Both the position numbers and the translations under genes were made by a program. The notes below the pieces were generated by a model. It ran no database searches, had not been told where the DNA came from, and saw only the letters and a list, made by a program, of their open reading frames with translations. From Clostridiaceae bacterium (GTDB lineage Bacteria > Bacillota > Clostridia > SK-Y3), in assembly GCA_012735465.1 (NCBI GenBank), contig JAAYHJ010000018.1:1-64000 (forward strand): a DNA stretch of 64,000 nucleotides, read 5' to 3'. This document shows positions 1 to 64,000 of the stretch, in pieces (within the stretch, counting starts at the first letter, position 1; each line of letters begins with the position of its first letter).

Positions 1-12
1 ATATTGAGCCAT
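1..12 (-). CDS. Possible 5' end of a reverse-strand gene leaving the window on the left
   Basis: Read on the reverse strand, GGAGGG (bases 20-25) stands seven bases before an ATG at base 12, followed by GCT CAA TAT up to the window edge. This is a good ribosome site and start, but only four codons are visible, so the product cannot be named. Confidence 0.3.
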
Positions 13-65
13 TTCTCATCCCTCCAGTTAGGTTTTTGGGTTTGTCAATTTAATTCTAACCAGAG

Positions 66-91
66 GGGTGAGGGTGGCTCAACCCTTTTTT
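66..91 (+). terminator. Possible intrinsic terminator
   Basis: GGGT-GAG pairs with CTC-A-ACCC (one bulged A) around a GGTGG loop, followed by six T. It could end a forward transcript from outside the window, or be a hairpin in the leader of the reverse gene at the left edge. Confidence 0.35.
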
Positions 92-318
92 AAAACTCCC
101 TTTTTACACAATTATATGGACTTAACTTATTACTATCAAAAATTATATAATTATAATATAATATTACTTAAATATTTATATCTGTTTATTTATTATTCAT
201 AAATATACATGATTAATGATAAAAAAGGGGGGGAAGCAAGAGCTGCAATAAATAGTGGTGGCAAAAAATATATTTGTAAGCCTAATAAACACCAGCAAAG
301 AAAAAGGGGGATAACAAG
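92..318. other. AT-rich intergenic leader
   Basis: No gene is seen. The stretch is very AT-rich with several TATAAT-like strings around 145-165 and a G8 tract near 228-235. It presumably carries the promoter and leader of the Ig-like/SLH gene that starts at 319, but no single promoter stands out. Confidence 0.4.
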
Positions 319-3234
319 ATGTACAAAAGGGTAATCAGCCTGCTAATTGTCGTAGTATTTATTGCTACAATTATACCGTTTAACGTATTTGCAATGGATT
401 TCGTTGAAGTTGATCCAATTCCAATGAAAACTCTTGGAGAAAAGGTTACTGTATCCGGTACCACTTCTCTTTCGGAAGTAACAATAAGGGTATTCAATCC
501 AAATTCCAGTATAGTATGGGTAGACGCTCTTAAAAATATTGATTCGCATTATTCGGCGGAATATACACTGGACACAGACCCATCCAAGGTGCTGGCTGGT
601 ACATATACGGTCAGTGTGGGTTTAGGTGATGTTATAAAAAACATAACCTTTGAGGTGGTTATAACAGCGACAGATGTTGCAGCGGTTATTACTGAAATTC
701 CGGCGCCGGCAAAAGATGAAACCCAGTTAAAACTGCCTTATGTACCGGATGCATTTTCACTTTCTATTAAAAGTTCAAGCAGAACGGATGTTATTGCATT
801 GGATGGAACCATCACCCCTCCTGCTGTAGATACAGCCGTTGAGCTAATATTGGAAGTGACCAAAAAATCCGACAATTCAAAAGCAGTTACTAATCCCATT
901 ACAGTGGTAGTACCTGCGGCTACCGGGGAACCGGGAGATGTTCCGGTCACAGGTGTTGTGTTAAATAAAGATAAAGTAACCCTTAATATAGGAGAAACCA
1001 CTACACTGACAGCAGAAATACAGCCAAGTAATGCAACAAATCAAAAAGTATCCTGGTCTACTAACAATCCAGAGGTAGCCACTGTGGATGAAAACGGTGT
1101 GGTAACTGCAAGGAAGGAAGGAACGGCAGTTATCACAGTAACAACAGAGGATGGCGGGTTTACGGATACTTGTATAGTTACCGTACAAAAACCGGAGGTA
1201 ACCATAAAAGATTTGGCGATAAATATAAATCCGGAGACCAATAAAATGACAATTGAGGGATATATAAGCAGCGGAAGAGGTACAGATATCACTCTAAAGG
1301 TAATAAATCCCAATGGAGTTTTGGATTATATAGGACAAACGATTAGTGGAGAAGATGGTAAATTTACCTTTACATTTACACCTAATCTCATAAAGGAAGG
1401 TAAATATACCATTTACATTGGAGCCAGGGGTATTGATACACCTTATACAATTGATTTCGAATACAAAGGAAAATTTGTACCTGCAACAGGGGTATTCTTG
1501 GATAAGAAATCAGCTACAATCATGGTAGGGGAAACATTAAAGCTCACAGCAACGGTGGAACCTGCTAACGCAACCAACAAGAAAGTGATTTGGAGTTCTA
1601 ATAATGAACATATAGCCTCTGTAGATGAAAATGGTGTAGTAACGGCAAAAGAAGAAGGAACGGCAATTATCACTGTAAAAACAGAGGATGGCGGCTTTAC
1701 AGATACATGTAACATTATGGTAGTGAGGCCTGTAGTACCTGTAACAGGGGTATCGTTGGATAAGAAGTCAGGTACAATCAAGGTAGGGGAAACATTAACG
1801 CTGACAGCGATCGTGGAACCTGCGAACGCAACCAATAAAAAAGTGACCTGGAGTTCTGATAATGAAGAAGTAGCCACAGTAAATGGAAACGGTGTGGTAA
1901 CTGCAAGGAAGGAAGGAACGGCAGTTATCACAGTAACAACAGAGGATGGCGGCTTTACAGATACATGTACCATTACGGTAGTAAAAGGTGGCACTGGTCC
2001 CATCCCAGGCGGCGGTGGCGGCGGTGGGGGTACACCGTTAGGCCCGACAGTTATAGTGGATGCAAACGGACAGGCCAGGATAGAATACATTACTCCAAAG
2101 AGGACAGGTAACACCGCTATTATTTCAGTACCTGGATATTTGTTTAAGGATGCATTTGATAAGGCTTCAACCAGTGTAAAGGGTAAAAAGAAAGTTCTAT
2201 TACCTGTTCCCGTGGTATCAGGAGCAAAACAATATGAAGTGGAACTAGATTCCAATACACTTGTATCCGGTAACGTAAATAATATTATTGAAATACAAAC
2301 TGGATTTGCAACGGTTGCATTATCCTGCAATATGTTCAATACCAGTGATGTGAAAAATAATGAAAAAATTCGGATAGTTGTAGGTGAGGCAGATAAGTCC
2401 AAGCTGAATAAAGAGATACGTGACCAGATTGGTAACAGACCGGTTATTGAAATATATGCGATGATTGGAAACAAGGTTGTGGAATGGAATAATCCTGACG
2501 CACCGGTAACGGTAAGTATACCCTATAAGCTTGGGGCAAATGAAGATCCCGAACATATCGTCGTATGGTATATAGGTAAGGATGGAAACCCGATTCCTGT
2601 TACAAATGGCAAATATGATGAAAAAACAGGAAAGGTTGAATTTGTAATTACTCATTTCAGTAAATATGCAGTGGCTTATGTAAAAAAGACTTTCTCGGAT
2701 TTGGATAACTACCCGTGGGCAAAGAACGCTATTGAGGTTATGGCTTCAAAAGGAATAATCAAAGGAACTTCCGATACCACGTATAATCCGGAACGAAATA
2801 TTACAAGAGCCGATTTTATAAGCCTGATTGTAAGAACCCTCGGGCTTAGTGCAGAGATAGACTCGAATTTTGCAGATGTGAAATCAACTGACTATTTCTA
2901 TAATGAAGTAGGAATTGCAAAGAAGCTCGGTATTGTTAAAGGTATAGGTGACAACAAGTTTAATCCTAACGAATATATTACAAGACAGGACATGATGGTT
3001 ATGATAGCAAATGCCTTAAAAGTAGCAGGAAAGATTTCTACAACAGGTACAGCGGGAGACCTGAAGCCTTATAAGGATGCTTCTGAAGTGTCAGGTTATG
3101 CAGTGGAGGCAGTTGCTACTCTTATTAAAGAAGGAATCATTAAAGGTAATGACGACAATACCATCAATCCTCTCGGCAACGCAACAAGGGCAGAAGTAGG
3201 TGTGATTATTTACAGAATCTACAATAATTATTAA
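319..3234 (+). CDS. Exported Ig-like (BIG2) protein with three C-terminal SLH repeats
   Basis: Secreted surface protein of 971 residues. Residues 1-25 are a signal peptide ending near VFA. Three bacterial Ig-like group 2 modules follow at about 211-291, 388-470 and 474-557, each ending in EDGGFTDTC. A glycine run at about 560-572 separates them from a beta-rich stretch, and three S-layer homology repeats close the protein (about 791-842, 850-905 and 915-971; cores TRADF, TRQDM, TRAEV). SLH repeats anchor proteins to the secondary wall polymer, so the Ig modules should project from the wall. AAAAAGGGGG precedes the ATG. It converges on rpoN and shares a terminator with it. No catalytic domain is seen; an adhesive or structural role is inference. 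Confidence 0.9.
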   Translation: MYKRVISLLIVVVFIATIIPFNVFAMDFVEVDPIPMKTLGEKVTVSGTTSLSEVTIRVFNPNSSIVWVDALKNIDSHYSAEYTLDTDPSKVLAGTYTVSVGLGDVIKNITFEVVITATDVAAVITEIPAPAKDETQLKLPYVPDAFSLSIKSSSRTDVIALDGTITPPAVDTAVELILEVTKKSDNSKAVTNPITVVVPAATGEPGDVPVTGVVLNKDKVTLNIGETTTLTAEIQPSNATNQKVSWSTNNPEVATVDENGVVTARKEGTAVITVTTEDGGFTDTCIVTVQKPEVTIKDLAININPETNKMTIEGYISSGRGTDITLKVINPNGVLDYIGQTISGEDGKFTFTFTPNLIKEGKYTIYIGARGIDTPYTIDFEYKGKFVPATGVFLDKKSATIMVGETLKLTATVEPANATNKKVIWSSNNEHIASVDENGVVTAKEEGTAIITVKTEDGGFTDTCNIMVVRPVVPVTGVSLDKKSGTIKVGETLTLTAIVEPANATNKKVTWSSDNEEVATVNGNGVVTARKEGTAVITVTTEDGGFTDTCTITVVKGGTGPIPGGGGGGGGTPLGPTVIVDANGQARIEYITPKRTGNTAIISVPGYLFKDAFDKASTSVKGKKKVLLPVPVVSGAKQYEVELDSNTLVSGNVNNIIEIQTGFATVALSCNMFNTSDVKNNEKIRIVVGEADKSKLNKEIRDQIGNRPVIEIYAMIGNKVVEWNNPDAPVTVSIPYKLGANEDPEHIVVWYIGKDGNPIPVTNGKYDEKTGKVEFVITHFSKYAVAYVKKTFSDLDNYPWAKNAIEVMASKGIIKGTSDTTYNPERNITRADFISLIVRTLGLSAEIDSNFADVKSTDYFYNEVGIAKKLGIVKGIGDNKFNPNEYITRQDMMVMIANALKVAGKISTTGTAGDLKPYKDASEVSGYAVEAVATLIKEGIIKGNDDNTINPLGNATRAEVGVIIYRIYNNY
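1092..1952 (+). repeat. Exact 66-bp direct repeat inside two BIG2 modules
   Basis: Bases 1092-1157 and 1887-1952 are identical over 66 bp. They encode the same end of Ig-like modules 1 and 3. The copies are 795 bp apart, a multiple of three, so recombination between them would remove 265 codons in frame. Confidence 0.9.
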
Positions 3235-3241
3235 GCATATA

Positions 3242-3285
3242 ATAAAATGATAGGGGTGCCGTTTTTGGAGCCCCTATCATTTTAT
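3242..3285. terminator. Bidirectional terminator between the SLH gene and rpoN
   Basis: A perfect 15-bp stem (ATAAAATGATAGGGG, 3242-3256, with its complement at 3271-3285) lies between two convergent genes. Its right arm reaches the first base of the rpoN stop codon. Confidence 0.85.
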
Positions 3286-4643
3286 CAAAATTGTTTTCTT
3301 CCTGAAGCAGCAGGTATGTTCATTTCTTCCCTGTATTTGGTTACTGTTCTGCGAGCAATTCTAACGCCCTTTTGTTTGAGTATATCGGAAATCTTTTGAT
3401 CGCTATAAGGCTTTCGCTTATCTTCCGACTGGAGTATTTCCTTAATTAATAATTTAATGCTTTCACAGGTATAATTTGATTCCTTACTATATCCGGAAGA
3501 AAAGAAATATTTCATCTCAACGGTTCCCCAGGGGCTCTGAAGATATTTCCCGTGAATGGCTCTGCTTATCGTGGATTCATGTATGGATAATGCATCTGCA
3601 ATGTTTTTTAGGGTCATTGGGACGAGAAACAAAGGACCTTTATCGAAATATTCCTTTTGGATATCTACAATTACTTTAGATATGTTAAGAAGAGTATTAT
3701 TTCTTTTTTCGATGCACCGTATTATACATGAAGCCTGTTCTATTTTATTTGAAATATATTCTTTCACTTTATTATCATTTGTAGTATTTAGAACATCACG
3801 ATAGTAATTGCTTATACTTACTTTTGGATAGGCCAAATCATTTAATAATACCTGGTAGTAATCCTTGAATTTTACAACAACAATATCCGGGTTTATGTAA
3901 CGTATATGCCGCGCGGAACTGAAAGTATTTCCGGGATAAGGATTCAATGCTTTTATCATATTGCAATATTTTTTTACCTCATCTATTGAAATTCCTAATT
4001 CCTTTGCTATAGCGTTCAGACGATTTTTCCCCAATTCCGGTAAATATTTATATATAATTAAAAACAAATTAGGGTCCTGAATACCTTTGCTCTTCAACTG
4101 AATTATAAGACATTCTTGCAGGTTGCGAGCGCCAACACCGGGCGGTTCAAGGCTTTGTATGATTTTAAGTATTTCTTCTACTTTGTATTGGGATATGTGC
4201 AGTATTTGCGCAATTTCTTCCAGTGAACCTTCCAGATAGCCATGCTCATTTAATGACTGAATAATATATCTTGCTATTTTATCATCCAACTCGGAAAGAG
4301 ACAACATTTTCAATTGAGACAGGAGATATTGTTGCAAGTCATTATTATCTTCTGAAATGAAAGTATGCTCAAATTCGTCGCTCTCACGGGAAGTTTGATA
4401 ATATATTCTATTTTCTTCGTCTATAGATTCCAGCCAGTCAAGCTTTTTCTTTAATCTTTCAGGATACTCAAGGGTGTTGTAGTCCGGTTCGGTTTCCATG
4501 ACAGGGTTTTCGAGTGCCTGCTGTTCAACATAATTACGCAGTTCCTGTTGATTCATCTGAAGGATCTTCATATATTGCTTCATTTGAGGTGTAATAATGA
4601 GTTTTTGGTTCATTTTCATTTCATTTGATAGATGCATATCCAT
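3285..4643 (-). CDS. rpoN: RNA polymerase sigma-54 factor RpoN
   Basis: Sigma factor that directs RNA polymerase to -24/-12 promoters and needs ATP-driven enhancer-binding activators. The 452-residue protein has the glutamine-rich activator region at about 10-50 (LIITPQMKQYMKILQMNQQE), the core-binding region in the middle (about 95-285), a helix-turn-helix near 345-370 and the diagnostic RpoN box ARRTVTKYRE at about 430-439. Length is normal for the family. GGAGGG stands eight bases before the ATG at 4643. The gene stands alone, in reverse, facing a surface-protein gene. No -24/-12 promoter or enhancer-binding activator was recognised in this window, so its targets lie elsewhere. Confidence 0.95.
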   Translation of the reverse strand: MDMHLSNEMKMNQKLIITPQMKQYMKILQMNQQELRNYVEQQALENPVMETEPDYNTLEYPERLKKKLDWLESIDEENRIYYQTSRESDEFEHTFISEDNNDLQQYLLSQLKMLSLSELDDKIARYIIQSLNEHGYLEGSLEEIAQILHISQYKVEEILKIIQSLEPPGVGARNLQECLIIQLKSKGIQDPNLFLIIYKYLPELGKNRLNAIAKELGISIDEVKKYCNMIKALNPYPGNTFSSARHIRYINPDIVVVKFKDYYQVLLNDLAYPKVSISNYYRDVLNTTNDNKVKEYISNKIEQASCIIRCIEKRNNTLLNISKVIVDIQKEYFDKGPLFLVPMTLKNIADALSIHESTISRAIHGKYLQSPWGTVEMKYFFSSGYSKESNYTCESIKLLIKEILQSEDKRKPYSDQKISDILKQKGVRIARRTVTKYREEMNIPAASGRKQF

Positions 4644-4896
4644 ATGTTATACCCTCCACGTATTCATCTTACTATAGTATATACTTTACTTTATAAAATA
4701 TTTCTTTACAATAGGCAAAATGAAAAAACTAGGAATATGTTATGCGAAACATGAAGAAAATTTCACAAGGATGGCAAGGTCAGGCATATACTGGAATTAG
4801 AGGTAGAAGATTTTACATGTATATTGAAAAATGAGGAAGGTAATACTCTTAGTATGGATAAAATTATGTAGATTTACAGAGGAAGGAGCCCCAGGT

Positions 4897-5616
4897 ATGC
4901 AAAAACGGTTTATCGTAGCTATCCTGCTGATTATAGCTCCCTTTATGCTTTTATACTTCTTGTCCAATAAGGATATTTCCCAGGGACAAAGGGTTGTCAA
5001 TGCATTTTATAATTCAAAGGCAAATATATTGACATCAGTTGTTAGATATAAAGGAGAGCTTTATGACAATAATAAGGATGATGAAGGATTAAAGAGGGTT
5101 GTGGAGAAAATATCCACCCTTTTTAAAATAGATCCTTGTTCAATGGAACGTTATCAAAATTCCAGTGATACATACAGGGAACATGGAATTTCCGGACTAA
5201 CTCCTGGCAACAATTATATTAGAGCCCGGGCCTGGGCGGAGTATGACCAAAGGTCAGAAAAGGAAACAGGTTATGTGGAGATAGAACAGTTTTGTGACGG
5301 TTTGTGGAATAATGTCGATGAAGTTAAAAGGAAAGTAGAGGAAAGCCTTGGTAACTGCATAAAAAAGTCACAAACCACATATTACATTACCGGTGTTTAT
5401 GAAGGAAAGCTGGATGATAAACAATTGGAAGAAATTCGTGACAGGATTTTAAATTATTCAAGGGAAAATGAAATCAATGTTTTTGCATATAGTCCGCTGT
5501 ACAATGGATATACTATACCTGACAGCCGGAAGGCAAACCTAAAATTATCCATTCGGTACAGCCCCTATGAAAATAAAACCTTTATTTCTATAAGTTCTCC
5601 AATAGAAATAAAATAG
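4897..5616 (+). CDS. ywmB: YwmB-like protein (TATA-box-binding-protein-like fold)
   Basis: About 239 residues, with one N-terminal membrane segment (residues 5-22, or an uncleaved signal) and then a soluble extracytoplasmic part. Length, the N-terminal anchor and its place directly before murA and spoIID match Bacillus ywmB, a conserved sporulating-Firmicute gene of unknown function. A longer frame begins at 4831, but the ATG at 4897 has GGAAGGAG in front and gives a clean signal-anchor, so it is preferred. Assignment rests mainly on context and general likeness. Confidence 0.7.
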   Translation: MQKRFIVAILLIIAPFMLLYFLSNKDISQGQRVVNAFYNSKANILTSVVRYKGELYDNNKDDEGLKRVVEKISTLFKIDPCSMERYQNSSDTYREHGISGLTPGNNYIRARAWAEYDQRSEKETGYVEIEQFCDGLWNNVDEVKRKVEESLGNCIKKSQTTYYITGVYEGKLDDKQLEEIRDRILNYSRENEINVFAYSPLYNGYTIPDSRKANLKLSIRYSPYENKTFISISSPIEIK

Positions 5617-5661
5617 CATATACATAATTTCCAACTACATCAGTTGAAAGGAAGAAAATAC

Positions 5662-6915
5662 GTGTCAAAAATTATCATAACGGATTCAGTACCTTTGAAT
5701 GGGACCGTTAAGGTAAATGGTGCCAAAAATTCTGCGCTTCCTATTCTGGCTGCATGTTTGCTTGCCGATGGGGAGAGTGTTATAGAGGACATACCCTTGT
5801 TGAAAGATATTGAAAGCATGTATGAATTAATACGATGGCTTGGATTGGAAGTCCAGCCAATTAATGAACACCAGGTGAAAATTCGTACTGGTAAACTTAA
5901 AAACCACATTGCACCTTATGAACTGGTTAGCAAATTAAGAGCATCTTTTCTGGTGATGGGACCCTTGCTGGCACGGCTAGGCCGTACCCGCATTTCACTG
6001 CCGGGTGGATGTGCCATTGGCACAAGACCCATTGATTTGCATTTAAAGGGACTTACAGCCATGGGAGCCAAAATTACCCAGGGTCATGGCTATGTGGAGG
6101 CCAGAGCAAGAAAATTAAAGGGTGCTAAAATATATCTGGACTTTCCAAGCGTAGGGGCTACGGAAAATATATTGATGGCTGCCTGCCTGGCAGAGGGCCA
6201 AACCATAATTGAAAATGCAGCCGTAGAGCCTGAAATTGTGGATTTGGCAAATTTTCTTATTAACATGGGGGCGGATATAAAGGGGGCCGGTACCGATACA
6301 ATTAAGATTGTAGGAGTGAAAAAATTAAAGGGATGTAACCATACGGTCATTCCTGACCGGATTGAGGCAGGAACATTCATGGTTGCAGCAGCCATTACAC
6401 GGGGGAATATCACTATTGAGAATGTTGTACCCGACCATTTAAAACCGGTCAGTGCAAAGATGCGGGAAATGGGTATTAATGTAAAGGAACAGGATACAAG
6501 CATTACTGTTAACGTGACGGAAAAGCTTAAACCGGTGGATATAAAGACCATGCCTTTCCCAGGGTTTCCAACGGATATGCAGTCTCCCTTTATGGCCCTT
6601 CTTAGCATCGTGGATGGTACAAGTATAATTACCGAGACGATTTTTGAAAACCGGTTTATGCATATAAGTGAACTGAAAAGAATGGGTGCCAACATTAAGA
6701 TAGAAGGAAGGACTGCCGTGATAGAAGGAATAAAGAGGCTGACAGGAGCACAGGTAAAGGCTACGGACCTGAGGGCCGGAGCAGCGCTTGTACTGGCGGG
6801 ACTTGCTGCCGAAGGGGAAACGGAAATTAATGATGTGGAGCATATTGACAGGGGTTATTTTGAATTTGAAAAGAAACTCCTTTCCCTGGGAGCAAAAATT
6901 AAAAGGGTTGACTGA
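5662..6915 (+). CDS. murA: UDP-N-acetylglucosamine 1-carboxyvinyltransferase MurA
   Basis: First committed step of peptidoglycan synthesis in the cytoplasm: transfers enolpyruvate from PEP to UDP-GlcNAc. The 417-residue protein has the N-terminal motif [10 protein letters not shown], and the catalytic cysteine in [11 protein letters not shown] (Cys117), the residue that fosfomycin alkylates. Length is normal. The frame is open from a TTG at 5644, but AAAGGAAG at 5647-5654 is correctly spaced for the GTG at 5662. Firmicutes often carry two murA copies; the one beside ywmB and spoIID corresponds by position to murAA of Bacillus. Confidence 0.95.
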
Positions 6916-6977
6916 TTCTAAAATACTTCTTTCCCACATATAAATAGAAATATGGACAAATGTGGGGGAGTAGTGAA

Positions 6978-8000
6978 ATGAAGCAATTGGGTTATGCAGT
7001 CCTATTCTTAATGCTTGTTATAGTACTTATTCCTTTTGTTCTGGTGAGAGGGTGTAGCCAAAAGGATTATATTGATGATGAGGTTGTACCTCGGGAAACT
7101 CCTGTGCAGGAGGTTCAGAATACCATAAACGTATATGTTGCAGAAAAAGATGAGGTTGTCCGGATGGATTTCAATGAATACTTAAAAGGGGTTGTTGCTG
7201 CGGAAATGCCGGCAAGTTTTCATCCGGAAGCCCTCAAGGCTCAGGCGGTTGCCGCGAGGACATATGTTTATCACAGGCTGAAAAATTATGATAAAGACCC
7301 TGGCAGTAAACCTGCGGAACACAAGGGAGGCGATATTTGTACCGATCCCACCCACTGTAAAGCCTGGATATCTAAAAAGGATGCAATGAATAAATGGGGG
7401 ATATTTTCCGCTAATAAGTATTGGTCTAAAATTAGTGCTGCCGTGGATGAAACAGCAAATTACATAATTACATACCAGGAAGAACCCATTGATGCTGTTT
7501 TCCATTCCACAAGCAGCGGAAGGACGGAAAACTCGGAAGAAGTATGGGCAAATGCAATTCCCTATTTGAGAAGTGTGGAAAGTGAAGGGGAAGAACTGTC
7601 ACCTAAATATATTTCAGAGAGTGATATAACTTTGGAAGAGTTTAAAGAAAAACTAATAAATGCAAAACCGGGGGTAAAATTCACCGGTGATCCGGGTACA
7701 TATATTGAAAAGATTGAAAAAACGGAAGGTGGAAGTGTAAAGACAATACGTATAGGGGGATGTGATTTTAAGGGTACAGAAATCAGAAAGATTTTTGAAT
7801 TGAACTCTGCCAATTTTACAATAGAAATAGACAGTAAAAAGGGAAAGGTGACCTTCCATGTAAAAGGAAATGGGCATGGTGTGGGAATGAGCCAATATGG
7901 AGCAAATTATTTGGCTGAGCAGGGAAAAACCTTTGAAGAAATACTTAAACATTATTATAAAGGTGTTGAGATAGTCAAAATTGATTCATTTGAGAATTAA
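6978..8000 (+). CDS. spoIID: Stage II sporulation protein D, SpoIID
   Basis: Membrane-anchored lytic transglycosylase of the mother cell which, with SpoIIM and SpoIIP, thins septal peptidoglycan to drive engulfment. About 340 residues: an N-terminal transmembrane segment (5-24), then the SpoIID domain. YLKGVVAAEMPASF holds the conserved glutamate (Glu76) that is catalytic in Bacillus; FHSTSSGRTE and GNGHGVGMSQYGA are other family signatures. An in-frame ATG lies at 6960, but GGGGGAG at 6964-6970 fits the ATG at 6978. In Bacillus it is sigma-E dependent; I could not find a convincing sigma-E promoter here. Confidence 0.93.
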   Translation: MKQLGYAVLFLMLVIVLIPFVLVRGCSQKDYIDDEVVPRETPVQEVQNTINVYVAEKDEVVRMDFNEYLKGVVAAEMPASFHPEALKAQAVAARTYVYHRLKNYDKDPGSKPAEHKGGDICTDPTHCKAWISKKDAMNKWGIFSANKYWSKISAAVDETANYIITYQEEPIDAVFHSTSSGRTENSEEVWANAIPYLRSVESEGEELSPKYISESDITLEEFKEKLINAKPGVKFTGDPGTYIEKIEKTEGGSVKTIRIGGCDFKGTEIRKIFELNSANFTIEIDSKKGKVTFHVKGNGHGVGMSQYGANYLAEQGKTFEEILKHYYKGVEIVKIDSFEN

Positions 8001-8014
8001 ATTTTACACCATAA

Positions 8015-8043
8015 GTATAATATTGGAAATAAAGGCAACAATA
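8015..8043 (+). promoter_or_regulatory. Candidate sigma-F promoter of the spoIIQ-type gene
   Basis: GTATA (8015-8019), 14 bases, then GGCAACAATA (8034-8043). Both elements fit the Bacillus sigma-F consensus (GYWTA, GGNRANANTW); the spacer is one base shorter than usual. The transcript would start almost at the ribosome site, which is a point against it. Confidence 0.4.
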
Positions 8044-8063
8044 TTATACGGAGGTGTAAATTA

Positions 8064-8918
8064 ATGAAAAAATCCATTTTTAGTAAATCTAATTTAAAAG
8101 AAAAGTTTATAGAGTTTCTCAATAAAAAAGGATTTTACATAGTCCTGTTTATGTGCGTACTTATTATAGGTGTTACGGCAATGATCGTTACAAGGACAAG
8201 CCTTTACGACTTGCAGGTTGGAAAGGTGGATGACGGAGCGGCGGTTGATGGTATTGTCGGAGATGATATTGTCGGAGATGATATTGTCGGAGATGACATA
8301 AGCCAGGCACAGAATGAACCAGTATCAGTAAATGATGAATCAGCACAGCAAGAAGAGCAAGGAGAAAAAGTTGCAAAGGAAGATAATACCCAAAAAAATA
8401 TTAAGGAAGAAACACCTAAAGATGAATCTCCGGTAATAGTTAAGCAGGATGTTAAAAAGGATGTAGCCGCAACTAAAAAACCTCAGGCAGTGGCACAGAA
8501 AGCTCCCCTTGTTATTCCGCCGGTTGACGGAGAAATCATAATGGATTTTTCGATAGATGTACCAATATATTCAAAGACAATGGAGGACTGGCGTACCCAT
8601 AAAGGGATAGACATAAGAAGCGAACGGGGCACACAAGTGAAAGCAGTGGCTGATGGAATAGTGGAAAAAGTGTATAATGACGATAAAATGGGGATTACCA
8701 TTGTTATCGACCATGGTAATGGCTTAAAAACAGTATATTCTAACTTATCTTCTGACAAAATGGTAAAGGAAGGGCAGCATATAAAACAGGGAGAGGTAAT
8801 CAGCGGAGTAGGGGATACTGCTATGATAGAAATAGGAGATCAGCCGCACTTGCATTTTGAAATGATAAAAGACGGAAAAAATGTTGATCCTAAGCAATAT
8901 CTGGCAAACCTTAGATAA
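8064..8918 (+). CDS. spoIIQ: SpoIIQ-type M23 (LytM) peptidase-domain protein
   Basis: Forespore membrane protein expected to span the intermembrane space and pair with SpoIIIAH during engulfment. 284 residues: transmembrane segment at about 24-44, a low-complexity acidic/lysine-rich linker (about 52-150) with a repeated GDDIV unit, then a LytM domain. Zinc ligands look intact: His179 and Asp183 in THKGIDI, and HLHFE with His262/His264. Bacillus SpoIIQ has lost a catalytic histidine, whereas some clostridial SpoIIQ proteins keep the site, and this one belongs to the latter kind. CGGAGGTG precedes the ATG. Position after spoIID and before spoIIID supports the name. Confidence 0.85.
   Translation: MKKSIFSKSNLKEKFIEFLNKKGFYIVLFMCVLIIGVTAMIVTRTSLYDLQVGKVDDGAAVDGIVGDDIVGDDIVGDDISQAQNEPVSVNDESAQQEEQGEKVAKEDNTQKNIKEETPKDESPVIVKQDVKKDVAATKKPQAVAQKAPLVIPPVDGEIIMDFSIDVPIYSKTMEDWRTHKGIDIRSERGTQVKAVADGIVEKVYNDDKMGITIVIDHGNGLKTVYSNLSSDKMVKEGQHIKQGEVISGVGDTAMIEIGDQPHLHFEMIKDGKNVDPKQYLANLR
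8250..8294 (+). repeat. 15-bp tandem repeat, three copies
   Basis: Three adjoining 15-bp units (GATATTGTCGGAGAT, the first with one change) encode the GDDIV repeat in the SpoIIQ linker. Copy number could vary without breaking the frame. Confidence 0.85.
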
Positions 8919-9006
8919 CAAAATACATTGGTACAAGATTGACTAATGATATCAACCGGTTTACATCTACAATTCTTGCAATGCATAACACTTTTGCTTA
9001 TGAAAT

Positions 9007-9047
9007 AATATATGTGGACACTTATTTTTATAGTGCCCACATATATT
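9007..9047. terminator. Bidirectional terminator between spoIIQ and spoIIID
   Basis: AATATATGTGG pairs with CCACATATATT, then one mismatch and CACT/AGTG, with an AT-rich loop. It sits between convergent genes. Confidence 0.7.
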
Positions 9048-9057
9048 TATTTAAGGT

Positions 9058-9318
9058 TTATGTTTTTTTTGGTTTATTCTTATATTTTTGTTTAGTGGCA
9101 AGGCCTCCCCTTATATGTCTTTCTGCTTTATTTTCCTCAAGGATTAATTTTGCGCTTTCTGCAAGCTGAGGATTTATCTTTAGAAGTCGCTCCGTGACAT
9201 CTTTATGTACCGTTGATTTGGAAATCCCAAATTTTTTTGCAGTTTCTCTTACCGTTGCTTTGTTTTTTATGATGTATTCGGCTAACGCTACTGTTCTTTC
9301 TTCTATATATGCTTTCAA
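9058..9318 (-). CDS. spoIIID: Sporulation transcription factor SpoIIID
   Basis: Small DNA-binding protein of the mother cell that tunes the sigma-E regulon and prepares sigma-K expression. 86 residues from the TTG at 9318: a helix-turn-helix (VRETAKKFGISKSTVHKDV) and the conserved tail RHIRGGLATKQKYK. An in-frame ATG lies six codons upstream (9336), but AAGGAGG lies inside those codons, eight bases before the TTG, and the protein from TTG aligns with the start of the Bacillus protein. The gene points opposite to spoIIQ and mbl, unlike the co-directional Bacillus arrangement. Confidence 0.93.
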   Translation of the reverse strand: MKAYIEERTVALAEYIIKNKATVRETAKKFGISKSTVHKDVTERLLKINPQLAESAKLILEENKAERHIRGGLATKQKYKNKPKKT

Positions 9319-9354
9319 TTGAGCGGCCTCCTTCATCTCTTAATGCTCTCTACA

Positions 9355-9383
9355 TATATATGCTTATTATTTATTGCATATTA
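9355..9383 (-). promoter_or_regulatory. Candidate sigma-E promoter of spoIIID
   Basis: On the reverse strand TAATATG, 14 bases, then CATATATA. This matches 6 of 7 bases of the sigma-E -35 consensus and most of CATACANT. Sigma-E drives spoIIID in Bacillus, and the distance to the TTG start is suitable. Confidence 0.5.
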
Positions 9384-9499
9384 CAGTCTATAATGGAAAA
9401 ACCATACATATGAAAATTACTGCTTGCGTTAAAGCTGGAGAAGCGTTTTGTACTGCATAACTTTTGTTATGTAAAATGCATATTTTTGCTGAAAAGTAT

Positions 9500-9527
9500 T
9501 TTACTCTTTGTAAAAAATAGATATAAT
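9500..9527 (+). promoter_or_regulatory. Candidate sigma-A promoter of mbl
   Basis: TTTACT (9500-9505), 16 bases, TATAAT (9522-9527). It is the only well-placed pair in the 280-bp divergent region between spoIIID and mbl. A small dyad CATAAC-TTTT-GTTATG lies upstream near 9458-9473. Confidence 0.45.
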
Positions 9528-9600
9528 TAAAGTAATAATCTATAAGTGTCGATAAAAAATAAGAGTAGATTTTTCTACCTTTTTGAAAGGAAGATGGATT

Positions 9601-10629
9601 TTGTTCGGTTTTGGACAGGATATAGGAATAGATCTTGGTACAGCAACGGTTTTAGTTTATGTTAAAGGAAAAGGTATAGTATTAAATGAGCCTTCGGTAG
9701 TGGCTATTGACAGGAACACTAATCGGTTGTTGGCTGTAGGCGAAGAAGCAAGGCGAATGCTGGGGAGAACCCCGGGGAACATCGTAGCTACCCGGCCGCT
9801 GAAGGATGGGGTTATTTCCGATTATGATATTACGGAAAGGATGCTTAAGTATTTTATTAAAAAAGTATGCGGATACCACATATACAAACCTCGGATTGTG
9901 GTATGTGTTCCCAGCGGAGTTACGGAAGTGGAAAAAAGAGCGGTAATTGATGCAACCATGCAGGCGGGAGCCCGTAAGACCTTCCTTATAGAAGAACCTA
10001 TTGCTGCAGCTATCGGTGCCGGTATTGATATTTCAAAAGCATGTGGCAGCATGGTTGTGGATATTGGAGGTGGTACTACAGATATTGCTGTAATTTCTCT
10101 TGGAGGGATAGTGGTAAGCAGCTCCATCAAGCTGGCAGGTGACAAATTTGATGAGGATATTGTAAAGTATGTTCGAAAAAAGTATAACATTATGATTGGT
10201 GAGAGAACGGCAGAAGAACTGAAAATAAATATCGGTTCTGTTTATCCCAGGGAAAAAGAAATAAGCATGGATGTTAGAGGTCGTAATATGATTTCCGGTC
10301 TTCCAATAACCATAAAAGTAACTTCCACGGAAATGCTGGAAGCGCTGGAAGAGTCGATTACCAGTATTGTTGAGGCTGTACATTCGGTGCTGGAAAGGAC
10401 ACCCCCTGAGTTGGTGGTGGATATCAGCACGCGGGGTATAGTTTTAACGGGAGGAGGAAGCCTTATTTATGGGCTGGACAAGCTGCTGCAGGAAAAGACC
10501 GGCATCAATGTTATTGTTGCGGATGAAGCTGTTTCCTGTGTTGCACTGGGCACAGGTAAAGTTTTAGACAACCTTGAAGTGCTCCAGGAAGATTTCATCA
10601 CAGGCAGCAGAAGAAGAAAAATGAGGTGA
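9601..10629 (+). CDS. mbl: Rod-shape determining actin homologue Mbl/MreB
   Basis: Bacterial actin that forms membrane-associated filaments guiding lateral wall synthesis. About 342 residues with the phosphate-1 loop DIGIDLGTATVLVYVKGKG, VLNEPSVVAID, and the ATP-binding VVDIGGGTTDIAVIS. The frame is open from a TTG at 9583, but AAAGGAAG lies inside that extension and is spaced for the TTG at 9601, which gives MFGFGQDIGIDLGT, the usual MreB-family beginning. Mbl rather than MreB is chosen from position: after spoIIID and before two flagellar rod genes, as in Bacillus spoIIID-mbl-flhO-flhP. Confidence 0.9.
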   Translation: MFGFGQDIGIDLGTATVLVYVKGKGIVLNEPSVVAIDRNTNRLLAVGEEARRMLGRTPGNIVATRPLKDGVISDYDITERMLKYFIKKVCGYHIYKPRIVVCVPSGVTEVEKRAVIDATMQAGARKTFLIEEPIAAAIGAGIDISKACGSMVVDIGGGTTDIAVISLGGIVVSSSIKLAGDKFDEDIVKYVRKKYNIMIGERTAEELKINIGSVYPREKEISMDVRGRNMISGLPITIKVTSTEMLEALEESITSIVEAVHSVLERTPPELVVDISTRGIVLTGGGSLIYGLDKLLQEKTGINVIVADEAVSCVALGTGKVLDNLEVLQEDFITGSRRRKMR

Positions 10630-10635
10630 TTCTTA

Positions 10636-11409
10636 GTGATAAGAGGCTTATACATATCTTCTGTTAGTATGCTTAAAGAACAAAAAAAGATGGACGTCAT
10701 ATCAAATAACCTGGCCAATGCTTCAACAACGGCTTTTAAGAAAGATATAACCGTTTTTCAATCCTTTCCTGAAATTTTGACTAAAAGGATGAACGATAGA
10801 AAAAACGGTGAGCCTTATGGTGCAGGCATAGGTACCATGAGGTTGGGAAGCGATGTGGTTCAGGTATTTACCGATTATTCGCAAGGTACATTAATGCAAA
10901 CGGACAGGCCAACCGATATCAGCCTTAAAGGGGATAATTCGGCATTTTTTGTAGTATCGGTGCCGAGGGAAGATGGTATGATCGAAATGTATACGCGGGA
11001 TGGTTCCTGGACATTGGATTCCGAAGGTTACCTGGTAACCAGGGAAGGGTACAGGGTTGCAGGAGAAGAAGGGGATATTTATTTGGGAACAGAGAATTTT
11101 ACGGTTAAGGAAGACGGCAGTATATATGTAGACGATGAATACATAGATTCGTTAAGAATTGTGAGTTTTATAGATACTACTTCCCTGTTAAAGTACGGAG
11201 AAAACCTGGTTCAGGCTGCTGAAGAGGCTGAAACCCGGCCTTTTCAGGGACAGGTTGTACAAGGGTACCTGGAAAATTCAAATATTAATCCTGTTGAAGA
11301 AATGGTTGACATGATTCAGGTAATGCGCGCTTATGAAGCAAACCAAAAGGTGATCAATGCTTATGATGATACACTTGATAAAATTATAAATGAAGTAGGA
11401 AGGGTATAA
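10636..11409 (+). CDS. flgF: Flagellar basal-body rod protein, FlgF/FlhO-like
   Basis: Proximal/distal rod component of the flagellar hook-basal body. 257 residues with the N-terminal rod motif MDVISNNLANASTTAFKKD and the C-terminal coiled-coil family motif MIQVMRAYEANQKVINAYDD. The GTG start has GAGGTGA (10624-10630) just before it, overlapping the mbl stop, so the two are translationally close. Position after mbl corresponds to Bacillus flhO. Confidence 0.88.
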   Translation: MIRGLYISSVSMLKEQKKMDVISNNLANASTTAFKKDITVFQSFPEILTKRMNDRKNGEPYGAGIGTMRLGSDVVQVFTDYSQGTLMQTDRPTDISLKGDNSAFFVVSVPREDGMIEMYTRDGSWTLDSEGYLVTREGYRVAGEEGDIYLGTENFTVKEDGSIYVDDEYIDSLRIVSFIDTTSLLKYGENLVQAAEEAETRPFQGQVVQGYLENSNINPVEEMVDMIQVMRAYEANQKVINAYDDTLDKIINEVGRV

Positions 11410-11422
11410 GGAGGGCTTTGCC

Positions 11423-12226
11423 ATGATGAGAGCACTTTGGACGGCTGCGTCGGGAATGAAGGCACAGCAGTTGAATGTTGATGTTATATCAAATAATCTT
11501 TCGAATGTGAATACAACAGGATATAAGAAGCAAAGGCTGGAGTTTAAGGATCTGTTGTATGAAACCCTTTCAAGAGCAGATGTATATGAGGACCAGGGGA
11601 GACCGGTGAATATGCAGGTGGGTCACGGTGTTGCTCCTGTTTCAACGGTAACCACATATACCATGGGTAGTCTTGAAAAAACAGATAACCCATTGGATTT
11701 GGCCATTGACGGAGAAGGTTTTTTTGCAGTTAGAAATGCAAAAGGAGAAATAGTATATACCCGTGATGGAAGTTTTAAGATAAGCATTGGTGATGGGGAA
11801 ACACGATTGGTTACTTCGGAAGGATATGCGGTGCTGGATGATGCAGGCAATGATATTATACTTACCGGCATTAATATAAACCAGTTAACCATAGGTCCCA
11901 GTGGCGAGCTGCAGTATATTGATGCGGATAATCAGGTTGTACCTTTAGGCCAGACATTACAAATTGTACAATTTAACAACCGGGATGGTCTTTTAAAGGT
12001 TGGTTCTAACTTTGTTATTCCTACTCCTGCATCGGGAGAACCTATTCCGGAGACGGAAGTAGAAAAAAGAAGTGTTGTCATGCAAGGGTACTTGGAATCG
12101 TCCAATGTGCAGGTGGTGGAAGAAATAGTGAAACTCATTATAGCCCAGAGGGCATATGAGATTAATTCAAAATCCATTCAGACGGCAGATGAAATGCTGG
12201 GCATGGCAAATAACCTGCGCCGTTGA
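11423..12226 (+). CDS. flgG: Flagellar distal-rod protein, FlgG/FlhP-like
   Basis: 267 residues, distal rod of the flagellum. N-terminal LWTAASGMKAQQLNVDVISN and NLSNVNTTGYKKQR, central DNPLDLAIDGEGFFAV, and the C-terminal family motif LIIAQRAYEINSKSIQTADE are all typical of FlgG. AAGGAGGG stands before two ATG codons (11423 and 11426); the first is used. Fourteen bases separate it from the flgF-like gene; paralogous pair, corresponding to Bacillus flhP. Confidence 0.92.
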   Translation: MMRALWTAASGMKAQQLNVDVISNNLSNVNTTGYKKQRLEFKDLLYETLSRADVYEDQGRPVNMQVGHGVAPVSTVTTYTMGSLEKTDNPLDLAIDGEGFFAVRNAKGEIVYTRDGSFKISIGDGETRLVTSEGYAVLDDAGNDIILTGININQLTIGPSGELQYIDADNQVVPLGQTLQIVQFNNRDGLLKVGSNFVIPTPASGEPIPETEVEKRSVVMQGYLESSNVQVVEEIVKLIIAQRAYEINSKSIQTADEMLGMANNLRR

Positions 12227-12252
12227 TAATTAACTGGTGAAATGTGGTGTGA

Positions 12253-12648
12253 ATGATGAAAATTGAAGGTTCATTATCCGGTATGAATGGCATAAGGGAA
12301 GGGCAAATAGCCCGGGAAAAGGTACAAGATGACCGTTTTAAGGCAAATCTTGAGAAGGCTTTCAGTGAAAAAGATGAAGAACGCTTAAGAGAAGCTTGCA
12401 GGGAATTCGAGCAATTGTTTATGAATATAATGTACAAGCAGATGAAAAAAACAGTAATGCGTTCCGAGTTCATTCCGGAAAGCTTTGCCCATGAAACCTT
12501 TAGCTCCATGTATGATGAAGAGCTGATTGCAAAAGCCAGTAAGGGACGGGGAATAGGTCTGGCGGAAATGCTTTATAAACAGTTATCATTGCAAATGCAT
12601 AATAAATATATTTCTCCAACGGAAAGCCAAAGGATGAATAAGGAATAG
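12253..12648 (+). CDS. flgJ: Rod-binding protein, FlgJ N-terminal domain
   Basis: 131 residues, matching the rod-binding domain of FlgJ: an EFEQLFMNIMYKQMKKTV helix and a C-terminal GIGLAEMLYKQLS motif. The muramidase half found in proteobacterial FlgJ is absent, as is usual in Gram-positive versions. It probably helps assemble the rod through the wall. It follows flgG by 26 bases and precedes the glycosidase gene by 3, so all are likely one transcript. Confidence 0.8.
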   Translation: MMKIEGSLSGMNGIREGQIAREKVQDDRFKANLEKAFSEKDEERLREACREFEQLFMNIMYKQMKKTVMRSEFIPESFAHETFSSMYDEELIAKASKGRGIGLAEMLYKQLSLQMHNKYISPTESQRMNKE

Positions 12649-12651
12649 AGG

Positions 12652-13806
12652 ATGGAGAAAATAATGAAAAAAGTAATCTTGACAGCGGGAATAATAGGTA
12701 TTATTTTGTTTTCCGCTGCATTTTTATTTATCCCTAAAGAAAAAAAAGATGAAATAAAACTAAAACATGAAGATAAAGGGCGAGAAATTGAGGAAATACC
12801 CAATCCTGTTATATATAAACAATTTGATGAAGTGATTAATGGGAATATACAGCGTATAAATATGCTTGAGGTAAATGTACAGGATTCACGGATTAAGTTG
12901 CTTCCCGTGCTTTCCCAGGATAGCATTTTTGGATTTGAAACAACCAGTTCCATGGCTGCAAGAAAAGAAGCCGTGGCAGCAATTAACGGAGGGTTTTTTT
13001 ATCCCTATGGGCAACCGTCGGGGTTGGTGGTGATTGATGGAAAGCTGCTGAGCACCGCCCGCGATTCCAGTGCCCGCCCCGCATTTGTAGTTAATGGTAA
13101 TAGGGAATTCCATATCAGCAATGTAAGTGTTCAGGTAATTGTTAAAATTGAAAACATTAGTTTTTATATAGACGGTATCAATCGTGAACCTGGGAATGAT
13201 GAAATCATTGTCTTTACTCCGGATTACGGATTGACTACAAGAATAAATGGCAGGACCAGCCTTAATGTGGTTGCCGAGGACAATGTGGTTTCCCATATTG
13301 TTTCTTCTGACGAAGAGGTTAGTATTCCAAGGGCCGGAATTGTTATAGTGGCAACGGGGGAAAGAATAAGTGCTCTTAAGGAATGGTCCGGTTATATGGG
13401 GAAGGAAGTTAACATATACTATACCACGATACCTTCCTTCAACGGAGTATCCCAGGCTATGGAAGGTGGTTTTTGGGTAGTAAAAGATGGAAGGGTAGTT
13501 ATAAAAGAAAGGGAAGTATGGGTTGGGTTGACCACTAATCGGGAACCGCGTTCAGTGATTGGGATTAATGAAGAAGGTAAAGCCATTTTGCTTACCGTGG
13601 ACGGAAGACAGCCGGGATATAGCATAGGGCTTACGGGGGATGAGCTGGCCCGGTATCTTTTATCGCTGGGGATTAACAATGCCATCATGTTGGATGGGGG
13701 TGCATCCACTACCATGGTATGGGATGGCAGAATTGTAAACAGGCCTTCCTACAGGGGAATAGAGCGTATGGTGGGAGGAGCAATTGTAGTCCAATTTGAC
13801 AAATAA
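12652..13806 (+). CDS. Membrane-anchored phosphodiester glycosidase (NAGPA/DUF2233 family)
   Basis: 384 residues: an N-terminal membrane segment (about 7-25), then a phosphodiester glycosidase domain. Family marks are AAINGGFFYPYGQPSGLV, a central TTNREPRSVIGINEEGK and the C-terminal ALLDG-like IMLDGGASTTMVWDG. Relatives remove sugars linked through phosphodiesters or act on wall polymers; the substrate here is unknown. A second ATG at 12664 also has a ribosome-site-like GGATGGAG and would give a shorter tail before the membrane segment. It sits in the flagellar gene string three bases after the FlgJ-like gene; a role in opening the wall for the rod is possible but only inferred. Confidence 0.8.
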   Translation: MEKIMKKVILTAGIIGIILFSAAFLFIPKEKKDEIKLKHEDKGREIEEIPNPVIYKQFDEVINGNIQRINMLEVNVQDSRIKLLPVLSQDSIFGFETTSSMAARKEAVAAINGGFFYPYGQPSGLVVIDGKLLSTARDSSARPAFVVNGNREFHISNVSVQVIVKIENISFYIDGINREPGNDEIIVFTPDYGLTTRINGRTSLNVVAEDNVVSHIVSSDEEVSIPRAGIVIVATGERISALKEWSGYMGKEVNIYYTTIPSFNGVSQAMEGGFWVVKDGRVVIKEREVWVGLTTNREPRSVIGINEEGKAILLTVDGRQPGYSIGLTGDELARYLLSLGINNAIMLDGGASTTMVWDGRIVNRPSYRGIERMVGGAIVVQFDK

Positions 13807-13875
13807 GGTAAAAAGATGTATAATATTAGTGATTTATTATCAGGTAATAATTGTAGGCTATATGAGGAGGAAATT

Positions 13876-14307
13876 ATGTTAAACAGTCAGGAAATACAAA
13901 ATATTATACCTCATCGATATCCTTTTCTCCTTGTGGATAGGATTGAGGAGATGGAAGAAGGCAAAAGGGCAGTTGGTATAAAAAATGTAACAATAAACGA
14001 ACCTTTTTTCCAGGGACATTTTCCCGGTAATCCTATAATGCCCGGTGTTTTGATTGTGGAAGCAATGGCACAGGTAGCGGCAGTTGCGTGCCTTTCCATG
14101 AAAGAAAACGAAGGCAAGTTAGGAGTTTTTGCAGGCATTGACAAGCTGCGATTCAGAAAACCGGTAAAGCCGGGGGATACACTTCGGTTGGAAGTGGAGA
14201 TTGTGGCATTAAAGAAAAGTTTCGGTAAGGTAAATGCAACGGCGTACGTGGGCAGCGAAGTGGCGGCTTCGGGTGAGCTGATGTTTTCCTTATTAAAAAG
14301 GGAGTAG
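13876..14307 (+). CDS. fabZ: 3-hydroxyacyl-[acyl-carrier-protein] dehydratase FabZ
   Basis: Dehydrates 3-hydroxyacyl-ACP in type II fatty acid synthesis. 143 residues from the ATG at 13876, which has GAGGAGG five bases before it; the frame is open upstream to 13816 but that extension has no ribosome site. The active-site histidine is in [12 protein letters not shown] and the glutamate in [12 protein letters not shown]. The family FPGNPIMPG loop is present. It is followed by a strong terminator, so it ends the mbl-to-fabZ string. Confidence 0.93.
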
Positions 14308-14310
14308 TTG

Positions 14311-14352
14311 AAAAGAAAACGAGGTATGGTGTTCTGTATCTTGTTTTCTTTT
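14311..14352 (+). terminator. Intrinsic terminator after fabZ
   Basis: A 16-bp stem with two G-T pairs (14311-14326 with 14337-14352), a ten-base loop, and a T-rich right arm and tail. Confidence 0.8.
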
Positions 14353-14424
14353 GTTTTTGGTTAAGACAGTTTCTGATTTTGTCGATAAATTAATAAATAG
14401 GTATATATGAAATTGGAGGAATTG

Positions 14425-17400
14425 ATGATGAATCGGTTTAAAAGGGTTTACTGTTTTATATTGTTGTTGGCTTTCATCCTTACAAGCAATTTGCTGCCGC
14501 CTTTTGCACAAATAGCAAAGGCAGCTGTAAATATTCGTTTTGGAACAGAAGAAATCTATCATCCTGATCCCCCCAATAGGAATTATAATGAGGTTACGCT
14601 GGCATGGGACAGTGTAGCCGGCGCTGTAAGATATGAGATAAAATACCGGGATCATACCGGTGCACTGCAAACCATATCCGAAGATCAACCGGGTGTTACC
14701 CGAAAGACCATCACTAACCTGGAATCCGGTTATATTTATGATTTTGAGATAACTGCCTATAAAGCAGATGATACACCTATTGAGCTGGAAAACAATACCT
14801 TATCCGTAATAACGGAAATATCGTTTTATGCGTCCCGTGCGGAAAGAACCGCAGATGAGTTAAGGCAGCAGATGACCAATGACCATGAAGTAGGACAAAA
14901 TCCCAGTCTGAATATAGAGATAGGATTGCCAAAGGAATGGGATGCCACGGCCGGTTCTTACAAAAGCGTTTGGGGAGAGGGATATGATTACCGAATTGAT
15001 ATGGGAAATCAAAGAGATAGTTTTGATTTGGGTGCATTTTATGTGAGATGGTCAGGGGATAGATATAAAATTTATTTAACCGATTTAGACGATCCCTCTA
15101 AGGAAATGGAAACAAGCGCAGAGGTTACCCTGGAAGAAGATAAGATAAAGTTCACCATTGACAGGAGTTGGTTCCCGCGCATTAATCCGGGAAGTATATT
15201 TTACGGTGAGATATTGCCTAATTTCAGTCAAACAATACATTCCAAAAACTATAAATTTATTGAGAGCAGATTAAAGGAAGGTATGAATACTTTTACCTAT
15301 ACCTTTTTACATGCCGTTATTTCCGTGGGAAGTCATAATACGGTATTGATATATGTGGACAGCGTGAACAAGGGAGCAATAAACCAGTATGAAATGGGCG
15401 ATTTTACGTATACGGTTTATTCAGGAAAGGATCCGGACCGGGATCTTATCAGAACCTTTGAAGGTACCCAACCGGGGCCGGCAAATCCCGAGGAGCCCAT
15501 CCCTTTCATGGTGGTGGGCAAAGAGTATTCCACTACCTATTATTATAGAATCGTTGCCCAGTCTGCTGACGGACAGGTTATTGTGGAATCACCGGTTATT
15601 GTGTTCAATATTAGCAGGGGAGGCATTGTTTCTCCACTGCCCGAAGAAGTATCGGTTGTGAAAGTGGAAAGAAGACAAGATACCGCCGATATAACTATTC
15701 GCTGGAGGAAGCCTGAGCAGTATAATGACATAAAGAATAAACTGAAGTATATATTTGAATTAAACAGTATAGAGCAACATGATCCCGATAGATCAGAAAG
15801 GATCGGTGAGAGGGATTATCCGTTTGTTTACAGGAGAGTGTTTGAAATAGAGCTTAAAGATGAAAATTTTGATGTTGACCCCGTAACGGGAGTAAAAATT
15901 CATAAATTAAATGGAAGCATACTGGATGATACGGATAATTTTTACATTTTACTGACCATTCCCGGGGAACAGATAAAAGACATGGATTATTCCGGAGATG
16001 AGGCTCATCCTAATTATAATCCATTGAAGTTGGGAAAAATATATTATTTAAGAATGTGTTCCAAATTGGAGGACGTATTGAGTACATCGGACTATTCCTT
16101 ACCGGTAAGCTTTACTACTGTTAAGAAGGTTGAACCGCCTGTCCCGGTACCCGATGGCCTGGATACGCATATTAATGATGATGGTACAAAAGCAGTGGGA
16201 AAAGATTTTATACATTTGTCCTGGCAACAGGTGCAAATAAACTGGGCCAATTATGATGCTGCAAATGTAGCGCCTCAGTCCAGAAAGATTTATTATGAGC
16301 TGTATGTCAGTACCCGGCCGGACAGGGTAAACAATCCGTCGGATGCAAATTATGGCGCATTTATTGATCAGCCCCCCGGCACAGTATTATATGCGGTTTA
16401 TGGGGAACCCGGAAATGTAAAAAATATCAGGGATGAAAGCCCTTCTTCATCCATTTCCTATGCCGTAATTGAAAACTCGCAGCTATTAAAGGCGGAAATA
16501 GGTAATTTGCTGCCTGATACGACTTATTACTTTATCGTGAGGACGCGGCTGGAGATTGAAGGAAGGGAAGTCATTTATTCTTCTTTTTCTAATATTTATA
16601 CAGAGCATACATCCCGCGGGGATGTGGTTCCTCCGGGTGATGATGAAAGAACGCTGGTGGCACCGGACCCTTCATCCTTCAGGGTTTCTATGGACAAAGA
16701 TGGAAATCCCGAGATTTACAGCAACAGGGTAAAGGTAGAGTGGGCAAAGGTGCATACAAAGGAAGATAATTATCGTTTAATATGTACCACGCAGCCTGTT
16801 GGTCCAAAGGATAAGATAGAAGATATTCGCAACAGCAATCAGCTGGTTAAGGAATATACCATAAATAGAAACAATGACCTTGATATATATACTCAATGGA
16901 TCGAAGGGCTGACGGTAAACAGCCAGTATTATGTGAGCGTACGGGCAGAATCGGCTTCATTAAATCCTTCCGACTGGATTACCATACCTATAACAACAAA
17001 ATTGTTGGAGTCACCTACCCAGTTTCAGATAGTATACGATGACAGTATTGATCGAAAACATCAGATTAAGCTGCGCTGGAGAGCTTTAGAAGCTCCTACT
17101 TATCAATTTGATGTGGCAATACGTTCGGAGCAGCAGCAGGTTTATACCGAACTTACCAGTGTAAATGTGCAGCGTGGTGAGCCGTCCGACAGCGGATATA
17201 ATACCTTTGAATATGTCATCACAGGCCTGACTCACAATACAAGGTATTATGTCAAGGTACGGATGCGTGATACCGCAACGGGAGCATTGTCCAAATATAC
17301 GCAGACATTGACCACAAGGACCGAGTTCAGCCAGGAAGATTATGATGATGATGAGAGAGATACGGACAATGATGTAAAACTGCAAGACCGGATTAAAAAA

Positions 17401-18804
17401 TACATTGAATCCTATTTGTGGGTGTATAGAAATACGACGCGTTATTATAATGTAAAGGTGCGGGGAGATAAGGCAACAAATTATATAAATAATAGCAGCC
17501 AGTCCAATTTTGTTATTGATATATCCCATTTAAAAAATAAAGATGCCTATGATAAAACTATATACATTCCGTATAAAGTTATTGAGCTGTTGAACAGTAA
17601 AAATAAAAGCTTGGTTATTAAGACGGAAAACGGGGATATACATTTCAGGCCCAACTCACTGGATGACCGGGTATCGGCTATTTCATACATGAAGGAAAGG
17701 TTAAAGAGTAATCCGGATGTAAAAGACATATTTATAAGGATATCTTTTGATAATCTTAAGTCTTCCAGCACGTACAAACCTTCCAGCCTGGAATTGAAGT
17801 CTAATATTTCACAATTGGCTGTGGATGTACAAGGGTTTAATATTACTGATAAACAGATTGAAGAAGAAATCCTGGTCTGGCTGTATGGCAGTGATGGTGA
17901 AGGGGGAAGGGTAAAGGCAAAAAGGGATGAACTCCTTGCAATTCCCGATGATGAAAAAGACACGGATGCTAAGGTGGAAGCAATAATCCAGAGGCTACTG
18001 GATGAACTGGACGAGGAATTGGGCGAATACATAAGGACCAGGTATCTTGAAAACAGCAGCCGTATTAAATATACCCGTCAGGTAGACAGCACCTCTGTAA
18101 AACTACTGCTTAATTTAAAATATAATGTTACTGCCGGTGATAATGATAAGTATTATGGGGGATATATTAATACGGGAAGCGGCAAGAATTGGAATAAGGT
18201 AGAAAGCGTAACAGCCAATGGAATATGCACCTTTGAGACGAATTACCCGGCAAAATATGCAGTGCTAAGCTCCTCATCGTCTTCAATGAACGATTTGATT
18301 GGTAGGCCCGATGGACAGGATATACGGGATATGGATGCAAGGTATAATATCATGGACATTTTTGGAGCGTCCATAAGTTTCTATCCTGACAGAGCCATCA
18401 CAACCCGTGAAGCTATACGCCTTTATGAAAGGGTACTTAAGGAGACTGTTTCGGAGTTCGTAGAAGCAGGTGATGAGGAACGGATTAAAAAACTAGGCCT
18501 GTCGGATGTTATAAATGTAAAACTTTTAGATAAGTCTTTAACCCGACAGGAAGCCGCTTACCTTGTGATGAAACTTTATGAGGTAAAGAGCGGTACTTCA
18601 GTTAAACAATTAAAAGTTCCTACCAATATTGCGTTTATTGATGAGAAAAATATACGAACTGACCTTTATAAATATGCTGCCCTTGCATGTGCCTACAAGT
18701 TTATGCAGACAAAAAACAATATGTTTAACCCTGCCGGCACGGTAACAAGGGCTGAAATGGTAGTAGCCATGAAAAGGGTATTGGAAAAACTGGGAGAAAT
18801 ATAA
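14425..18804 (+). CDS. Giant exported fibronectin type III protein with SLH-type C-terminus
   Basis: About 1459 residues. A signal peptide covers residues 1-35 (cut near AKA). Fibronectin type III-like modules are visible at about 50-115, 420-510, 593-700, 766-860 and 878-970, each with a buried Trp such as VTLAWDSVAGAVRYEIKY. An acidic linker (about 970-987) precedes a second part that resembles the matching part of the next protein (IPYKVIELL, FRPNSL). The end (about 1289-1459) holds degenerate SLH repeats with TTREAIRLYERVL, TRQEAAYLVMKLY and VTRAEMVVAMKRVL. TTGGAGGA precedes the tandem ATGs at 14425/14428; an earlier ATG at 14407 has no ribosome site. Wall-bound scaffold or adhesin by inference; no enzyme domain seen. 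Confidence 0.85.
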   Translation: MMNRFKRVYCFILLLAFILTSNLLPPFAQIAKAAVNIRFGTEEIYHPDPPNRNYNEVTLAWDSVAGAVRYEIKYRDHTGALQTISEDQPGVTRKTITNLESGYIYDFEITAYKADDTPIELENNTLSVITEISFYASRAERTADELRQQMTNDHEVGQNPSLNIEIGLPKEWDATAGSYKSVWGEGYDYRIDMGNQRDSFDLGAFYVRWSGDRYKIYLTDLDDPSKEMETSAEVTLEEDKIKFTIDRSWFPRINPGSIFYGEILPNFSQTIHSKNYKFIESRLKEGMNTFTYTFLHAVISVGSHNTVLIYVDSVNKGAINQYEMGDFTYTVYSGKDPDRDLIRTFEGTQPGPANPEEPIPFMVVGKEYSTTYYYRIVAQSADGQVIVESPVIVFNISRGGIVSPLPEEVSVVKVERRQDTADITIRWRKPEQYNDIKNKLKYIFELNSIEQHDPDRSERIGERDYPFVYRRVFEIELKDENFDVDPVTGVKIHKLNGSILDDTDNFYILLTIPGEQIKDMDYSGDEAHPNYNPLKLGKIYYLRMCSKLEDVLSTSDYSLPVSFTTVKKVEPPVPVPDGLDTHINDDGTKAVGKDFIHLSWQQVQINWANYDAANVAPQSRKIYYELYVSTRPDRVNNPSDANYGAFIDQPPGTVLYAVYGEPGNVKNIRDESPSSSISYAVIENSQLLKAEIGNLLPDTTYYFIVRTRLEIEGREVIYSSFSNIYTEHTSRGDVVPPGDDERTLVAPDPSSFRVSMDKDGNPEIYSNRVKVEWAKVHTKEDNYRLICTTQPVGPKDKIEDIRNSNQLVKEYTINRNNDLDIYTQWIEGLTVNSQYYVSVRAESASLNPSDWITIPITTKLLESPTQFQIVYDDSIDRKHQIKLRWRALEAPTYQFDVAIRSEQQQVYTELTSVNVQRGEPSDSGYNTFEYVITGLTHNTRYYVKVRMRDTATGALSKYTQTLTTRTEFSQEDYDDDERDTDNDVKLQDRIKKYIESYLWVYRNTTRYYNVKVRGDKATNYINNSSQSNFVIDISHLKNKDAYDKTIYIPYKVIELLNSKNKSLVIKTENGDIHFRPNSLDDRVSAISYMKERLKSNPDVKDIFIRISFDNLKSSSTYKPSSLELKSNISQLAVDVQGFNITDKQIEEEILVWLYGSDGEGGRVKAKRDELLAIPDDEKDTDAKVEAIIQRLLDELDEELGEYIRTRYLENSSRIKYTRQVDSTSVKLLLNLKYNVTAGDNDKYYGGYINTGSGKNWNKVESVTANGICTFETNYPAKYAVLSSSSSSMNDLIGRPDGQDIRDMDARYNIMDIFGASISFYPDRAITTREAIRLYERVLKETVSEFVEAGDEERIKKLGLSDVINVKLLDKSLTRQEAAYLVMKLYEVKSGTSVKQLKVPTNIAFIDEKNIRTDLYKYAALACAYKFMQTKNNMFNPAGTVTRAEMVVAMKRVLEKLGEI

Positions 18805-18816
18805 GGGGGTGGTAGT

Positions 18817-21800
18817 GTGAAAAAATATAAAAGAAGTTTTGCCATTGTATTGGCGCTTATCCTTTTGTTAAATATATCTCCTGTAATGGTACTGCGGGTT
18901 TTAGCTGACGTTCCACTTGATCCCGATCCTTTGCCTCCAAGTTTTTCACAGGCAGATAAGGCAGCAACCGTTATTTCTCATGATAAAAATGATATTAACG
19001 GGAACTATTGGAACAGGATAAAGATACAGTGGACTCCTACCGAGAGCTGGGGTAACCCCGATGCCTATGATAGAAACTACTATTCCCTGTCTTTGGTCCC
19101 AAGGAATGGAGGACAAGGTATCACAGTAGGACCTATTGGCAGTAATGTGACCAGTTATACTTTTGATAATCCGGGTGTTCTAAAATCAGGTACCGTGTAT
19201 GATATTACGGTTAGAGCAAACCATGACCATTTGAACCAATATGGATATGTGGTATCGGTGCACAGTTCTCCGCCTTCCAATGTGCTTTCCGTGCTCACCG
19301 ATATAGAATTGAGGGCCATGCCTGCCACTGAGTATTCTATTGAAATACAATGGGATGATGTGATTATAAACGGGCAACGGATTGATTATGAGATTTATAT
19401 TTCTACCCATAAGGATTTCAAGTCCACCCTGCCTATATATGTTCGGTCCGACATGGTAGGAAACGGGAAAGCTGTAAAACCTGTTATGGTGGATGGAAGG
19501 CCAAAGCTTACCTATACCCACACGGAGAGGGAACCGGGTACCGTGTGCTATGTAAAAATAAAGCCGGTGATACCTGCCAACCGCAATATTGTATATAACC
19601 CGGAAACGGAAACGGTTGTAACCTATACCTATATTGCTGCAAGCATGACCTTGTATTCCTCCTCCGACAGCGGAAACTGGTGGAAAATAAACTGGAATCC
19701 CATTGTAGAGGGGGTTACGGACGGTCAGGATATTTCCTACAGCATTCTCCGTGCAAATGAACAAACGGCTGATGTGGTTTTGCAGCAGATAAAGTCTCCG
19801 CCTCAGTATCTGCTTATTAAGAAAGAAGATGAAGGCAAGTATTATTACAGGATTATGGTAGCAAATTTTATGACCCAAATTGGTGAGACGATAAATATTT
19901 TTTCCGATAAGCTGGAGACAAAGATTCAGGATATACCTTATACCCCCATTGCCCCGGTTATAAAGGAAACTCTGGAAGAAGAAAAAATGACTGTTACTCA
20001 AAACAGTGCTACCATGCTGTGGGAAGTAACCACCAAGCCCGGAGGCGGAAGGGACGAGGCAGTTAAATATGATATGTGGCTTTTGCGGGATATAGAACAA
20101 ATAGATGCGCTAAAGGATCCCAAAAGTACGGCTGCACCTGCACCCACCGTTGCTGATTTTGTTCCCACTTCGGAGAATTTTATCATTAAATCCAATACGG
20201 TTCAGGGATATAAGTATACCATTGATAACCTGATTCCAAATACCGTATACTATTTTGCCATTAAGGCAAAAAGATCATTCCAGGTGGAAAATGAGGAGGG
20301 AGTGTTGGAAACTAGAGAATTTGTTTCCGAACCGGCATTTAAGGCAATTATTACCCCTCCCGACGACATGGGACAGCCGGAGACAATAGCAAAACCACCG
20401 CTGATGGTTGGGAAGGTGAATAAGGATTCTATTGAAATAAAGTGGAAGCGAAAATGGTATGAAATCATGCCCAAGCAGGAAGGGGCTTCGTGGAGTTCTG
20501 TTAATCAGCAGGGTGAGCTTTTAGACGAAGAAGAATATAATTCGGTGGATACGGAGCTTTACTACAAGAGGATTGTAGAATTTACAGAGCGCGATAATGT
20601 CAGCTATGTTATTGGATATATCCCTTTTACAAATGATTTGGATGGAAGCGAGATACGGGAGTTGGACAAGCTGCCCAATGCCATTCATACGGCCCCCATA
20701 CGCAATAACCCTTCCACTATTGACCAGACTTATACATTGACGGAGCAAATCAGGCCCAATACAGAGTACCTTATATGGATAAAAGTGATAAAAGCAGGAT
20801 ATATGTCGGATGTATCCAATGCGCTTGTGGTTACCACGCCCCCCGATTATGAGCAACCTTCCCCCGTACCTATAGTACCTACCATTTGGGATCACGTGAG
20901 CGGGGACACATACATTGACCTGACATGGTGGGGGCCGGGTTCGCAAAATCTTCCAAATCCAAAGCACACCTATTATTTGTGTTATGCCAAGGAGGATGAT
21001 ATTTCAAAAGCATTAAGAACCATAACCATTCCCTACAATGATTTGCTCCTTGAGCCCGACGGCGATACGTTAAAGCAGTACTATACCGTAACTGGTTTGG
21101 AACCTAATACATGGTATTACTTTTGGGTTATGGCAGAAAATGAGCAGAAGCAAAAGTCCGATTGGAGCGATTCCTATGCTGTATCCACTTTCCCTTACCA
21201 ACCACCGGAAACACCCTATGGATTTGGAGTTAAGGGAGGGGACGATGCCGTTGGTAAGAATCATATCACATTTGAATGGGTCAGAAAAGAAGGGCTGTAT
21301 TATGTCTTAGAGGTGAGTGAGGATATTGAAGGTAAAAACATGAGATCCTTTACTATCCAGAATGCAGGGGAATACAAAGTTACAGGGTTGGAATCCAACC
21401 GCAGGTATTTTGCAGTACTGTATGCATTGGATCCCAAGACCGGGCTAAGATCGCGTCCAACATCGGTAGTGTCAGTGCGAACTTTAAGAAGCGATGATGA
21501 ATATGATTCGGATACGGATACAGAAAGGGTTATTGATGAAGATATTATTGATTCAAGATATGAAGACGGTGTTTGGATAACGGAAATTGTAGGCATTAAT
21601 GCGGACAGGTTTATTGAAATGATATATAAAGATTCATATGTGGATTATGTTCTTGACCTGAGCAATCCCTCCAGAAGCAATATAACCAAAAGACATGTAC
21701 GTATATCCTATAAGGTGTTTACTGCTCTTTCGCAGGTTAATGAATACCTTAAAATAGATATCGGCAAAGACAAAAAGGATATAGATATCAACAGAACGTT

Positions 21801-22704
21801 TACCTTCAGGCCCAATACCATTGTTTTAAATGCAGATATGGGTATAAACAATGCAGTGGTCAATCTCTTTTTTACTGATATGAGCAGTAGCAGTATTTAC
21901 CAGACTTATGGCAGCAGCTTAATTTCAAAATCGAAAGCTACAAACCTGGAAGCATGGGTGGAAAGCAGTAACATGAAGAGGGTACTGCAATCCTTTAACA
22001 ATCCAATTATAGTGGAATATCCTTTTGAAGATACGGGCTGGGATAATAGGGGTAAGGTTCAGGGGTATGTATACGATGATAAAGCACAGGAATGGAAGAT
22101 GCTTGAAACCACTCCCATGTTTAGCCCGGCAAAAAATGTAGGGTATGCTATTATTGCGGTTTCCCTACCGGGTAAGATAGCCGTATTCAAAAAAGAAGAT
22201 ACCATACCGTTTACTGATGTTTATGGGCATTGGGTATACGATGATATTCTGCGCTTGGTTTCTGCTTATGATTTACCCAGCATACGTAAGGATACCCGCT
22301 TCCGCCCGGACGACATAATCACAATGGAGGAAGGCGTTAAGCTTATATTGGATGTGCTGGGATATAAATACGGGGATAATTATTCTGCAGAGGCATATAA
22401 AGCAGGTATTACAAAGGATGTTAAAAACATCAGCTTTATCACCCGGCAGGAGGCAATTTCAATGCTGGCGCGGCTGTATGAGATAAAGACGGGACAAAGA
22501 GCAGAAGCTTATGCCGATTTAAGCCGGTATAAGGATGCAAATTTAATCAGCGCTACTTATCTGCCGGCAGTGCGGTTTGCTGTAAGCATTGGGATATTGG
22601 CTGGTAAAAGTGGTAATACACTGGCACCCGGTGAAAAGATTACCAGGGCGGAAATGGCAGCAATGCTGCGCAGGTTAATGAAATACATTGGAGAAATAGG
22701 ATAA
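18817..22704 (+). CDS. Second giant exported fibronectin type III/SLH protein
   Basis: 1295 residues, a diverged neighbour of the preceding gene, 12 bases downstream. Signal peptide at 1-31. About seven fibronectin-like modules start near residues 55, 165, 280, 390, 530, 690 and 810. An acidic linker lies at about 890-910, then the shared pre-SLH part (VLDLSNPS, ISYKVF, FTFRPN), and SLH repeats from about 1131 to the end (TMEEGVKLILDVLGY, TRQEAISMLARLYE, ITRAEMAAMLRRLMK). The GTG start follows GGGGGTGG. The same order of parts in both proteins points to an old duplication. Likely co-transcribed and co-displayed on the wall. Confidence 0.87.
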   Translation: MKKYKRSFAIVLALILLLNISPVMVLRVLADVPLDPDPLPPSFSQADKAATVISHDKNDINGNYWNRIKIQWTPTESWGNPDAYDRNYYSLSLVPRNGGQGITVGPIGSNVTSYTFDNPGVLKSGTVYDITVRANHDHLNQYGYVVSVHSSPPSNVLSVLTDIELRAMPATEYSIEIQWDDVIINGQRIDYEIYISTHKDFKSTLPIYVRSDMVGNGKAVKPVMVDGRPKLTYTHTEREPGTVCYVKIKPVIPANRNIVYNPETETVVTYTYIAASMTLYSSSDSGNWWKINWNPIVEGVTDGQDISYSILRANEQTADVVLQQIKSPPQYLLIKKEDEGKYYYRIMVANFMTQIGETINIFSDKLETKIQDIPYTPIAPVIKETLEEEKMTVTQNSATMLWEVTTKPGGGRDEAVKYDMWLLRDIEQIDALKDPKSTAAPAPTVADFVPTSENFIIKSNTVQGYKYTIDNLIPNTVYYFAIKAKRSFQVENEEGVLETREFVSEPAFKAIITPPDDMGQPETIAKPPLMVGKVNKDSIEIKWKRKWYEIMPKQEGASWSSVNQQGELLDEEEYNSVDTELYYKRIVEFTERDNVSYVIGYIPFTNDLDGSEIRELDKLPNAIHTAPIRNNPSTIDQTYTLTEQIRPNTEYLIWIKVIKAGYMSDVSNALVVTTPPDYEQPSPVPIVPTIWDHVSGDTYIDLTWWGPGSQNLPNPKHTYYLCYAKEDDISKALRTITIPYNDLLLEPDGDTLKQYYTVTGLEPNTWYYFWVMAENEQKQKSDWSDSYAVSTFPYQPPETPYGFGVKGGDDAVGKNHITFEWVRKEGLYYVLEVSEDIEGKNMRSFTIQNAGEYKVTGLESNRRYFAVLYALDPKTGLRSRPTSVVSVRTLRSDDEYDSDTDTERVIDEDIIDSRYEDGVWITEIVGINADRFIEMIYKDSYVDYVLDLSNPSRSNITKRHVRISYKVFTALSQVNEYLKIDIGKDKKDIDINRTFTFRPNTIVLNADMGINNAVVNLFFTDMSSSSIYQTYGSSLISKSKATNLEAWVESSNMKRVLQSFNNPIIVEYPFEDTGWDNRGKVQGYVYDDKAQEWKMLETTPMFSPAKNVGYAIIAVSLPGKIAVFKKEDTIPFTDVYGHWVYDDILRLVSAYDLPSIRKDTRFRPDDIITMEEGVKLILDVLGYKYGDNYSAEAYKAGITKDVKNISFITRQEAISMLARLYEIKTGQRAEAYADLSRYKDANLISATYLPAVRFAVSIGILAGKSGNTLAPGEKITRAEMAAMLRRLMKYIGEIG

Positions 22705-22717
22705 AATTCAAAGGCTC

Positions 22718-22739
22718 GGGCAGCTGTGGGCAGCTGCCC
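22718..22739. repeat. GC-rich palindrome (REP-like)
   Basis: GGGCAGCT, six bases, AGCTGCCC, followed by CCTACAG. It stands out in an AT-rich gap between two SLH genes. It resembles short GC-rich dispersed palindromes common in Clostridia; no T-run follows, so it is a poor terminator. Confidence 0.5.
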
Positions 22740-22808
22740 CTACAGTTGTTGTATTTACAATGTGCAATAGGATTCAAATTAATTTTTCAGTATTAGGTGG
22801 GGTATGGA

Positions 22809-23663
22809 ATGAAAAGACACATAAAATTTATAATATCAATGGTGCTGTCGTGCATACTGACAATACCAACGGCCTATATTTCTTTTGCAGAAACCGTTAC
22901 ATACACATTAAAATACATTGGTTCAAACACTGTCCAAGTTACATTAAAGGGTGCAAATCCCGGAGAATACATTCAATTAAGGAGTGTTACCGCAAGTAAA
23001 GGTAAAAACTTATATGTGCATTATGGAATTGTAAAGAATAAATCCGAGGAAGTTACCACCGCCAGCGTTGATTGCAGGGTGTTTGGCCTTGTGCCGCCAA
23101 TCAGGGTGCTGCTTAAGCGGGAAGGAAGCGAGGAACCTGTTTTCCACGATATACAAGGCCATGAGGCCGAGTTGTATATTCAGCATCTGCACGATGCGGG
23201 CATAGTAAAAGGATATGAAGGGGGAATATTTAAACCGGAAGGCAGTATAACAAGGGCTGAATTTTTTACAATGATGGTTAAAGCCAAAGGATATCCTATA
23301 ACAAATGCTCAAACCAATGAATTTACAGATTTGAATAATCATTGGGGGAAAGACCTGATCATGACTGCTGTAAATAATAATCTTGTAAAGGGCAATGGAG
23401 ACGGAACTATCAGGCCTGACGATCCTGTTACCATTGGGCAGGTTGCAGTGGTGATAGACAGAGCCTATCCCCTAAGGGCATTAAAAGACGGCGTTTATTC
23501 AAAACTGGCCAATTCCAATCATTATGCGGCAAGAAGCATGAAAAAGATGCTGGATGCAGGCATTGTTAATATTGAAGACAGTATGTACAGGAACTTTAAT
23601 TTAGACAGACCGGCGACGAGGGCAGAATGTGCCATGATGATTAGCAGAGCGATGGTAAATTAA
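22809..23663 (+). CDS. Small exported protein with three SLH repeats
   Basis: 284 residues: signal peptide (1-28, cut near SFA), a short beta-rich domain (about 30-110) and three SLH repeats filling the rest (cores ITRAEFFTMMVKAKG, VTIGQVAVVIDRAY, ATRAECAMMISRAM). AGGTGGGG stands before the ATG at 22809; an in-frame GTG at 22797 overlaps it. Third member of the surface-protein string, possibly an S-layer accessory or an anchor adaptor. No other domain is recognised. Confidence 0.85.
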   Translation: MKRHIKFIISMVLSCILTIPTAYISFAETVTYTLKYIGSNTVQVTLKGANPGEYIQLRSVTASKGKNLYVHYGIVKNKSEEVTTASVDCRVFGLVPPIRVLLKREGSEEPVFHDIQGHEAELYIQHLHDAGIVKGYEGGIFKPEGSITRAEFFTMMVKAKGYPITNAQTNEFTDLNNHWGKDLIMTAVNNNLVKGNGDGTIRPDDPVTIGQVAVVIDRAYPLRALKDGVYSKLANSNHYAARSMKKMLDAGIVNIEDSMYRNFNLDRPATRAECAMMISRAMVN

Positions 23664-23669
23664 AATCAT

Positions 23670-23713
23670 AAAAAGAGGCATGTTGGACCTATGGGTCTTA
23701 CATGCCTCTTTTT
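23670..23713. terminator. Bidirectional terminator between the SLH string and murC
   Basis: A perfect 14-bp stem, AAAAAGAGGCATGT with its complement at 23700-23713, ending in TTTTT, between convergent genes. Confidence 0.9.
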
Positions 23714-23742
23714 ACACTTTTAATACTTGTAAACTATTATCT

Positions 23743-25155
23743 TTATGCTATAGACTGGGCATTTCTTATTTTATCAAAGATCATTTTCCCTACCAGGTAT
23801 ATATCCCCTGCACCCATGGTTAAAACCATATCCCCTGCTTTTGCATGTTTCATAACGTATTCTGCTATTTCTTCAAATTTGGATATGTATTGGGCGTCAA
23901 AACCTTTAGCCTTTATTTTATGTACGAGGTCGGTAGCATGTACCGTTCCGTTATCAACCTCCCGGGCAGCATATATATCGGTAATAATGACCTTGTCCGC
24001 ATCTCCAAAGGAGCTTGCAAACTCATCCATCAAGGCAAGGGTTCTTGTATAGGTGTGAGGCTGAAAAATACACCACAGCTTGTTATGAGGAAGCCTGGAA
24101 GCAGCAGCAAGAGTAGCTTTTATCTCGCTGGGATGATGGGCATAATCATCAATTATTCTAATGCCATTGATATTTCCCTTTGTTTCAAAACGCCTATGGG
24201 TACCCCTGAAGTTGGATATTGCTTTTGAAATAGTCTTTATGTCCACTCCCAGACAAGAAGCTGTAGCTGCAGCTGCAAGGGCATTGTATATATTATGTAT
24301 ACCCGGTATATTAAGCTGTATGGTAGAAAGCACACTGTTTTTATATACTATGTCAAAATGTGGCAAGCCCCATTCATTAAAAAATATGTTTTTTGCACTC
24401 CAATCCCAATTACCGTTCTTGATTCCAAAAGTAATGATATTGCAGGATATGCCCTCCACTGCTTTCAGAACCTTTGCATCATCGCCGCATATAATTAAAT
24501 AACCGTTGTCCGGTACCAATTGGGCAAATTTTCTAAAGGATGAAATGATGTGCTCCAGGTTTTTAAAATAATCCAAATGGTCTTCTTCAATATTGAGTAT
24601 GGTTGCTACAAAGGGATAGAACTTGAGAAAACTATCCACGTACTCACATGCCTCTGTAACAAAATATGTACTGTTTCCTACACGAACGTTGCCATTAATT
24701 TCTTCCAATTCTCCTCCCACCAATATGGTTGGGTCCAGGCCGGCATTCAGCAAAATGAGAGAAACCATGGATGTAGTGGTTGTTTTGCCATGAGTTCCCG
24801 AAATAGCAATGGAATGAGGATATTTTTTCATTATCTCTCCTAAAAGTATCGGCCGTTCAATGATGGGTATATTGTGTTCCTTTGCAGCTTTCATTTCCGG
24901 ATTGGAGCTCTTTACCGCTGCCGTATGGACTATGAGATCGGCTCCCTTAATATTTTCTTCCGAATGCCCGGCAAAGAAACGCATACCCATGTTTTCCAGC
25001 TTTCGTGTCAAACAAGATGCTTTAATATCCGAACCTGATACTTTATAATTATTTTTTATCAGTATCTCGGCCAAGCCACTCATGCTTATGCCTCCAACAC
25101 CTATAAAATGAACATGGGTACCTGGTTTCAGAAAATCAAGTTTTAATTCAGGCAA
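23743..25155 (-). CDS. murC: UDP-N-acetylmuramate--L-alanine ligase MurC
   Basis: Adds the first amino acid, L-alanine, to UDP-MurNAc in peptidoglycan synthesis. About 470 residues with the N-terminal VHFIGVGGISMSGLAEIL nucleotide-fold motif, the ATP P-loop ISGTHGKTTTTSMV, the central EDHLDYF, and IDDYAHHPSEI of the C-terminal ligase domain. The frame is open to a GTG at 25164 that touches the ribosome site; AAGGAG at 25165-25170 is better spaced for the TTG at 25155. It points against its neighbours and is divergent from purR. Confidence 0.94.
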   Translation of the reverse strand: MPELKLDFLKPGTHVHFIGVGGISMSGLAEILIKNNYKVSGSDIKASCLTRKLENMGMRFFAGHSEENIKGADLIVHTAAVKSSNPEMKAAKEHNIPIIERPILLGEIMKKYPHSIAISGTHGKTTTTSMVSLILLNAGLDPTILVGGELEEINGNVRVGNSTYFVTEACEYVDSFLKFYPFVATILNIEEDHLDYFKNLEHIISSFRKFAQLVPDNGYLIICGDDAKVLKAVEGISCNIITFGIKNGNWDWSAKNIFFNEWGLPHFDIVYKNSVLSTIQLNIPGIHNIYNALAAAATASCLGVDIKTISKAISNFRGTHRRFETKGNINGIRIIDDYAHHPSEIKATLAAASRLPHNKLWCIFQPHTYTRTLALMDEFASSFGDADKVIITDIYAAREVDNGTVHATDLVHKIKAKGFDAQYISKFEEIAEYVMKHAKAGDMVLTMGAGDIYLVGKMIFDKIRNAQSIA

Positions 25156-25187
25156 ATAAAACACTCCTTACTTAAAGTAAATTATTT

Positions 25188-25216
25188 AGTAAACTTAATA
25201 TTAGAATTATTGTCAA
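25188..25216 (-). promoter_or_regulatory. Candidate sigma-A promoter of murC
   Basis: On the reverse strand TTGACA, 17 bases, TTTACT, about 33 bases before the TTG start. Confidence 0.5.
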
Positions 25217-25383
25217 TAATGTAATTAACTAATCGTTGATAATATAATTGTCTATTATCTTTTTATCTATAATATATATCATCAGTAATCAAATAGCAAA
25301 CATTTTCAAGTGCAAATGTCCTCTAAATAGTATATGGAAGAATTATAAAAAATATAAATGAGTGAATAATTTTCAAGAAATTC

Positions 25384-25412
25384 TTTAAAATATTCGTATT
25401 ATTGTGTATAAT
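25384..25412 (+). promoter_or_regulatory. Candidate sigma-A promoter of purR
   Basis: TTTAAA, 17 bases, TATAAT (25407-25412), about 45 bases before the purR start. The rest of the 300-bp divergent murC/purR region is AT-rich without other clear structure. Confidence 0.5.
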
Positions 25413-25457
25413 GGGGTTTAATGAGAACACAACTTCTGAGAAGCGGAGGAAAAGCAA

Positions 25458-26297
25458 ATGGAGAAACTGCAAAGAAATGAACGGATCGCAGCTTTGACTC
25501 AAATTTTAAGCAATCATCCAAATAAATTATTTACATTTAATTATTTTGTGGATATCTTTGGCTGTGCTAAGTCTACATTGAGCGAAGATGTGGAATTGTT
25601 GAGAGGGATTGCAGAAAAGCTTCAGTTAGGAGAAATAGAAACTATTTCAGGAGCTGCAGGTGGGGTTAAATATATTCCCATGCTTGGAAAACATAAAATT
25701 GAAATGATCCTTGACGAGCTTTGCAAGAGCCTCTCGGATCCAAACAGGATCCTGTCAGGAGGTTTTATATATATGACTGATATAATATATAATCCCGCTT
25801 ATGTGGACAACATCGGCAAAATTTTTGCAGGAGAGTTTATAAACAAGGGAATTGATTATGTGGTTACGGTAGAGACCAAAGGTATACCCATTGCCATGAT
25901 GACTGCCCGGGCTATGAATGTACCTCTGATTATTGTGCGCAGGGACAGTAAGGTAACGGAAGGTTCTTCAGTAAATATTAATTATGTATCTGCGTCAAGC
26001 CGAAGGATTCAGACCATGTCCCTTTCCCGCAGAGCTCTGAAAAAGAATTCAAAAGTTTTGTTTGTAGATGATTTTATGAAAGGGGGAGGAACGGCAAAGG
26101 GAATAATAGAGTTGATGAAGGAGTTTGAATCGGAGGTAGCAGGAATTGCAGTTTTGATTTCTACAAAAGAACCATCGGATAAATTTGTACGGGATTATTT
26201 TTCATTATTAATTTTGAATAATGTGGATGAACAGAATAGTATTATAGATTTGATGCCGGGTATAAAAATAAATAAAACTGCTAATGATAAAATATGA
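25458..26297 (+). CDS. purR: Purine operon repressor PurR
   Basis: Gram-positive PurR, a transcription factor that senses PRPP. 279 residues: an N-terminal winged helix (about 5-75, with KSTLSEDVELLR) and a C-terminal type I phosphoribosyltransferase-like domain whose PRPP loop is VLFVDDFMKGGGTAKG. GCGGAGGA precedes the ATG. It is followed by spoVG and, two genes on, by prs, the enzyme that makes PRPP, as in Bacillus. Confidence 0.94.
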   Translation: MEKLQRNERIAALTQILSNHPNKLFTFNYFVDIFGCAKSTLSEDVELLRGIAEKLQLGEIETISGAAGGVKYIPMLGKHKIEMILDELCKSLSDPNRILSGGFIYMTDIIYNPAYVDNIGKIFAGEFINKGIDYVVTVETKGIPIAMMTARAMNVPLIIVRRDSKVTEGSSVNINYVSASSRRIQTMSLSRRALKKNSKVLFVDDFMKGGGTAKGIIELMKEFESEVAGIAVLISTKEPSDKFVRDYFSLLILNNVDEQNSIIDLMPGIKINKTANDKI

Positions 26298-26397
26298 AAT
26301 ATGAAAACTATAGAACCAGAATAAGGCATTTACGATAAGGAACAGTAAACGATTGGGTTGCATCAAGTTGCTTCGTGGGAGAGGTGGTGAAGGCATC

Positions 26398-26682
26398 GTG
26401 GAAATAACTGATATCCGAATCAGAAAAATTAATGCAGAAGGTAAAATGAAAGCAGTGGTATCTGTAACCTTTGATAATTCTTTTGTAGTACATGACATAA
26501 AGGTAATTGAAAGCCAGGATAAGCTGTTTATTGCAATGCCCAGTCGTAAAACTCCTGATGGTGAGTTTAAAGATATTGCGCATCCTATTAATGCTGAAAC
26601 CCGGGAAGCTCTTCAAAACGCTATTTTAGAAAAATATGAAACAACGCTTGTACAGGAAAATGAAATAGCACAGGACACATAA
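26398..26682 (+). CDS. spoVG: SpoVG, septation/sporulation RNA-binding regulator
   Basis: 94 residues from the GTG at 26398, beginning [12 protein letters not shown] like other SpoVG proteins, with the signature [20 protein letters not shown]. SpoVG proteins bind nucleic acid and affect septation, sporulation and virulence genes. The frame is open to 26353 but those codons match nothing in the family. A terminator follows. Confidence 0.94.
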
Positions 26683-26703
26683 GGTTTATAATACGCAACA
26701 CTG

Positions 26704-26727
26704 AAAAGACACTTAAACGTGTCTTTT
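26704..26727 (+). terminator. Intrinsic terminator after spoVG
   Basis: AAAAGACAC, loop TTAAAC, GTGTCTTTT and further T. Confidence 0.85.
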
Positions 26728-26851
26728 TTATTGTTATTTTTTATTTATATATTCGTTCATATATATAATATTTGCCAATTAAGGGTTGAAAAAATATAAA
26801 AAAAATGAGAGAATGATTACGGCAAAAAAATAACAAGGATGGTGTTTTTAT

Positions 26852-27625
26852 TTGGAAAACTTATCCGCTATTATTTTAGCAGCCGGTGAAGGGAAGAGGA
26901 TGAAATCCAATAAATCAAAAGTGCTTCACACGGTCTGTGGTAAAGCTATGGTAGAATGGGTATTTAATTCTGTTCAGCAGGCAGGTATTCATCACTGTGT
27001 TATTGTGGTAGGATATAAAGCAGATGAAGTTATGGAATATATGGGTCCAAAGGTTCAATACGCTCTGCAAAAGGAACAGCTGGGAACGGGACATGCGGTA
27101 ATGCAAGCCATACCTTTTCTAAGAAACAGGGACGGATATGTCATTGTTTTAAATGGGGATGCGCCTCTTATTCAGGGGGATACGATACGAAAAGCCTTTA
27201 ATTTTCATATTGATTCCAAAAATGCAGCAACCGTTCTTACAACTGAGCTGGAAGATCCTACGGGTTATGGAAGGATTGTGCGGGATAAGAATAACAATGT
27301 GATGAAAATTGTAGAGCATAAGGATGCCGATGAAAAAGAAAGGATGATTAAAGAGGTAAATTCGGGAGTGTATTGTTTTACCATTCCTTATTTGATTGAT
27401 TCTTTGGGCAAACTCGATAATAAAAACGCACAAGGTGAATATTACCTGACAGATACTATAGAGATACTGATACGGGAAGGGCATAAGGTCGGAGCAATGA
27501 AGGTGGATGATTCAGCCCAATTGGAAGGTGTTAACGACCGGACGCAGCTTTTAAAAGTTGAGGAAGAGATGAAAAGGAGAATTATGTGTAATCAAGGAGG
27601 TTCCGCTAATGATAACTCACGGTAA
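26852..27625 (+). CDS. glmU: GlmU-type UDP-GlcNAc pyrophosphorylase, uridylyltransferase domain only
   Basis: 257 residues covering only the N-terminal nucleotidyltransferase half of Glm[12 protein letters not shown] (sugar-nucleotide loop, residues 9-19), [15 protein letters not shown] and EVNSGVYCF. It should make UDP-GlcNAc from GlcNAc-1-P and UTP. Typical GlmU is about 450-460 residues with a left-handed beta-helix acetyltransferase; that half is missing and the last codons overlap the start of prs by 17 bases. No remnant of hexapeptide repeats follows in any frame. TTG start with AAGGATGG before it. The acetylation of GlcN-1-P must be done by another protein if this route is used. Confidence 0.85.
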
Positions 27626-28565
27626 AAATATTAAAATATTTACGGCTAATTCTAACCGTAAGCTGGCCGAATCCATTGCTAAAATTATTGGGGTACCCTT
27701 GGGTAAGTCGGAAGTAGGAAATTTTAGTGACGGCGAAATTTTTGTTAATATTGGAGAAACGGTCAGGGGTTCGGATGTTTTTGTTGTACAATCTACTTGC
27801 AACCCGGTAAACCAGCATATTATGGAATTGTTAATAATGATTGATGCTTTCAAAAGGGCGTCGGCAGGTAGAATTACGGCTGTTATTCCCTATTTTGGCT
27901 ATGCACGCCAGGACCGTAAGGCAAAAGCCAGGGATCCCATTTCAGCAAAGCTGGTAGCAGATATAATTGCAACAGCCGGTGCTGACAGGGTTTTAACCAT
28001 GGATTTGCACGCTCCTCAAATACAAGGATTTTTCAACGTGCCTGTGGACCATTTACCTGGAGTACCCATACTGGGACGATATTATTCTACTAAGTTTGAA
28101 AATGAAAAGGACGACATCATTGTAGTTTCTCCTGACCTGGGCAGTGTAACCCGTGCCAGGAATTTTGCCGCCAGGTTGGATGCGCCTTTGGCTATCATTG
28201 ACAAAAGAAGACCAAAGGCTAATGTGGCGGAAGTTATGAATATTATTGGAGATGTTAAGGATAAAAAAGTTATTTTAGTGGATGATATGATAGATACTGC
28301 CGGTACAATTACATCCGGAGCAAAGGCATTAGTGGAACGGGGTGCAAAGGAAGTATACGCATGTTGTACTCACGGGGTTCTTTCCGGCCCTGCCATTGAA
28401 AGGATTAAGGATTCTCCTATTAAGGAATTGGTTATTTTAGATACAATACCTCTTCCGGAAGAAAAGGCAATTGATAAGATTAAGGTATTATCAGTAGCTC
28501 CTATTTTTGCAGAGGCTATAGAAAGAATTTACGAGGATTTACCGGTAAGCACATTATTTGTATAA
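27609..28565 (+). CDS. prs: Ribose-phosphate pyrophosphokinase Prs
   Basis: Makes PRPP from ribose-5-phosphate and ATP, the precursor of purines, pyrimidines, histidine and NAD and the ligand of PurR encoded two genes upstream. 318 residues with [16 protein letters not shown], the catalytic loop [28 protein letters not shown] and the PRPP-binding [20 protein letters not shown] precedes the ATG and lies inside the end of glmU, so the two are translationally linked. Confidence 0.96.
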
Positions 28566-28601
28566 ATACAATGCGGTCATGAATATATTTAATTATGCCG
28601 G

Positions 28602-28624
28602 GGTCAGGTAATATTTACCTGACC
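28602..28624 (+). terminator. Hairpin between prs and pth
   Basis: GGTCAGGTAA, three bases, TTACCTGACC: a perfect 10-bp stem. Only a weak T-rich tail follows, so it may be a partial terminator or a processing site rather than a full stop. Confidence 0.5.
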
Positions 28625-28655
28625 TTATGGTGTTTTATGTAGAAAGGGTGAATGT

Positions 28656-29231
28656 ATGTATTTAATTGTAGGACTAGGCAATCCGGGAGCCCAGTATGCA
28701 GGTACGAGGCATAATGTGGGCTTTGAGGTGATTGACTATTTATCCTCTGTTTATAATATAAATATGTCCAGGTTAAAACATAAAGCACTGATTGGTGAAG
28801 GCTTCATACAGGGAAACAAGGTAATATTGGCAAAGCCCCAGACGTATATGAATTTAAGTGGGGAAAGCGTGCGGGATTTAAAAGAATGGTATAAACTTGA
28901 CAATTCAAACATAATTGTAATATATGATGATATAAGCCTGCAACTGGGAAGAATCAGGATCCGTGCAAAAGGTAGTGACGGTGGGCATAATGGGGTAAAA
29001 TCAATAATATACCAGATGCAGTCGGATGTGTTCCCAAGGATTAAAATAGGTATTGGACAACCATCACATCCTGACTATGATCTTGCTGATTATGTGCTGG
29101 GTAAGTTTTCAAGGGAGGAACTGGAGATTTTAATACCTTCTTTAAAGAAAGCGGCGGAGGCCGTCCCGGTTATAATACAAGCAGGCGTAAATGTAGCAAT
29201 GAATAAGTTTAATGGAAATGGAATGGTATAA
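28656..29231 (+). CDS. pth: Peptidyl-tRNA hydrolase Pth
   Basis: Recycles peptidyl-tRNA released from ribosomes. 191 residues with LIVGLGNPGAQYAGTRHNVG (catalytic histidine), KPQTYMNLSG and IIVIYDDISL (aspartate) plus GSDGGHNGVKS. AAAGGGTG precedes the ATG. Its TAA overlaps an ATG of mfd, so coupled translation is likely. Confidence 0.96.
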   Translation: MYLIVGLGNPGAQYAGTRHNVGFEVIDYLSSVYNINMSRLKHKALIGEGFIQGNKVILAKPQTYMNLSGESVRDLKEWYKLDNSNIIVIYDDISLQLGRIRIRAKGSDGGHNGVKSIIYQMQSDVFPRIKIGIGQPSHPDYDLADYVLGKFSREELEILIPSLKKAAEAVPVIIQAGVNVAMNKFNGNGMV

Positions 29232-29242
29232 TGGAGGAAAAA

Positions 29243-32200
29243 ATGAGAGGGCTTGCCGATTTTCTTTTGGAACTTAAAGAATATAACGACTTGATTTCAA
29301 GCATTAAGGAAGGTTTAGGTCCTGTAAATATAATTGGTGTTTCTGATTCCCAAAAGGCGCATTTGATATACTCATGCTGTGTGCATACGAAAAGGCAATG
29401 TATCATTATCACACAGGATGATATGCATGCAAGAAAGATATACGACGACTTAATGTTTTTTGCAGGAGATGCGGTAAAGATATATCCGAGCAAAGAATTG
29501 ATATTTTATGGGGTTGAGGCCCATAGCAATGAACTAATTCAAAAAAGAATAGAAGTGTTGGACAGTTTATGCACCGGTAAAGAAGACGGCATTATTATTA
29601 CTTCAATTGATGCCATATTGCAGTATACCATTCCCCATGAACTTTACATAAAACATAGAAAGAATTACGAGGTGGGTATGAACGTTGACCCCATGAAAAT
29701 GGTCGAGAGCTTGGTTGCCATGGGCTATGAACGGGTGGATATGGTGGAAGGAAAAGGCCAGTTCAGCATGAGAGGAGGAATTGTAGACTTTTATCCAATT
29801 ACTTCCGATAATGCTTACCGCATTGAATTTTTTGATGATGAAATTGACTCTATACGTGAGTTTGATGTCATGTCCCAGCTGTCAATCAGAAAAGTGAACA
29901 AGGTCAGTGTGACGGTGGCAAGGGAAGTGCTGCTGCAAAAACAGGAAATAGCCGACATCTTAAGCAGGATGGATGAACTGGCTGGTAAATTGGAAAAAAA
30001 GGTGGTTTATTCACAAAATAAAGAGATTTTAAAGCAGGCAATACAGCATTTGAAGGAAGATATGGAAAAGGTTCGGCAGCAGCATTACTTTCCATCCATT
30101 GATAAGTACCTGCCTTTGATCTATCCGGGGCAGCCCACCCTTTTCCAATATATAAAAAGCGATGCGCTTATTTTTATTGACGAGCCTCAAAGGATTAGGC
30201 AGAAGGCTGAAACAATACAATATGAATTCAATGAGACGGTTAAGATGATGATGGAAAAAGGGCTGCTGTTGGAAGAAACAAGCCGCTTGCATATGGACTA
30301 TTATTCTTTTATTAAGCAGGCGACGGATCGCATGCTGATTGGTATAAGTGCTATTTCCCACACCAGTCCTGACTACAGGCCCCAAAAAGTGATAAACATG
30401 GTTGTAAAAACCCTTTACTCCTTCCACGGCAAGATGGATTACTTCTTTGAAGATATAAAAAGGTGGAAGGAAAAAAAGTACCGCATAATTGTGCTGGCCG
30501 GGACCCGCAGCCGGGGCGAAAAACTGGTAGAAACTTTAAATAAAATGGAGATTAACAGCACTTATGTGCATGAAATTAAAGATGTGCCGCCAAAAGGACA
30601 GGTTGTGGTAACCCATGGTGCCCTGCAAAAAGGGTTTGAGTATCCCTTAATTAATTTTGTTTTGGTTAGCGATAAGGAGATATTTGGCAAGGAAAAGACG
30701 GTAAGAAAGTCTGCTTTTAGAAAATCTGCCGGCAGAATAAAGGCCTTTACGGATTTAAATGTGGGCGATTATGTGGTACACCAGAACCATGGGATAGGAC
30801 AATATATGGGCATAGAAAAATTGGTGGTGGAAGGAGCAAAAAAGGATTATTTAAAAATAAGATATAAGGGCGATGATTTCTTATATGTCCCTGTAAACCA
30901 ATTGGACCTGATTCAGAAATACATTGGAACGGAAGGAAAAGCTCCTAAAATTCATAAATTAGGAGGAGTGGACTGGGCGAAAACCAAATATAGAGTGAAG
31001 AAATCGGTGGAAGAATTAGCCAGGGACCTGATAAAGCTTTACGCAGAACGCCAGGCGGTACAGGGATATGCTTTTTCTCCCGATACGGAATGGCAGAAAC
31101 AGTTCGAAGATACTTTCCCTTATGAAGAAACCATGGATCAGTTAAGGTGTATTGAAGAAGTAAAGAGGGATATGGAGCAGCCAAGACCGATGGATCGCTT
31201 ATTATGCGGCGATGTGGGATATGGGAAGACGGAAGTTGCCATTCGGGCAGCCTTTAAAGCAGTAATGGATGGAAAGCAGGTTTCATACCTGGTACCTACA
31301 ACCGTACTGGCACAACAGCACTATAATAATTTTGTTCAAAGGATGAAAGACTTCCCTATTAAGATAGAAATGCTTAGCCGTTTTAAAAGCCCAAGGGAAC
31401 AAAAAAAGATAATTAAGGGATTAAGAACAGGAGAAATAGATATTGTAATAGGAACCCATCGCCTTCTTCAGAAAGATGTAAAGTTTAAAGACTTAGGATT
31501 ATTGATTATTGATGAAGAGCAGCGCTTTGGTGTAACCCATAAAGAAAAACTGAAAAGCCTCAAAAAAGATGTAGATGTTCTGACGCTTACGGCGACACCC
31601 ATCCCCAGGACGCTTCATATGTCCATGATAGGAATCAGGGATATGAGTGTGATTGAAGAGCCGCCGGAAGACAGGTATCCTGTCCAAACCTATGTATTGG
31701 AATACAATGAGGCAGTGATTAAGGAGGCAATAATACGTGAAATTAACCGTGGCGGCCAGGTTTATTATTTATTTAACAGGGTAAGGGATATATATAGTGT
31801 GGCAAGTCGCATTGAAAACATGGTTCCGGAAGCAAGAATTATAGTTGCTCACGGGCAGATGAATGAAAATGAGCTGGAAGATGCCATGATGAAGGTGTTA
31901 AACGGGGAAGTGGATGTGCTTGTGTGCACCACCATAATTGAGACAGGCTTGGACATTCCCAATATGAATACAATTATCATAGAAGATGCGGATAGCATGG
32001 GCTTAGCACAGCTTTATCAGCTGAGAGGGAGGGTAGGCCGTTCCAACAGGCTTGCCTATGCCTATCTTACGTATAGGAAAGACAAGGTACTTAAAGAGGC
32101 TGCCGAAAAAAGGCTGCAGGCCATAAAGGAGTTTACGGAGTTTGGCTCAGGGTTTAAGATTGCAATGCGCGACCTGGAGATAAGAGGGGCAGGAAACCTT

Positions 32201-32764
32201 CTCGGCCCGGAACAGCATGGGCACATGGAAGCAGTGGGATATGATATGTATTGCAAGTTGCTGGAAGAAGCTGTGCGGGAAATAAAGGGCGAGGTTGTAG
32301 AACCTAAGACGGAGGTCACAGTGGATATTAATGTGGATGCCTTTATACCTGAAGAATATATTGAAAACCATAGCCAAAGGCTTGAAATATATAAGAAAAT
32401 TGCATCTATACAAAACCAACAGGATTTCTATGATGTGGGTGAGGAAGTGGAGGATCGGTATGGGGACCTGCCCGTTCCGGTATCCAATTTGATGACCATT
32501 GCATTGATAAGAAGTATTGCCATGGATGTGGGCATTTGTTCCATAAGCCAAAAGAATGAAAGTATTTTGCTGCAGTTTTGTGATAGCAAAAAGGTAAATA
32601 TGAAGGCAATAAATGATGTTATAAGCCAATTTAAAGGTAAATTAATGTTTACGGCCGGCGACAACCCTTATTTAACTTACAAAACAGGAAAGGACAGTGT
32701 GTCCATAATCTTAAATAATATTAAGATTATGTTACAAAAGTTGAAAGAATTGCAGGTAGCTTGA
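29243..32764 (+). CDS. mfd: Transcription-repair coupling factor Mfd
   Basis: Removes RNA polymerase stalled at DNA damage and recruits UvrA. About 1173 residues: UvrB-like N-terminal region (GGIVDFYP), RNA polymerase-interacting CarD-like domain near 503-560 (NVGDYVVHQNHGIGQY), superfamily 2 translocase with Walker A CGDVGYGKTEVA near 655 and DEEQRFG near 757, SATPIPR-type TLTATPIPRTLHMS, QLRGRVGRS, and a C-terminal regulatory domain. An ATG at 29231 overlaps the pth stop, but GGAGG just after it is spaced for the ATG at 29243. Conserved pth-mfd order. Confidence 0.96.
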   Translation: MRGLADFLLELKEYNDLISSIKEGLGPVNIIGVSDSQKAHLIYSCCVHTKRQCIIITQDDMHARKIYDDLMFFAGDAVKIYPSKELIFYGVEAHSNELIQKRIEVLDSLCTGKEDGIIITSIDAILQYTIPHELYIKHRKNYEVGMNVDPMKMVESLVAMGYERVDMVEGKGQFSMRGGIVDFYPITSDNAYRIEFFDDEIDSIREFDVMSQLSIRKVNKVSVTVAREVLLQKQEIADILSRMDELAGKLEKKVVYSQNKEILKQAIQHLKEDMEKVRQQHYFPSIDKYLPLIYPGQPTLFQYIKSDALIFIDEPQRIRQKAETIQYEFNETVKMMMEKGLLLEETSRLHMDYYSFIKQATDRMLIGISAISHTSPDYRPQKVINMVVKTLYSFHGKMDYFFEDIKRWKEKKYRIIVLAGTRSRGEKLVETLNKMEINSTYVHEIKDVPPKGQVVVTHGALQKGFEYPLINFVLVSDKEIFGKEKTVRKSAFRKSAGRIKAFTDLNVGDYVVHQNHGIGQYMGIEKLVVEGAKKDYLKIRYKGDDFLYVPVNQLDLIQKYIGTEGKAPKIHKLGGVDWAKTKYRVKKSVEELARDLIKLYAERQAVQGYAFSPDTEWQKQFEDTFPYEETMDQLRCIEEVKRDMEQPRPMDRLLCGDVGYGKTEVAIRAAFKAVMDGKQVSYLVPTTVLAQQHYNNFVQRMKDFPIKIEMLSRFKSPREQKKIIKGLRTGEIDIVIGTHRLLQKDVKFKDLGLLIIDEEQRFGVTHKEKLKSLKKDVDVLTLTATPIPRTLHMSMIGIRDMSVIEEPPEDRYPVQTYVLEYNEAVIKEAIIREINRGGQVYYLFNRVRDIYSVASRIENMVPEARIIVAHGQMNENELEDAMMKVLNGEVDVLVCTTIIETGLDIPNMNTIIIEDADSMGLAQLYQLRGRVGRSNRLAYAYLTYRKDKVLKEAAEKRLQAIKEFTEFGSGFKIAMRDLEIRGAGNLLGPEQHGHMEAVGYDMYCKLLEEAVREIKGEVVEPKTEVTVDINVDAFIPEEYIENHSQRLEIYKKIASIQNQQDFYDVGEEVEDRYGDLPVPVSNLMTIALIRSIAMDVGICSISQKNESILLQFCDSKKVNMKAINDVISQFKGKLMFTAGDNPYLTYKTGKDSVSIILNNIKIMLQKLKELQVA

Positions 32765-32778
32765 ATTTTCAGTATAAT
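32750..32778 (+). promoter_or_regulatory. Candidate promoter of the PrsA-like gene
   Basis: TTGCAG, 17 bases, TATAAT (32773-32778), overlapping the end of mfd. The -35 match is weak. Confidence 0.35.
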
Positions 32779-32870
32779 ATATATAAATACATATAGGTAG
32801 CATGCTGTAAGGTTGTGATATAGTATGGTATTTATGTCTAGTTTAAATTATACGTTAGGGGTTGTTTTAG

Positions 32871-33908
32871 TTGAGGTCAAGAACATTATTTCCTGTTTTG
32901 TGTATTGGCTTAATTTTCAGCCTGATTTTTTCAGGATGCAGCAGTGATATCGATTTGGACAAAGAAATTGCTACTGTCAACGGTGAAAAAATTACTGTTG
33001 AAGAATACAATTTCTTTTTATGGAATGCGAAGGAGCAAATGGCTCTTGGAGCTTCTATTGAGCAGGTGGATAATTTCTGGGATACGGAAATCGAAGGTAA
33101 AAAGGCAGTTGATGTAGCAAAGGAAAAAGCAATGGACGCAGCAATAAGCAGCAAGGTTCAACTGCAAAAAGCAAAAGAAATGGGGTTAAGCTTGACGGAT
33201 GAGGATTTGAAAGCGGTAAGGGAAGAAAAGACTCATTATGTAGAACACTGGGGAGGTTTGGACGGTTACAATAAGCTTTTGGACGATATAGGTATAACCG
33301 ATAAAGGCTTTGACAAGGTTCTTCAAGACCTTAAGTTGGCTGAAAAATTATATTCTAAGTTGACGGATAAAGAGGAAGGTTTTACTATTACGGATGAAGA
33401 ATTAAAAAAGTACTTTGATGAGAATGTGGTAAGAGTAAAGCATATACTTTTATTGACGGAAACGGAAGACCATACCATGCCTATTCCGTCAAATTTCAAA
33501 GAAGAAGTGAAGAAGCAGGCAGAAGAATTGCTTCGGAGGTTGCGCAATGGAGAAGATTTTGATAAACTGATGTATTTATATTCCCAGGATACAGGTTTAT
33601 ATGATAATCCGGATGGATACCTGTTTGAAAAAAATGGTGAAATGGTAAAGGAATTTGAAGATGCGGCCTTTTCCCTTGAAATTGGTGAAATAAGCGATGT
33701 AATTGAAACAGTGTATGGGTATCACATTCTAAAGAGGGAGGACCATACCTCCGACCCTAAATATTTTGAACAATACAAGGAAAAAGCATGGGCAGGTGCC
33801 GCAAAGGCTAAGTATGAAAAACAAATTGATGCCTGGAAGAAAGAAGCAAATGTTACTGTAAACGAAAAGGTATTGGAGAAGATCAAGGTAATTGATGATA
33901 CGGATTAG
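32871..33908 (+). CDS. Foldase lipoprotein, PrsA-like peptidylprolyl isomerase
   Basis: 345 residues, likely lipid-anchored outside the membrane, helping exported proteins fold. Residues 1-24 form a lipoprotein signal ending FSGC. A SurA/PrsA N-terminal helical part lies at about 33-165 and a parvulin PPIase domain at about 186-290 (VKHILLLTE, DFDKLMYLYSQDTG, YGYHILKRE). TTG start after AGGGGTT. Position after mfd and before spoVT is common in Clostridia. It would suit the many exported repeat proteins encoded here. Confidence 0.88.
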   Translation: MRSRTLFPVLCIGLIFSLIFSGCSSDIDLDKEIATVNGEKITVEEYNFFLWNAKEQMALGASIEQVDNFWDTEIEGKKAVDVAKEKAMDAAISSKVQLQKAKEMGLSLTDEDLKAVREEKTHYVEHWGGLDGYNKLLDDIGITDKGFDKVLQDLKLAEKLYSKLTDKEEGFTITDEELKKYFDENVVRVKHILLLTETEDHTMPIPSNFKEEVKKQAEELLRRLRNGEDFDKLMYLYSQDTGLYDNPDGYLFEKNGEMVKEFEDAAFSLEIGEISDVIETVYGYHILKREDHTSDPKYFEQYKEKAWAGAAKAKYEKQIDAWKKEANVTVNEKVLEKIKVIDDTD

Positions 33909-33934
33909 TAATAAAGTAAGAATATATGTTAAGC

Positions 33935-33974
33935 AGTTGACCGATCAGGACAGTGTTTTGCTGATTGGTTAACT
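33935..33974 (+). terminator. Intrinsic terminator after the PrsA-like gene
   Basis: A 14-bp stem (33935-33948 with 33961-33974) with two G-T pairs, followed by a run of T. Confidence 0.85.
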
Positions 33975-34027
33975 TTTTTTTGGTCTATTGGTATATTTGC
34001 TACGCAAATGCAGAGAGTTCAAAAACA

Positions 34028-34058
34028 TGTATAAAACCCCAGTAAACTATTAATACTA
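34028..34058 (+). promoter_or_regulatory. Candidate sigma-G/sigma-F promoter of spoVT
   Basis: TGTATAA, 17 bases, AATACTA, resembling the forespore sigma-G consensus (GNATR, CATNNTA). spoVT is sigma-G dependent in Bacillus. Confidence 0.35.
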
Positions 34059-34102
34059 AATTTGAAGTTAAGATTCATTAATATACAAAGGAGGTAATGT
34101 AC

Positions 34103-34648
34103 ATGAAAGCGACTGGAATAGTAAGACGAATAGATGACCTAGGAAGAGTTGTAATACCAAAAGAAATCAGAAGAACAATGAGAATAAGAGAAGGCGACCC
34201 CTTGGAAATATTTACCGACAAAGAAGGGGAGGTTATTCTGAAGAAGTATTCACCTATTGGTGAATTGAGTGATTTTGCAGCACAGTATGCGGATACGTTG
34301 GCAAAAACCAGTGGACATGCTATTTGCATAACCGATAAAGATTCTGTTATTGCAGTGTCAGGAGCACCTAAAAAAGATTTTATGGAGAAAAAGATAAGTG
34401 AAGACTTGGAAAAAATTATGCAGGAGAAATCCACTTTCACCCTTAAGCCCGGAGAAGACAGAAGAATCAGCGTTATAGAAGATGACAACAAATATTCTGC
34501 CGGTGTTGTGGTTCCCATTATTTCTGAAGGAGATACCATTGGCTCAGTGGTTTTTCTGGCAACGGATGAAAATGTAAGAATGGGCGAAGTTGAGAGCAAA
34601 CTGGCCCAATCGGCAGCAGGCTTCTTAGGAAAACAATTGGAACAATAG
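34103..34648 (+). CDS. spoVT: Stage V sporulation protein T, SpoVT
   Basis: Forespore transcription factor of the AbrB family that tunes the sigma-G regulon. 181 residues: AbrB-type swapped-hairpin domain at 1-50 (ATGIVRRIDDLGRVVIPKEI) and a GAF-like C-terminal domain. An ATG lies two codons earlier (34097), but AAAGGAGG at 34087-34094 is spaced for the ATG at 34103, giving the typical MKATGIVRRID beginning. Confidence 0.95.
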   Translation: MKATGIVRRIDDLGRVVIPKEIRRTMRIREGDPLEIFTDKEGEVILKKYSPIGELSDFAAQYADTLAKTSGHAICITDKDSVIAVSGAPKKDFMEKKISEDLEKIMQEKSTFTLKPGEDRRISVIEDDNKYSAGVVVPIISEGDTIGSVVFLATDENVRMGEVESKLAQSAAGFLGKQLEQ

Positions 34649-34670
34649 TTTTAATTGGTTTTTTGGTTTA

Positions 34671-34725
34671 ACATACTAGGCACAATTAGTAAAATATTAT
34701 ATTTTATTAGTTGTGCCTAATATGT
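34671..34725 (+). terminator. Intrinsic terminator after spoVT
   Basis: A 25-bp stem with one mismatch and two G-T pairs (34671-34695 with 34701-34725), a five-base loop, and seven T after it. Confidence 0.9.
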
Positions 34726-34845
34726 TTTTTTATTTTATCACTTTTATTTATGAGAAATGATTGGTATAATATATCAAGTTGCATTAATACATTATTATTG
34801 GTTATTCATGGGCGAATGGAATCACGAGCGGAAGGTGGGATATGA

Positions 34846-36453
34846 TTGATTAAATCGCATAAGCAGACGTTTCTCCAGGGTACCCTTACATTGGTTCTGG
34901 CTAATGCTATTGTAAAAATAATAGGTGCTGTTTTTAAAATACCTCTTACATATTTAATTGGTCCTGATGGGATGGGGATATATGGTGCGGCCTATGAAAT
35001 ATACAAGTGGCTGTTTATTATTGCTACTGCAGGACTGCCTATAGCTGTATCTAAAATGGTATCCGAAAGCATGGCTTGTGACAACAGGGAAGAAGCCCAT
35101 AGAATTTTTAAAGTGGCTTTTGGCCTATTGAGTGTAATAGGTATTGTGGGTACGTCCATTCTTTTTTTTGGTGCAAAGTTTTTTGCAGACAGCTTTGGGA
35201 ATTCACGGGCCTATCTTGCGGTTATGGCCATGTCCCCCAGTTTATTCTTCGTAGCACTGATGTCCGCATACAGGGGATATTTCCAGGGGCTTCAAAACAT
35301 GGTGCCAACTGCAATATCCGAGGTGGTAGAAGCGCTGGGTAAATTAGTGATAGGGTACCTGCTTGCATATTTATGGGTTCCAAAAGGAATAGAATACGCG
35401 GCGGCAGGAGCTATACTGGGTGTTTCAACCGGCAGTTTTTTAGGGGCGGCGATATTATTCATCATACATCGTTTTTACCGCAGTAAAAATGTGGGGAGGC
35501 GGAAGACAGCTACCGTACATACCTCAAGGTATAGGACCGGTTCAGATATTCTGAGATACCTTATAAAGATTGCTGTCCCCATTACACTAGGTGCTTCCGT
35601 GTTCAGCCTGACGAGCGTGATTGATGCGGCTATGATTATGAACCGGCTTCAATCAATTGGCTATGGGGAAAGAGAAGCAAGTACACTCTATGGTTACTTG
35701 TCCCAGTATGCAGTCACCATGTTTAATCTTCCTCCTACCCTGATTGTAGCAATGGGTATTAGCATTGTACCGGCCATATCCAGTGCCTTTGCCGTAAAGG
35801 ATATGAGGCTTGCCAAAAAAACCACTGAATCAGCCTTAAGAATTACTTTGCTTTTTTCGCTTCCATGTGCAATCGGTCTTTCCGTGCTGTCAGGACCGAT
35901 TCTGCAGCTGGTATACCGGGATACGGGTGCTGAGAAACTGTTAAATATATTGGGTATAGCAGTGATATTTGTGTCTCTTGTGTTGGTAACCAATGCAATT
36001 TTACAAGCTACCGGAAGAGTCTTTATTCCTGTAAGGAATATGCTTATAGGTGGTATTATCAAGGTAATAGTAAATTATTTTGTAGTGGGTATTGATTATA
36101 TAAATATAAAGGGTGCACCCCTGGGAACAAATATATGTTATTTTGTTATTGCTATGTTGAACCTTATATCGGTTAAGAAATATACCAGGGCGGAGTACAA
36201 GTTTATGGATTTTGTATTTAAACCTGTGATTGCCGTGGCATCCATGGTGATTGCAGTTGTTTTCACGTACGATAAGCTTATGCTGGGAACGCAAAGCAAC
36301 AGCATTGCGACACTGGGCGCTATAGTAATCGGAGCGCTTATGTATGGACTTATGCTGATTGCCATAGGCGGAATAAGAAAAGAAGATATAGAGTTGATGC
36401 CTAAGGGGCAGAAAATCTTGAGGATAATGAACCGGTTTGGAATGTTAAAATAA
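34846..36453 (+). CDS. spoVB: Stage V sporulation protein B-like polysaccharide flippase
   Basis: Polytopic membrane protein of the MOP/MATE flippase superfamily, 535 residues with about 14 hydrophobic segments. N-terminal TFLQGTLTLVLANAIVKIIG, then GPDGMGIYGAAYEIYKW, and GYFQGLQNMVPTAISEVVE are typical of SpoVB/YtgP. SpoVB is needed for spore cortex and probably flips lipid-linked peptidoglycan precursor. TTG start with GGAAGGTGGGA before it. Next to spoVT and mazG as in Bacillus (spoVT-yabM-yabN region), so YabM (a paralogue) is an alternative name. Confidence 0.87.
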   Translation: MIKSHKQTFLQGTLTLVLANAIVKIIGAVFKIPLTYLIGPDGMGIYGAAYEIYKWLFIIATAGLPIAVSKMVSESMACDNREEAHRIFKVAFGLLSVIGIVGTSILFFGAKFFADSFGNSRAYLAVMAMSPSLFFVALMSAYRGYFQGLQNMVPTAISEVVEALGKLVIGYLLAYLWVPKGIEYAAAGAILGVSTGSFLGAAILFIIHRFYRSKNVGRRKTATVHTSRYRTGSDILRYLIKIAVPITLGASVFSLTSVIDAAMIMNRLQSIGYGEREASTLYGYLSQYAVTMFNLPPTLIVAMGISIVPAISSAFAVKDMRLAKKTTESALRITLLFSLPCAIGLSVLSGPILQLVYRDTGAEKLLNILGIAVIFVSLVLVTNAILQATGRVFIPVRNMLIGGIIKVIVNYFVVGIDYINIKGAPLGTNICYFVIAMLNLISVKKYTRAEYKFMDFVFKPVIAVASMVIAVVFTYDKLMLGTQSNSIATLGAIVIGALMYGLMLIAIGGIRKEDIELMPKGQKILRIMNRFGMLK

Positions 36454-36503
36454 AGGCGGAATTTATTATCATATGGAATGTACTAATGAAGGAGGCAGTG
36501 GGA

Positions 36504-37310
36504 ATGTCCGATAAAAGATACACATTTCAGGAACTGTTAGACATAATGGAATTGCTTCGCAGTGAAAAAGGCTGCCCGTGGGACAGGGAACAGACCCATG
36601 AAAGCCTGAAAAGATATCTTATAGAAGAAACCTATGAGGTACTGGAAGCACTGGATTCAGGTGACAAAAATAGGTTTGCAGACGAACTGGGAGATTTGCT
36701 TCTGCAGATTGTATTTCACGCTCAAATTGCCAAGGAAGAGGGTACCTTTAGCATAGATGATATTATTTCGTGCATATGTAGGAAAATGATTGCCAGACAT
36801 ACTCATGTTTTTGGACAGGATAAAGCAGATACACCTGAGGAAGTGCTGGATAATTGGGAGGCAATTAAAAAGAAGGAAAAGGGATTGAAGAGCTATACCC
36901 AGATGTTAAAAGATGTTTCTTCCTATCTCCCGGCACTCATGAGAAGTTACAAAGTGCAGCAGAAAGCAGCAAAGGTAGGCTTTGACTGGGATGATGTAAA
37001 AGGGGCCATATCTAAGGTGAAAGAAGAGATAAATGAGCTTGAACAGGTATACATGACCGAAAACTTGGGAAAAATTGAAGAAGAAATAGGAGATCTCCTT
37101 TTTGCAGTTGTAAATGTGGCCCGTTTTCTGAAGGTTCATCCTGAGCTAGCCCTGACCAACACCATTGAAAAATTTATAGACCGGTTTGAATACATAGAAA
37201 AAAACTGCCATAGGTTTGGGAAAACAATGGAAGAAATGACACTGGAGGAGATGGACCTTTTATGGGACGAGGCAAAAACACATATTTTGCAAAAAAAAGA
37301 TAAAAACTAA
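36504..37310 (+). CDS. mazG: Nucleoside triphosphate pyrophosphohydrolase MazG
   Basis: Hydrolyses (d)NTPs to the monophosphate and pyrophosphate, cleaning nucleotide pools. 268 residues with two MazG domains: the first with CPWDREQTHESLKRYLIEET, YEVLEAL and DELGDLLLQIVFHA, the second with VKEEINEL and EEIGDLLFAVVNVARF. AAGGAGG is spaced for the ATG at 36504; an ATG at 36486 lies upstream of it. Bacillus YabN fuses MazG to a methyltransferase-like domain; here only the MazG part is present. Confidence 0.93.
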   Translation: MSDKRYTFQELLDIMELLRSEKGCPWDREQTHESLKRYLIEETYEVLEALDSGDKNRFADELGDLLLQIVFHAQIAKEEGTFSIDDIISCICRKMIARHTHVFGQDKADTPEEVLDNWEAIKKKEKGLKSYTQMLKDVSSYLPALMRSYKVQQKAAKVGFDWDDVKGAISKVKEEINELEQVYMTENLGKIEEEIGDLLFAVVNVARFLKVHPELALTNTIEKFIDRFEYIEKNCHRFGKTMEEMTLEEMDLLWDEAKTHILQKKDKN

Positions 37311-37387
37311 GCATAAAAAAGAAGGATTTTTTAAAAGTATAGCGAATATGCTATATGTACAAAAACTTACATTAGGAGGAATAAACA

Positions 37388-37663
37388 GTGAATAAGGCAG
37401 AACTGGTAGCTGCAATGGCCGAGAAGGCCGAAATGTCAAAAAAAGATGCTGAGAAAGCTTTAAATGCTTTCATTGAAACGGTGCAGGAAGCACTTGCAAG
37501 AGGAGAAAAAGTGCAATTAGTTGGATTCGGATCCTTTGAAGTTAGACAAAGAGCAGAAAGGAAGGGGAGAAATCCTCAGACAAAGGAAGAAATAATTATT
37601 CCAGCATCCAAAGTCCCTGTTTTTAAAGTTGGAAAGGCAATGAAAGACGCAATAAGCAAGTAA
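37388..37663 (+). CDS. hup: DNA-binding protein HU
   Basis: Histone-like protein that bends and compacts DNA. 91 residues with [14 protein letters not shown], the family motif [20 protein letters not shown] and the C-terminal [16 protein letters not shown] start with TTAGGAGGA before it. Followed by a terminator. Confidence 0.96.
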
Positions 37664-37698
37664 CCATTTATTGTAATAATAAATATAATACCTTAAGA

Positions 37699-37726
37699 AA
37701 AAAATCAGGTTGGCACCTGATTTTTT
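37699..37726 (+). terminator. Intrinsic terminator after hup
   Basis: AAAAAATCAGGT, loop TGGC, ACCTGATTTTTT. Confidence 0.9.
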
Positions 37727-37758
37727 CAATTTTTTTTATAGTTATCAGGAGGTAAAGA

Positions 37759-38004
37759 ATGAGGCTGGATAAGTTCTTGAAAATTTCCCGGTTAATCAAA
37801 AGAAGAACCGTAGCAAATGAAGCATGTGATCAGGGTAGGGTAAAAATCAATCAAAAGGTTGCAAAGGCAAGTTCGGAAGTAAAAGTAGGGGATATTTTGG
37901 AAATACAATTTGGAGAACGGATGGTTAAGGTGGAGGTACTTAATATATCGGAGCATGTGGCCAAGGGTGATGCGTCGAATATGTATAAAGTCTTGGAAAG
38001 CTGA
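37759..38004 (+). CDS. rqcP: RqcP (YabO), S4-domain ribosome quality control protein
   Basis: 81 residues with an S4 RNA-binding domain (MRLDKFLKISRLIKRRTVANEAC, shortened here; GRVKINQKVAKAS). RqcP acts with RqcH to add alanine tails to peptides on stalled 50S subunits. AGGAGG precedes the ATG. Heads the conserved rqcP-yabP-yabQ-divIC-S1 string. Confidence 0.92.
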   Translation: MRLDKFLKISRLIKRRTVANEACDQGRVKINQKVAKASSEVKVGDILEIQFGERMVKVEVLNISEHVAKGDASNMYKVLES

Positions 38005-38096
38005 TAAGTTATAAAACTGCTTGTCATATTTTTATATACTGATGCATAATATGTGTTAGAACAAAAAGGTAGAAAAACGGGCGTGGGGGTATTCAT

Positions 38097-38402
38097 ATGA
38101 TAGAGGACAAAAAAAATACAAGGTCGGGGGTAAAGGCCGTAACTCAAAACTTAATCATAGAGAACAGGGAAAAAATCAGCATCTCCGGGGTTTTGGATGT
38201 GGAAAGCTTTGATGATGAAAGCATAGTATTGCATACGGAGCTGGGGGTTTTGATTATTAAAGGGTATGGACTACACATCAATAAATTAGATATTGATAGC
38301 GGTGAATTATCTATAGAAGGAGATATAGTGAGCTGCACTTATTCGGATGATGACCATGGAAAGTCAAAAGGGCTTGGTTTCCTTGCAAAGATGTTCCGGT
38401 AG
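38097..38402 (+). CDS. yabP: Sporulation protein YabP
   Basis: 101 residues of the YabP/YqfC family: NLIIENREKISISGVLDVES, VLHTELGVLIIKGYGLHI. Mother-cell protein needed for normal spore formation in Bacillus, molecular role unknown. GGGGGT stands before the ATG. Next to yabQ. Confidence 0.92.
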   Translation: MIEDKKNTRSGVKAVTQNLIIENREKISISGVLDVESFDDESIVLHTELGVLIIKGYGLHINKLDIDSGELSIEGDIVSCTYSDDDHGKSKGLGFLAKMFR

Positions 38403-38426
38403 AGCAAAATGGATGAGGTGAGGTGT

Positions 38427-38936
38427 TTGGAAGTATCTATAACCAATCAGGCATATGTATTTTTATGCTCAGTGGTTGGGGGAATTATTGTAGGCTTTGT
38501 TTTTGATATTTTTAGGATTTTCAGGCGCTTTGTCAAAACATCAAATATCGTCATTTATTTGCAGGATATATTGTTTTGGATTCTTGTTACCTTGATCATA
38601 TTTGCTTTAGTATTTGTTACAAATAACGGGGAATTAAGATGGTATGAGTTTTTAGGCGTTATTCTGGGAGTCATCTTTTATAGTTTAGCATTCAGTCCTT
38701 TTGTCATTAGAGTATCAGTCACGGTCATCAATTTCTTTAAAAAAATTATTTTACTTATCATAAAAATTCTTTTGTTCCCTTTTGCCGTAGTTTATAAGAT
38801 TTTCCGGAAACCATGCAAGGCATTAGTTGATTTTCTGAAGAGGTCTTACAGAAAAATGTATAGGCTGGCGAGAAATACCTGTGAGAGAGGAGTGCGCTCT
38901 GTAAAGCATTTAAGAAGAATTGCAGGAAAGGTATGA
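38427..38936 (+). CDS. yabQ: Spore cortex protein YabQ
   Basis: About 169 residues with four hydrophobic segments and a basic C-terminal tail, in the place of yabQ between yabP and divIC. Bacillus YabQ is a mother-cell membrane protein required for cortex formation. The frame is open to an ATG at 38409, but that ATG lacks a ribosome site; GAGGTGAGG just downstream favours the TTG at 38427, which also gives the short N-terminus usual for the family. Confidence 0.85.
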   Translation: MEVSITNQAYVFLCSVVGGIIVGFVFDIFRIFRRFVKTSNIVIYLQDILFWILVTLIIFALVFVTNNGELRWYEFLGVILGVIFYSLAFSPFVIRVSVTVINFFKKIILLIIKILLFPFAVVYKIFRKPCKALVDFLKRSYRKMYRLARNTCERGVRSVKHLRRIAGKV

Positions 38937-39052
38937 TGATAATTAATTCTTCCGGAGAAAAAATTTTTAAAAATGATGAGATTCAGAAGGAATTTTAAAA
39001 TTTATGAAGAATATATTATTTTAACATTTAATAAAAGATAGAGTGATGAACA

Positions 39053-39355
39053 GTGCGAAAAACAAAAGAGAAAAAAAGGCACGGTATTAAATATATTTTA
39101 AAGAAAATTATATATTTTGCTTCAGCCATATATGTAGTGTACATACTAATTCAGCAGCAGATTATACTTAATTCGTATAAGGAGCAAAAGAATTACTATA
39201 TTCAGCAGATAAAGGAAGAAGAAGCCAAGGCAGAACAGCTTAAAAGGCTTAGCTTGCTATACAGCACTGATATGTATATAGAAAGGATTGCCAGGGATAA
39301 ATTAGGCCTTGTAAAAAGCAATGAAAAAGTATTCATTGATATAACGGATCAGTAA
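39053..39355 (+). CDS. divIC: Septum formation initiator, DivIC/FtsB family
   Basis: 100 residues: basic cytoplasmic tail, one membrane segment (about 18-36), then a coiled coil (YKEQKNYYIQQIKEEEAKAE) and a short end with YIERIARDKLGLVKSNEKVF, a FtsB/DivIC signature. It is a divisome subunit that partners FtsL and DivIB. GTG start. Position after yabQ and before the S1 gene matches Bacillus. Confidence 0.9.
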   Translation: MRKTKEKKRHGIKYILKKIIYFASAIYVVYILIQQQIILNSYKEQKNYYIQQIKEEEAKAEQLKRLSLLYSTDMYIERIARDKLGLVKSNEKVFIDITDQ

Positions 39356-39360
39356 ATTTC

Positions 39361-39389
39361 TTGACAGGTAAATTAAATAAATATATAAT
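39361..39389 (+). promoter_or_regulatory. Consensus sigma-A promoter of the S1-domain gene
   Basis: TTGACA, exactly 17 bases, TATAAT: full agreement with the vegetative consensus, just after the divIC stop. Confidence 0.8.
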
Positions 39390-39451
39390 TATAAAGTATA
39401 TTTAATATGTGCAAGAGCGCTGTTTAAAACTAAAGGAGGAATTTTTTTAAT

Positions 39452-39892
39452 ATGTTGGTTGAAGTAGGGAAAGTAGTTGAAGGAAAGGTAACCGGAATTA
39501 CAGGATTTGGGGCTTTTATTCAACTACCTGATGGGAAGACAGGCCTGGTTCATATTTCTGAGGTAGCTGTTGAGTATGTAAAAGATATTAAGGATCATCT
39601 TAAAGAAAATCAAGTGGTGAAGGTAAAGGTATTATCAGTTGACGATGATGGAAAGATTAGTCTGTCAATTAAGAAAGCCCTTGCCAGTGAGTCCGGCAAG
39701 CCGAATCCCACATCTTCAAGACCGCCGGCGGATATTGACTGGTCACGTAAGAATTATCCTGAAAACATGTCCTTTGAGGATAAGTTGTTGAAATTTAAAC
39801 AAGATAGTGATGAAAGGATGCAGGATTTGAGAAGGAGTATCGAATCGAAGAGAAGCGGAGGTTACAAACGTTCAGCTAACATATTCTATTAG
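39452..39892 (+). CDS. yabR: S1 RNA-binding domain protein (YabR-like)
   Basis: 146 residues: an S1 domain at about 1-75 (GKVVEGKVTGITGFGAFIQL, GLVHISEVA, SVDDDGKISLSIKKA) and a charged tail with a conserved-looking MSFEDKLLKFKQDSDERM. General RNA-binding protein, perhaps ribosome-associated. AAAGGAGGA lies 11 bases before the ATG, a slightly long gap. A consensus promoter lies upstream and a terminator after it, so it is probably a single-gene unit. Confidence 0.9.
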   Translation: MLVEVGKVVEGKVTGITGFGAFIQLPDGKTGLVHISEVAVEYVKDIKDHLKENQVVKVKVLSVDDDGKISLSIKKALASESGKPNPTSSRPPADIDWSRKNYPENMSFEDKLLKFKQDSDERMQDLRRSIESKRSGGYKRSANIFY

Positions 39893-39913
39893 TATTTGCC
39901 AATGATGATAATC

Positions 39914-39934
39914 AGGCTGGATTAAGTCCAGCCT
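39914..39934 (+). terminator. Intrinsic terminator after the S1-domain gene
   Basis: AGGCTGGA, loop TTAAG, TCCAGCCT and more T. Confidence 0.9.
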
Positions 39935-40012
39935 TTTTTGATTATATTACCACGCATTACAGGATTTTTCATCTTATTACCAATAAAGTAAAAAAAATCT
40001 TTTAAAAAAGTG

Positions 40013-40041
40013 TTGACAGGGACTAAAAAAAGATGTAAAAT
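40013..40041 (+). promoter_or_regulatory. Promoter of the tRNA-Leu/tRNA-fMet pair
   Basis: TTGACA (40013-40018), 17 bases, TAAAAT (40036-40041), about 38 bases before the first tRNA. Confidence 0.75.
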
Positions 40042-40078
40042 AATATTTGTCGCCAGGAAGAAAAATACGGCGGTATGA

Positions 40079-40168
40079 GCCGGAGTGGCGGAACTGGCAG
40101 ACGCACAGGACTTAAAATCCTGCGATCCCTAAAGGATCGTACCGGTTCGATTCCGGTCTCCGGCACCA
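40079..40168 (+). tRNA. tRNA-Leu (UAA)
   Basis: Acceptor arms GCCGGAG and CTCCGGC pair fully, CCA is encoded, anticodon loop CTTAAAA gives UAA (40113-40115), and a long variable arm (GATCCCTAAAGGATC) marks a class II tRNA. T arm CCGGTTCGATTCCGG is normal. Confidence 0.97.
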
Positions 40169-40195
40169 TCAGGATTAAATTGTATATTGCAATAT

Positions 40196-40272
<77 letters not shown>

Positions 40273-40280
40273 AAATGTAA

Positions 40281-40309
40281 AAACATTCAGAGGTAATCTC
40301 TGAATGTTT
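40281..40309 (+). terminator. Intrinsic terminator after the tRNA pair
   Basis: AAACATTCAGAG, loop GTAAT, CTCTGAATGTTT, then T. Confidence 0.9.
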
Positions 40310-40409
40310 TTTGTTTTTCAAAATCTTGTTTTTGTTAACCGGGTAATCAATTATATTATTGTTTTTAGGGAATAATAAATTTAAATAATTTTACGAAAAG
40401 GGTGCTGCT

Positions 40410-40697
40410 ATGGAAAAGAACAAACTTACATGTCCTGTATGCAAAAACAGTGATTTTACGGCAAAATATGAAGCAAAATATGTATATTCATATAAGATGG
40501 ATTCGAATGCACCGGGTTCCAATAATAGGGAAGTCTTTCTTTCATTTTTGTATGATAAACGTGAACAGGAAGAGGCAAAACAATACATAGAATGTAATGT
40601 TTGCAAGACCAAGTACCCCTGCTTTTTTACCGGGGGAAACAGGGGAATTGATTATGAAGCTCTGCAAAGGGCAATTAGCCATGGGCATTTTTCTTAA
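40410..40697 (+). CDS. Small protein with two CxxC pairs (zinc-ribbon-like)
   Basis: 95 residues with CPVC near 8-11 and CNVC near 63-66, spaced as in a zinc ribbon with a long insert. AAGGGTG precedes the ATG. No known family is recognised. It lies 37 bases upstream of mnmA and may be co-transcribed; a role with tRNA is only a guess from the neighbours. Confidence 0.7.
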   Translation: MEKNKLTCPVCKNSDFTAKYEAKYVYSYKMDSNAPGSNNREVFLSFLYDKREQEEAKQYIECNVCKTKYPCFFTGGNRGIDYEALQRAISHGHFS

Positions 40698-40725
40698 AAA
40701 CATAGTATAAAAGGCATTTGTTTGA

Positions 40726-41841
<1,116 letters not shown>

Positions 41842-42146
41842 AACAGGAGTCGTTTCCTGTTCAGCACGGAGTATAAAACCGATTTTTTGGTTTAATATTA
41901 AAATATGAAAATATATGCAACTATAAGGCAAAAACTTTTATATGGGATAGAGAAAGTATAGAAAGTAGCAATATGATACCGCTGTCCGAAGTGATTACCC
42001 TTGAATAGATGTGTAGAACAGTAGAATATGGGACGGTTATCTGTGTTTCGGGTGAAACGGATAACCGTCCCCCTTTTTATGTATAATTATAATATATATT
42101 GTTATCATAAATAGTAGCATATTGACCTATCTAAGGAGGAATTATT
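41842..42146 (+). other. Gap of about 300 bases after mnmA with hairpins, no gene
   Basis: No reading frame is convincing. A small hairpin AACAGGA/TCCTGTT follows mnmA at 41842-41861, AAACC-gattttttt-GGTTT lies near 41876-41893, and a strong terminator ends at 42070. A short transcript or mnmA 3' tail could occupy the space; no known riboswitch was recognised. Confidence 0.4.
42031..42070 (+). terminator. Strong intrinsic terminator
   Basis: GGACGGTTATC pairs with GATAACCGTCC, with an inner GTTTC/GAAAC stem around GGGT; CCCCTTTTT follows. Confidence 0.85.
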
Positions 42147-42878
42147 TTGGGTAGAGAAAAAAAACCGTTTTATAAAAGTTGGTGGTTTTGGGTTGCGCTT
42201 ATAATATTGATCGGTATAATATACAACCTTGGCAGCAGGGAAAATCAACTGCCGGAAGGGAATATGCCCGGAGAAAAAGATATTGCAGAACGACCAGGTC
42301 AGGATGATACCCAGCGAGCACAAGACAGGGATGGTATAGATGAGGCTGACAAAGATAAGGTGGCTGATCCCGATGAAGCTGTAACCGATGAATCGGAACA
42401 GAAAGATGCATCAATTAAAGCAGGTATGTATAAAGTAGGAACCGATATTGCTTCAGGAGAATATATTTTATTTAGCAGTGGATCGGGCTACTATCAGGTA
42501 ACTACCGATAGCACCGGTGAGCTGGACAGCATAATAACAAATGACATATTTGAAGGTACAAGATATGTTACCGTACAGGATGGACAATATATAGAGTTCA
42601 GAAATTCAACGGCAATTCCGGTGGACAAAGCTCCTGTTTTACAGCCCAAGGATGGCAAATATCAGGAAGGAATGTACAAGGTGGGAAGGGATATTAAGTC
42701 AGGGGAATATAAAGTTGTGCCCGATGGGAAAGATGCCTATGTCGAAGTATCAAAGGATTCCCTTGGTGCTATTGACAGTATTGTAACAAATGATATGTTC
42801 AGCAGTGAAAAATATATTACCATCCAGGATGGTCAATATATAAAGCTTGTGGGCTGTCATATTGTAATAAGCCAATAA
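42147..42878 (+). CDS. Membrane-anchored protein with a duplicated ~60-residue domain
   Basis: 243 residues: membrane anchor (about 11-27), an acidic low-complexity stretch (about 30-88) and two copies of one domain at about 92-152 and 177-238. Both contain GMYKVG-D-I-SGEY, DSI-TND and VQDGQYI or IQDGQYI. TTG start with AAGGAGGA before it. Such repeats occur in small exported Gram-positive proteins of unknown role; I cannot assign a function. Terminators on both sides make it a single-gene unit. Confidence 0.8.
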   Translation: MGREKKPFYKSWWFWVALIILIGIIYNLGSRENQLPEGNMPGEKDIAERPGQDDTQRAQDRDGIDEADKDKVADPDEAVTDESEQKDASIKAGMYKVGTDIASGEYILFSSGSGYYQVTTDSTGELDSIITNDIFEGTRYVTVQDGQYIEFRNSTAIPVDKAPVLQPKDGKYQEGMYKVGRDIKSGEYKVVPDGKDAYVEVSKDSLGAIDSIVTNDMFSSEKYITIQDGQYIKLVGCHIVISQ

Positions 42879-42893
42879 TATTATTTTTTAAAA

Positions 42894-42927
42894 CTGTTGG
42901 GGCAGATATACATGTCTGCCCCAACAG
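42894..42927 (+). terminator. Intrinsic terminator after the duplicated-domain gene
   Basis: CTGTTGGGGCAGA, eight bases, TCTGCCCCAACAG, then GCTTTTTT. Confidence 0.9.
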
Positions 42928-43071
42928 GCTTTTTTAAATAAAGCAGGGATAATGCTTGTAATTATTGGTATGGAGCCATTCTTGTGAATAGAATACAAAA
43001 TTAATTGAAACAATAAATGTATCCATACGAATATACTTATCATACTTAAAATTATGAAAGGAGTAATTTAA

Positions 43072-44169
43072 GTGAAAAAGTTTGTAACAGTATTGATTAT
43101 ATTGACAATGGTGCTTATGATGGCAGCGTGCGCCGGTGGTGGCGGCGGTGGTGGCGGTGGAGCTGACAGGCAGGATGAGACCAAGACTATTGGTATCGCA
43201 ATGCCTACAAAATCATCCCAAAGATGGATTGATGACGGTAATAATATGGTGAAAGAGTTTGAAAAACTGGGTTATAAGACCAATTTGCAGTATGCGGAAG
43301 ATGTTGTTGAAAACCAGATATCACAAATTGAAAACATGATTACAGCTGGTGTGGATGCATTGGTTATTGCATCTATTGACGGAGAATCTTTAACAGATGT
43401 GCTGGCAAAGGCTGCTGAAGAAAACATACCGGTTATTGCATACGACCGCCTGATAAGGAAGACTCCAAATGTTGACTATTATGCAACCTTTGACAATTTT
43501 AAAGTAGGTGTCCTGCAGGGTTCCTATATTGAAAGTGCACTGGGTTTGAAAGAAGGGAAAGGACCGTTTAACATTGAACTGTTTGGAGGTTCACCTGACG
43601 ATAACAATGCATATTTTTTCTATGATGGAGCTATGTCGGTGCTGCAGCCCTATATAGATTCGGGACAGTTGGTAGTAAAAAGCGGTCAGATGGGAATGGA
43701 CAAGGTGGCTACACTAAGGTGGGACGGTGCTACTGCCCAGGCAAGAATGGACAACCTGTTAAGTGCCCATTACACAACGGACAGGATTCACGCTGTTTTA
43801 TCTCCTTATGACGGGATCAGTATAGGGGTTATTTCTTCATTAAAAGGTGTCGGATACGGTACACCAAACCTACCAATGCCTATTGTTACGGGACAGGATG
43901 CCGAGTTGCCTTCTATAAAATCCATTATTGCCGGGGAACAGACACAAACCGTTTTCAAGGATACCAGGGAGCTGGCAAAAAAAGCTGTTGAAATGGTGGA
44001 TGCTGTATTAAAAGGTGAGGAACCGGAAGTAAACGATACAGAAACCTATGACAACGGAGTTAAAGTCGTCCCTGCTTATTTGCTGGAGCCTGTTTCGGTG
44101 GATAAAACAAATTACGAAGAAGTATTGATAGACAGTGGTTATTATACAAGGGAACAGCTTGAATCATAA
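43072..44169 (+). CDS. chvE: Sugar ABC transporter substrate-binding lipoprotein, ChvE-like
   Basis: 365 residues. A lipoprotein signal ends MAAC (Cys at about 20), followed by a nine-glycine linker, then a type I periplasmic-binding fold: [59 protein letters not shown]. These resemble ChvE and other multiple-monosaccharide binding proteins more than the xylose-specific XylF. GTG start with AAAGGAG before it. First of three transporter genes. Ligand unknown: glucose, galactose, arabinose or xylose are possible. Confidence 0.88.
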
Positions 44170-44187
44170 TAATAAGGGTTGAATAAT

Positions 44188-45726
44188 ATGTCAAAGATTA
44201 TTTTGGAAATGAGAAATATTACAAAAACGTTTCCAGGTGTTAAAGCATTGGATAATGTGAATTTAAAGGTAAGGGAAGGAGAAATACATGCACTGGTAGG
44301 TGAAAATGGTGCGGGCAAGTCAACCCTGATGAAGGTTTTAAGTGGAGTATATCCCTATGGAACCTATACCGGCGAAATACTGTTTAAAGGTAAGAAATGC
44401 GAATTTAAAGATATTAAGCAAAGCGAAAGCTTAGGTATAGTGATCATACATCAGGAGTTGGCGTTGATCCCTTACCTGTCAATTGCTGAAAACATTTTTT
44501 TAGGTAACGAAAGAGCAAAAAATGGTATTATTGATTGGAATGAGACCATTGTAAAAACCCGTGAATTGCTAAAAAAAGTGGGACTGGATGAATCGCCAAA
44601 TACGCTGATTACCGAAATTGGCGTGGGAAAACAGCAGTTGGTGGAAATTGCAAAAGCATTATCCAAAAAGGTTCAGTTGCTGATACTGGATGAGCCTACC
44701 GCAGCATTGAACGAAGATGACAGTGAAAATTTGCTGAATCTTTTGCTTGAGTTTAAGAAACAAGGGATTAGCTCTATATTAATTTCGCATAAGTTAAACG
44801 AAGTCTCAAAAGTAGCTGATTCCATTACCATACTGCGTGACGGTGCAACCATAGAGACGCTGAGTGTGGAAGAAGACAATATTACGGAAGACCGTATCAT
44901 TAAAGGCATGGTGGGCAGGGACCTGGTGGACCGTTTTCCCAAGAGGAAGCCAAATATTGGAGAAGTTATTTTTGAAGTAAAGAACTGGAATGTATATCAT
45001 CCATTACATGCAGAACGAAAAGTGGTAGATAATGTCAGCTTTGAGATACGGCGGGGGGAAATTGTAGGTATTGCCGGCTTAATGGGTTCCGGGCGTACGG
45101 AACTGGCTATGAGCATTTTCGGCAGGTCCTACGGTATAAAAATAAGCGGACAGATTTTTAAAAATGGTAAAGAAATTTTCCCAACAAATGTGAGAAAGGC
45201 TATTGCTTATGGAATTGCATATGTTACGGAAAACAGAAAGGAATATGGTTTAATCCTGATAGATGACATCAAAAAAAATACAACTATAGCCAGCCTGGAC
45301 AAGGTATCCGACGGATTGATTATTAATGAAAATAAAGAAGTAGTAGAGGTAGAAAAATTCAGAAAAAAGTTAAATATCAAATGTTCCAGTATACTGCAAA
45401 AAACAATGAATTTAAGTGGTGGTAATCAACAGAAGGTTGTACTGAGCAAATGGATCTTTACCAACCCTGATATCCTGATATTGGACGAACCTACGAGAGG
45501 AATAGATGTGGGTGCAAAATATGAAATCTATAACATCATTAACCAGTTAGCTTCGGAGGGCAAAGGAATACTCCTTATTTCTTCCGAGTTACCTGAAGTT
45601 CTTGGAATGTGTGACCGGATATATGTAATGAGTGAAGGCAGAATCACAGGGCAGCTAAGCAGGGAAGAGGCGTCCCAGGAAAGGATTATGAAATATGTAA
45701 TTAATAATGAGGGTGTGAAACGGTGA
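44188..45726 (+). CDS. mmsA: Sugar ABC transporter ATP-binding protein, MmsA/XylG type
   Basis: Energises uptake. About 512 residues with two ABC domains. First: Walker [18 protein letters not shown], signature [15 protein letters not shown], Walker [16 protein letters not shown]. Second: an atypical Walker A region [11 protein letters not shown], signature [14 protein letters not shown], Walker [15 protein letters not shown]. The degenerate second site is normal in this family. AAGGG precedes the ATG at 44188; a TTG at 44179 overlaps that site. Its TGA overlaps the permease GTG. Confidence 0.92.
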
Positions 45727-46886
45727 AGACATTAAGAACAATTGTCAGGAACAATATAAGGCAATACGGCATGGTGATTGCATTGGTATCAATCATGCTG
45801 TTGTTTCAAATATTAAGTGGCGGTATTTTGTTAAAGCCATTAAATATTACAAACCTGATACTACAAAACAGCTATATCTTAGTATTGGCTGTGGGAATGC
45901 TCCTTGTAATTGTGGCAGGACATATTGACCTGTCGGTAGGTTCGGTGGCGGCTTTTATAGGTGCTGTAGCTGCAATTTTTATGATTAACATGAAAATGCC
46001 GTTTATTGCCGCTATGGTTCTTTCACTGATTATTGGCGGCCTGATTGGTGCCTGGCAAGGGTTTTGGATTGCATATATAAGGATCCCTGCGTTTATTGTT
46101 ACATTGGGAGGTATGCTCATATTCAGGGGGCTGACAATGATAGTATTGAAGGGAACATCCCTTGCCCCTTTCCCAACAGCTTTTACAAAGATAAGTTCGG
46201 GATTTATTCCTGATTTGTTTAATAATCAACAATACCATATTATAACCATACTTATTGGCATTATTTTATCGGTGGTGTATATAATATCTGAATTAAGGGG
46301 CAGGAAAACAAAGTTGAAGTATGAATTTGAAGTACTGCCAATGAAATTCCTTATTGTTAAAATGGTTATAATTGTTGCTGCCATCAATGCTTTTTGCATA
46401 ATCCTTGCCGGTTATAAGGGTATACCAAATGTTTTAATATTGCTATCTCTGTTAATTGCTATCTATGCATTTATAACGATAAAAACAGTGGCAGGACGCC
46501 ATATTTATGCATTAGGGGGAAATGAAAAAGCAGCGCAATTATCAGGGGTAATGGCACAGCGCGTTTTGTTCTGGGTTTTTGTAAATATGGGCGTACTATC
46601 CGCTTTATGCGGGCTGGTTTTTGCAGCCAGGTTAAACGCTGCCACACCAAAGGCCGGTAACGGTTTTGAATTGGATGCAATTGCTGCCTGTTATATTGGC
46701 GGGGCATCTGCTTCCGGAGGTATTGGAACTGTTATTGGTGCCATTATAGGCGGCCTTGTCATGGGTGTAATGAATAATGGTATGTCCCTGATAGGTTTGG
46801 GAGTCGACTGGCAGCAGGCAATTAAAGGAATTGTGCTCCTGTATGCTGTGGCTTTTGACATTTATACTAAGTCAAAGAGTGCATGA
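45723..46886 (+). CDS. mmsB: Sugar ABC transporter permease, MmsB/XylH type
   Basis: 387 residues with about ten hydrophobic segments; [19 protein letters not shown] and [17 protein letters not shown] are family motifs, and [12 protein letters not shown] corresponds to the ABC-contacting loop. The GTG start overlaps the mmsA stop by four bases, so the two are translationally coupled. Confidence 0.92.
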
Positions 46887-46915
46887 TATGTATTTATACT
46901 TGTTAAAGTTTATGG

Positions 46916-46961
46916 GAACTGGCCCGATTTGGTATGTTTTTATCAAATAGTGGGTCAGTTC
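46916..46961 (+). terminator. Hairpin after the transporter operon
   Basis: GAACTG and CAGTTC arms enclose a partly paired middle (about 46916-46961). The T tail is weak, so termination strength is uncertain. Confidence 0.45.
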
Positions 46962-47000
46962 TTATATTATGTTTTAAAATGTTGTGTTATAATAAAAATA

Positions 47001-47012
47001 CTGTAGCTACAG
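47001..47012. promoter_or_regulatory. 12-bp perfect palindrome before the Crp/Fnr gene
   Basis: CTGTAGCTACAG lies eight bases after a TATAAT (46988-46993), so it would straddle the transcription start. It may be an operator, possibly for the regulator itself. Confidence 0.4.
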
Positions 47013-47037
47013 CAACGAAAGAAAGAAGGTGGGGAAA

Positions 47038-47739
47038 ATGTATGGCAGGTGGGAGGATATATTATTAAAAGTACCTTTGTTTCATGGATTTTCCATGGAA
47101 AATTTAAATACATTGTTAACGTGCCTGAGACCGAGAATTAAACAATATAAGAAAGGCCAATATGTTGCCATTGAAGGGGAAAAACAAGAAGGAATTGGGA
47201 TTGTGATTACGGGCAATGTAACCGTGTCTAAAGAAAATATTACAGGTAAGCGTGTTATTATGGATGTATTGAAACCGGGTGATATGTTCGGCGAGATGGC
47301 CGTTTTTTCTGATAATGGGTTATGGCCTGCATCGGTATTTGCCCATGAAGATTGCACGATAATGTTCCTTGCGGCTCATGCAATTGTAGATAATTGCTCA
47401 AGAATATGCAATAACCATAGAATGCTGATGTTGAATATGTTAAAAATTCTTACCCAGAAGGCTCTTATTCTGAACAGAAAGGTGGAATATTTATCCATTA
47501 AGAGTATGCGGGGTAAAATCAGCACATATCTGTTGGAACAGTACAAAAAAAAGGGCAGCCCTATGTTTACTCTTCCCATGAACCGGGACCAGCTTGCAGA
47601 TTTTCTAAATGTATCCCGTCCGTCCATGTCGCGGGAAATGTGCCGTATGAGGGATGAGGGTATTATTGATTTCCACAGGGATTCGGTTCGTATTAATGAT
47701 TTGGATGCACTGGTCAAGGCTGTGGAATCAAATATATAA
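47038..47739 (+). CDS. Crp/Fnr family transcription regulator
   Basis: About 233 residues: cyclic-nucleotide-binding-like barrel at about 10-125 (GDMFGEMAVFSD), a dimer helix, and a winged helix-turn-helix near the end (MNRDQLADFLNVSRPSMSRE). There is no N-terminal cysteine cluster as in Fnr, so an iron-sulfur sensor is not indicated. The effector is unknown. AGAAGGTGG is spaced for the ATG at 47038. It follows the sugar transporter and may control it or itself. Confidence 0.88.
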   Translation: MYGRWEDILLKVPLFHGFSMENLNTLLTCLRPRIKQYKKGQYVAIEGEKQEGIGIVITGNVTVSKENITGKRVIMDVLKPGDMFGEMAVFSDNGLWPASVFAHEDCTIMFLAAHAIVDNCSRICNNHRMLMLNMLKILTQKALILNRKVEYLSIKSMRGKISTYLLEQYKKKGSPMFTLPMNRDQLADFLNVSRPSMSREMCRMRDEGIIDFHRDSVRINDLDALVKAVESNI

Positions 47740-47764
47740 GTGGACATTAAAGGAGAAATATTAC

Positions 47765-48469
47765 ATGGATTATGCATTAATTACTGCGCCATTAGTTGGG
47801 GCTATGATTGGATATATTACAAATGATATTGCTATAAAGATGCTTTTCAGGCCTCTTGAACCAAAATACTTATTTGGCATTAAGATACCTTTTACCCCCG
47901 GAATCATTCCCAGAGAGAAAAGGCGCCTGGCAAGAAGCGTAGGTGTTGCAATTGGAGAAAATTTATTAAATGATGATGTTTTGATTCGTACTCTATCGTC
48001 TCCTGAGTTTCATGAAGTAGTTGAAGAATGGTTTGATAAAAAGGTTGAGCAATTGGCAAAAAATGAAGAAACCATCTTTGAGATTATTTTGCATGTTTCG
48101 GATGAAGCACAGGTGCGGGAATTTATTGACCAATTGCAGTATGATGCTGCTGACCTGTTGTTTAAAAAAATTAATTCCGATGAATTTGTAAATAAGATGA
48201 CATCCTATATTTCGGAAGAGGTGGACCGTATAATAAAAAAGCAGATGGCAAACCGCTTTTTCCGTTTTGCTGCACGTTTTGATATGGGAATTACAAATGC
48301 TTTGAAGGATTTTATTATCAGGAAAGTCAAAGAAATGCTCCTTTCACCAAACACAAGGCAGGTTCTTGGTTCGTTGGTACAGGATGAAACGAAAAAACTA
48401 TTGGATTTGCGGGCGGGAGAACTGGTGGAGCAAATGGGCGATAGGATTCCACGAATAAAAAAATGGTGA
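47765..48469 (+). CDS. DUF445 (YheB-like) membrane protein, N-terminal part
   Basis: 234 residues starting with a membrane segment and the family motif GAMIGYITNDIAIKMLFRPL, then FTPGIIPREKRRLARSVG. AAAGGAGA precedes the ATG at 47765; the frame is open further upstream inside the crp/fnr gene. The frame stops just after ATA AAA AAA TGG TGA, while the family's C-terminal membrane end is encoded in the -1 frame from 48463. The run A AAA AAA is in the right phase for -1 slippage, so either one frameshifted gene, a real mutation or a sequence error is present. Related Bacillus YheB acts in the spore/coat region; role here unknown. Confidence 0.8.
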   Translation: MDYALITAPLVGAMIGYITNDIAIKMLFRPLEPKYLFGIKIPFTPGIIPREKRRLARSVGVAIGENLLNDDVLIRTLSSPEFHEVVEEWFDKKVEQLAKNEETIFEIILHVSDEAQVREFIDQLQYDAADLLFKKINSDEFVNKMTSYISEEVDRIIKKQMANRFFRFAARFDMGITNALKDFIIRKVKEMLLSPNTRQVLGSLVQDETKKLLDLRAGELVEQMGDRIPRIKKW

Positions 48470-48684
48470 TAAACGCTTTTGACAATATTGTGTATAAAAA
48501 CTTATCTCAGGTTTTATCGGCCATTGATATTCCTGCTATTGTGGAAAAACGCATTAATGAGTATGACCTGGCGGAACTTGAACAGTTAATATTGGATGTG
48601 GCAGGAAAAGAACTGAAAGCCATTGTATGGCTGGGTGCGTTTTTGGGGTTCCTAATGGGCTTTTTACCCCCATTATTTACATAA
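48463..48684 (+). CDS. DUF445 protein, C-terminal part in the -1 frame
   Basis: 73 codons that continue the DUF445 protein: amphipathic helices (IVEKRINEYDLAELEQLIL) and the closing membrane hairpin ELKAIVWLGAFLGFLMGFLPP typical of the family's end. It overlaps the N-terminal part by seven bases at an A7 run and has no ribosome site of its own, so it is best read as part of the same gene. Confidence 0.7.
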   Translation: MVINAFDNIVYKNLSQVLSAIDIPAIVEKRINEYDLAELEQLILDVAGKELKAIVWLGAFLGFLMGFLPPLFT

Positions 48685-48785
48685 ATTAATAACCGTATCG
48701 GTTAAAGTGAAATATTTTGTAGCAAACCTTCCCGATCCACATATTCTAAAGTAAAGAATATGAACAGGTGAAAGGAAGGGATGGT

Positions 48786-49394
48786 ATGGCATTAGCATTA
48801 ATAAAGTTACCGGTTAATACTTGTAACATGCGAATTGTTACACCAATGTTGAATATTGATTATCCGTTTGTATATGGTATAATCAATCTTATTGCGCAAC
48901 AAAGGATAAACCAGACTATATATAATAAAGTGCTGGAGATGATTAATCAGCTGCAGTATATGGATATTCCTACGTATGTCTCCATGTCCTATGAACTTAA
49001 GACCAACGAAAAAAATGTACTTAGCTTATCCCTGATAGGCTTGGGGGATTTCCGCGGAGCGCATCCCGTCACTTTAGTAAAGTCTTTAAACTTTGATGTA
49101 AATACGGGAAAGAACTATACATTAATAGATTTATTTAAACCAGGTTCCAATTACGTGCAGGTGCTTTCAGATATGGTTGCCCAGCAAATTAAACAAAGGA
49201 ATATTCCTATATTGGATGAGTTTAAAGGGATACGGCCTGACCAGGATTACTATATTGCAGACAGAAATCTGATTTTATATTTTCAACAGGCAGAGATCAC
49301 ACCCTATGCAGCAGGGATACCTTATTTCTCCATACTTATAGAAGATTTGCAGGATATAATAAGTGATACAGGTTTATTGGCCAGGATGATTTAA
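48786..49394 (+). CDS. DUF3298-like protein (RsiV C-terminal domain type)
   Basis: 202 residues without signal peptide. The pattern of IINLIAQQRINQTIY, then GAHPVTLVKSLNFDVNTGK, YTLIDLFKPGSNY and an end with LILYFQQAEITPYAAG matches DUF3298/DUF4163 domains found in RsiV-like anti-sigma factors and lysozyme-binding proteins. Those are usually extracellular, so a lone cytoplasmic copy is odd. AAAGGAAGGG precedes the ATG at 48786. Assignment is from recall of the family pattern. Confidence 0.7.
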   Translation: MALALIKLPVNTCNMRIVTPMLNIDYPFVYGIINLIAQQRINQTIYNKVLEMINQLQYMDIPTYVSMSYELKTNEKNVLSLSLIGLGDFRGAHPVTLVKSLNFDVNTGKNYTLIDLFKPGSNYVQVLSDMVAQQIKQRNIPILDEFKGIRPDQDYYIADRNLILYFQQAEITPYAAGIPYFSILIEDLQDIISDTGLLARMI

Positions 49395-49422
49395 ACTTTT
49401 TAGGAGGGTATTTTCTAATTTC

Positions 49423-49448
49423 AAGGGCACCCGTTAAGGTGTGCCCTT
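49423..49448. terminator. Bidirectional terminator
   Basis: AAGGGCAC, ten bases, GTGCCCTT, between the convergent DUF3298-like gene and the SleB-type gene. Confidence 0.75.
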
Positions 49449-49451
49449 TAT

Positions 49452-50120
49452 CTATTTGGCAAATACATGTTTACCTATACGTTTGACAACAGGACGGCTG
49501 TATATCCAACTATTTGTTGTCTTGGCCGGATTATAATAATAAATGGCTCCGCCGGTGGGGTCCCAGCCGTTTAACGCATCCTGTGCCGCTTTAATAGAAG
49601 TTGTTTCCATCTGGGCATGTATTTGTCCGTCAGTAATTGCAGTAAAAGCACCGGGTTGATAGATTACACCGGCAATGGTATTGGGGAAAGAAGGGTGCTT
49701 CACCCTGTTTAAAACAACTGCCCCTACTGCTACCTGACCTATATAAGGTTCGCCTCTTGCTTCACCGTTAATTACCCGCGCAAGCAGATTTACGTCTCCC
49801 GATCTGCTTGTGGCAACTGTTTGTTGACCGGTCGGAAGACCTAAGGCTGCCAGCGTCTGTGGCCCTGCAATTCCATCAACTTTAAGTCCGTTTTTCCTTT
49901 GAAACTCACGAACTGCCTGCTCTGTTCTCCAACCGTAAATGCCATCAATATTTCCTTTATAGTATCCCCAATTCCTTAATCGGTATTGTATATCTTTTAC
50001 TTCCTGCCCCCGAGACCCATATCGGGATAGGGTATACTCGGTAGTCCAGGTTTTATAGTAATAATAGCAAGCACCCCAGGTAAGGCTAATTATGAGTAAA
50101 GATATAATAAACTTTTTCAT
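49452..50120 (-). CDS. sleB: SleB-type spore cortex-lytic/cell wall hydrolase
   Basis: 222 residues: N-terminal membrane or signal segment (about 3-20), a peptidoglycan-binding domain (about 34-95, GSRGQEVKDIQYRLRNWGYY and AGPQTLAALGL) and a SleB hydrolase domain (LLARVINGEARGEPYIGQVA holding the catalytic glutamate; VLNRVKHPSFPNT). SleB is a lytic transglycosylase that degrades cortex at germination. AAAGGA is spaced for the ATG at 50120; a TTG lies two codons upstream. Paralogues (such as YkvT or CwlJ types) share the fold, so the exact role is likely but not proven. Confidence 0.88.
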   Translation of the reverse strand: MKKFIISLLIISLTWGACYYYYKTWTTEYTLSRYGSRGQEVKDIQYRLRNWGYYKGNIDGIYGWRTEQAVREFQRKNGLKVDGIAGPQTLAALGLPTGQQTVATSRSGDVNLLARVINGEARGEPYIGQVAVGAVVLNRVKHPSFPNTIAGVIYQPGAFTAITDGQIHAQMETTSIKAAQDALNGWDPTGGAIYYYNPAKTTNSWIYSRPVVKRIGKHVFAK

Positions 50121-50344
50121 TATCAACTATCCTTTCTAGCTGCAAGTTTATCATTATCTATTATTTTAAAAACAAGAAAAAGTATGCACAGCTTTTAAAT
50201 GCAATATTATAAAATCAAGGAGCAAATTTTTACACCGATTGCTGATAGTAGTCAAAATACAAAAAAAAAGCTGGTCAATATATGTTTTAACCACAAGTAA
50301 GATCAAATATCATGGTGTAGACAGCTATCAAAGTCTCCTAAATA

Positions 50345-50378
50345 TTATGGGCAAGCTGTGAAAACGGCTTGCCCATAA
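50345..50378. terminator. Hairpin between the sleB and propeller-protein genes
   Basis: TTATGGGCAAGC, ten bases, GCTTGCCCATAA, a perfect 12-bp stem just downstream of the reverse gene ending at 50408. The rest of the 280-bp gap is AT-rich with nothing clear. Confidence 0.6.
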
Positions 50379-50407
50379 CTTTTTGTGTAACAAATACATT
50401 ATTATTT

Positions 50408-51520
50408 TTACTCACCAGTATTTCTATAGCTAATTACATTAGATAATGGATTCTGATTTCCCAAACTATCCCAAACAAATGCTTTAATACTATAACCCTC
50501 TATATCCTTTGGTAAATTTATACTTGTTCCGAATTCAATTGACTGTTCTTTACTCAACTTAATCCTCATCAAAGATAACTGCTCCATCTTATTGCTTTCA
50601 TTATATAGTACAATTAACAAAGTTGCTTGTGATTCTGATGAATCGTTTTTTGTCACTATCGTATTTGCAACAATCATTGTTCCGGGTTGTGGTAATTGAA
50701 TCGGATTATCTAATATATCAGTAAACGTTAGATCACCTACTGTATACGGATCTGGGGTCTGTGGAGGTTCCGGGTCTTCTGGGGTCTGCGGAGGATCGGG
50801 ATCTACCGGAGGTATAGGTGATCCAAATGGGATACCGTATACTATCACTCCATTATCTCCTACCGCAATATAATTATTCCCGTCCCACATAATATCGTTC
50901 AAATTGTTCAATGTACCAGATGGCTTGCTAACCCATTTTTTACCGTCAAACGATTCATATAAGATGCCGTTTTCTCCAACTGCTATGCTCCTATCTTCCC
51001 CATTTACGCTACTTAGGAATGTAATACCCGATGATACCGAGAGTTTTTCCCATATTATCCCATCAATTGAAGTCAGTATAGCACCTGAACCAGATGCTAC
51101 GTATTGAGTCCCATTCCACACAACAGTATTTAAAGATGTATCAACGCCTGATATCTGTTTTGTCCAGTTAACTCCATCACTGGAGGTAAGAATTAAACCA
51201 TATGCTCCAACGGCAACAAATTTATTATTACCATATATTACGCTAAAAATTGAGTAGTTTGTATCGGGCGTTCTCTTTGTCCAGGTTATGCTATCTGTTG
51301 ATGTCAATATTGTACCTGTATTTCCTACGGCAACATATATCTCACCATTATACGTAATGCTTTTAATAAATCCTGTTACATTGGAATTTTGTGGCGTCCA
51401 ATCAGCCCCATCTATTGATGTCAGAATAATACCATTATATCCTGTACATATAAATTGCCTTCCATCCCAAATTACATCATAAAGGTCATTCGTTGTTCCA
51501 GAGTTTACACTTTTCCACAC
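50408..51520 (-). CDS. Beta-propeller and C-terminal part of an exported protein, cut off by an upstream in-frame TAA
   Basis: 370 codons in the same frame as the gene ending at 51539, separated only by TAA and six sense codons. It holds six blades of about 42 residues, each with a W(T/K/E) start and a G-ILTS-DG turn, e.g. GIILTSIDGADWTP; with the blade cut by the TAA this makes seven, the usual number for a closed propeller. A Pro-rich linker (about 234-258) and a roughly 105-residue terminal domain (YTVGDLTFTDI to the end) follow. It has no signal peptide and no ribosome site at the GTG, so alone it would not be exported. The terminal domain recurs in the protein at 58231-60474. Confidence 0.75.
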   Translation of the reverse strand: MWKSVNSGTTNDLYDVIWDGRQFICTGYNGIILTSIDGADWTPQNSNVTGFIKSITYNGEIYVAVGNTGTILTSTDSITWTKRTPDTNYSIFSVIYGNNKFVAVGAYGLILTSSDGVNWTKQISGVDTSLNTVVWNGTQYVASGSGAILTSIDGIIWEKLSVSSGITFLSSVNGEDRSIAVGENGILYESFDGKKWVSKPSGTLNNLNDIMWDGNNYIAVGDNGVIVYGIPFGSPIPPVDPDPPQTPEDPEPPQTPDPYTVGDLTFTDILDNPIQLPQPGTMIVANTIVTKNDSSESQATLLIVLYNESNKMEQLSLMRIKLSKEQSIEFGTSINLPKDIEGYSIKAFVWDSLGNQNPLSNVISYRNTGE

Positions 51521-51538
51521 TTTACAATCATCTGATAT

Positions 51539-53404
51539 TTATATAGCACCTGCAGTTCCTACAGCAACATATTTATCATTCCCTTGTGTAATTGCATACA
51601 AATTTCCTGTAGATGACAATGTATTTGTCCAATTAATTCCGCTCTCGTTATCGTTATAAAAAGAAGTAAAATAGTCATGGTAACCGCCACATTCAATATC
51701 GCTTGACAGAGATTTAATTAATAATTTACCTCCGGCAGGAATTTCAATTTTAGAACCATAGGTCGACGTTTTATTTAAAACCTCGGTTCCATTACTATCA
51801 TAAGCATAAACATCAATCCGTTTACTTGAACTACTTGTAGTTAATACTGGAAGATTTACTGAAGCAGTATTAATAAAGGTATACGTTTCGCCTGGTTTTA
51901 TTGTTGCTTTACTTAATGCAGGCTCATTACTTTTTTGGGATGTAAAAAATTTATAATATCCACCAAAATACGTATTGTTGGTTAATGATGTTATAATCAT
52001 TCGACCTCCAGCTGGTAGTGTAATACTTCCTGATACAACTCCTGATCCATTATTAAGACCTTGACCGTATACTGTACCATCGCTGTTGTATATCGCATAA
52101 TCATATCTACCCGAATTAGCTGAGTACATCATTTCATGTTCGACCGTATCATTATTTTTAAACTCATAACTTGCTCCTGGTTTTAGCGTAACCGCTCTCA
52201 ATGCCGGCTCATCGCTTTTTTTGGCTGTAAAAAATTTATAGTATCCAGCAAAACTTCTACTATCGTTTAATGGTGTTACAACCACTCTACCTCCAGCAGG
52301 TATTGTAAGACTGGCTAATTTGCAATAAATATCTTGTTTGTATTCTGTCCCGTCGCTGTTGTATATCGCATAATTATAATATTCACTCAAAGAAAGTGGA
52401 GTCATTAATTCATGCTCTACTCTATCAGTATTTATAAACTCATAACTTTCTCCTGGGTTTACCGCAACTCTTCTCAATGCTGGATCATTACTTTTTTCTG
52501 TTACAAAGAAATTATAATAACCACCAAAATCCATATCAACGGTTGTCGGTGTTACAATCACTCTACCTCCGGCAGGTATTGTAAGACTGGCTGATAAACT
52601 ATTCATTACTTGATTGTATGCTGTACCATCACTGTTGTATATCGCATAATCAAATCGAGTAGTTGATACATTAACATTAGTTCGTATTTCATGTTCCTCT
52701 ATATCGGTATTTATAAACTCATAGCTTTCTCCTACTTTTACCGTAACCCTTCTTAACGCTGGATCACTACTTTTTTCTACTACAAAAAAATTATAATATC
52801 CACCAAAATCTATATTACCATTTAATGATGTTACAATCAATCTACCCCCAGCGGGTACTGTAATTGAGCTTGTATAACCGTTATTTATTTTTTGATCGTA
52901 TTCTTTTCCATTACGTGTATATATCGCATAATCAAATTTATTCGAGCTACTACTGCCTTCATTCACAATTTGATGTGAAACTGTATCATTATTTATAAAT
53001 GCATAACTTTCTCCTGCTTTTACCGTAACCCTGCTTAATGCCGGCTCATTACTAATACTACTAATAATATATAAATTATCTATTCTGCACGCTATTTGTC
53101 CTTTTTGTCCTGTGATTACTAAACGGCCCTTTGCCGGTATTGTCAAACTTGAAGTCGATACGGAAATCCCTTGTTTGTTTTCAGTACCATCTTGATTGTA
53201 AATCGCATAGTCATAGGATTTTTCTGATCCAGATAATGTGATTGAAATTGAACGGGCCGAAGTATCATTGTTTATAAATTCATAGCTTTCTTCCGGATTA
53301 ATATTAATAACCGTTGTCTCTGCACATGCTTCATCGTGAATAAAAATAAAACATGCGACACACATAATGGTTAATACTAGCAATGTTTTTTTAATATTTC
53401 TCAT
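51539..53404 (-). CDS. Exported protein of six ~90-residue repeats, N-terminal part of an interrupted gene
   Basis: 621 residues. A signal peptide (1-28, cut near CAE) is followed by six copies of a domain of about 90 residues: a GESYEFINTD-like start, a DYAIYNSDGT core, an IPAGGRVIVT strand and a FGGYYNFF end, with (N/D)(E/D)PAL-R joining them. After repeat 6 the first propeller blade begins (INWTNTLSS, KYVAVGTAGAI) and is cut by TAA at 51539-51541; the next codons, ISDDCKVWKSVNSG, complete the blade. The original gene spans 50408-53404, 998 codons. The reverse-strand ATG follows AAGGAGGA. Function unknown; surface recognition by inference. Confidence 0.8.
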   Translation of the reverse strand: MRNIKKTLLVLTIMCVACFIFIHDEACAETTVININPEESYEFINNDTSARSISITLSGSEKSYDYAIYNQDGTENKQGISVSTSSLTIPAKGRLVITGQKGQIACRIDNLYIISSISNEPALSRVTVKAGESYAFINNDTVSHQIVNEGSSSSNKFDYAIYTRNGKEYDQKINNGYTSSITVPAGGRLIVTSLNGNIDFGGYYNFFVVEKSSDPALRRVTVKVGESYEFINTDIEEHEIRTNVNVSTTRFDYAIYNSDGTAYNQVMNSLSASLTIPAGGRVIVTPTTVDMDFGGYYNFFVTEKSNDPALRRVAVNPGESYEFINTDRVEHELMTPLSLSEYYNYAIYNSDGTEYKQDIYCKLASLTIPAGGRVVVTPLNDSRSFAGYYKFFTAKKSDEPALRAVTLKPGASYEFKNNDTVEHEMMYSANSGRYDYAIYNSDGTVYGQGLNNGSGVVSGSITLPAGGRMIITSLTNNTYFGGYYKFFTSQKSNEPALSKATIKPGETYTFINTASVNLPVLTTSSSSKRIDVYAYDSNGTEVLNKTSTYGSKIEIPAGGKLLIKSLSSDIECGGYHDYFTSFYNDNESGINWTNTLSSTGNLYAITQGNDKYVAVGTAGAI

Positions 53405-53528
53405 ACTTATCCTCCTTCTTTACATATTCTCCATATAGTCATATCTCCCCCCAGGTATTGCTTGGCCCATCAGTTAAAAATTTGCTTTAGACAAACCAAC
53501 ACCTTATAATAGATATGAATTTGGCTTT

Positions 53529-53566
53529 ATTTACATGATTTATTATATCATGAATAACATGTAAAT
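53529..53566 (-). promoter_or_regulatory. Dyad over a possible promoter of the six-repeat protein gene
   Basis: ATTTACATG and CATGTAAAT, 9-bp perfect arms 20 bases apart, enclose a reverse-strand TATAAT. The inner part also pairs (ATGAT/ATCAT). It lies about 130 bases before the gene start and looks like an operator. Confidence 0.4.
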
Positions 53567-53891
53567 AGCGCCAAAAAACAATACAAAATATCATCAATTT
53601 ACAGTAAAATATTGAGACTTACATATTTTATAAAATGGTAATTATCAAGTACAAATATATTTTAAGAAGTCAGTTAAGTCCCTGCCTGATCCAGACGATT
53701 TACCTGATACACAGAAAATTTCATGTCCCAATATTGAATAAAATCTAATCATTAAATGATTCTATAAAATTGTTTACTTTTATGTTCTCTTTTGTAAACA
53801 ATACTTTATCGCAATAAAATTTTTATAACAATAAGATTTAATTGTATAAATAGTTACAAGTATTTAAGTCAGTGCCGGTGTAAAATTTCCT

Positions 53892-53929
53892 AAAAAAAGG
53901 CTGAAAAGTGTATATTTCAGCCCCTTTTT
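53892..53929 (-). terminator. Terminator after the VOC gene (reverse)
   Basis: GGCTGAAA/TTTCAGCC with outer A/T pairs; on the reverse strand a run of seven T follows the stem. Confidence 0.75.
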
Positions 53930-53946
53930 GTTCTTATTATTTCTTA

Positions 53947-54324
53947 TTATATTGTAATTTCCACCCTATTCCCATCCGGATCACTAATCACACTTTCAAA
54001 ATACCCATCTCCCGTAACCCTTGGTTCACTTAAAACCTTATATCCTTCGTCTCTTAGCCTATTAGTTAGAGATTCCACATCCTCTTTACTTCCTACACTT
54101 ATTGCAAAATGTGCTAATCCTATACCATTATTCGTCTGTTCAACAATGCCCGGCATTTGTATTATTTCTAATCTACAACCCTCTTTAAATTCCAAAAAAT
54201 ATGATTGAAATCCCGTCTTTTTGTTGGTATAAAGAAGACCGGCCTTAGCCCCAAAATACTTTACATAAAAATTTTTTAATCTCTCCAAATTCACTGTCCA
54301 TATTGCTATATGCTCTATCCTCAT
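53947..54324 (-). CDS. VOC (glyoxalase/bleomycin-resistance) family protein
   Basis: 125 residues with the paired beta-alpha-beta3 pattern: IEHIAIWTVNLERLKNFYV at the start, LAHFAISVGSKEDVESL in the middle and SDPDGNRVEIT at the end. Metal-binding positions (His4, Glu near 53, His near 76, Glu near 122) look conserved, so it may be a lyase or a small-molecule binder. AGAAGGTGA precedes the ATG. Last of three reverse genes; the 133-base gap to the next leaves co-transcription uncertain. Confidence 0.85.
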   Translation of the reverse strand: MRIEHIAIWTVNLERLKNFYVKYFGAKAGLLYTNKKTGFQSYFLEFKEGCRLEIIQMPGIVEQTNNGIGLAHFAISVGSKEDVESLTNRLRDEGYKVLSEPRVTGDGYFESVISDPDGNRVEITI

Positions 54325-54457
54325 GAATTTTCACCTTCTAAAATAATGTTGTTTTTATTCATTCTTTCTGTTCCCGTTTCTTGGTTTTTCTCTCAACTTT
54401 ACTTTGCTCGTGCTGTAGCCTTAAGGTGTGATACTCAAAAATTCATTTATAATAATC

Positions 54458-54946
54458 TTATAAATTTTTAGCTTTGGCGTATTCCTTAGCTTCTTTGCCG
54501 GTTATATGTTCTACATCAATTGCAACAATATAGGCTTTACTGCATCTGTTTATTTCATTTTGTTTGACTTCTTCAGGCTGGTCTCCCGAATACTTTTCAA
54601 CTAAAGCTTTAAAAGCTTCCTGATATTCATTACCTTCTGTAATTCTTGCTTTTCCAAAGGCAATGACGCTTCGAAAATAACTTGTAAATTCCTTGCTGAT
54701 GATCGTATCTTCATCTATTACCGAAAAAGAAACCTTTGGATTCTTCATAATAGCATCTATTTTATGTCCTTCTTTTGCGGTATGGAAGTATATTTTTCCA
54801 TTAAAATATACATAATTGAGGGGAACTGCATAGGGATAACCCTCGTCACCTATGCATGCCAAAACACCATTTGTACATCTATCCATTACAGCTACAGTCT
54901 CTTCCATTGATAACAATTGTTTAATTCTCCTCATTTCTCTAAACAT
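54458..54946 (-). CDS. Pyridoxamine 5'-phosphate oxidase-like flavin-binding protein (NimA type)
   Basis: 162 residues of the split-barrel flavoprotein family: MEETVAVMDRCTNGVLACIG, YPYAVPLNYVYFNGKIYFH, GHKIDAIMKNPKVSFSVID. Relatives include NimA-type nitroimidazole reductases and other FMN-binding oxidoreductases. GAGGAG precedes the ATG. It lies 45 bases after the RibD-C gene and is probably co-transcribed. Confidence 0.87.
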   Translation of the reverse strand: MFREMRRIKQLLSMEETVAVMDRCTNGVLACIGDEGYPYAVPLNYVYFNGKIYFHTAKEGHKIDAIMKNPKVSFSVIDEDTIISKEFTSYFRSVIAFGKARITEGNEYQEAFKALVEKYSGDQPEEVKQNEINRCSKAYIVAIDVEHITGKEAKEYAKAKNL

Positions 54947-54991
54947 TGTTTGTCTCCTCTCTGTACCCCAACATACCCTCTGCTGTACTAT

Positions 54992-55708
54992 TTATTTCTT
55001 TGTATAAATAAGCCAAAGGCCATTGTCTCTTAATATTTTTACCTGTTTTAAGTTAAATGATTTTACAGACACATCTTTTGTGGCATATTTCCCTGTTTTG
55101 AAAAGCGGGATGGCACTTTCATTGCATTCGGCTGCAGGTATTACCACAAGGCTGATCTCATCGATCAAATCCTCCTCAAAAAAAGATCCATTTACAATTC
55201 CTCCGCCCTCCAGCAACAGCTTTTCAATCCCAAACAAGCTTTTAAGCTTTTTGAGAACAATTGTAAGATCCAATTCGGTTTCACCGCCGAAGATATAGGA
55301 AACGCCCTTCTCCCGTAAATGCGCCAGAAAGGCATCCGAAACGCTTTCTGTAAGCACCTCTATGATATGAGCTCCATTATAACCTTCGTCCGGATCGGAA
55401 ATTGCACCACCACTCCACCACAGCTTTCCTTTCGGATCTACTGCAACTGCATAAAACTCCGCTTTATGTGCGATATAGTCTTTCCGCTCAATCGACGGGC
55501 CGTCATAATCCTTAGAAATAACAGGCGGCTGTGGGAAGCCTACCTCCATCGTCACCCTGCCGCAGAGAAAGCCATCAGCACCATATTCCCTATGTATTCT
55601 GAAATAGTCCTCAATAAAATTGCTGTATTCGTCTTTGTCCAAAAAATCTCCGGTCACCTTTCCGTCCAGCGAAGTTACCATATGGCATATGATATATGGT
55701 CTTTCCAT
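54992..55708 (-). CDS. RibD C-terminal-domain (dihydrofolate reductase-like) protein
   Basis: 238 residues with ICHMVTSLDGKVTGDFLDKD, GADGFLCGRVTMEVG and IEKLLLEGGGIVNGSFFEE, the marks of RibD-C reductases that use NAD(P)H. It lacks the deaminase half of RibD, so a stand-alone reductase, perhaps not in riboflavin synthesis. GAGGAGG precedes the ATG. First gene of the reverse cassette, behind a MerR-type promoter. Confidence 0.87.
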   Translation of the reverse strand: MERPYIICHMVTSLDGKVTGDFLDKDEYSNFIEDYFRIHREYGADGFLCGRVTMEVGFPQPPVISKDYDGPSIERKDYIAHKAEFYAVAVDPKGKLWWSGGAISDPDEGYNGAHIIEVLTESVSDAFLAHLREKGVSYIFGGETELDLTIVLKKLKSLFGIEKLLLEGGGIVNGSFFEEDLIDEISLVVIPAAECNESAIPLFKTGKYATKDVSVKSFNLKQVKILRDNGLWLIYTKK

Positions 55709-55762
55709 AACACTCCTCCTCTATTTTATAGGTTTACGCATACACCCATACGTATTACTATC

Positions 55763-55793
55763 ATAATAAACCTAAAAGTTGACTCTAAGTCAA
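55763..55793 (-). promoter_or_regulatory. MerR-type promoter and operator of the reductase cassette
   Basis: On the reverse strand TTGACT, a 19-base spacer, TATTAT. The spacer carries a dyad (CTTAGAGT-CA-ACTTTTAG) centred as in MerR-family operators, where an overlong spacer is corrected by the activator. About 55 bases before the RibD-C start. No merR gene is in the window. Confidence 0.65.
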
Positions 55794-55970
55794 GAGTTTT
55801 TAAAAGTTTTAATAAGAAGAAACTCAGCTAGGCAGACTATCCTCTTAGGCTGCGACACGGTTTAAAATCTCCTCTTATGTGATTGATTTTGCTCATTTAT
55901 AGATTTCTATTTTAATTGATGGAAGCTGAATGCAATAGGTTAGCTATCTTGAAAATTGTCCTTGTAGTTC

Positions 55971-55999
55971 TTTACATTACTGTTGAACGATGGGATAAT
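55971..55999 (+). promoter_or_regulatory. Sigma-A promoter of the O-antigen-ligase-like gene
   Basis: TTTACA, 17 bases, GATAAT: five of six matches in both boxes. It overlaps the first upstream in-frame ATG (55983), which supports the later TTG start at 56064. The rest of the 355-bp divergent gap holds the MerR-type promoter and nothing else obvious. Confidence 0.6.
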
Positions 56000-56063
56000 A
56001 TGTGTTAATATGAACTGGGGAGTATTGACATTTTTATCGGGTAATGTGAGGGGAGTAATTATT

Positions 56064-57578
56064 TTGAGGCGCTTAAAAAAGAAAGATGCCAAAAACCTTG
56101 ATTGGGTCGATAAAGCACCTGCTGTTGCGATGATAGCAACTATTGTACTCCAAGGAAGTTATTTTCCTATCGAATATATGAGCATTTCGTTGGTAATTTG
56201 TATAATACTTTTATATAGGTTGAGCTTAAAACAAGATCATGTTTATATAAACAAATCTGTAATGGTGTTGTCACTGCTGCTTTGTTCCATGTATGTCATT
56301 TCCACTGTGTTTGTTTCTTGTGATAAATATGCCGCGGCGACAGAGACATTCAAGGTATTTGGCTTTATGCTTTTTTTAGCAGTTTGCCTGACGCAGCGCA
56401 ACAAAATAGCACTTCTGGGAGGAACTTTGATAGGAATCCTTTGTGTAAGTGTTGTGGGATTGACAGCATACATAGGAAAGTGGGGCATTGACAGCATGCT
56501 GCTTGAAGATAGAGGCTTGCTGAGGCTGCAATCCATTATCCAATATGCAAATACAACAGCACTTCTAATGGGAATAGGATTTTTCATATCTCTTTATTTC
56601 ATGGAGCGGCAAAAAGAAAATTCAAAAAAAACGGTTTATGCAGCAGTAGGATATGTTTTACTCATTTCACTGGTTTTAACTTTTTCAAGGTCCATGATAG
56701 GCATTTTTACATTTCTTTTGGTTATCACTGTTTTTTGTATGAGAGGGTACTTGATGAGAGCAGCTGTCGTTTTAGAGTTTGTATTAGCAACAGCTGTGGG
56801 CTATTTATTGAACAAGCTGGTGTTAGGCGGACAATCCTTAATGGCAGTTGTACTGCTTTGTCTTTCTATATTGCTTGTTGTATATGTTTTTTTAAAACTT
56901 AGCAGTATACCGCAGCTTATTGGGAAAACGATATACTATATTTTTGTGACTTTACTATTTGTCGTGCCAGCGGGCATTTTTGCTGTGGTATATTTCAGGA
57001 AGTTAGATCTGTTATCTTTGATGGGTAGCACTTTTGCAAGCAGATTGGTGTATATGCAAGATGGCTTATCAATAATATTGAAGAACCCTATTATGGGTAT
57101 AGGCCCGGGAGGATGGATGGAACGACAGTTTATTTATCAAACTGCCCAGTATTTTGTCCGTTATGTGCATAACGGTTTTATACAATTGGCACTGGATGCA
57201 GGAGTTGGTGCGTTGGCAGTATTTATTGCTATTATAGTCATTTTTTATGTTCATATAATACGCAAATATAAAAAAACGCATGAGTTTTATTATTTTATTA
57301 TTCTTATGATAATGACGTTAATAATGCTTCACAGTTTATTGGATATCGATATGAGCTTTTTATCAGTAAACGCTATTATAGCACAGTGTATTGCCATAGC
57401 CGTTGAGGACCAATCTAAGGGGTGCAGTACAAAAACAGGTTTATACAAAAGGTATGTCAAACCGGCAATGGTAATTTTTTTGGTCATCACAGTTTATTAT
57501 ATTATAGGTGACATAAGCTTTCAAAAAGCACAGCAAAGTTTTATCAACAAGGATTTTAAGACAGCTGAAAGAATGTAA
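56064..57578 (+). CDS. O-antigen ligase (Wzy/WaaL-like) membrane protein, interrupted by an in-frame TAA
   Basis: 504 residues with about twelve membrane segments and the O-antigen ligase pattern: LTFSRSMIGIFTF, then a loop with MGIGPGGWMERQF and YVRYVHNGFIQLALDAG (conserved His). Such enzymes join or polymerise lipid-linked glycans outside the membrane. GAGGGGAG precedes the TTG at 56064. After KTAERM comes TAA (57576-57578), and the same frame continues directly with a TPR-like tail to 58025. Clostridial relatives often carry such a TPR tail on the same chain, so the TAA appears to split one gene of 654 codons. Confidence 0.82.
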   Translation: MRRLKKKDAKNLDWVDKAPAVAMIATIVLQGSYFPIEYMSISLVICIILLYRLSLKQDHVYINKSVMVLSLLLCSMYVISTVFVSCDKYAAATETFKVFGFMLFLAVCLTQRNKIALLGGTLIGILCVSVVGLTAYIGKWGIDSMLLEDRGLLRLQSIIQYANTTALLMGIGFFISLYFMERQKENSKKTVYAAVGYVLLISLVLTFSRSMIGIFTFLLVITVFCMRGYLMRAAVVLEFVLATAVGYLLNKLVLGGQSLMAVVLLCLSILLVVYVFLKLSSIPQLIGKTIYYIFVTLLFVVPAGIFAVVYFRKLDLLSLMGSTFASRLVYMQDGLSIILKNPIMGIGPGGWMERQFIYQTAQYFVRYVHNGFIQLALDAGVGALAVFIAIIVIFYVHIIRKYKKTHEFYYFIILMIMTLIMLHSLLDIDMSFLSVNAIIAQCIAIAVEDQSKGCSTKTGLYKRYVKPAMVIFLVITVYYIIGDISFQKAQQSFINKDFKTAERM

Positions 57579-57581
57579 CGC

Positions 57582-58025
57582 TTGAGCGGATATTTTAGGC
57601 CATTCGATGGTGAAGTATATTACAATCTGGCCTATTGTTACCAGTATCAAAATAAAAGCAAGCAGGAGGCATATCAATTGCTAAAAAAGGCCAGAAGTAT
57701 GGATATGTACAATGTACAGTATATAAAAGAAATGATTGTTTATGTATATAAGGAAAATCAATTCCAACAGATGTACTTGCTGGCAAATGAATGGACCGAT
57801 ATACAGCCTATGGAAGTTCAAGGGTACGAGTCATCAATGCTGGCGTTGTATGAGATGTATAAAAAAGGTGATATAGAACTGGAGCAGTTGGAAATGGAGA
57901 AAAGTAAATTATTCAACAAGGTAAATATTGCAAATAAAAAGAGGAATCGGCTTTCTAAATATATTGCTAACCAGAGTATTATCTCAATTGATGAGGAGTG
58001 GAAAGCAATATTTGAAAGCAGGTGA
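57582..58025 (+). CDS. TPR-like tail of the O-antigen-ligase-like protein, after the TAA
   Basis: 147 codons in the same frame as the ligase, one codon after its TAA. Helical repeats of TPR type are visible: GEVYYNLAYCYQYQNKSKQE, AYQLLKKARSMDMYNVQYIK. The TTG at 57582 has no ribosome site, so it is unlikely to be made on its own. Then 58026-58230 holds no gene apart from the leader of the next one. Confidence 0.65.
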   Translation: MSGYFRPFDGEVYYNLAYCYQYQNKSKQEAYQLLKKARSMDMYNVQYIKEMIVYVYKENQFQQMYLLANEWTDIQPMEVQGYESSMLALYEMYKKGDIELEQLEMEKSKLFNKVNIANKKRNRLSKYIANQSIISIDEEWKAIFESR

Positions 58026-58230
58026 TTGTTATGATATGCATAAGAGGCAAAAATGCATTCTGAATCTGAATCTATATGTGGGAATACCGACATTTTCAAG
58101 GCGATGGGTATATTTCCTTCCTCGTTGAAACGGTGTGCTGTAAGGTATATTATGCTCATTTAAAATATTCATTTGTAATAAATGGGTATGGTATAAATAA
58201 AAGCTAATTCAATAAAAAGGGGGAAAAGGT

Positions 58231-60474
58231 ATGAATTTTAAAACAAAATTACTATTTAAAAGCTTATCCATCGTGATGTCTATTGTAATGTTTACTGTCA
58301 CTTTCGCAGCAGTTCCGTCTACAGCCGGTGCGCAGGAGTTGAAGACAGTGGATGAAGTCCAGGTTATTACACTGCCGGTTATGCAAAAGCCGGGGTATGA
58401 TAACCAATTCACATCCGACCAGTTCAGGCTTGCATCCTCAGAACAGACAAGCGATGAAGAAGATGGTGGGGTAGAAATAGGGTATAGTAGTGCGGTTTAC
58501 TACAGTTCTACGGCTGAAAAAGCAATTGCGTTTATTGATATTCAGGGTCTTGACGACACTATTGATACTATGTTGACACTAATAGATGAAGAAGGCATAC
58601 AAGTCAATATCGGTAATGTCAAGAGCGGAGCATTTTTAATACCTATTAGCGAAATTCATCCGGGAACATATCAATTAAACCTTAAAGGTATGATAAACGG
58701 GCAGGTTATTTTTGACGAAGTTTTCGGAGATATGACCTTTTATAAAGTAGGACCAATCCTTGCAAAAAAATATTACCCTATAAACCAGTTAGAATTTGAC
58801 CTAAATATATATCATTTTGGTCAGAATAAGCAAGCGTTTACAGATGAAAATATATCTGGAGTTTCTATTGAACTAAGAAAAGACGGGCAAACAAAGGCAA
58901 AGACAACGCATTTATTTGGAGAAAATGTTGGATATTATATTGATTATTATTATGAAGAAGAAACTTGCTATTATGACTATACGCTTGATGCAACTCTGTA
59001 TACAACAGAGCCAATTGAGCAAGGTGAATATGATGTTATCCTGATTAATAATGGGTATGAGCAGGATTTAGGCCAAGATTGCAAAGTTGTGGTAACGGAA
59101 CAGCCTATATTAGATTATGTTTATATAGCAGGAGACAATTATGATGATATTACCCCAAATACCAGATCTTTTATTGTGGAAATAGGAGGATACGGTATTT
59201 TCAGAGATATGGTGGAACTTCAGCTTGTAGATGAGCAGGGAAATGTAGTTGCAAATTCTACACAAAATGAATATATCGGTTATGATAATGAAACAGGTTT
59301 TACTGTAATCAGGTATAAACTCGAAGCTCAAGACGGCAAAAGCTTACAGGTAGGCGGGATGTATTACGTAAATATTGTGAATACGGGTGTGGAATTTGTA
59401 AGCAATGTTTCTGCTGCTTGGATTCAAGTAAGAGGGGAATTGCCTGAAATTACTGAAATTGATACACAAGAAGCTGCTATAGGGCGGCTTAGGCTAAAAA
59501 CACTTAATCTCAATGCCGGTCAGACGTATCGTGGTGAATGTGTAGTGAGAAAGGATATCTACTATACGTATACTAAGGATACCGATAGAATTCAAATATC
59601 GCTATACGGAATATTAAATATTGATGTGGAAAACTTATGTGTAAAAATTCAAGGGTTATCAGGTGCAGTTGATGCTGTCATTGATAAGGAAAGTGTACTT
59701 TCATATCAGGTAAGACGTCACAACATTGAATTTGATGTAGATATTAATCCCCCTTTGAAACGGGGTAAGTACGCACTTTCTATTTTACAAGGAAATGAAA
59801 CACTATATACAGAAACAATAAATGTATATGATTACGATGTGGTTGAATGGGACTGGGTAGAAATTGAAGGCGGGATAGTAGCCCTTAACATATACATGAA
59901 TGGTCTTTCAAAGGCAAAGAATTACACCGCCGTATGTTATAAGCATGACCCTGAGAACTATTCGTTTTATACATCTTCAGTGAGTTTACCGGTATCAATT
60001 GAGGGAGATCATATCAGCATATCCGGTGAGACACTGCGTGATTTAGGAATAGGTGATTATGAATATTATTCAATATACATAGAAGAAGATGGTAAGCTAA
60101 TAGGCAAAATTGATTTTTATCTTGATAGACCTATTGTAACCGATCTTGAGAGTATGTTTGATGTAAGTACAACCTTTAACATGAATTCTTTGAGGCCAAA
60201 CGTGCTGCTCGATGCCCGGGTAACGGTTACAAACAACAGTAATTTACAAATTCCTGTGCTTGTTATTGCCGCACTTTATAATGAAACGGGTAGGATGATT
60301 AACTTGTCTTATATCTCAAAGGATATTCCGGTAGGACAAACGGAGAATATGCATTCAGGATTTGTTTTGCCGTCTGATATCCAGGGCCATAAGGTCAAGG
60401 TTTTTGTGTGGGATGGAGAAGATTTAGAAACCTCCAATATGATACCTTTGTCTGAAGCGACAACGCTGGAGTAA
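58231..60474 (+). CDS. Large exported beta-rich protein of unknown function
   Basis: 747 residues. Signal peptide 1-35 (cut near AGA). The rest is rich in beta-strand with repeated patterns of about 90-110 residues (ISGVSIELRKDGQTKAK, DMVELQLVDEQGNVVAN), suggesting several Ig-like modules; no family is recognised. The last 100 residues or so (from about 645) match the C-terminal domain of the interrupted propeller protein: LYNETGRM, LPSDIQGHKVKVFVWDG. There are no SLH repeats or LPXTG motif. AAAGGGGGAAAAGG precedes the ATG. It lies between the ligase and the LtaS-like gene. Confidence 0.82.
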   Translation: MNFKTKLLFKSLSIVMSIVMFTVTFAAVPSTAGAQELKTVDEVQVITLPVMQKPGYDNQFTSDQFRLASSEQTSDEEDGGVEIGYSSAVYYSSTAEKAIAFIDIQGLDDTIDTMLTLIDEEGIQVNIGNVKSGAFLIPISEIHPGTYQLNLKGMINGQVIFDEVFGDMTFYKVGPILAKKYYPINQLEFDLNIYHFGQNKQAFTDENISGVSIELRKDGQTKAKTTHLFGENVGYYIDYYYEEETCYYDYTLDATLYTTEPIEQGEYDVILINNGYEQDLGQDCKVVVTEQPILDYVYIAGDNYDDITPNTRSFIVEIGGYGIFRDMVELQLVDEQGNVVANSTQNEYIGYDNETGFTVIRYKLEAQDGKSLQVGGMYYVNIVNTGVEFVSNVSAAWIQVRGELPEITEIDTQEAAIGRLRLKTLNLNAGQTYRGECVVRKDIYYTYTKDTDRIQISLYGILNIDVENLCVKIQGLSGAVDAVIDKESVLSYQVRRHNIEFDVDINPPLKRGKYALSILQGNETLYTETINVYDYDVVEWDWVEIEGGIVALNIYMNGLSKAKNYTAVCYKHDPENYSFYTSSVSLPVSIEGDHISISGETLRDLGIGDYEYYSIYIEEDGKLIGKIDFYLDRPIVTDLESMFDVSTTFNMNSLRPNVLLDARVTVTNNSNLQIPVLVIAALYNETGRMINLSYISKDIPVGQTENMHSGFVLPSDIQGHKVKVFVWDGEDLETSNMIPLSEATTLE

Positions 60475-60523
60475 TACCATTTAAAAAGATATAACTGGAG
60501 TAATACCATTTAAAAAGATATAA
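60466..60523 (+). repeat. 29-bp tandem duplication over a stop codon
   Basis: Two adjoining identical 29-bp copies (60466-60494 and 60495-60523) begin CTGGAGTAATACC. The first contains the last two codons and TAA of the preceding gene. Confidence 0.95.
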
Positions 60524-60570
60524 TATGTGACATAAGGACGGACAATTTTACTGTAAGTCGTGTGTACGCA

Positions 60571-60621
60571 GGCGTTAAAGGTGATCCACATACCTTGAAG
60601 GTATGAGGTGTCTTTAACGCC
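60571..60621 (+). terminator. Long nested hairpin, probable terminator
   Basis: GGCGTTAAAG pairs with CTTTAACGCC, and inside them CATACCT pairs with AGGTATG around TGA. A T-rich tail (TTCATTTTCATT) follows. It ends the gene at 60474 or forms a structured RNA end. Confidence 0.6.
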
Positions 60622-60724
60622 TTCATTTTCATTATATCGGAGTTTTTTTACTGGTTAAACCAAACTTTTCTTTCCGGAGCAGCAGTATCATTTCTGTAAT
60701 ATTTCAAGGGTTTCTTAACTTAGG

Positions 60725-60753
60725 TTGAAAATGTAGATATTTGAGTATATAAT
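60725..60753 (+). promoter_or_regulatory. Sigma-A promoter of the LtaS-like gene
   Basis: TTGAAA, 17 bases, TATAAT, about 37 bases before the TTG start. Confidence 0.7.
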
Positions 60754-60789
60754 AAAAAAGCTATATAATGTACAAGGGAGAGGGTATTC

Positions 60790-62652
60790 TTGGAAGGGGC
60801 TGTTATTGATAAAGATAAAAGGTCAGCACGAAAACTTATGATAGTTGCAGAGTGTTTTTACTGGTTACTGTTTATAGCATCCATCATGGTAAAGTGTTTT
60901 TATTTTCAGTATACAACTAAAGTAAATACACTTCCTTTTGATAAGCCATTAAATGTAAATATGTTGAAATCCTCTTTTGCTGTTATAATCATTATTTCCA
61001 GCATTATCTTTTTTTTGTTCAACAGGAAAAGGATTCTTGTGGTCATGGTTGCAGATTTGTTTTTATCTTGGCTTTTAATTGCGGATACCATTTATTTCCG
61101 CTATTATTCAAATGCCATTACCGTTCCCGTGCTTTACCAGGTAGGACTTATAGGTCCGATAACTGAAAGCATTAAAACATTGTTCAAAGTAAAGGATGTA
61201 GTATATGTGCTAGACTTACCTGTTATGATTGCCGGATTTATTTTCTTAAATAAAAAGGGGATAGAAGATATACGCATTCCTATAAGGGCATTGGCCATGA
61301 TTGTTTTGGTTGTTTTAAGCACCTTGCAGGTCAGGTGGGTATATAACCGTGCAGAAAATGTGAAATTTGCATATGACAATAATTTTGTAATTGAAAACAT
61401 GGGAATTTTATATTTTCATGGGTTCGATATAAAGCGGTTTGTAAAGGAAAACTTTTTTGAGGACAGGACATTAACAGAGGCAGAAAAAAATGAAATAGAT
61501 AATTTTTATAAGGAAAAGAAACCGGTTGGCGACCGGCTCAGGGGCAGTGAAAAGGGAAAAAATCTGATTATTGTCCAGGTGGAAGCTTTACAAGGATTTG
61601 TTATGAACCGTACGATAAATGGAAAGGAAATTACCCCCAATTTGAACCGTCTGGCAAGAAACAGCTATTATTTTGACCGAATATATCACCAGGTAGCGGG
61701 AGGTAATACTTCCGACGCAGAATTTCTAACCAATGTATCGCTGCACCCGGCAAAAGAGGGAGCTGTTTATTTTAGATATCCCAATAATCATTACGAATCG
61801 TTGCCTAAAGTTTTAAAGGCTAAGGGTTATGATACGTATGTATTTCACGGGTTTAGGCCAAGCTTTTGGAATAGAACGGTTATGTATAAGGCATTAGGTT
61901 TTGATACCTACATGAGTCTGGATGATTATGTGGTGGATGAAAAAGTGGGATGGGCCATTAGTGATGCATCCTTTTTCAGGCAGTCTTTAGATAGAATAGA
62001 TATGAGCAAACCTTTTTACGGGTTCTTTATTACCCTTTCAAGCCATCATCCTTATGATGCGTTCATAAACTATGATTTTGACGTGGGTGAATACGAAGGG
62101 ACCCAACTGGGTAATTTTCTCAAGGCAGCAAATTATGTGGATAAATGCATAGGAGACTTGGTGCAACAACTGAAAGATCGGGGGATATATGAGAATACCC
62201 TTTTGGTTATATATGGGGATCATTCGGCATTATTTGAAGACCAGGTGGCAGATTTAACCAAGTTCCTGGGATTTGAATACAGTGAACTTGAGTGGACAAA
62301 GATTCAAAAAGTGCCTCTTTTAATTCACAGCAGTGGCATAAAGGATACGGAGCCTATTCATGTGACCGGGGGAGAGATTGATATTCTGCCGACCATTGCA
62401 AATCTAATGGATTTTGAGGTCCCCTTTGCCCTGGGAAAAGATTTGTTAAATACGGACAGGGGATATGCTGTTTTGAGAAACGGCTCGGTTGTTATGGATG
62501 ATGTAATATATCTCAGCAAGACGGATGAGATTTATTCCTTGGAAACCGGACAGCCTGTTGAAGATGAAGGTTACAGGCAAGAGATTGAGCGTCTTAGAAA
62601 AGAATTAGATATTTCCGATATTATACTTCAGAAGAATGCGCTGAAGCGTTAA
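60790..62652 (+). CDS. LTA synthase (LtaS)-family membrane sulfatase-fold enzyme
   Basis: 620 residues: five membrane segments in the first 200, then an extracellular alkaline-phosphatase/sulfatase fold. The catalytic threonine lies in GGNTSDAEFLTN (Thr307), preceded by IIVQVEALQGFV and followed by TYVFHGFRPSFWNR, TLSSHHPY and VIYGDHSALF, all LtaS family marks. These enzymes move glycerol-phosphate from phosphatidylglycerol to lipoteichoic acid or related polymers. AAGGGAGAGGG precedes the TTG. Whether it makes LTA, primes it, or modifies another polymer cannot be told. Confidence 0.92.
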   Translation: MEGAVIDKDKRSARKLMIVAECFYWLLFIASIMVKCFYFQYTTKVNTLPFDKPLNVNMLKSSFAVIIIISSIIFFLFNRKRILVVMVADLFLSWLLIADTIYFRYYSNAITVPVLYQVGLIGPITESIKTLFKVKDVVYVLDLPVMIAGFIFLNKKGIEDIRIPIRALAMIVLVVLSTLQVRWVYNRAENVKFAYDNNFVIENMGILYFHGFDIKRFVKENFFEDRTLTEAEKNEIDNFYKEKKPVGDRLRGSEKGKNLIIVQVEALQGFVMNRTINGKEITPNLNRLARNSYYFDRIYHQVAGGNTSDAEFLTNVSLHPAKEGAVYFRYPNNHYESLPKVLKAKGYDTYVFHGFRPSFWNRTVMYKALGFDTYMSLDDYVVDEKVGWAISDASFFRQSLDRIDMSKPFYGFFITLSSHHPYDAFINYDFDVGEYEGTQLGNFLKAANYVDKCIGDLVQQLKDRGIYENTLLVIYGDHSALFEDQVADLTKFLGFEYSELEWTKIQKVPLLIHSSGIKDTEPIHVTGGEIDILPTIANLMDFEVPFALGKDLLNTDRGYAVLRNGSVVMDDVIYLSKTDEIYSLETGQPVEDEGYRQEIERLRKELDISDIILQKNALKR

Positions 62653-62660
62653 AAAATAAT

Positions 62661-62694
62661 AAAAGGGTGCCGTATGCTTACGGCCCCTCTTTTT
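62661..62694. terminator. Bidirectional terminator
   Basis: GCCGTA, four bases, TACGGC, with outer imperfect A/T pairing and T-runs on both strands, between convergent genes. Confidence 0.75.
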
Positions 62695-62699
62695 ATTGC

Positions 62700-64000
62700 C
62701 TAAAACAATTTTTTTATCTCATAAGTAACATTGTTACCATTTACCGTGACAAGGATATATTGGTATGAATCTACCAGGGATACGATATTTTTAACATCTA
62801 CTTTTTTTATTCCGGCAGTGCTTATATACCTTACACCGTTTTCTATTTCACAGCTTGTTTTTTCATCATTGTAAAAAACAAGTATTGTTTTACCCTTTTC
62901 TGCAAGCTCGCTGAGCATATCTTTAAACAGCTGAGCTTCATCCGTATCAGTAAAACTTGTTATTGGCCTGGGCAGGAAAAGGAATACATTTTGTGTGCTG
63001 ATGCTGTTTAGAGTATTCTTCAGCCATGTCCACTGGTTGGCATTGGTTTTGCGGAAGCCGTCATTGGAATTATCCAGGTGTATGAAAGTGCTTCCTTTGT
63101 ACACAAAGGAGTGATAACCGCTTGTTATGAGCGTTTTGGTTTTCAGGCGGCTTAATGTACTTGAATCTATACTGCCTACAAAGGCGGACAGCTCGGACTG
63201 TTTATTAAAAACGGATGTTACCCTGCCCATAAGTATGCTGTCAAGAAGGGTTTTGCGCTTAATGGTATTACCAAATACTGTAAACCTAAAGCTGTTTTCA
63301 CTGTTGGACAATTCAGAAGGTTTATTTAATGCATCGGGCAATTTTTTGTCTTCCGGAAGTTCAATATCCGGTACACCGGTACTGGAATATTTGAATGTCA
63401 GGTTATCCATATATATGGAGCCTTTATTTTTAATACTTGCATCCTTTTGAACAACATACAAACGGGTAAGCCGCATGGGTTGTTTAATACCTGCCGGAAT
63501 GACGGCTTCGACATATTTCCATCCATCCCAGTCTATAGAATTTGCAAAATCTATGCGGTGGACCTGGTCGGATGAGTCACGGATTTCGCCGCGAAGCCAG
63601 TGCTGCAGATTACTGCTGCCATATACCCAAAGGCCTATTTTTTCCACACCCGCATTGATTATTATACCGTCATTAGCCAGTTTTAAATATGCTGCCTTTG
63701 TCTCGGTTTGCTCAGAAGTAAAATCAAAAGTTAATTTTCCCGAGTAACTGCCGCCCTTTTTTTGCTCGGACGACAGCTCATATTTCCCTTCCACATACGT
63801 CGGGTAGGATAAAAAGGTACCGTTTATCGATTCAAATTCATCCACAACGCCTCCCGAATCTATTGAAAGATAGGCATGGGCATTTACCTGGCCTAAAGAT
63901 GCGGTTATAATGCCGGAACCTTTTTTTAGAGCCTTAATCCCATCGGCTGTAACGGTTGCAATTTCACCGGGTATATCCCATTTGACATCGGTAAGGGAGA
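62700..64000 (-). CDS. C-terminal part of a surface protein (Ig-like, carbohydrate-binding-like and phosphoesterase-like parts), open at the right edge
   Basis: At least 433 codons; the frame is open through the window edge, so the true start lies outside. In order: the end of a BIG2-like module (GEIATVTADGIKALKKGSG), a jelly-roll domain resembling carbohydrate-binding modules (WDGWKYVEAVIPAG, GSIYMDNLTFKY), and a domain reminiscent of calcineurin-type phosphoesterases (FIHLDNSNDGFRK, ANQWTWLKNTLNS, NVFLFLPRPI) but without clear metal ligands. I recall this arrangement downstream of phosphodiester glycosidase domains in clostridial proteins; the missing N-terminus may hold one. A GTG at 63845 is an internal in-frame codon, not a supported start. 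Confidence 0.75.
   Translation of the reverse strand, partial: SLTDVKWDIPGEIATVTADGIKALKKGSGIITASLGQVNAHAYLSIDSGGVVDEFESINGTFLSYPTYVEGKYELSSEQKKGGSYSGKLTFDFTSEQTETKAAYLKLANDGIIINAGVEKIGLWVYGSSNLQHWLRGEIRDSSDQVHRIDFANSIDWDGWKYVEAVIPAGIKQPMRLTRLYVVQKDASIKNKGSIYMDNLTFKYSSTGVPDIELPEDKKLPDALNKPSELSNSENSFRFTVFGNTIKRKTLLDSILMGRVTSVFNKQSELSAFVGSIDSSTLSRLKTKTLITSGYHSFVYKGSTFIHLDNSNDGFRKTNANQWTWLKNTLNSISTQNVFLFLPRPITSFTDTDEAQLFKDMLSELAEKGKTILVFYNDEKTSCEIENGVRYISTAGIKKVDVKNIVSLVDSYQYILVTVNGNNVTYEIKKLF

Follow-up and report, generated by a model that had tools for sequence, protein, structure and literature searches.

The locus examined here raises the question of whether a putative O-antigen ligase and the open frame directly behind it are two genes or one gene interrupted by a single ochre codon. 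It lies near the end of a 64,000-nucleotide stretch of contig JAAYHJ010000018.1 from a Clostridiaceae bacterium draft genome (GCA_012735465.1), hereafter referred to as the window.

Reading frame and coding potential of the tail

The ligase frame opens at a TTG at 56064 and meets an in-frame TAA at 57576-57578 immediately after KTAERM, beyond which the frame remains open over 148 codons up to a TGA at 58023-58025, both as the original prediction had described. Read through the TAA, the frame comprises 653 codons from TTG 56064 to TGA 58023-58025; before the stop it ends ...FKTAERM and after it continues RLSGYFRPFDGEVYYNLAYCY... The locus contains the following features:

56064..57575, + strand: Wzy_C O-antigen-ligase-like membrane enzyme (PF04932, WaaL fold match), first 504 codons; TTG start with the ribosome site GAGGGGAG just upstream
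57576..57578, + strand: in-frame TAA, codon 505, predicted to fall within the first TPR, in its helix B (498-511 in the model)
57579..58022, + strand: TPR-type tail of 148 codons in the same frame, its head lacking a start
57678..57680, + strand: in-frame TTG preceded by AGGAGG, an internal start candidate that may be due to chance and whose product would be the last 115 codons only
58023..58025, + strand: TGA closing the whole frame, at the expected end of the full-length gene

The tail is real coding sequence, since it contains no in-frame stop, compared with 6 and 15 in the two other forward frames, and its hexamer coding score is positive (0.15) in its own frame and negative in all five others. 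When the tail was resampled 5000 times with a first-order Markov model, stops averaged 12.4 and no resample was free of them. Signs of further decay, such as a second stop or an abnormal coding score, are absent. A profile built only from the tails of relatives, with the window left out, matches the tail with E = 1.6e-6 among the 8780 frames of the genome, and the predicted fold of this region matches TPR arrays, which bears out its earlier description as helical and TPR-like. By sequence comparison, the tail and the TPR tails of ligase relatives are homologs.

Continuity in relatives

Homologs were sought at several levels. A contig search with a single sequence gave no match, whereas a two-row alignment recovered 14 loci, and searches of the family and order (6-7 genomes) did not find a close relative. 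The closest relative, Clostridia bacterium ES-bin-9 of the same order, encodes a ligase of 660 aa in one unbroken frame (L145, on the same contig as L010), which aligns over residues 27-619 of the read-through frame and is ungapped around the stop. In a search of 391 genomes of the class, the match from this genome was the only one with an internal stop; the others are single frames, either tail-less (451-547 codons) or tailed (612-797 codons), with one further frame of 497 codons truncated where its contig ends.

Of 27 aligned sequences, 20 are relatives with a tail and six are relatives with none. All 20 tail-bearing relatives are continuous across the junction, where various sense residues occupy the column aligned with the stop. 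In no aligned relative are ligase and tail encoded by two neighbouring genes, the arrangement named beforehand as refuting a split gene. Alignment with full-length relatives thus yields one chain, and the proposal of one gene split by a single ochre codon is supported. Two other Wzy_C frames are present in this genome (474 and 483 codons), both too short for the membrane domain plus such a tail. As tail-less ligases exist naturally, including these two, the shortened protein need not be dead.

Predicted fold and position of the stop codon

The first part of the frame matches Pfam Wzy_C (PF04932) with E 8.5e-10 and 39 bits, above the curated cut-off of 31.7. An AlphaFold model of the read-through frame, built from 13 sequences and with the stop position entered as a placeholder residue, has a mean pLDDT of 79. 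Its top PDB match in Foldseek is WaaL (7tpg; E 3e-5, probability 1.00, 13% identity), with a modest TM-score of 0.38 by query and 0.58 by target, and the next structural matches are TPR arrays at about 2 A. The predicted fold is thus WaaL-like plus TPRs; the solved WaaL chain differs in having about 400 residues and no TPR tail. The fused-family profile also matches TPR structures across the junction.

In the model, residue 505 lies in the second helix of the first TPR (498-511), within a block of pLDDT about 90. The TAA is accordingly predicted to lie inside a repeat helix and not between domains, and at such a position a natural gene boundary is not expected. R154, R327 and H369 are invariant and R209 is nearly invariant in family alignment A3, a conservation internal to the family, and all four lie upstream of position 505, as does the last transmembrane helix. 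A tail-less ligase is therefore conceivable.

Both fused and unlinked ligase/TPR arrangements have already been described. The O-oligosaccharyltransferases WsfB of Paenibacillus alvei and PglL of Neisseria combine a Wzy_C domain with a C-terminal TPR motif, whereas in Geobacillus stearothermophilus the Wzy_C ligase WsaB has no TPR and the gene just upstream encodes WsaA, a distinct TPR protein of 168 aa (PMC2943079). The frame studied here resembles WsfB and PglL in the order of its parts, a Wzy_C membrane domain followed by C-terminal TPRs in one frame, but it is cut by the TAA in the first TPR and, by analogy with these enzymes, glycan transfer is only putative. In this assembly the TPR is therefore not on the same chain as the ligase, the TAA standing between them in the same frame, whereas it is in the 20 tail-bearing relatives. 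The locus shares with WsaB and WsaA the placement of ligase and TPR parts on different polypeptides, but there the TPR part is an upstream gene of its own, while here it lies downstream in the same frame with a head that lacks its own start.

Other interrupted genes and a possible assembly error

Further interrupted genes were identified in the assembly, two of them in the window. A secreted repeat/beta-propeller protein (50408-53404, - strand) is split by an in-frame TAA at 51539-51541, where its own repeats have a sense residue, and a DUF445 gene (47654-48684, + strand) has an apparent frameshift at an A-run near 48460. Elsewhere, in-frame TAAs interrupt an EAL protein (contig C23, L032:16180, - strand) and an LRR protein (contig C37, L046:4536, - strand), and a purF-like gene is frameshifted at an A-run (L116:17545, - strand), these three names being read by eye from the translations. 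In addition, an oxidoreductase-rhodanese frame contains an in-frame TGA (L130:2232, - strand), which may encode selenocysteine or mark a further break; in 1.9 of the 2.32 Mb, no tRNA for selenocysteine was predicted by ARAGORN. Because membrane genes receive low hexamer scores, the screens did not pick up even the ligase, and the number of interrupted genes is therefore a lower bound. A handful of breaks in 1.9 Mb is an ordinary rate, and the other breaks fit ordinary gene decay or consensus errors. Three of the breaks fall in a 10-kb region close to the end of contig C1, which slightly favours a local sequence quality problem there.

The TAA could have arisen in the draft through a consensus or base-call mistake, with the living cell carrying an intact gene, a sub-case of the main reading to which we give somewhat less than an even chance. 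The assembly is a draft of 95 contigs, the frameshifts at runs of 7-8 A in the purF-like gene and in the DUF445 gene 9 kb away suggest an imperfect consensus, and the tail is otherwise intact. However, the TAA is a substitution-type change outside any homopolymer, and genuine nonsense mutations are common in surface and envelope genes.

Surface-protein context

Many large proteins of this genome share a domain of about 86 residues, found in 31 open frames and located at the extreme C-terminus in 28 of them. Two copies are encoded in the window, at 60193-60471 and at 50411-50700 (- strand). The domain has no match in Pfam or NCBIfam and is possibly a shared surface-targeting or anchoring domain. 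In ES-bin-9, two secreted proteins (L145 2194-5325) that match the interrupted propeller protein of the window (E about 1e-5) are encoded behind the intact ligase, a neighbourhood hinting at a functional link between the ligase and propeller-like surface proteins.

Translation signals, re-initiation and readthrough

Re-initiation could in principle yield two functional polypeptides, a ligase and a TPR protein, starting at TTG 57582 or at the internal TTG 57678. The former follows the stop at a distance of four bases, and TTG serves as a start codon in this genome; however, no ribosome site was found at this head of the tail, where the SD duplex of -3.7 is near the background median of -2.7. 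At TTG 57678, an SD-like AGGAGG at normal spacing gives a strong duplex (-10.3 kcal/mol, equal to that of the ligase's own start). The earlier statement that the tail has no ribosome site consequently holds for its head but not for its interior. As TTG 57678 sits 33 codons inside the tail, in the second TPR region, and its AGGAGG is formed by plain CAG GAG GCA (Gln-Glu-Ala) codons, this site is probably due to chance, and a start there would lose the first TPR. WsaA and WsaB are a precedent for an unlinked TPR, but with the break in mid-helix of a TPR and no aligned relative showing a split pair side by side, we consider two functional products very improbable.

In a related scenario, the stop is real and kept, and a tail-less ligase would be accompanied by a separate TPR fragment, or by a little full-length protein from readthrough, the TPR part tuning the ligase in trans as has been suggested for WsaA/WsaB (PMC2943079). 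Such an arrangement appears very unlikely.

Genome-wide reassignment or suppression of TAA was rejected, as TAA is the terminator used most often (in 684 of 1159 long genes), in-frame TAAs are few, and no UAA-reading (UUA-anticodon) tRNA is present among 43 tRNAs from 1.9 of 2.32 Mb (82% of the genome). A recoding element 3' of the stop was also rejected, since the RNA following it folds no better than shuffles (z 0.71). For the same reasons, programmed or suppressed readthrough of this TAA to a full-length protein is highly improbable, although the open tail has a normal coding composition. That the two frames have always been separate and adjoin in frame by coincidence is scarcely credible: the tail alone gives weak TPR matches (E 0.016) and no significant BLASTP match to L010 of ES-bin-9, but the fused relatives, the alignment through the junction and the tail profile match all contradict it.

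Interpretation and implications

We conclude, with a probability of roughly 0.87, that 56064-58025 was once one gene encoding a Wzy_C ligase with C-terminal TPRs and is now ended by a single nonsense codon, through either a recent mutation or a draft error. The ancestral product would have resembled WsfB and PglL: one membrane protein of the Wzy_C family, acting as an O-ligase or O-oligosaccharyltransferase and carrying a TPR domain at its C-terminus. From the position of the stop, we infer that translation would now end after 504 residues, within the first TPR, and that the expected product would retain the whole membrane domain with its conserved His/Arg residues and last transmembrane helix while losing the TPR domain; the tail would be untranslated, or translated at trace level only. 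Either a recent real mutation in the strain may have left the gene truncated or decaying, or the draft assembly may carry a wrong base at this position. Against a single broken gene stand the undecayed tail, which may still be used, the WsaA/WsaB precedent (PMC2943079) and the internal SD-like site at TTG 57678. Nevertheless, the most likely reading is a gene broken or truncated in the ordinary way, or an error in the sequence, and not a new mechanism.

The interruption itself is ordinary, and the intact form of the gene is of an already known kind. For annotation, the locus should be named as a single interrupted Wzy_C-TPR ligase rather than as a ligase with an orphan protein behind it. Should the stop be real, this strain would carry a naturally truncated form in which the membrane enzyme is kept and its protein-binding tail lost, and would offer a handy test of the role of that tail.
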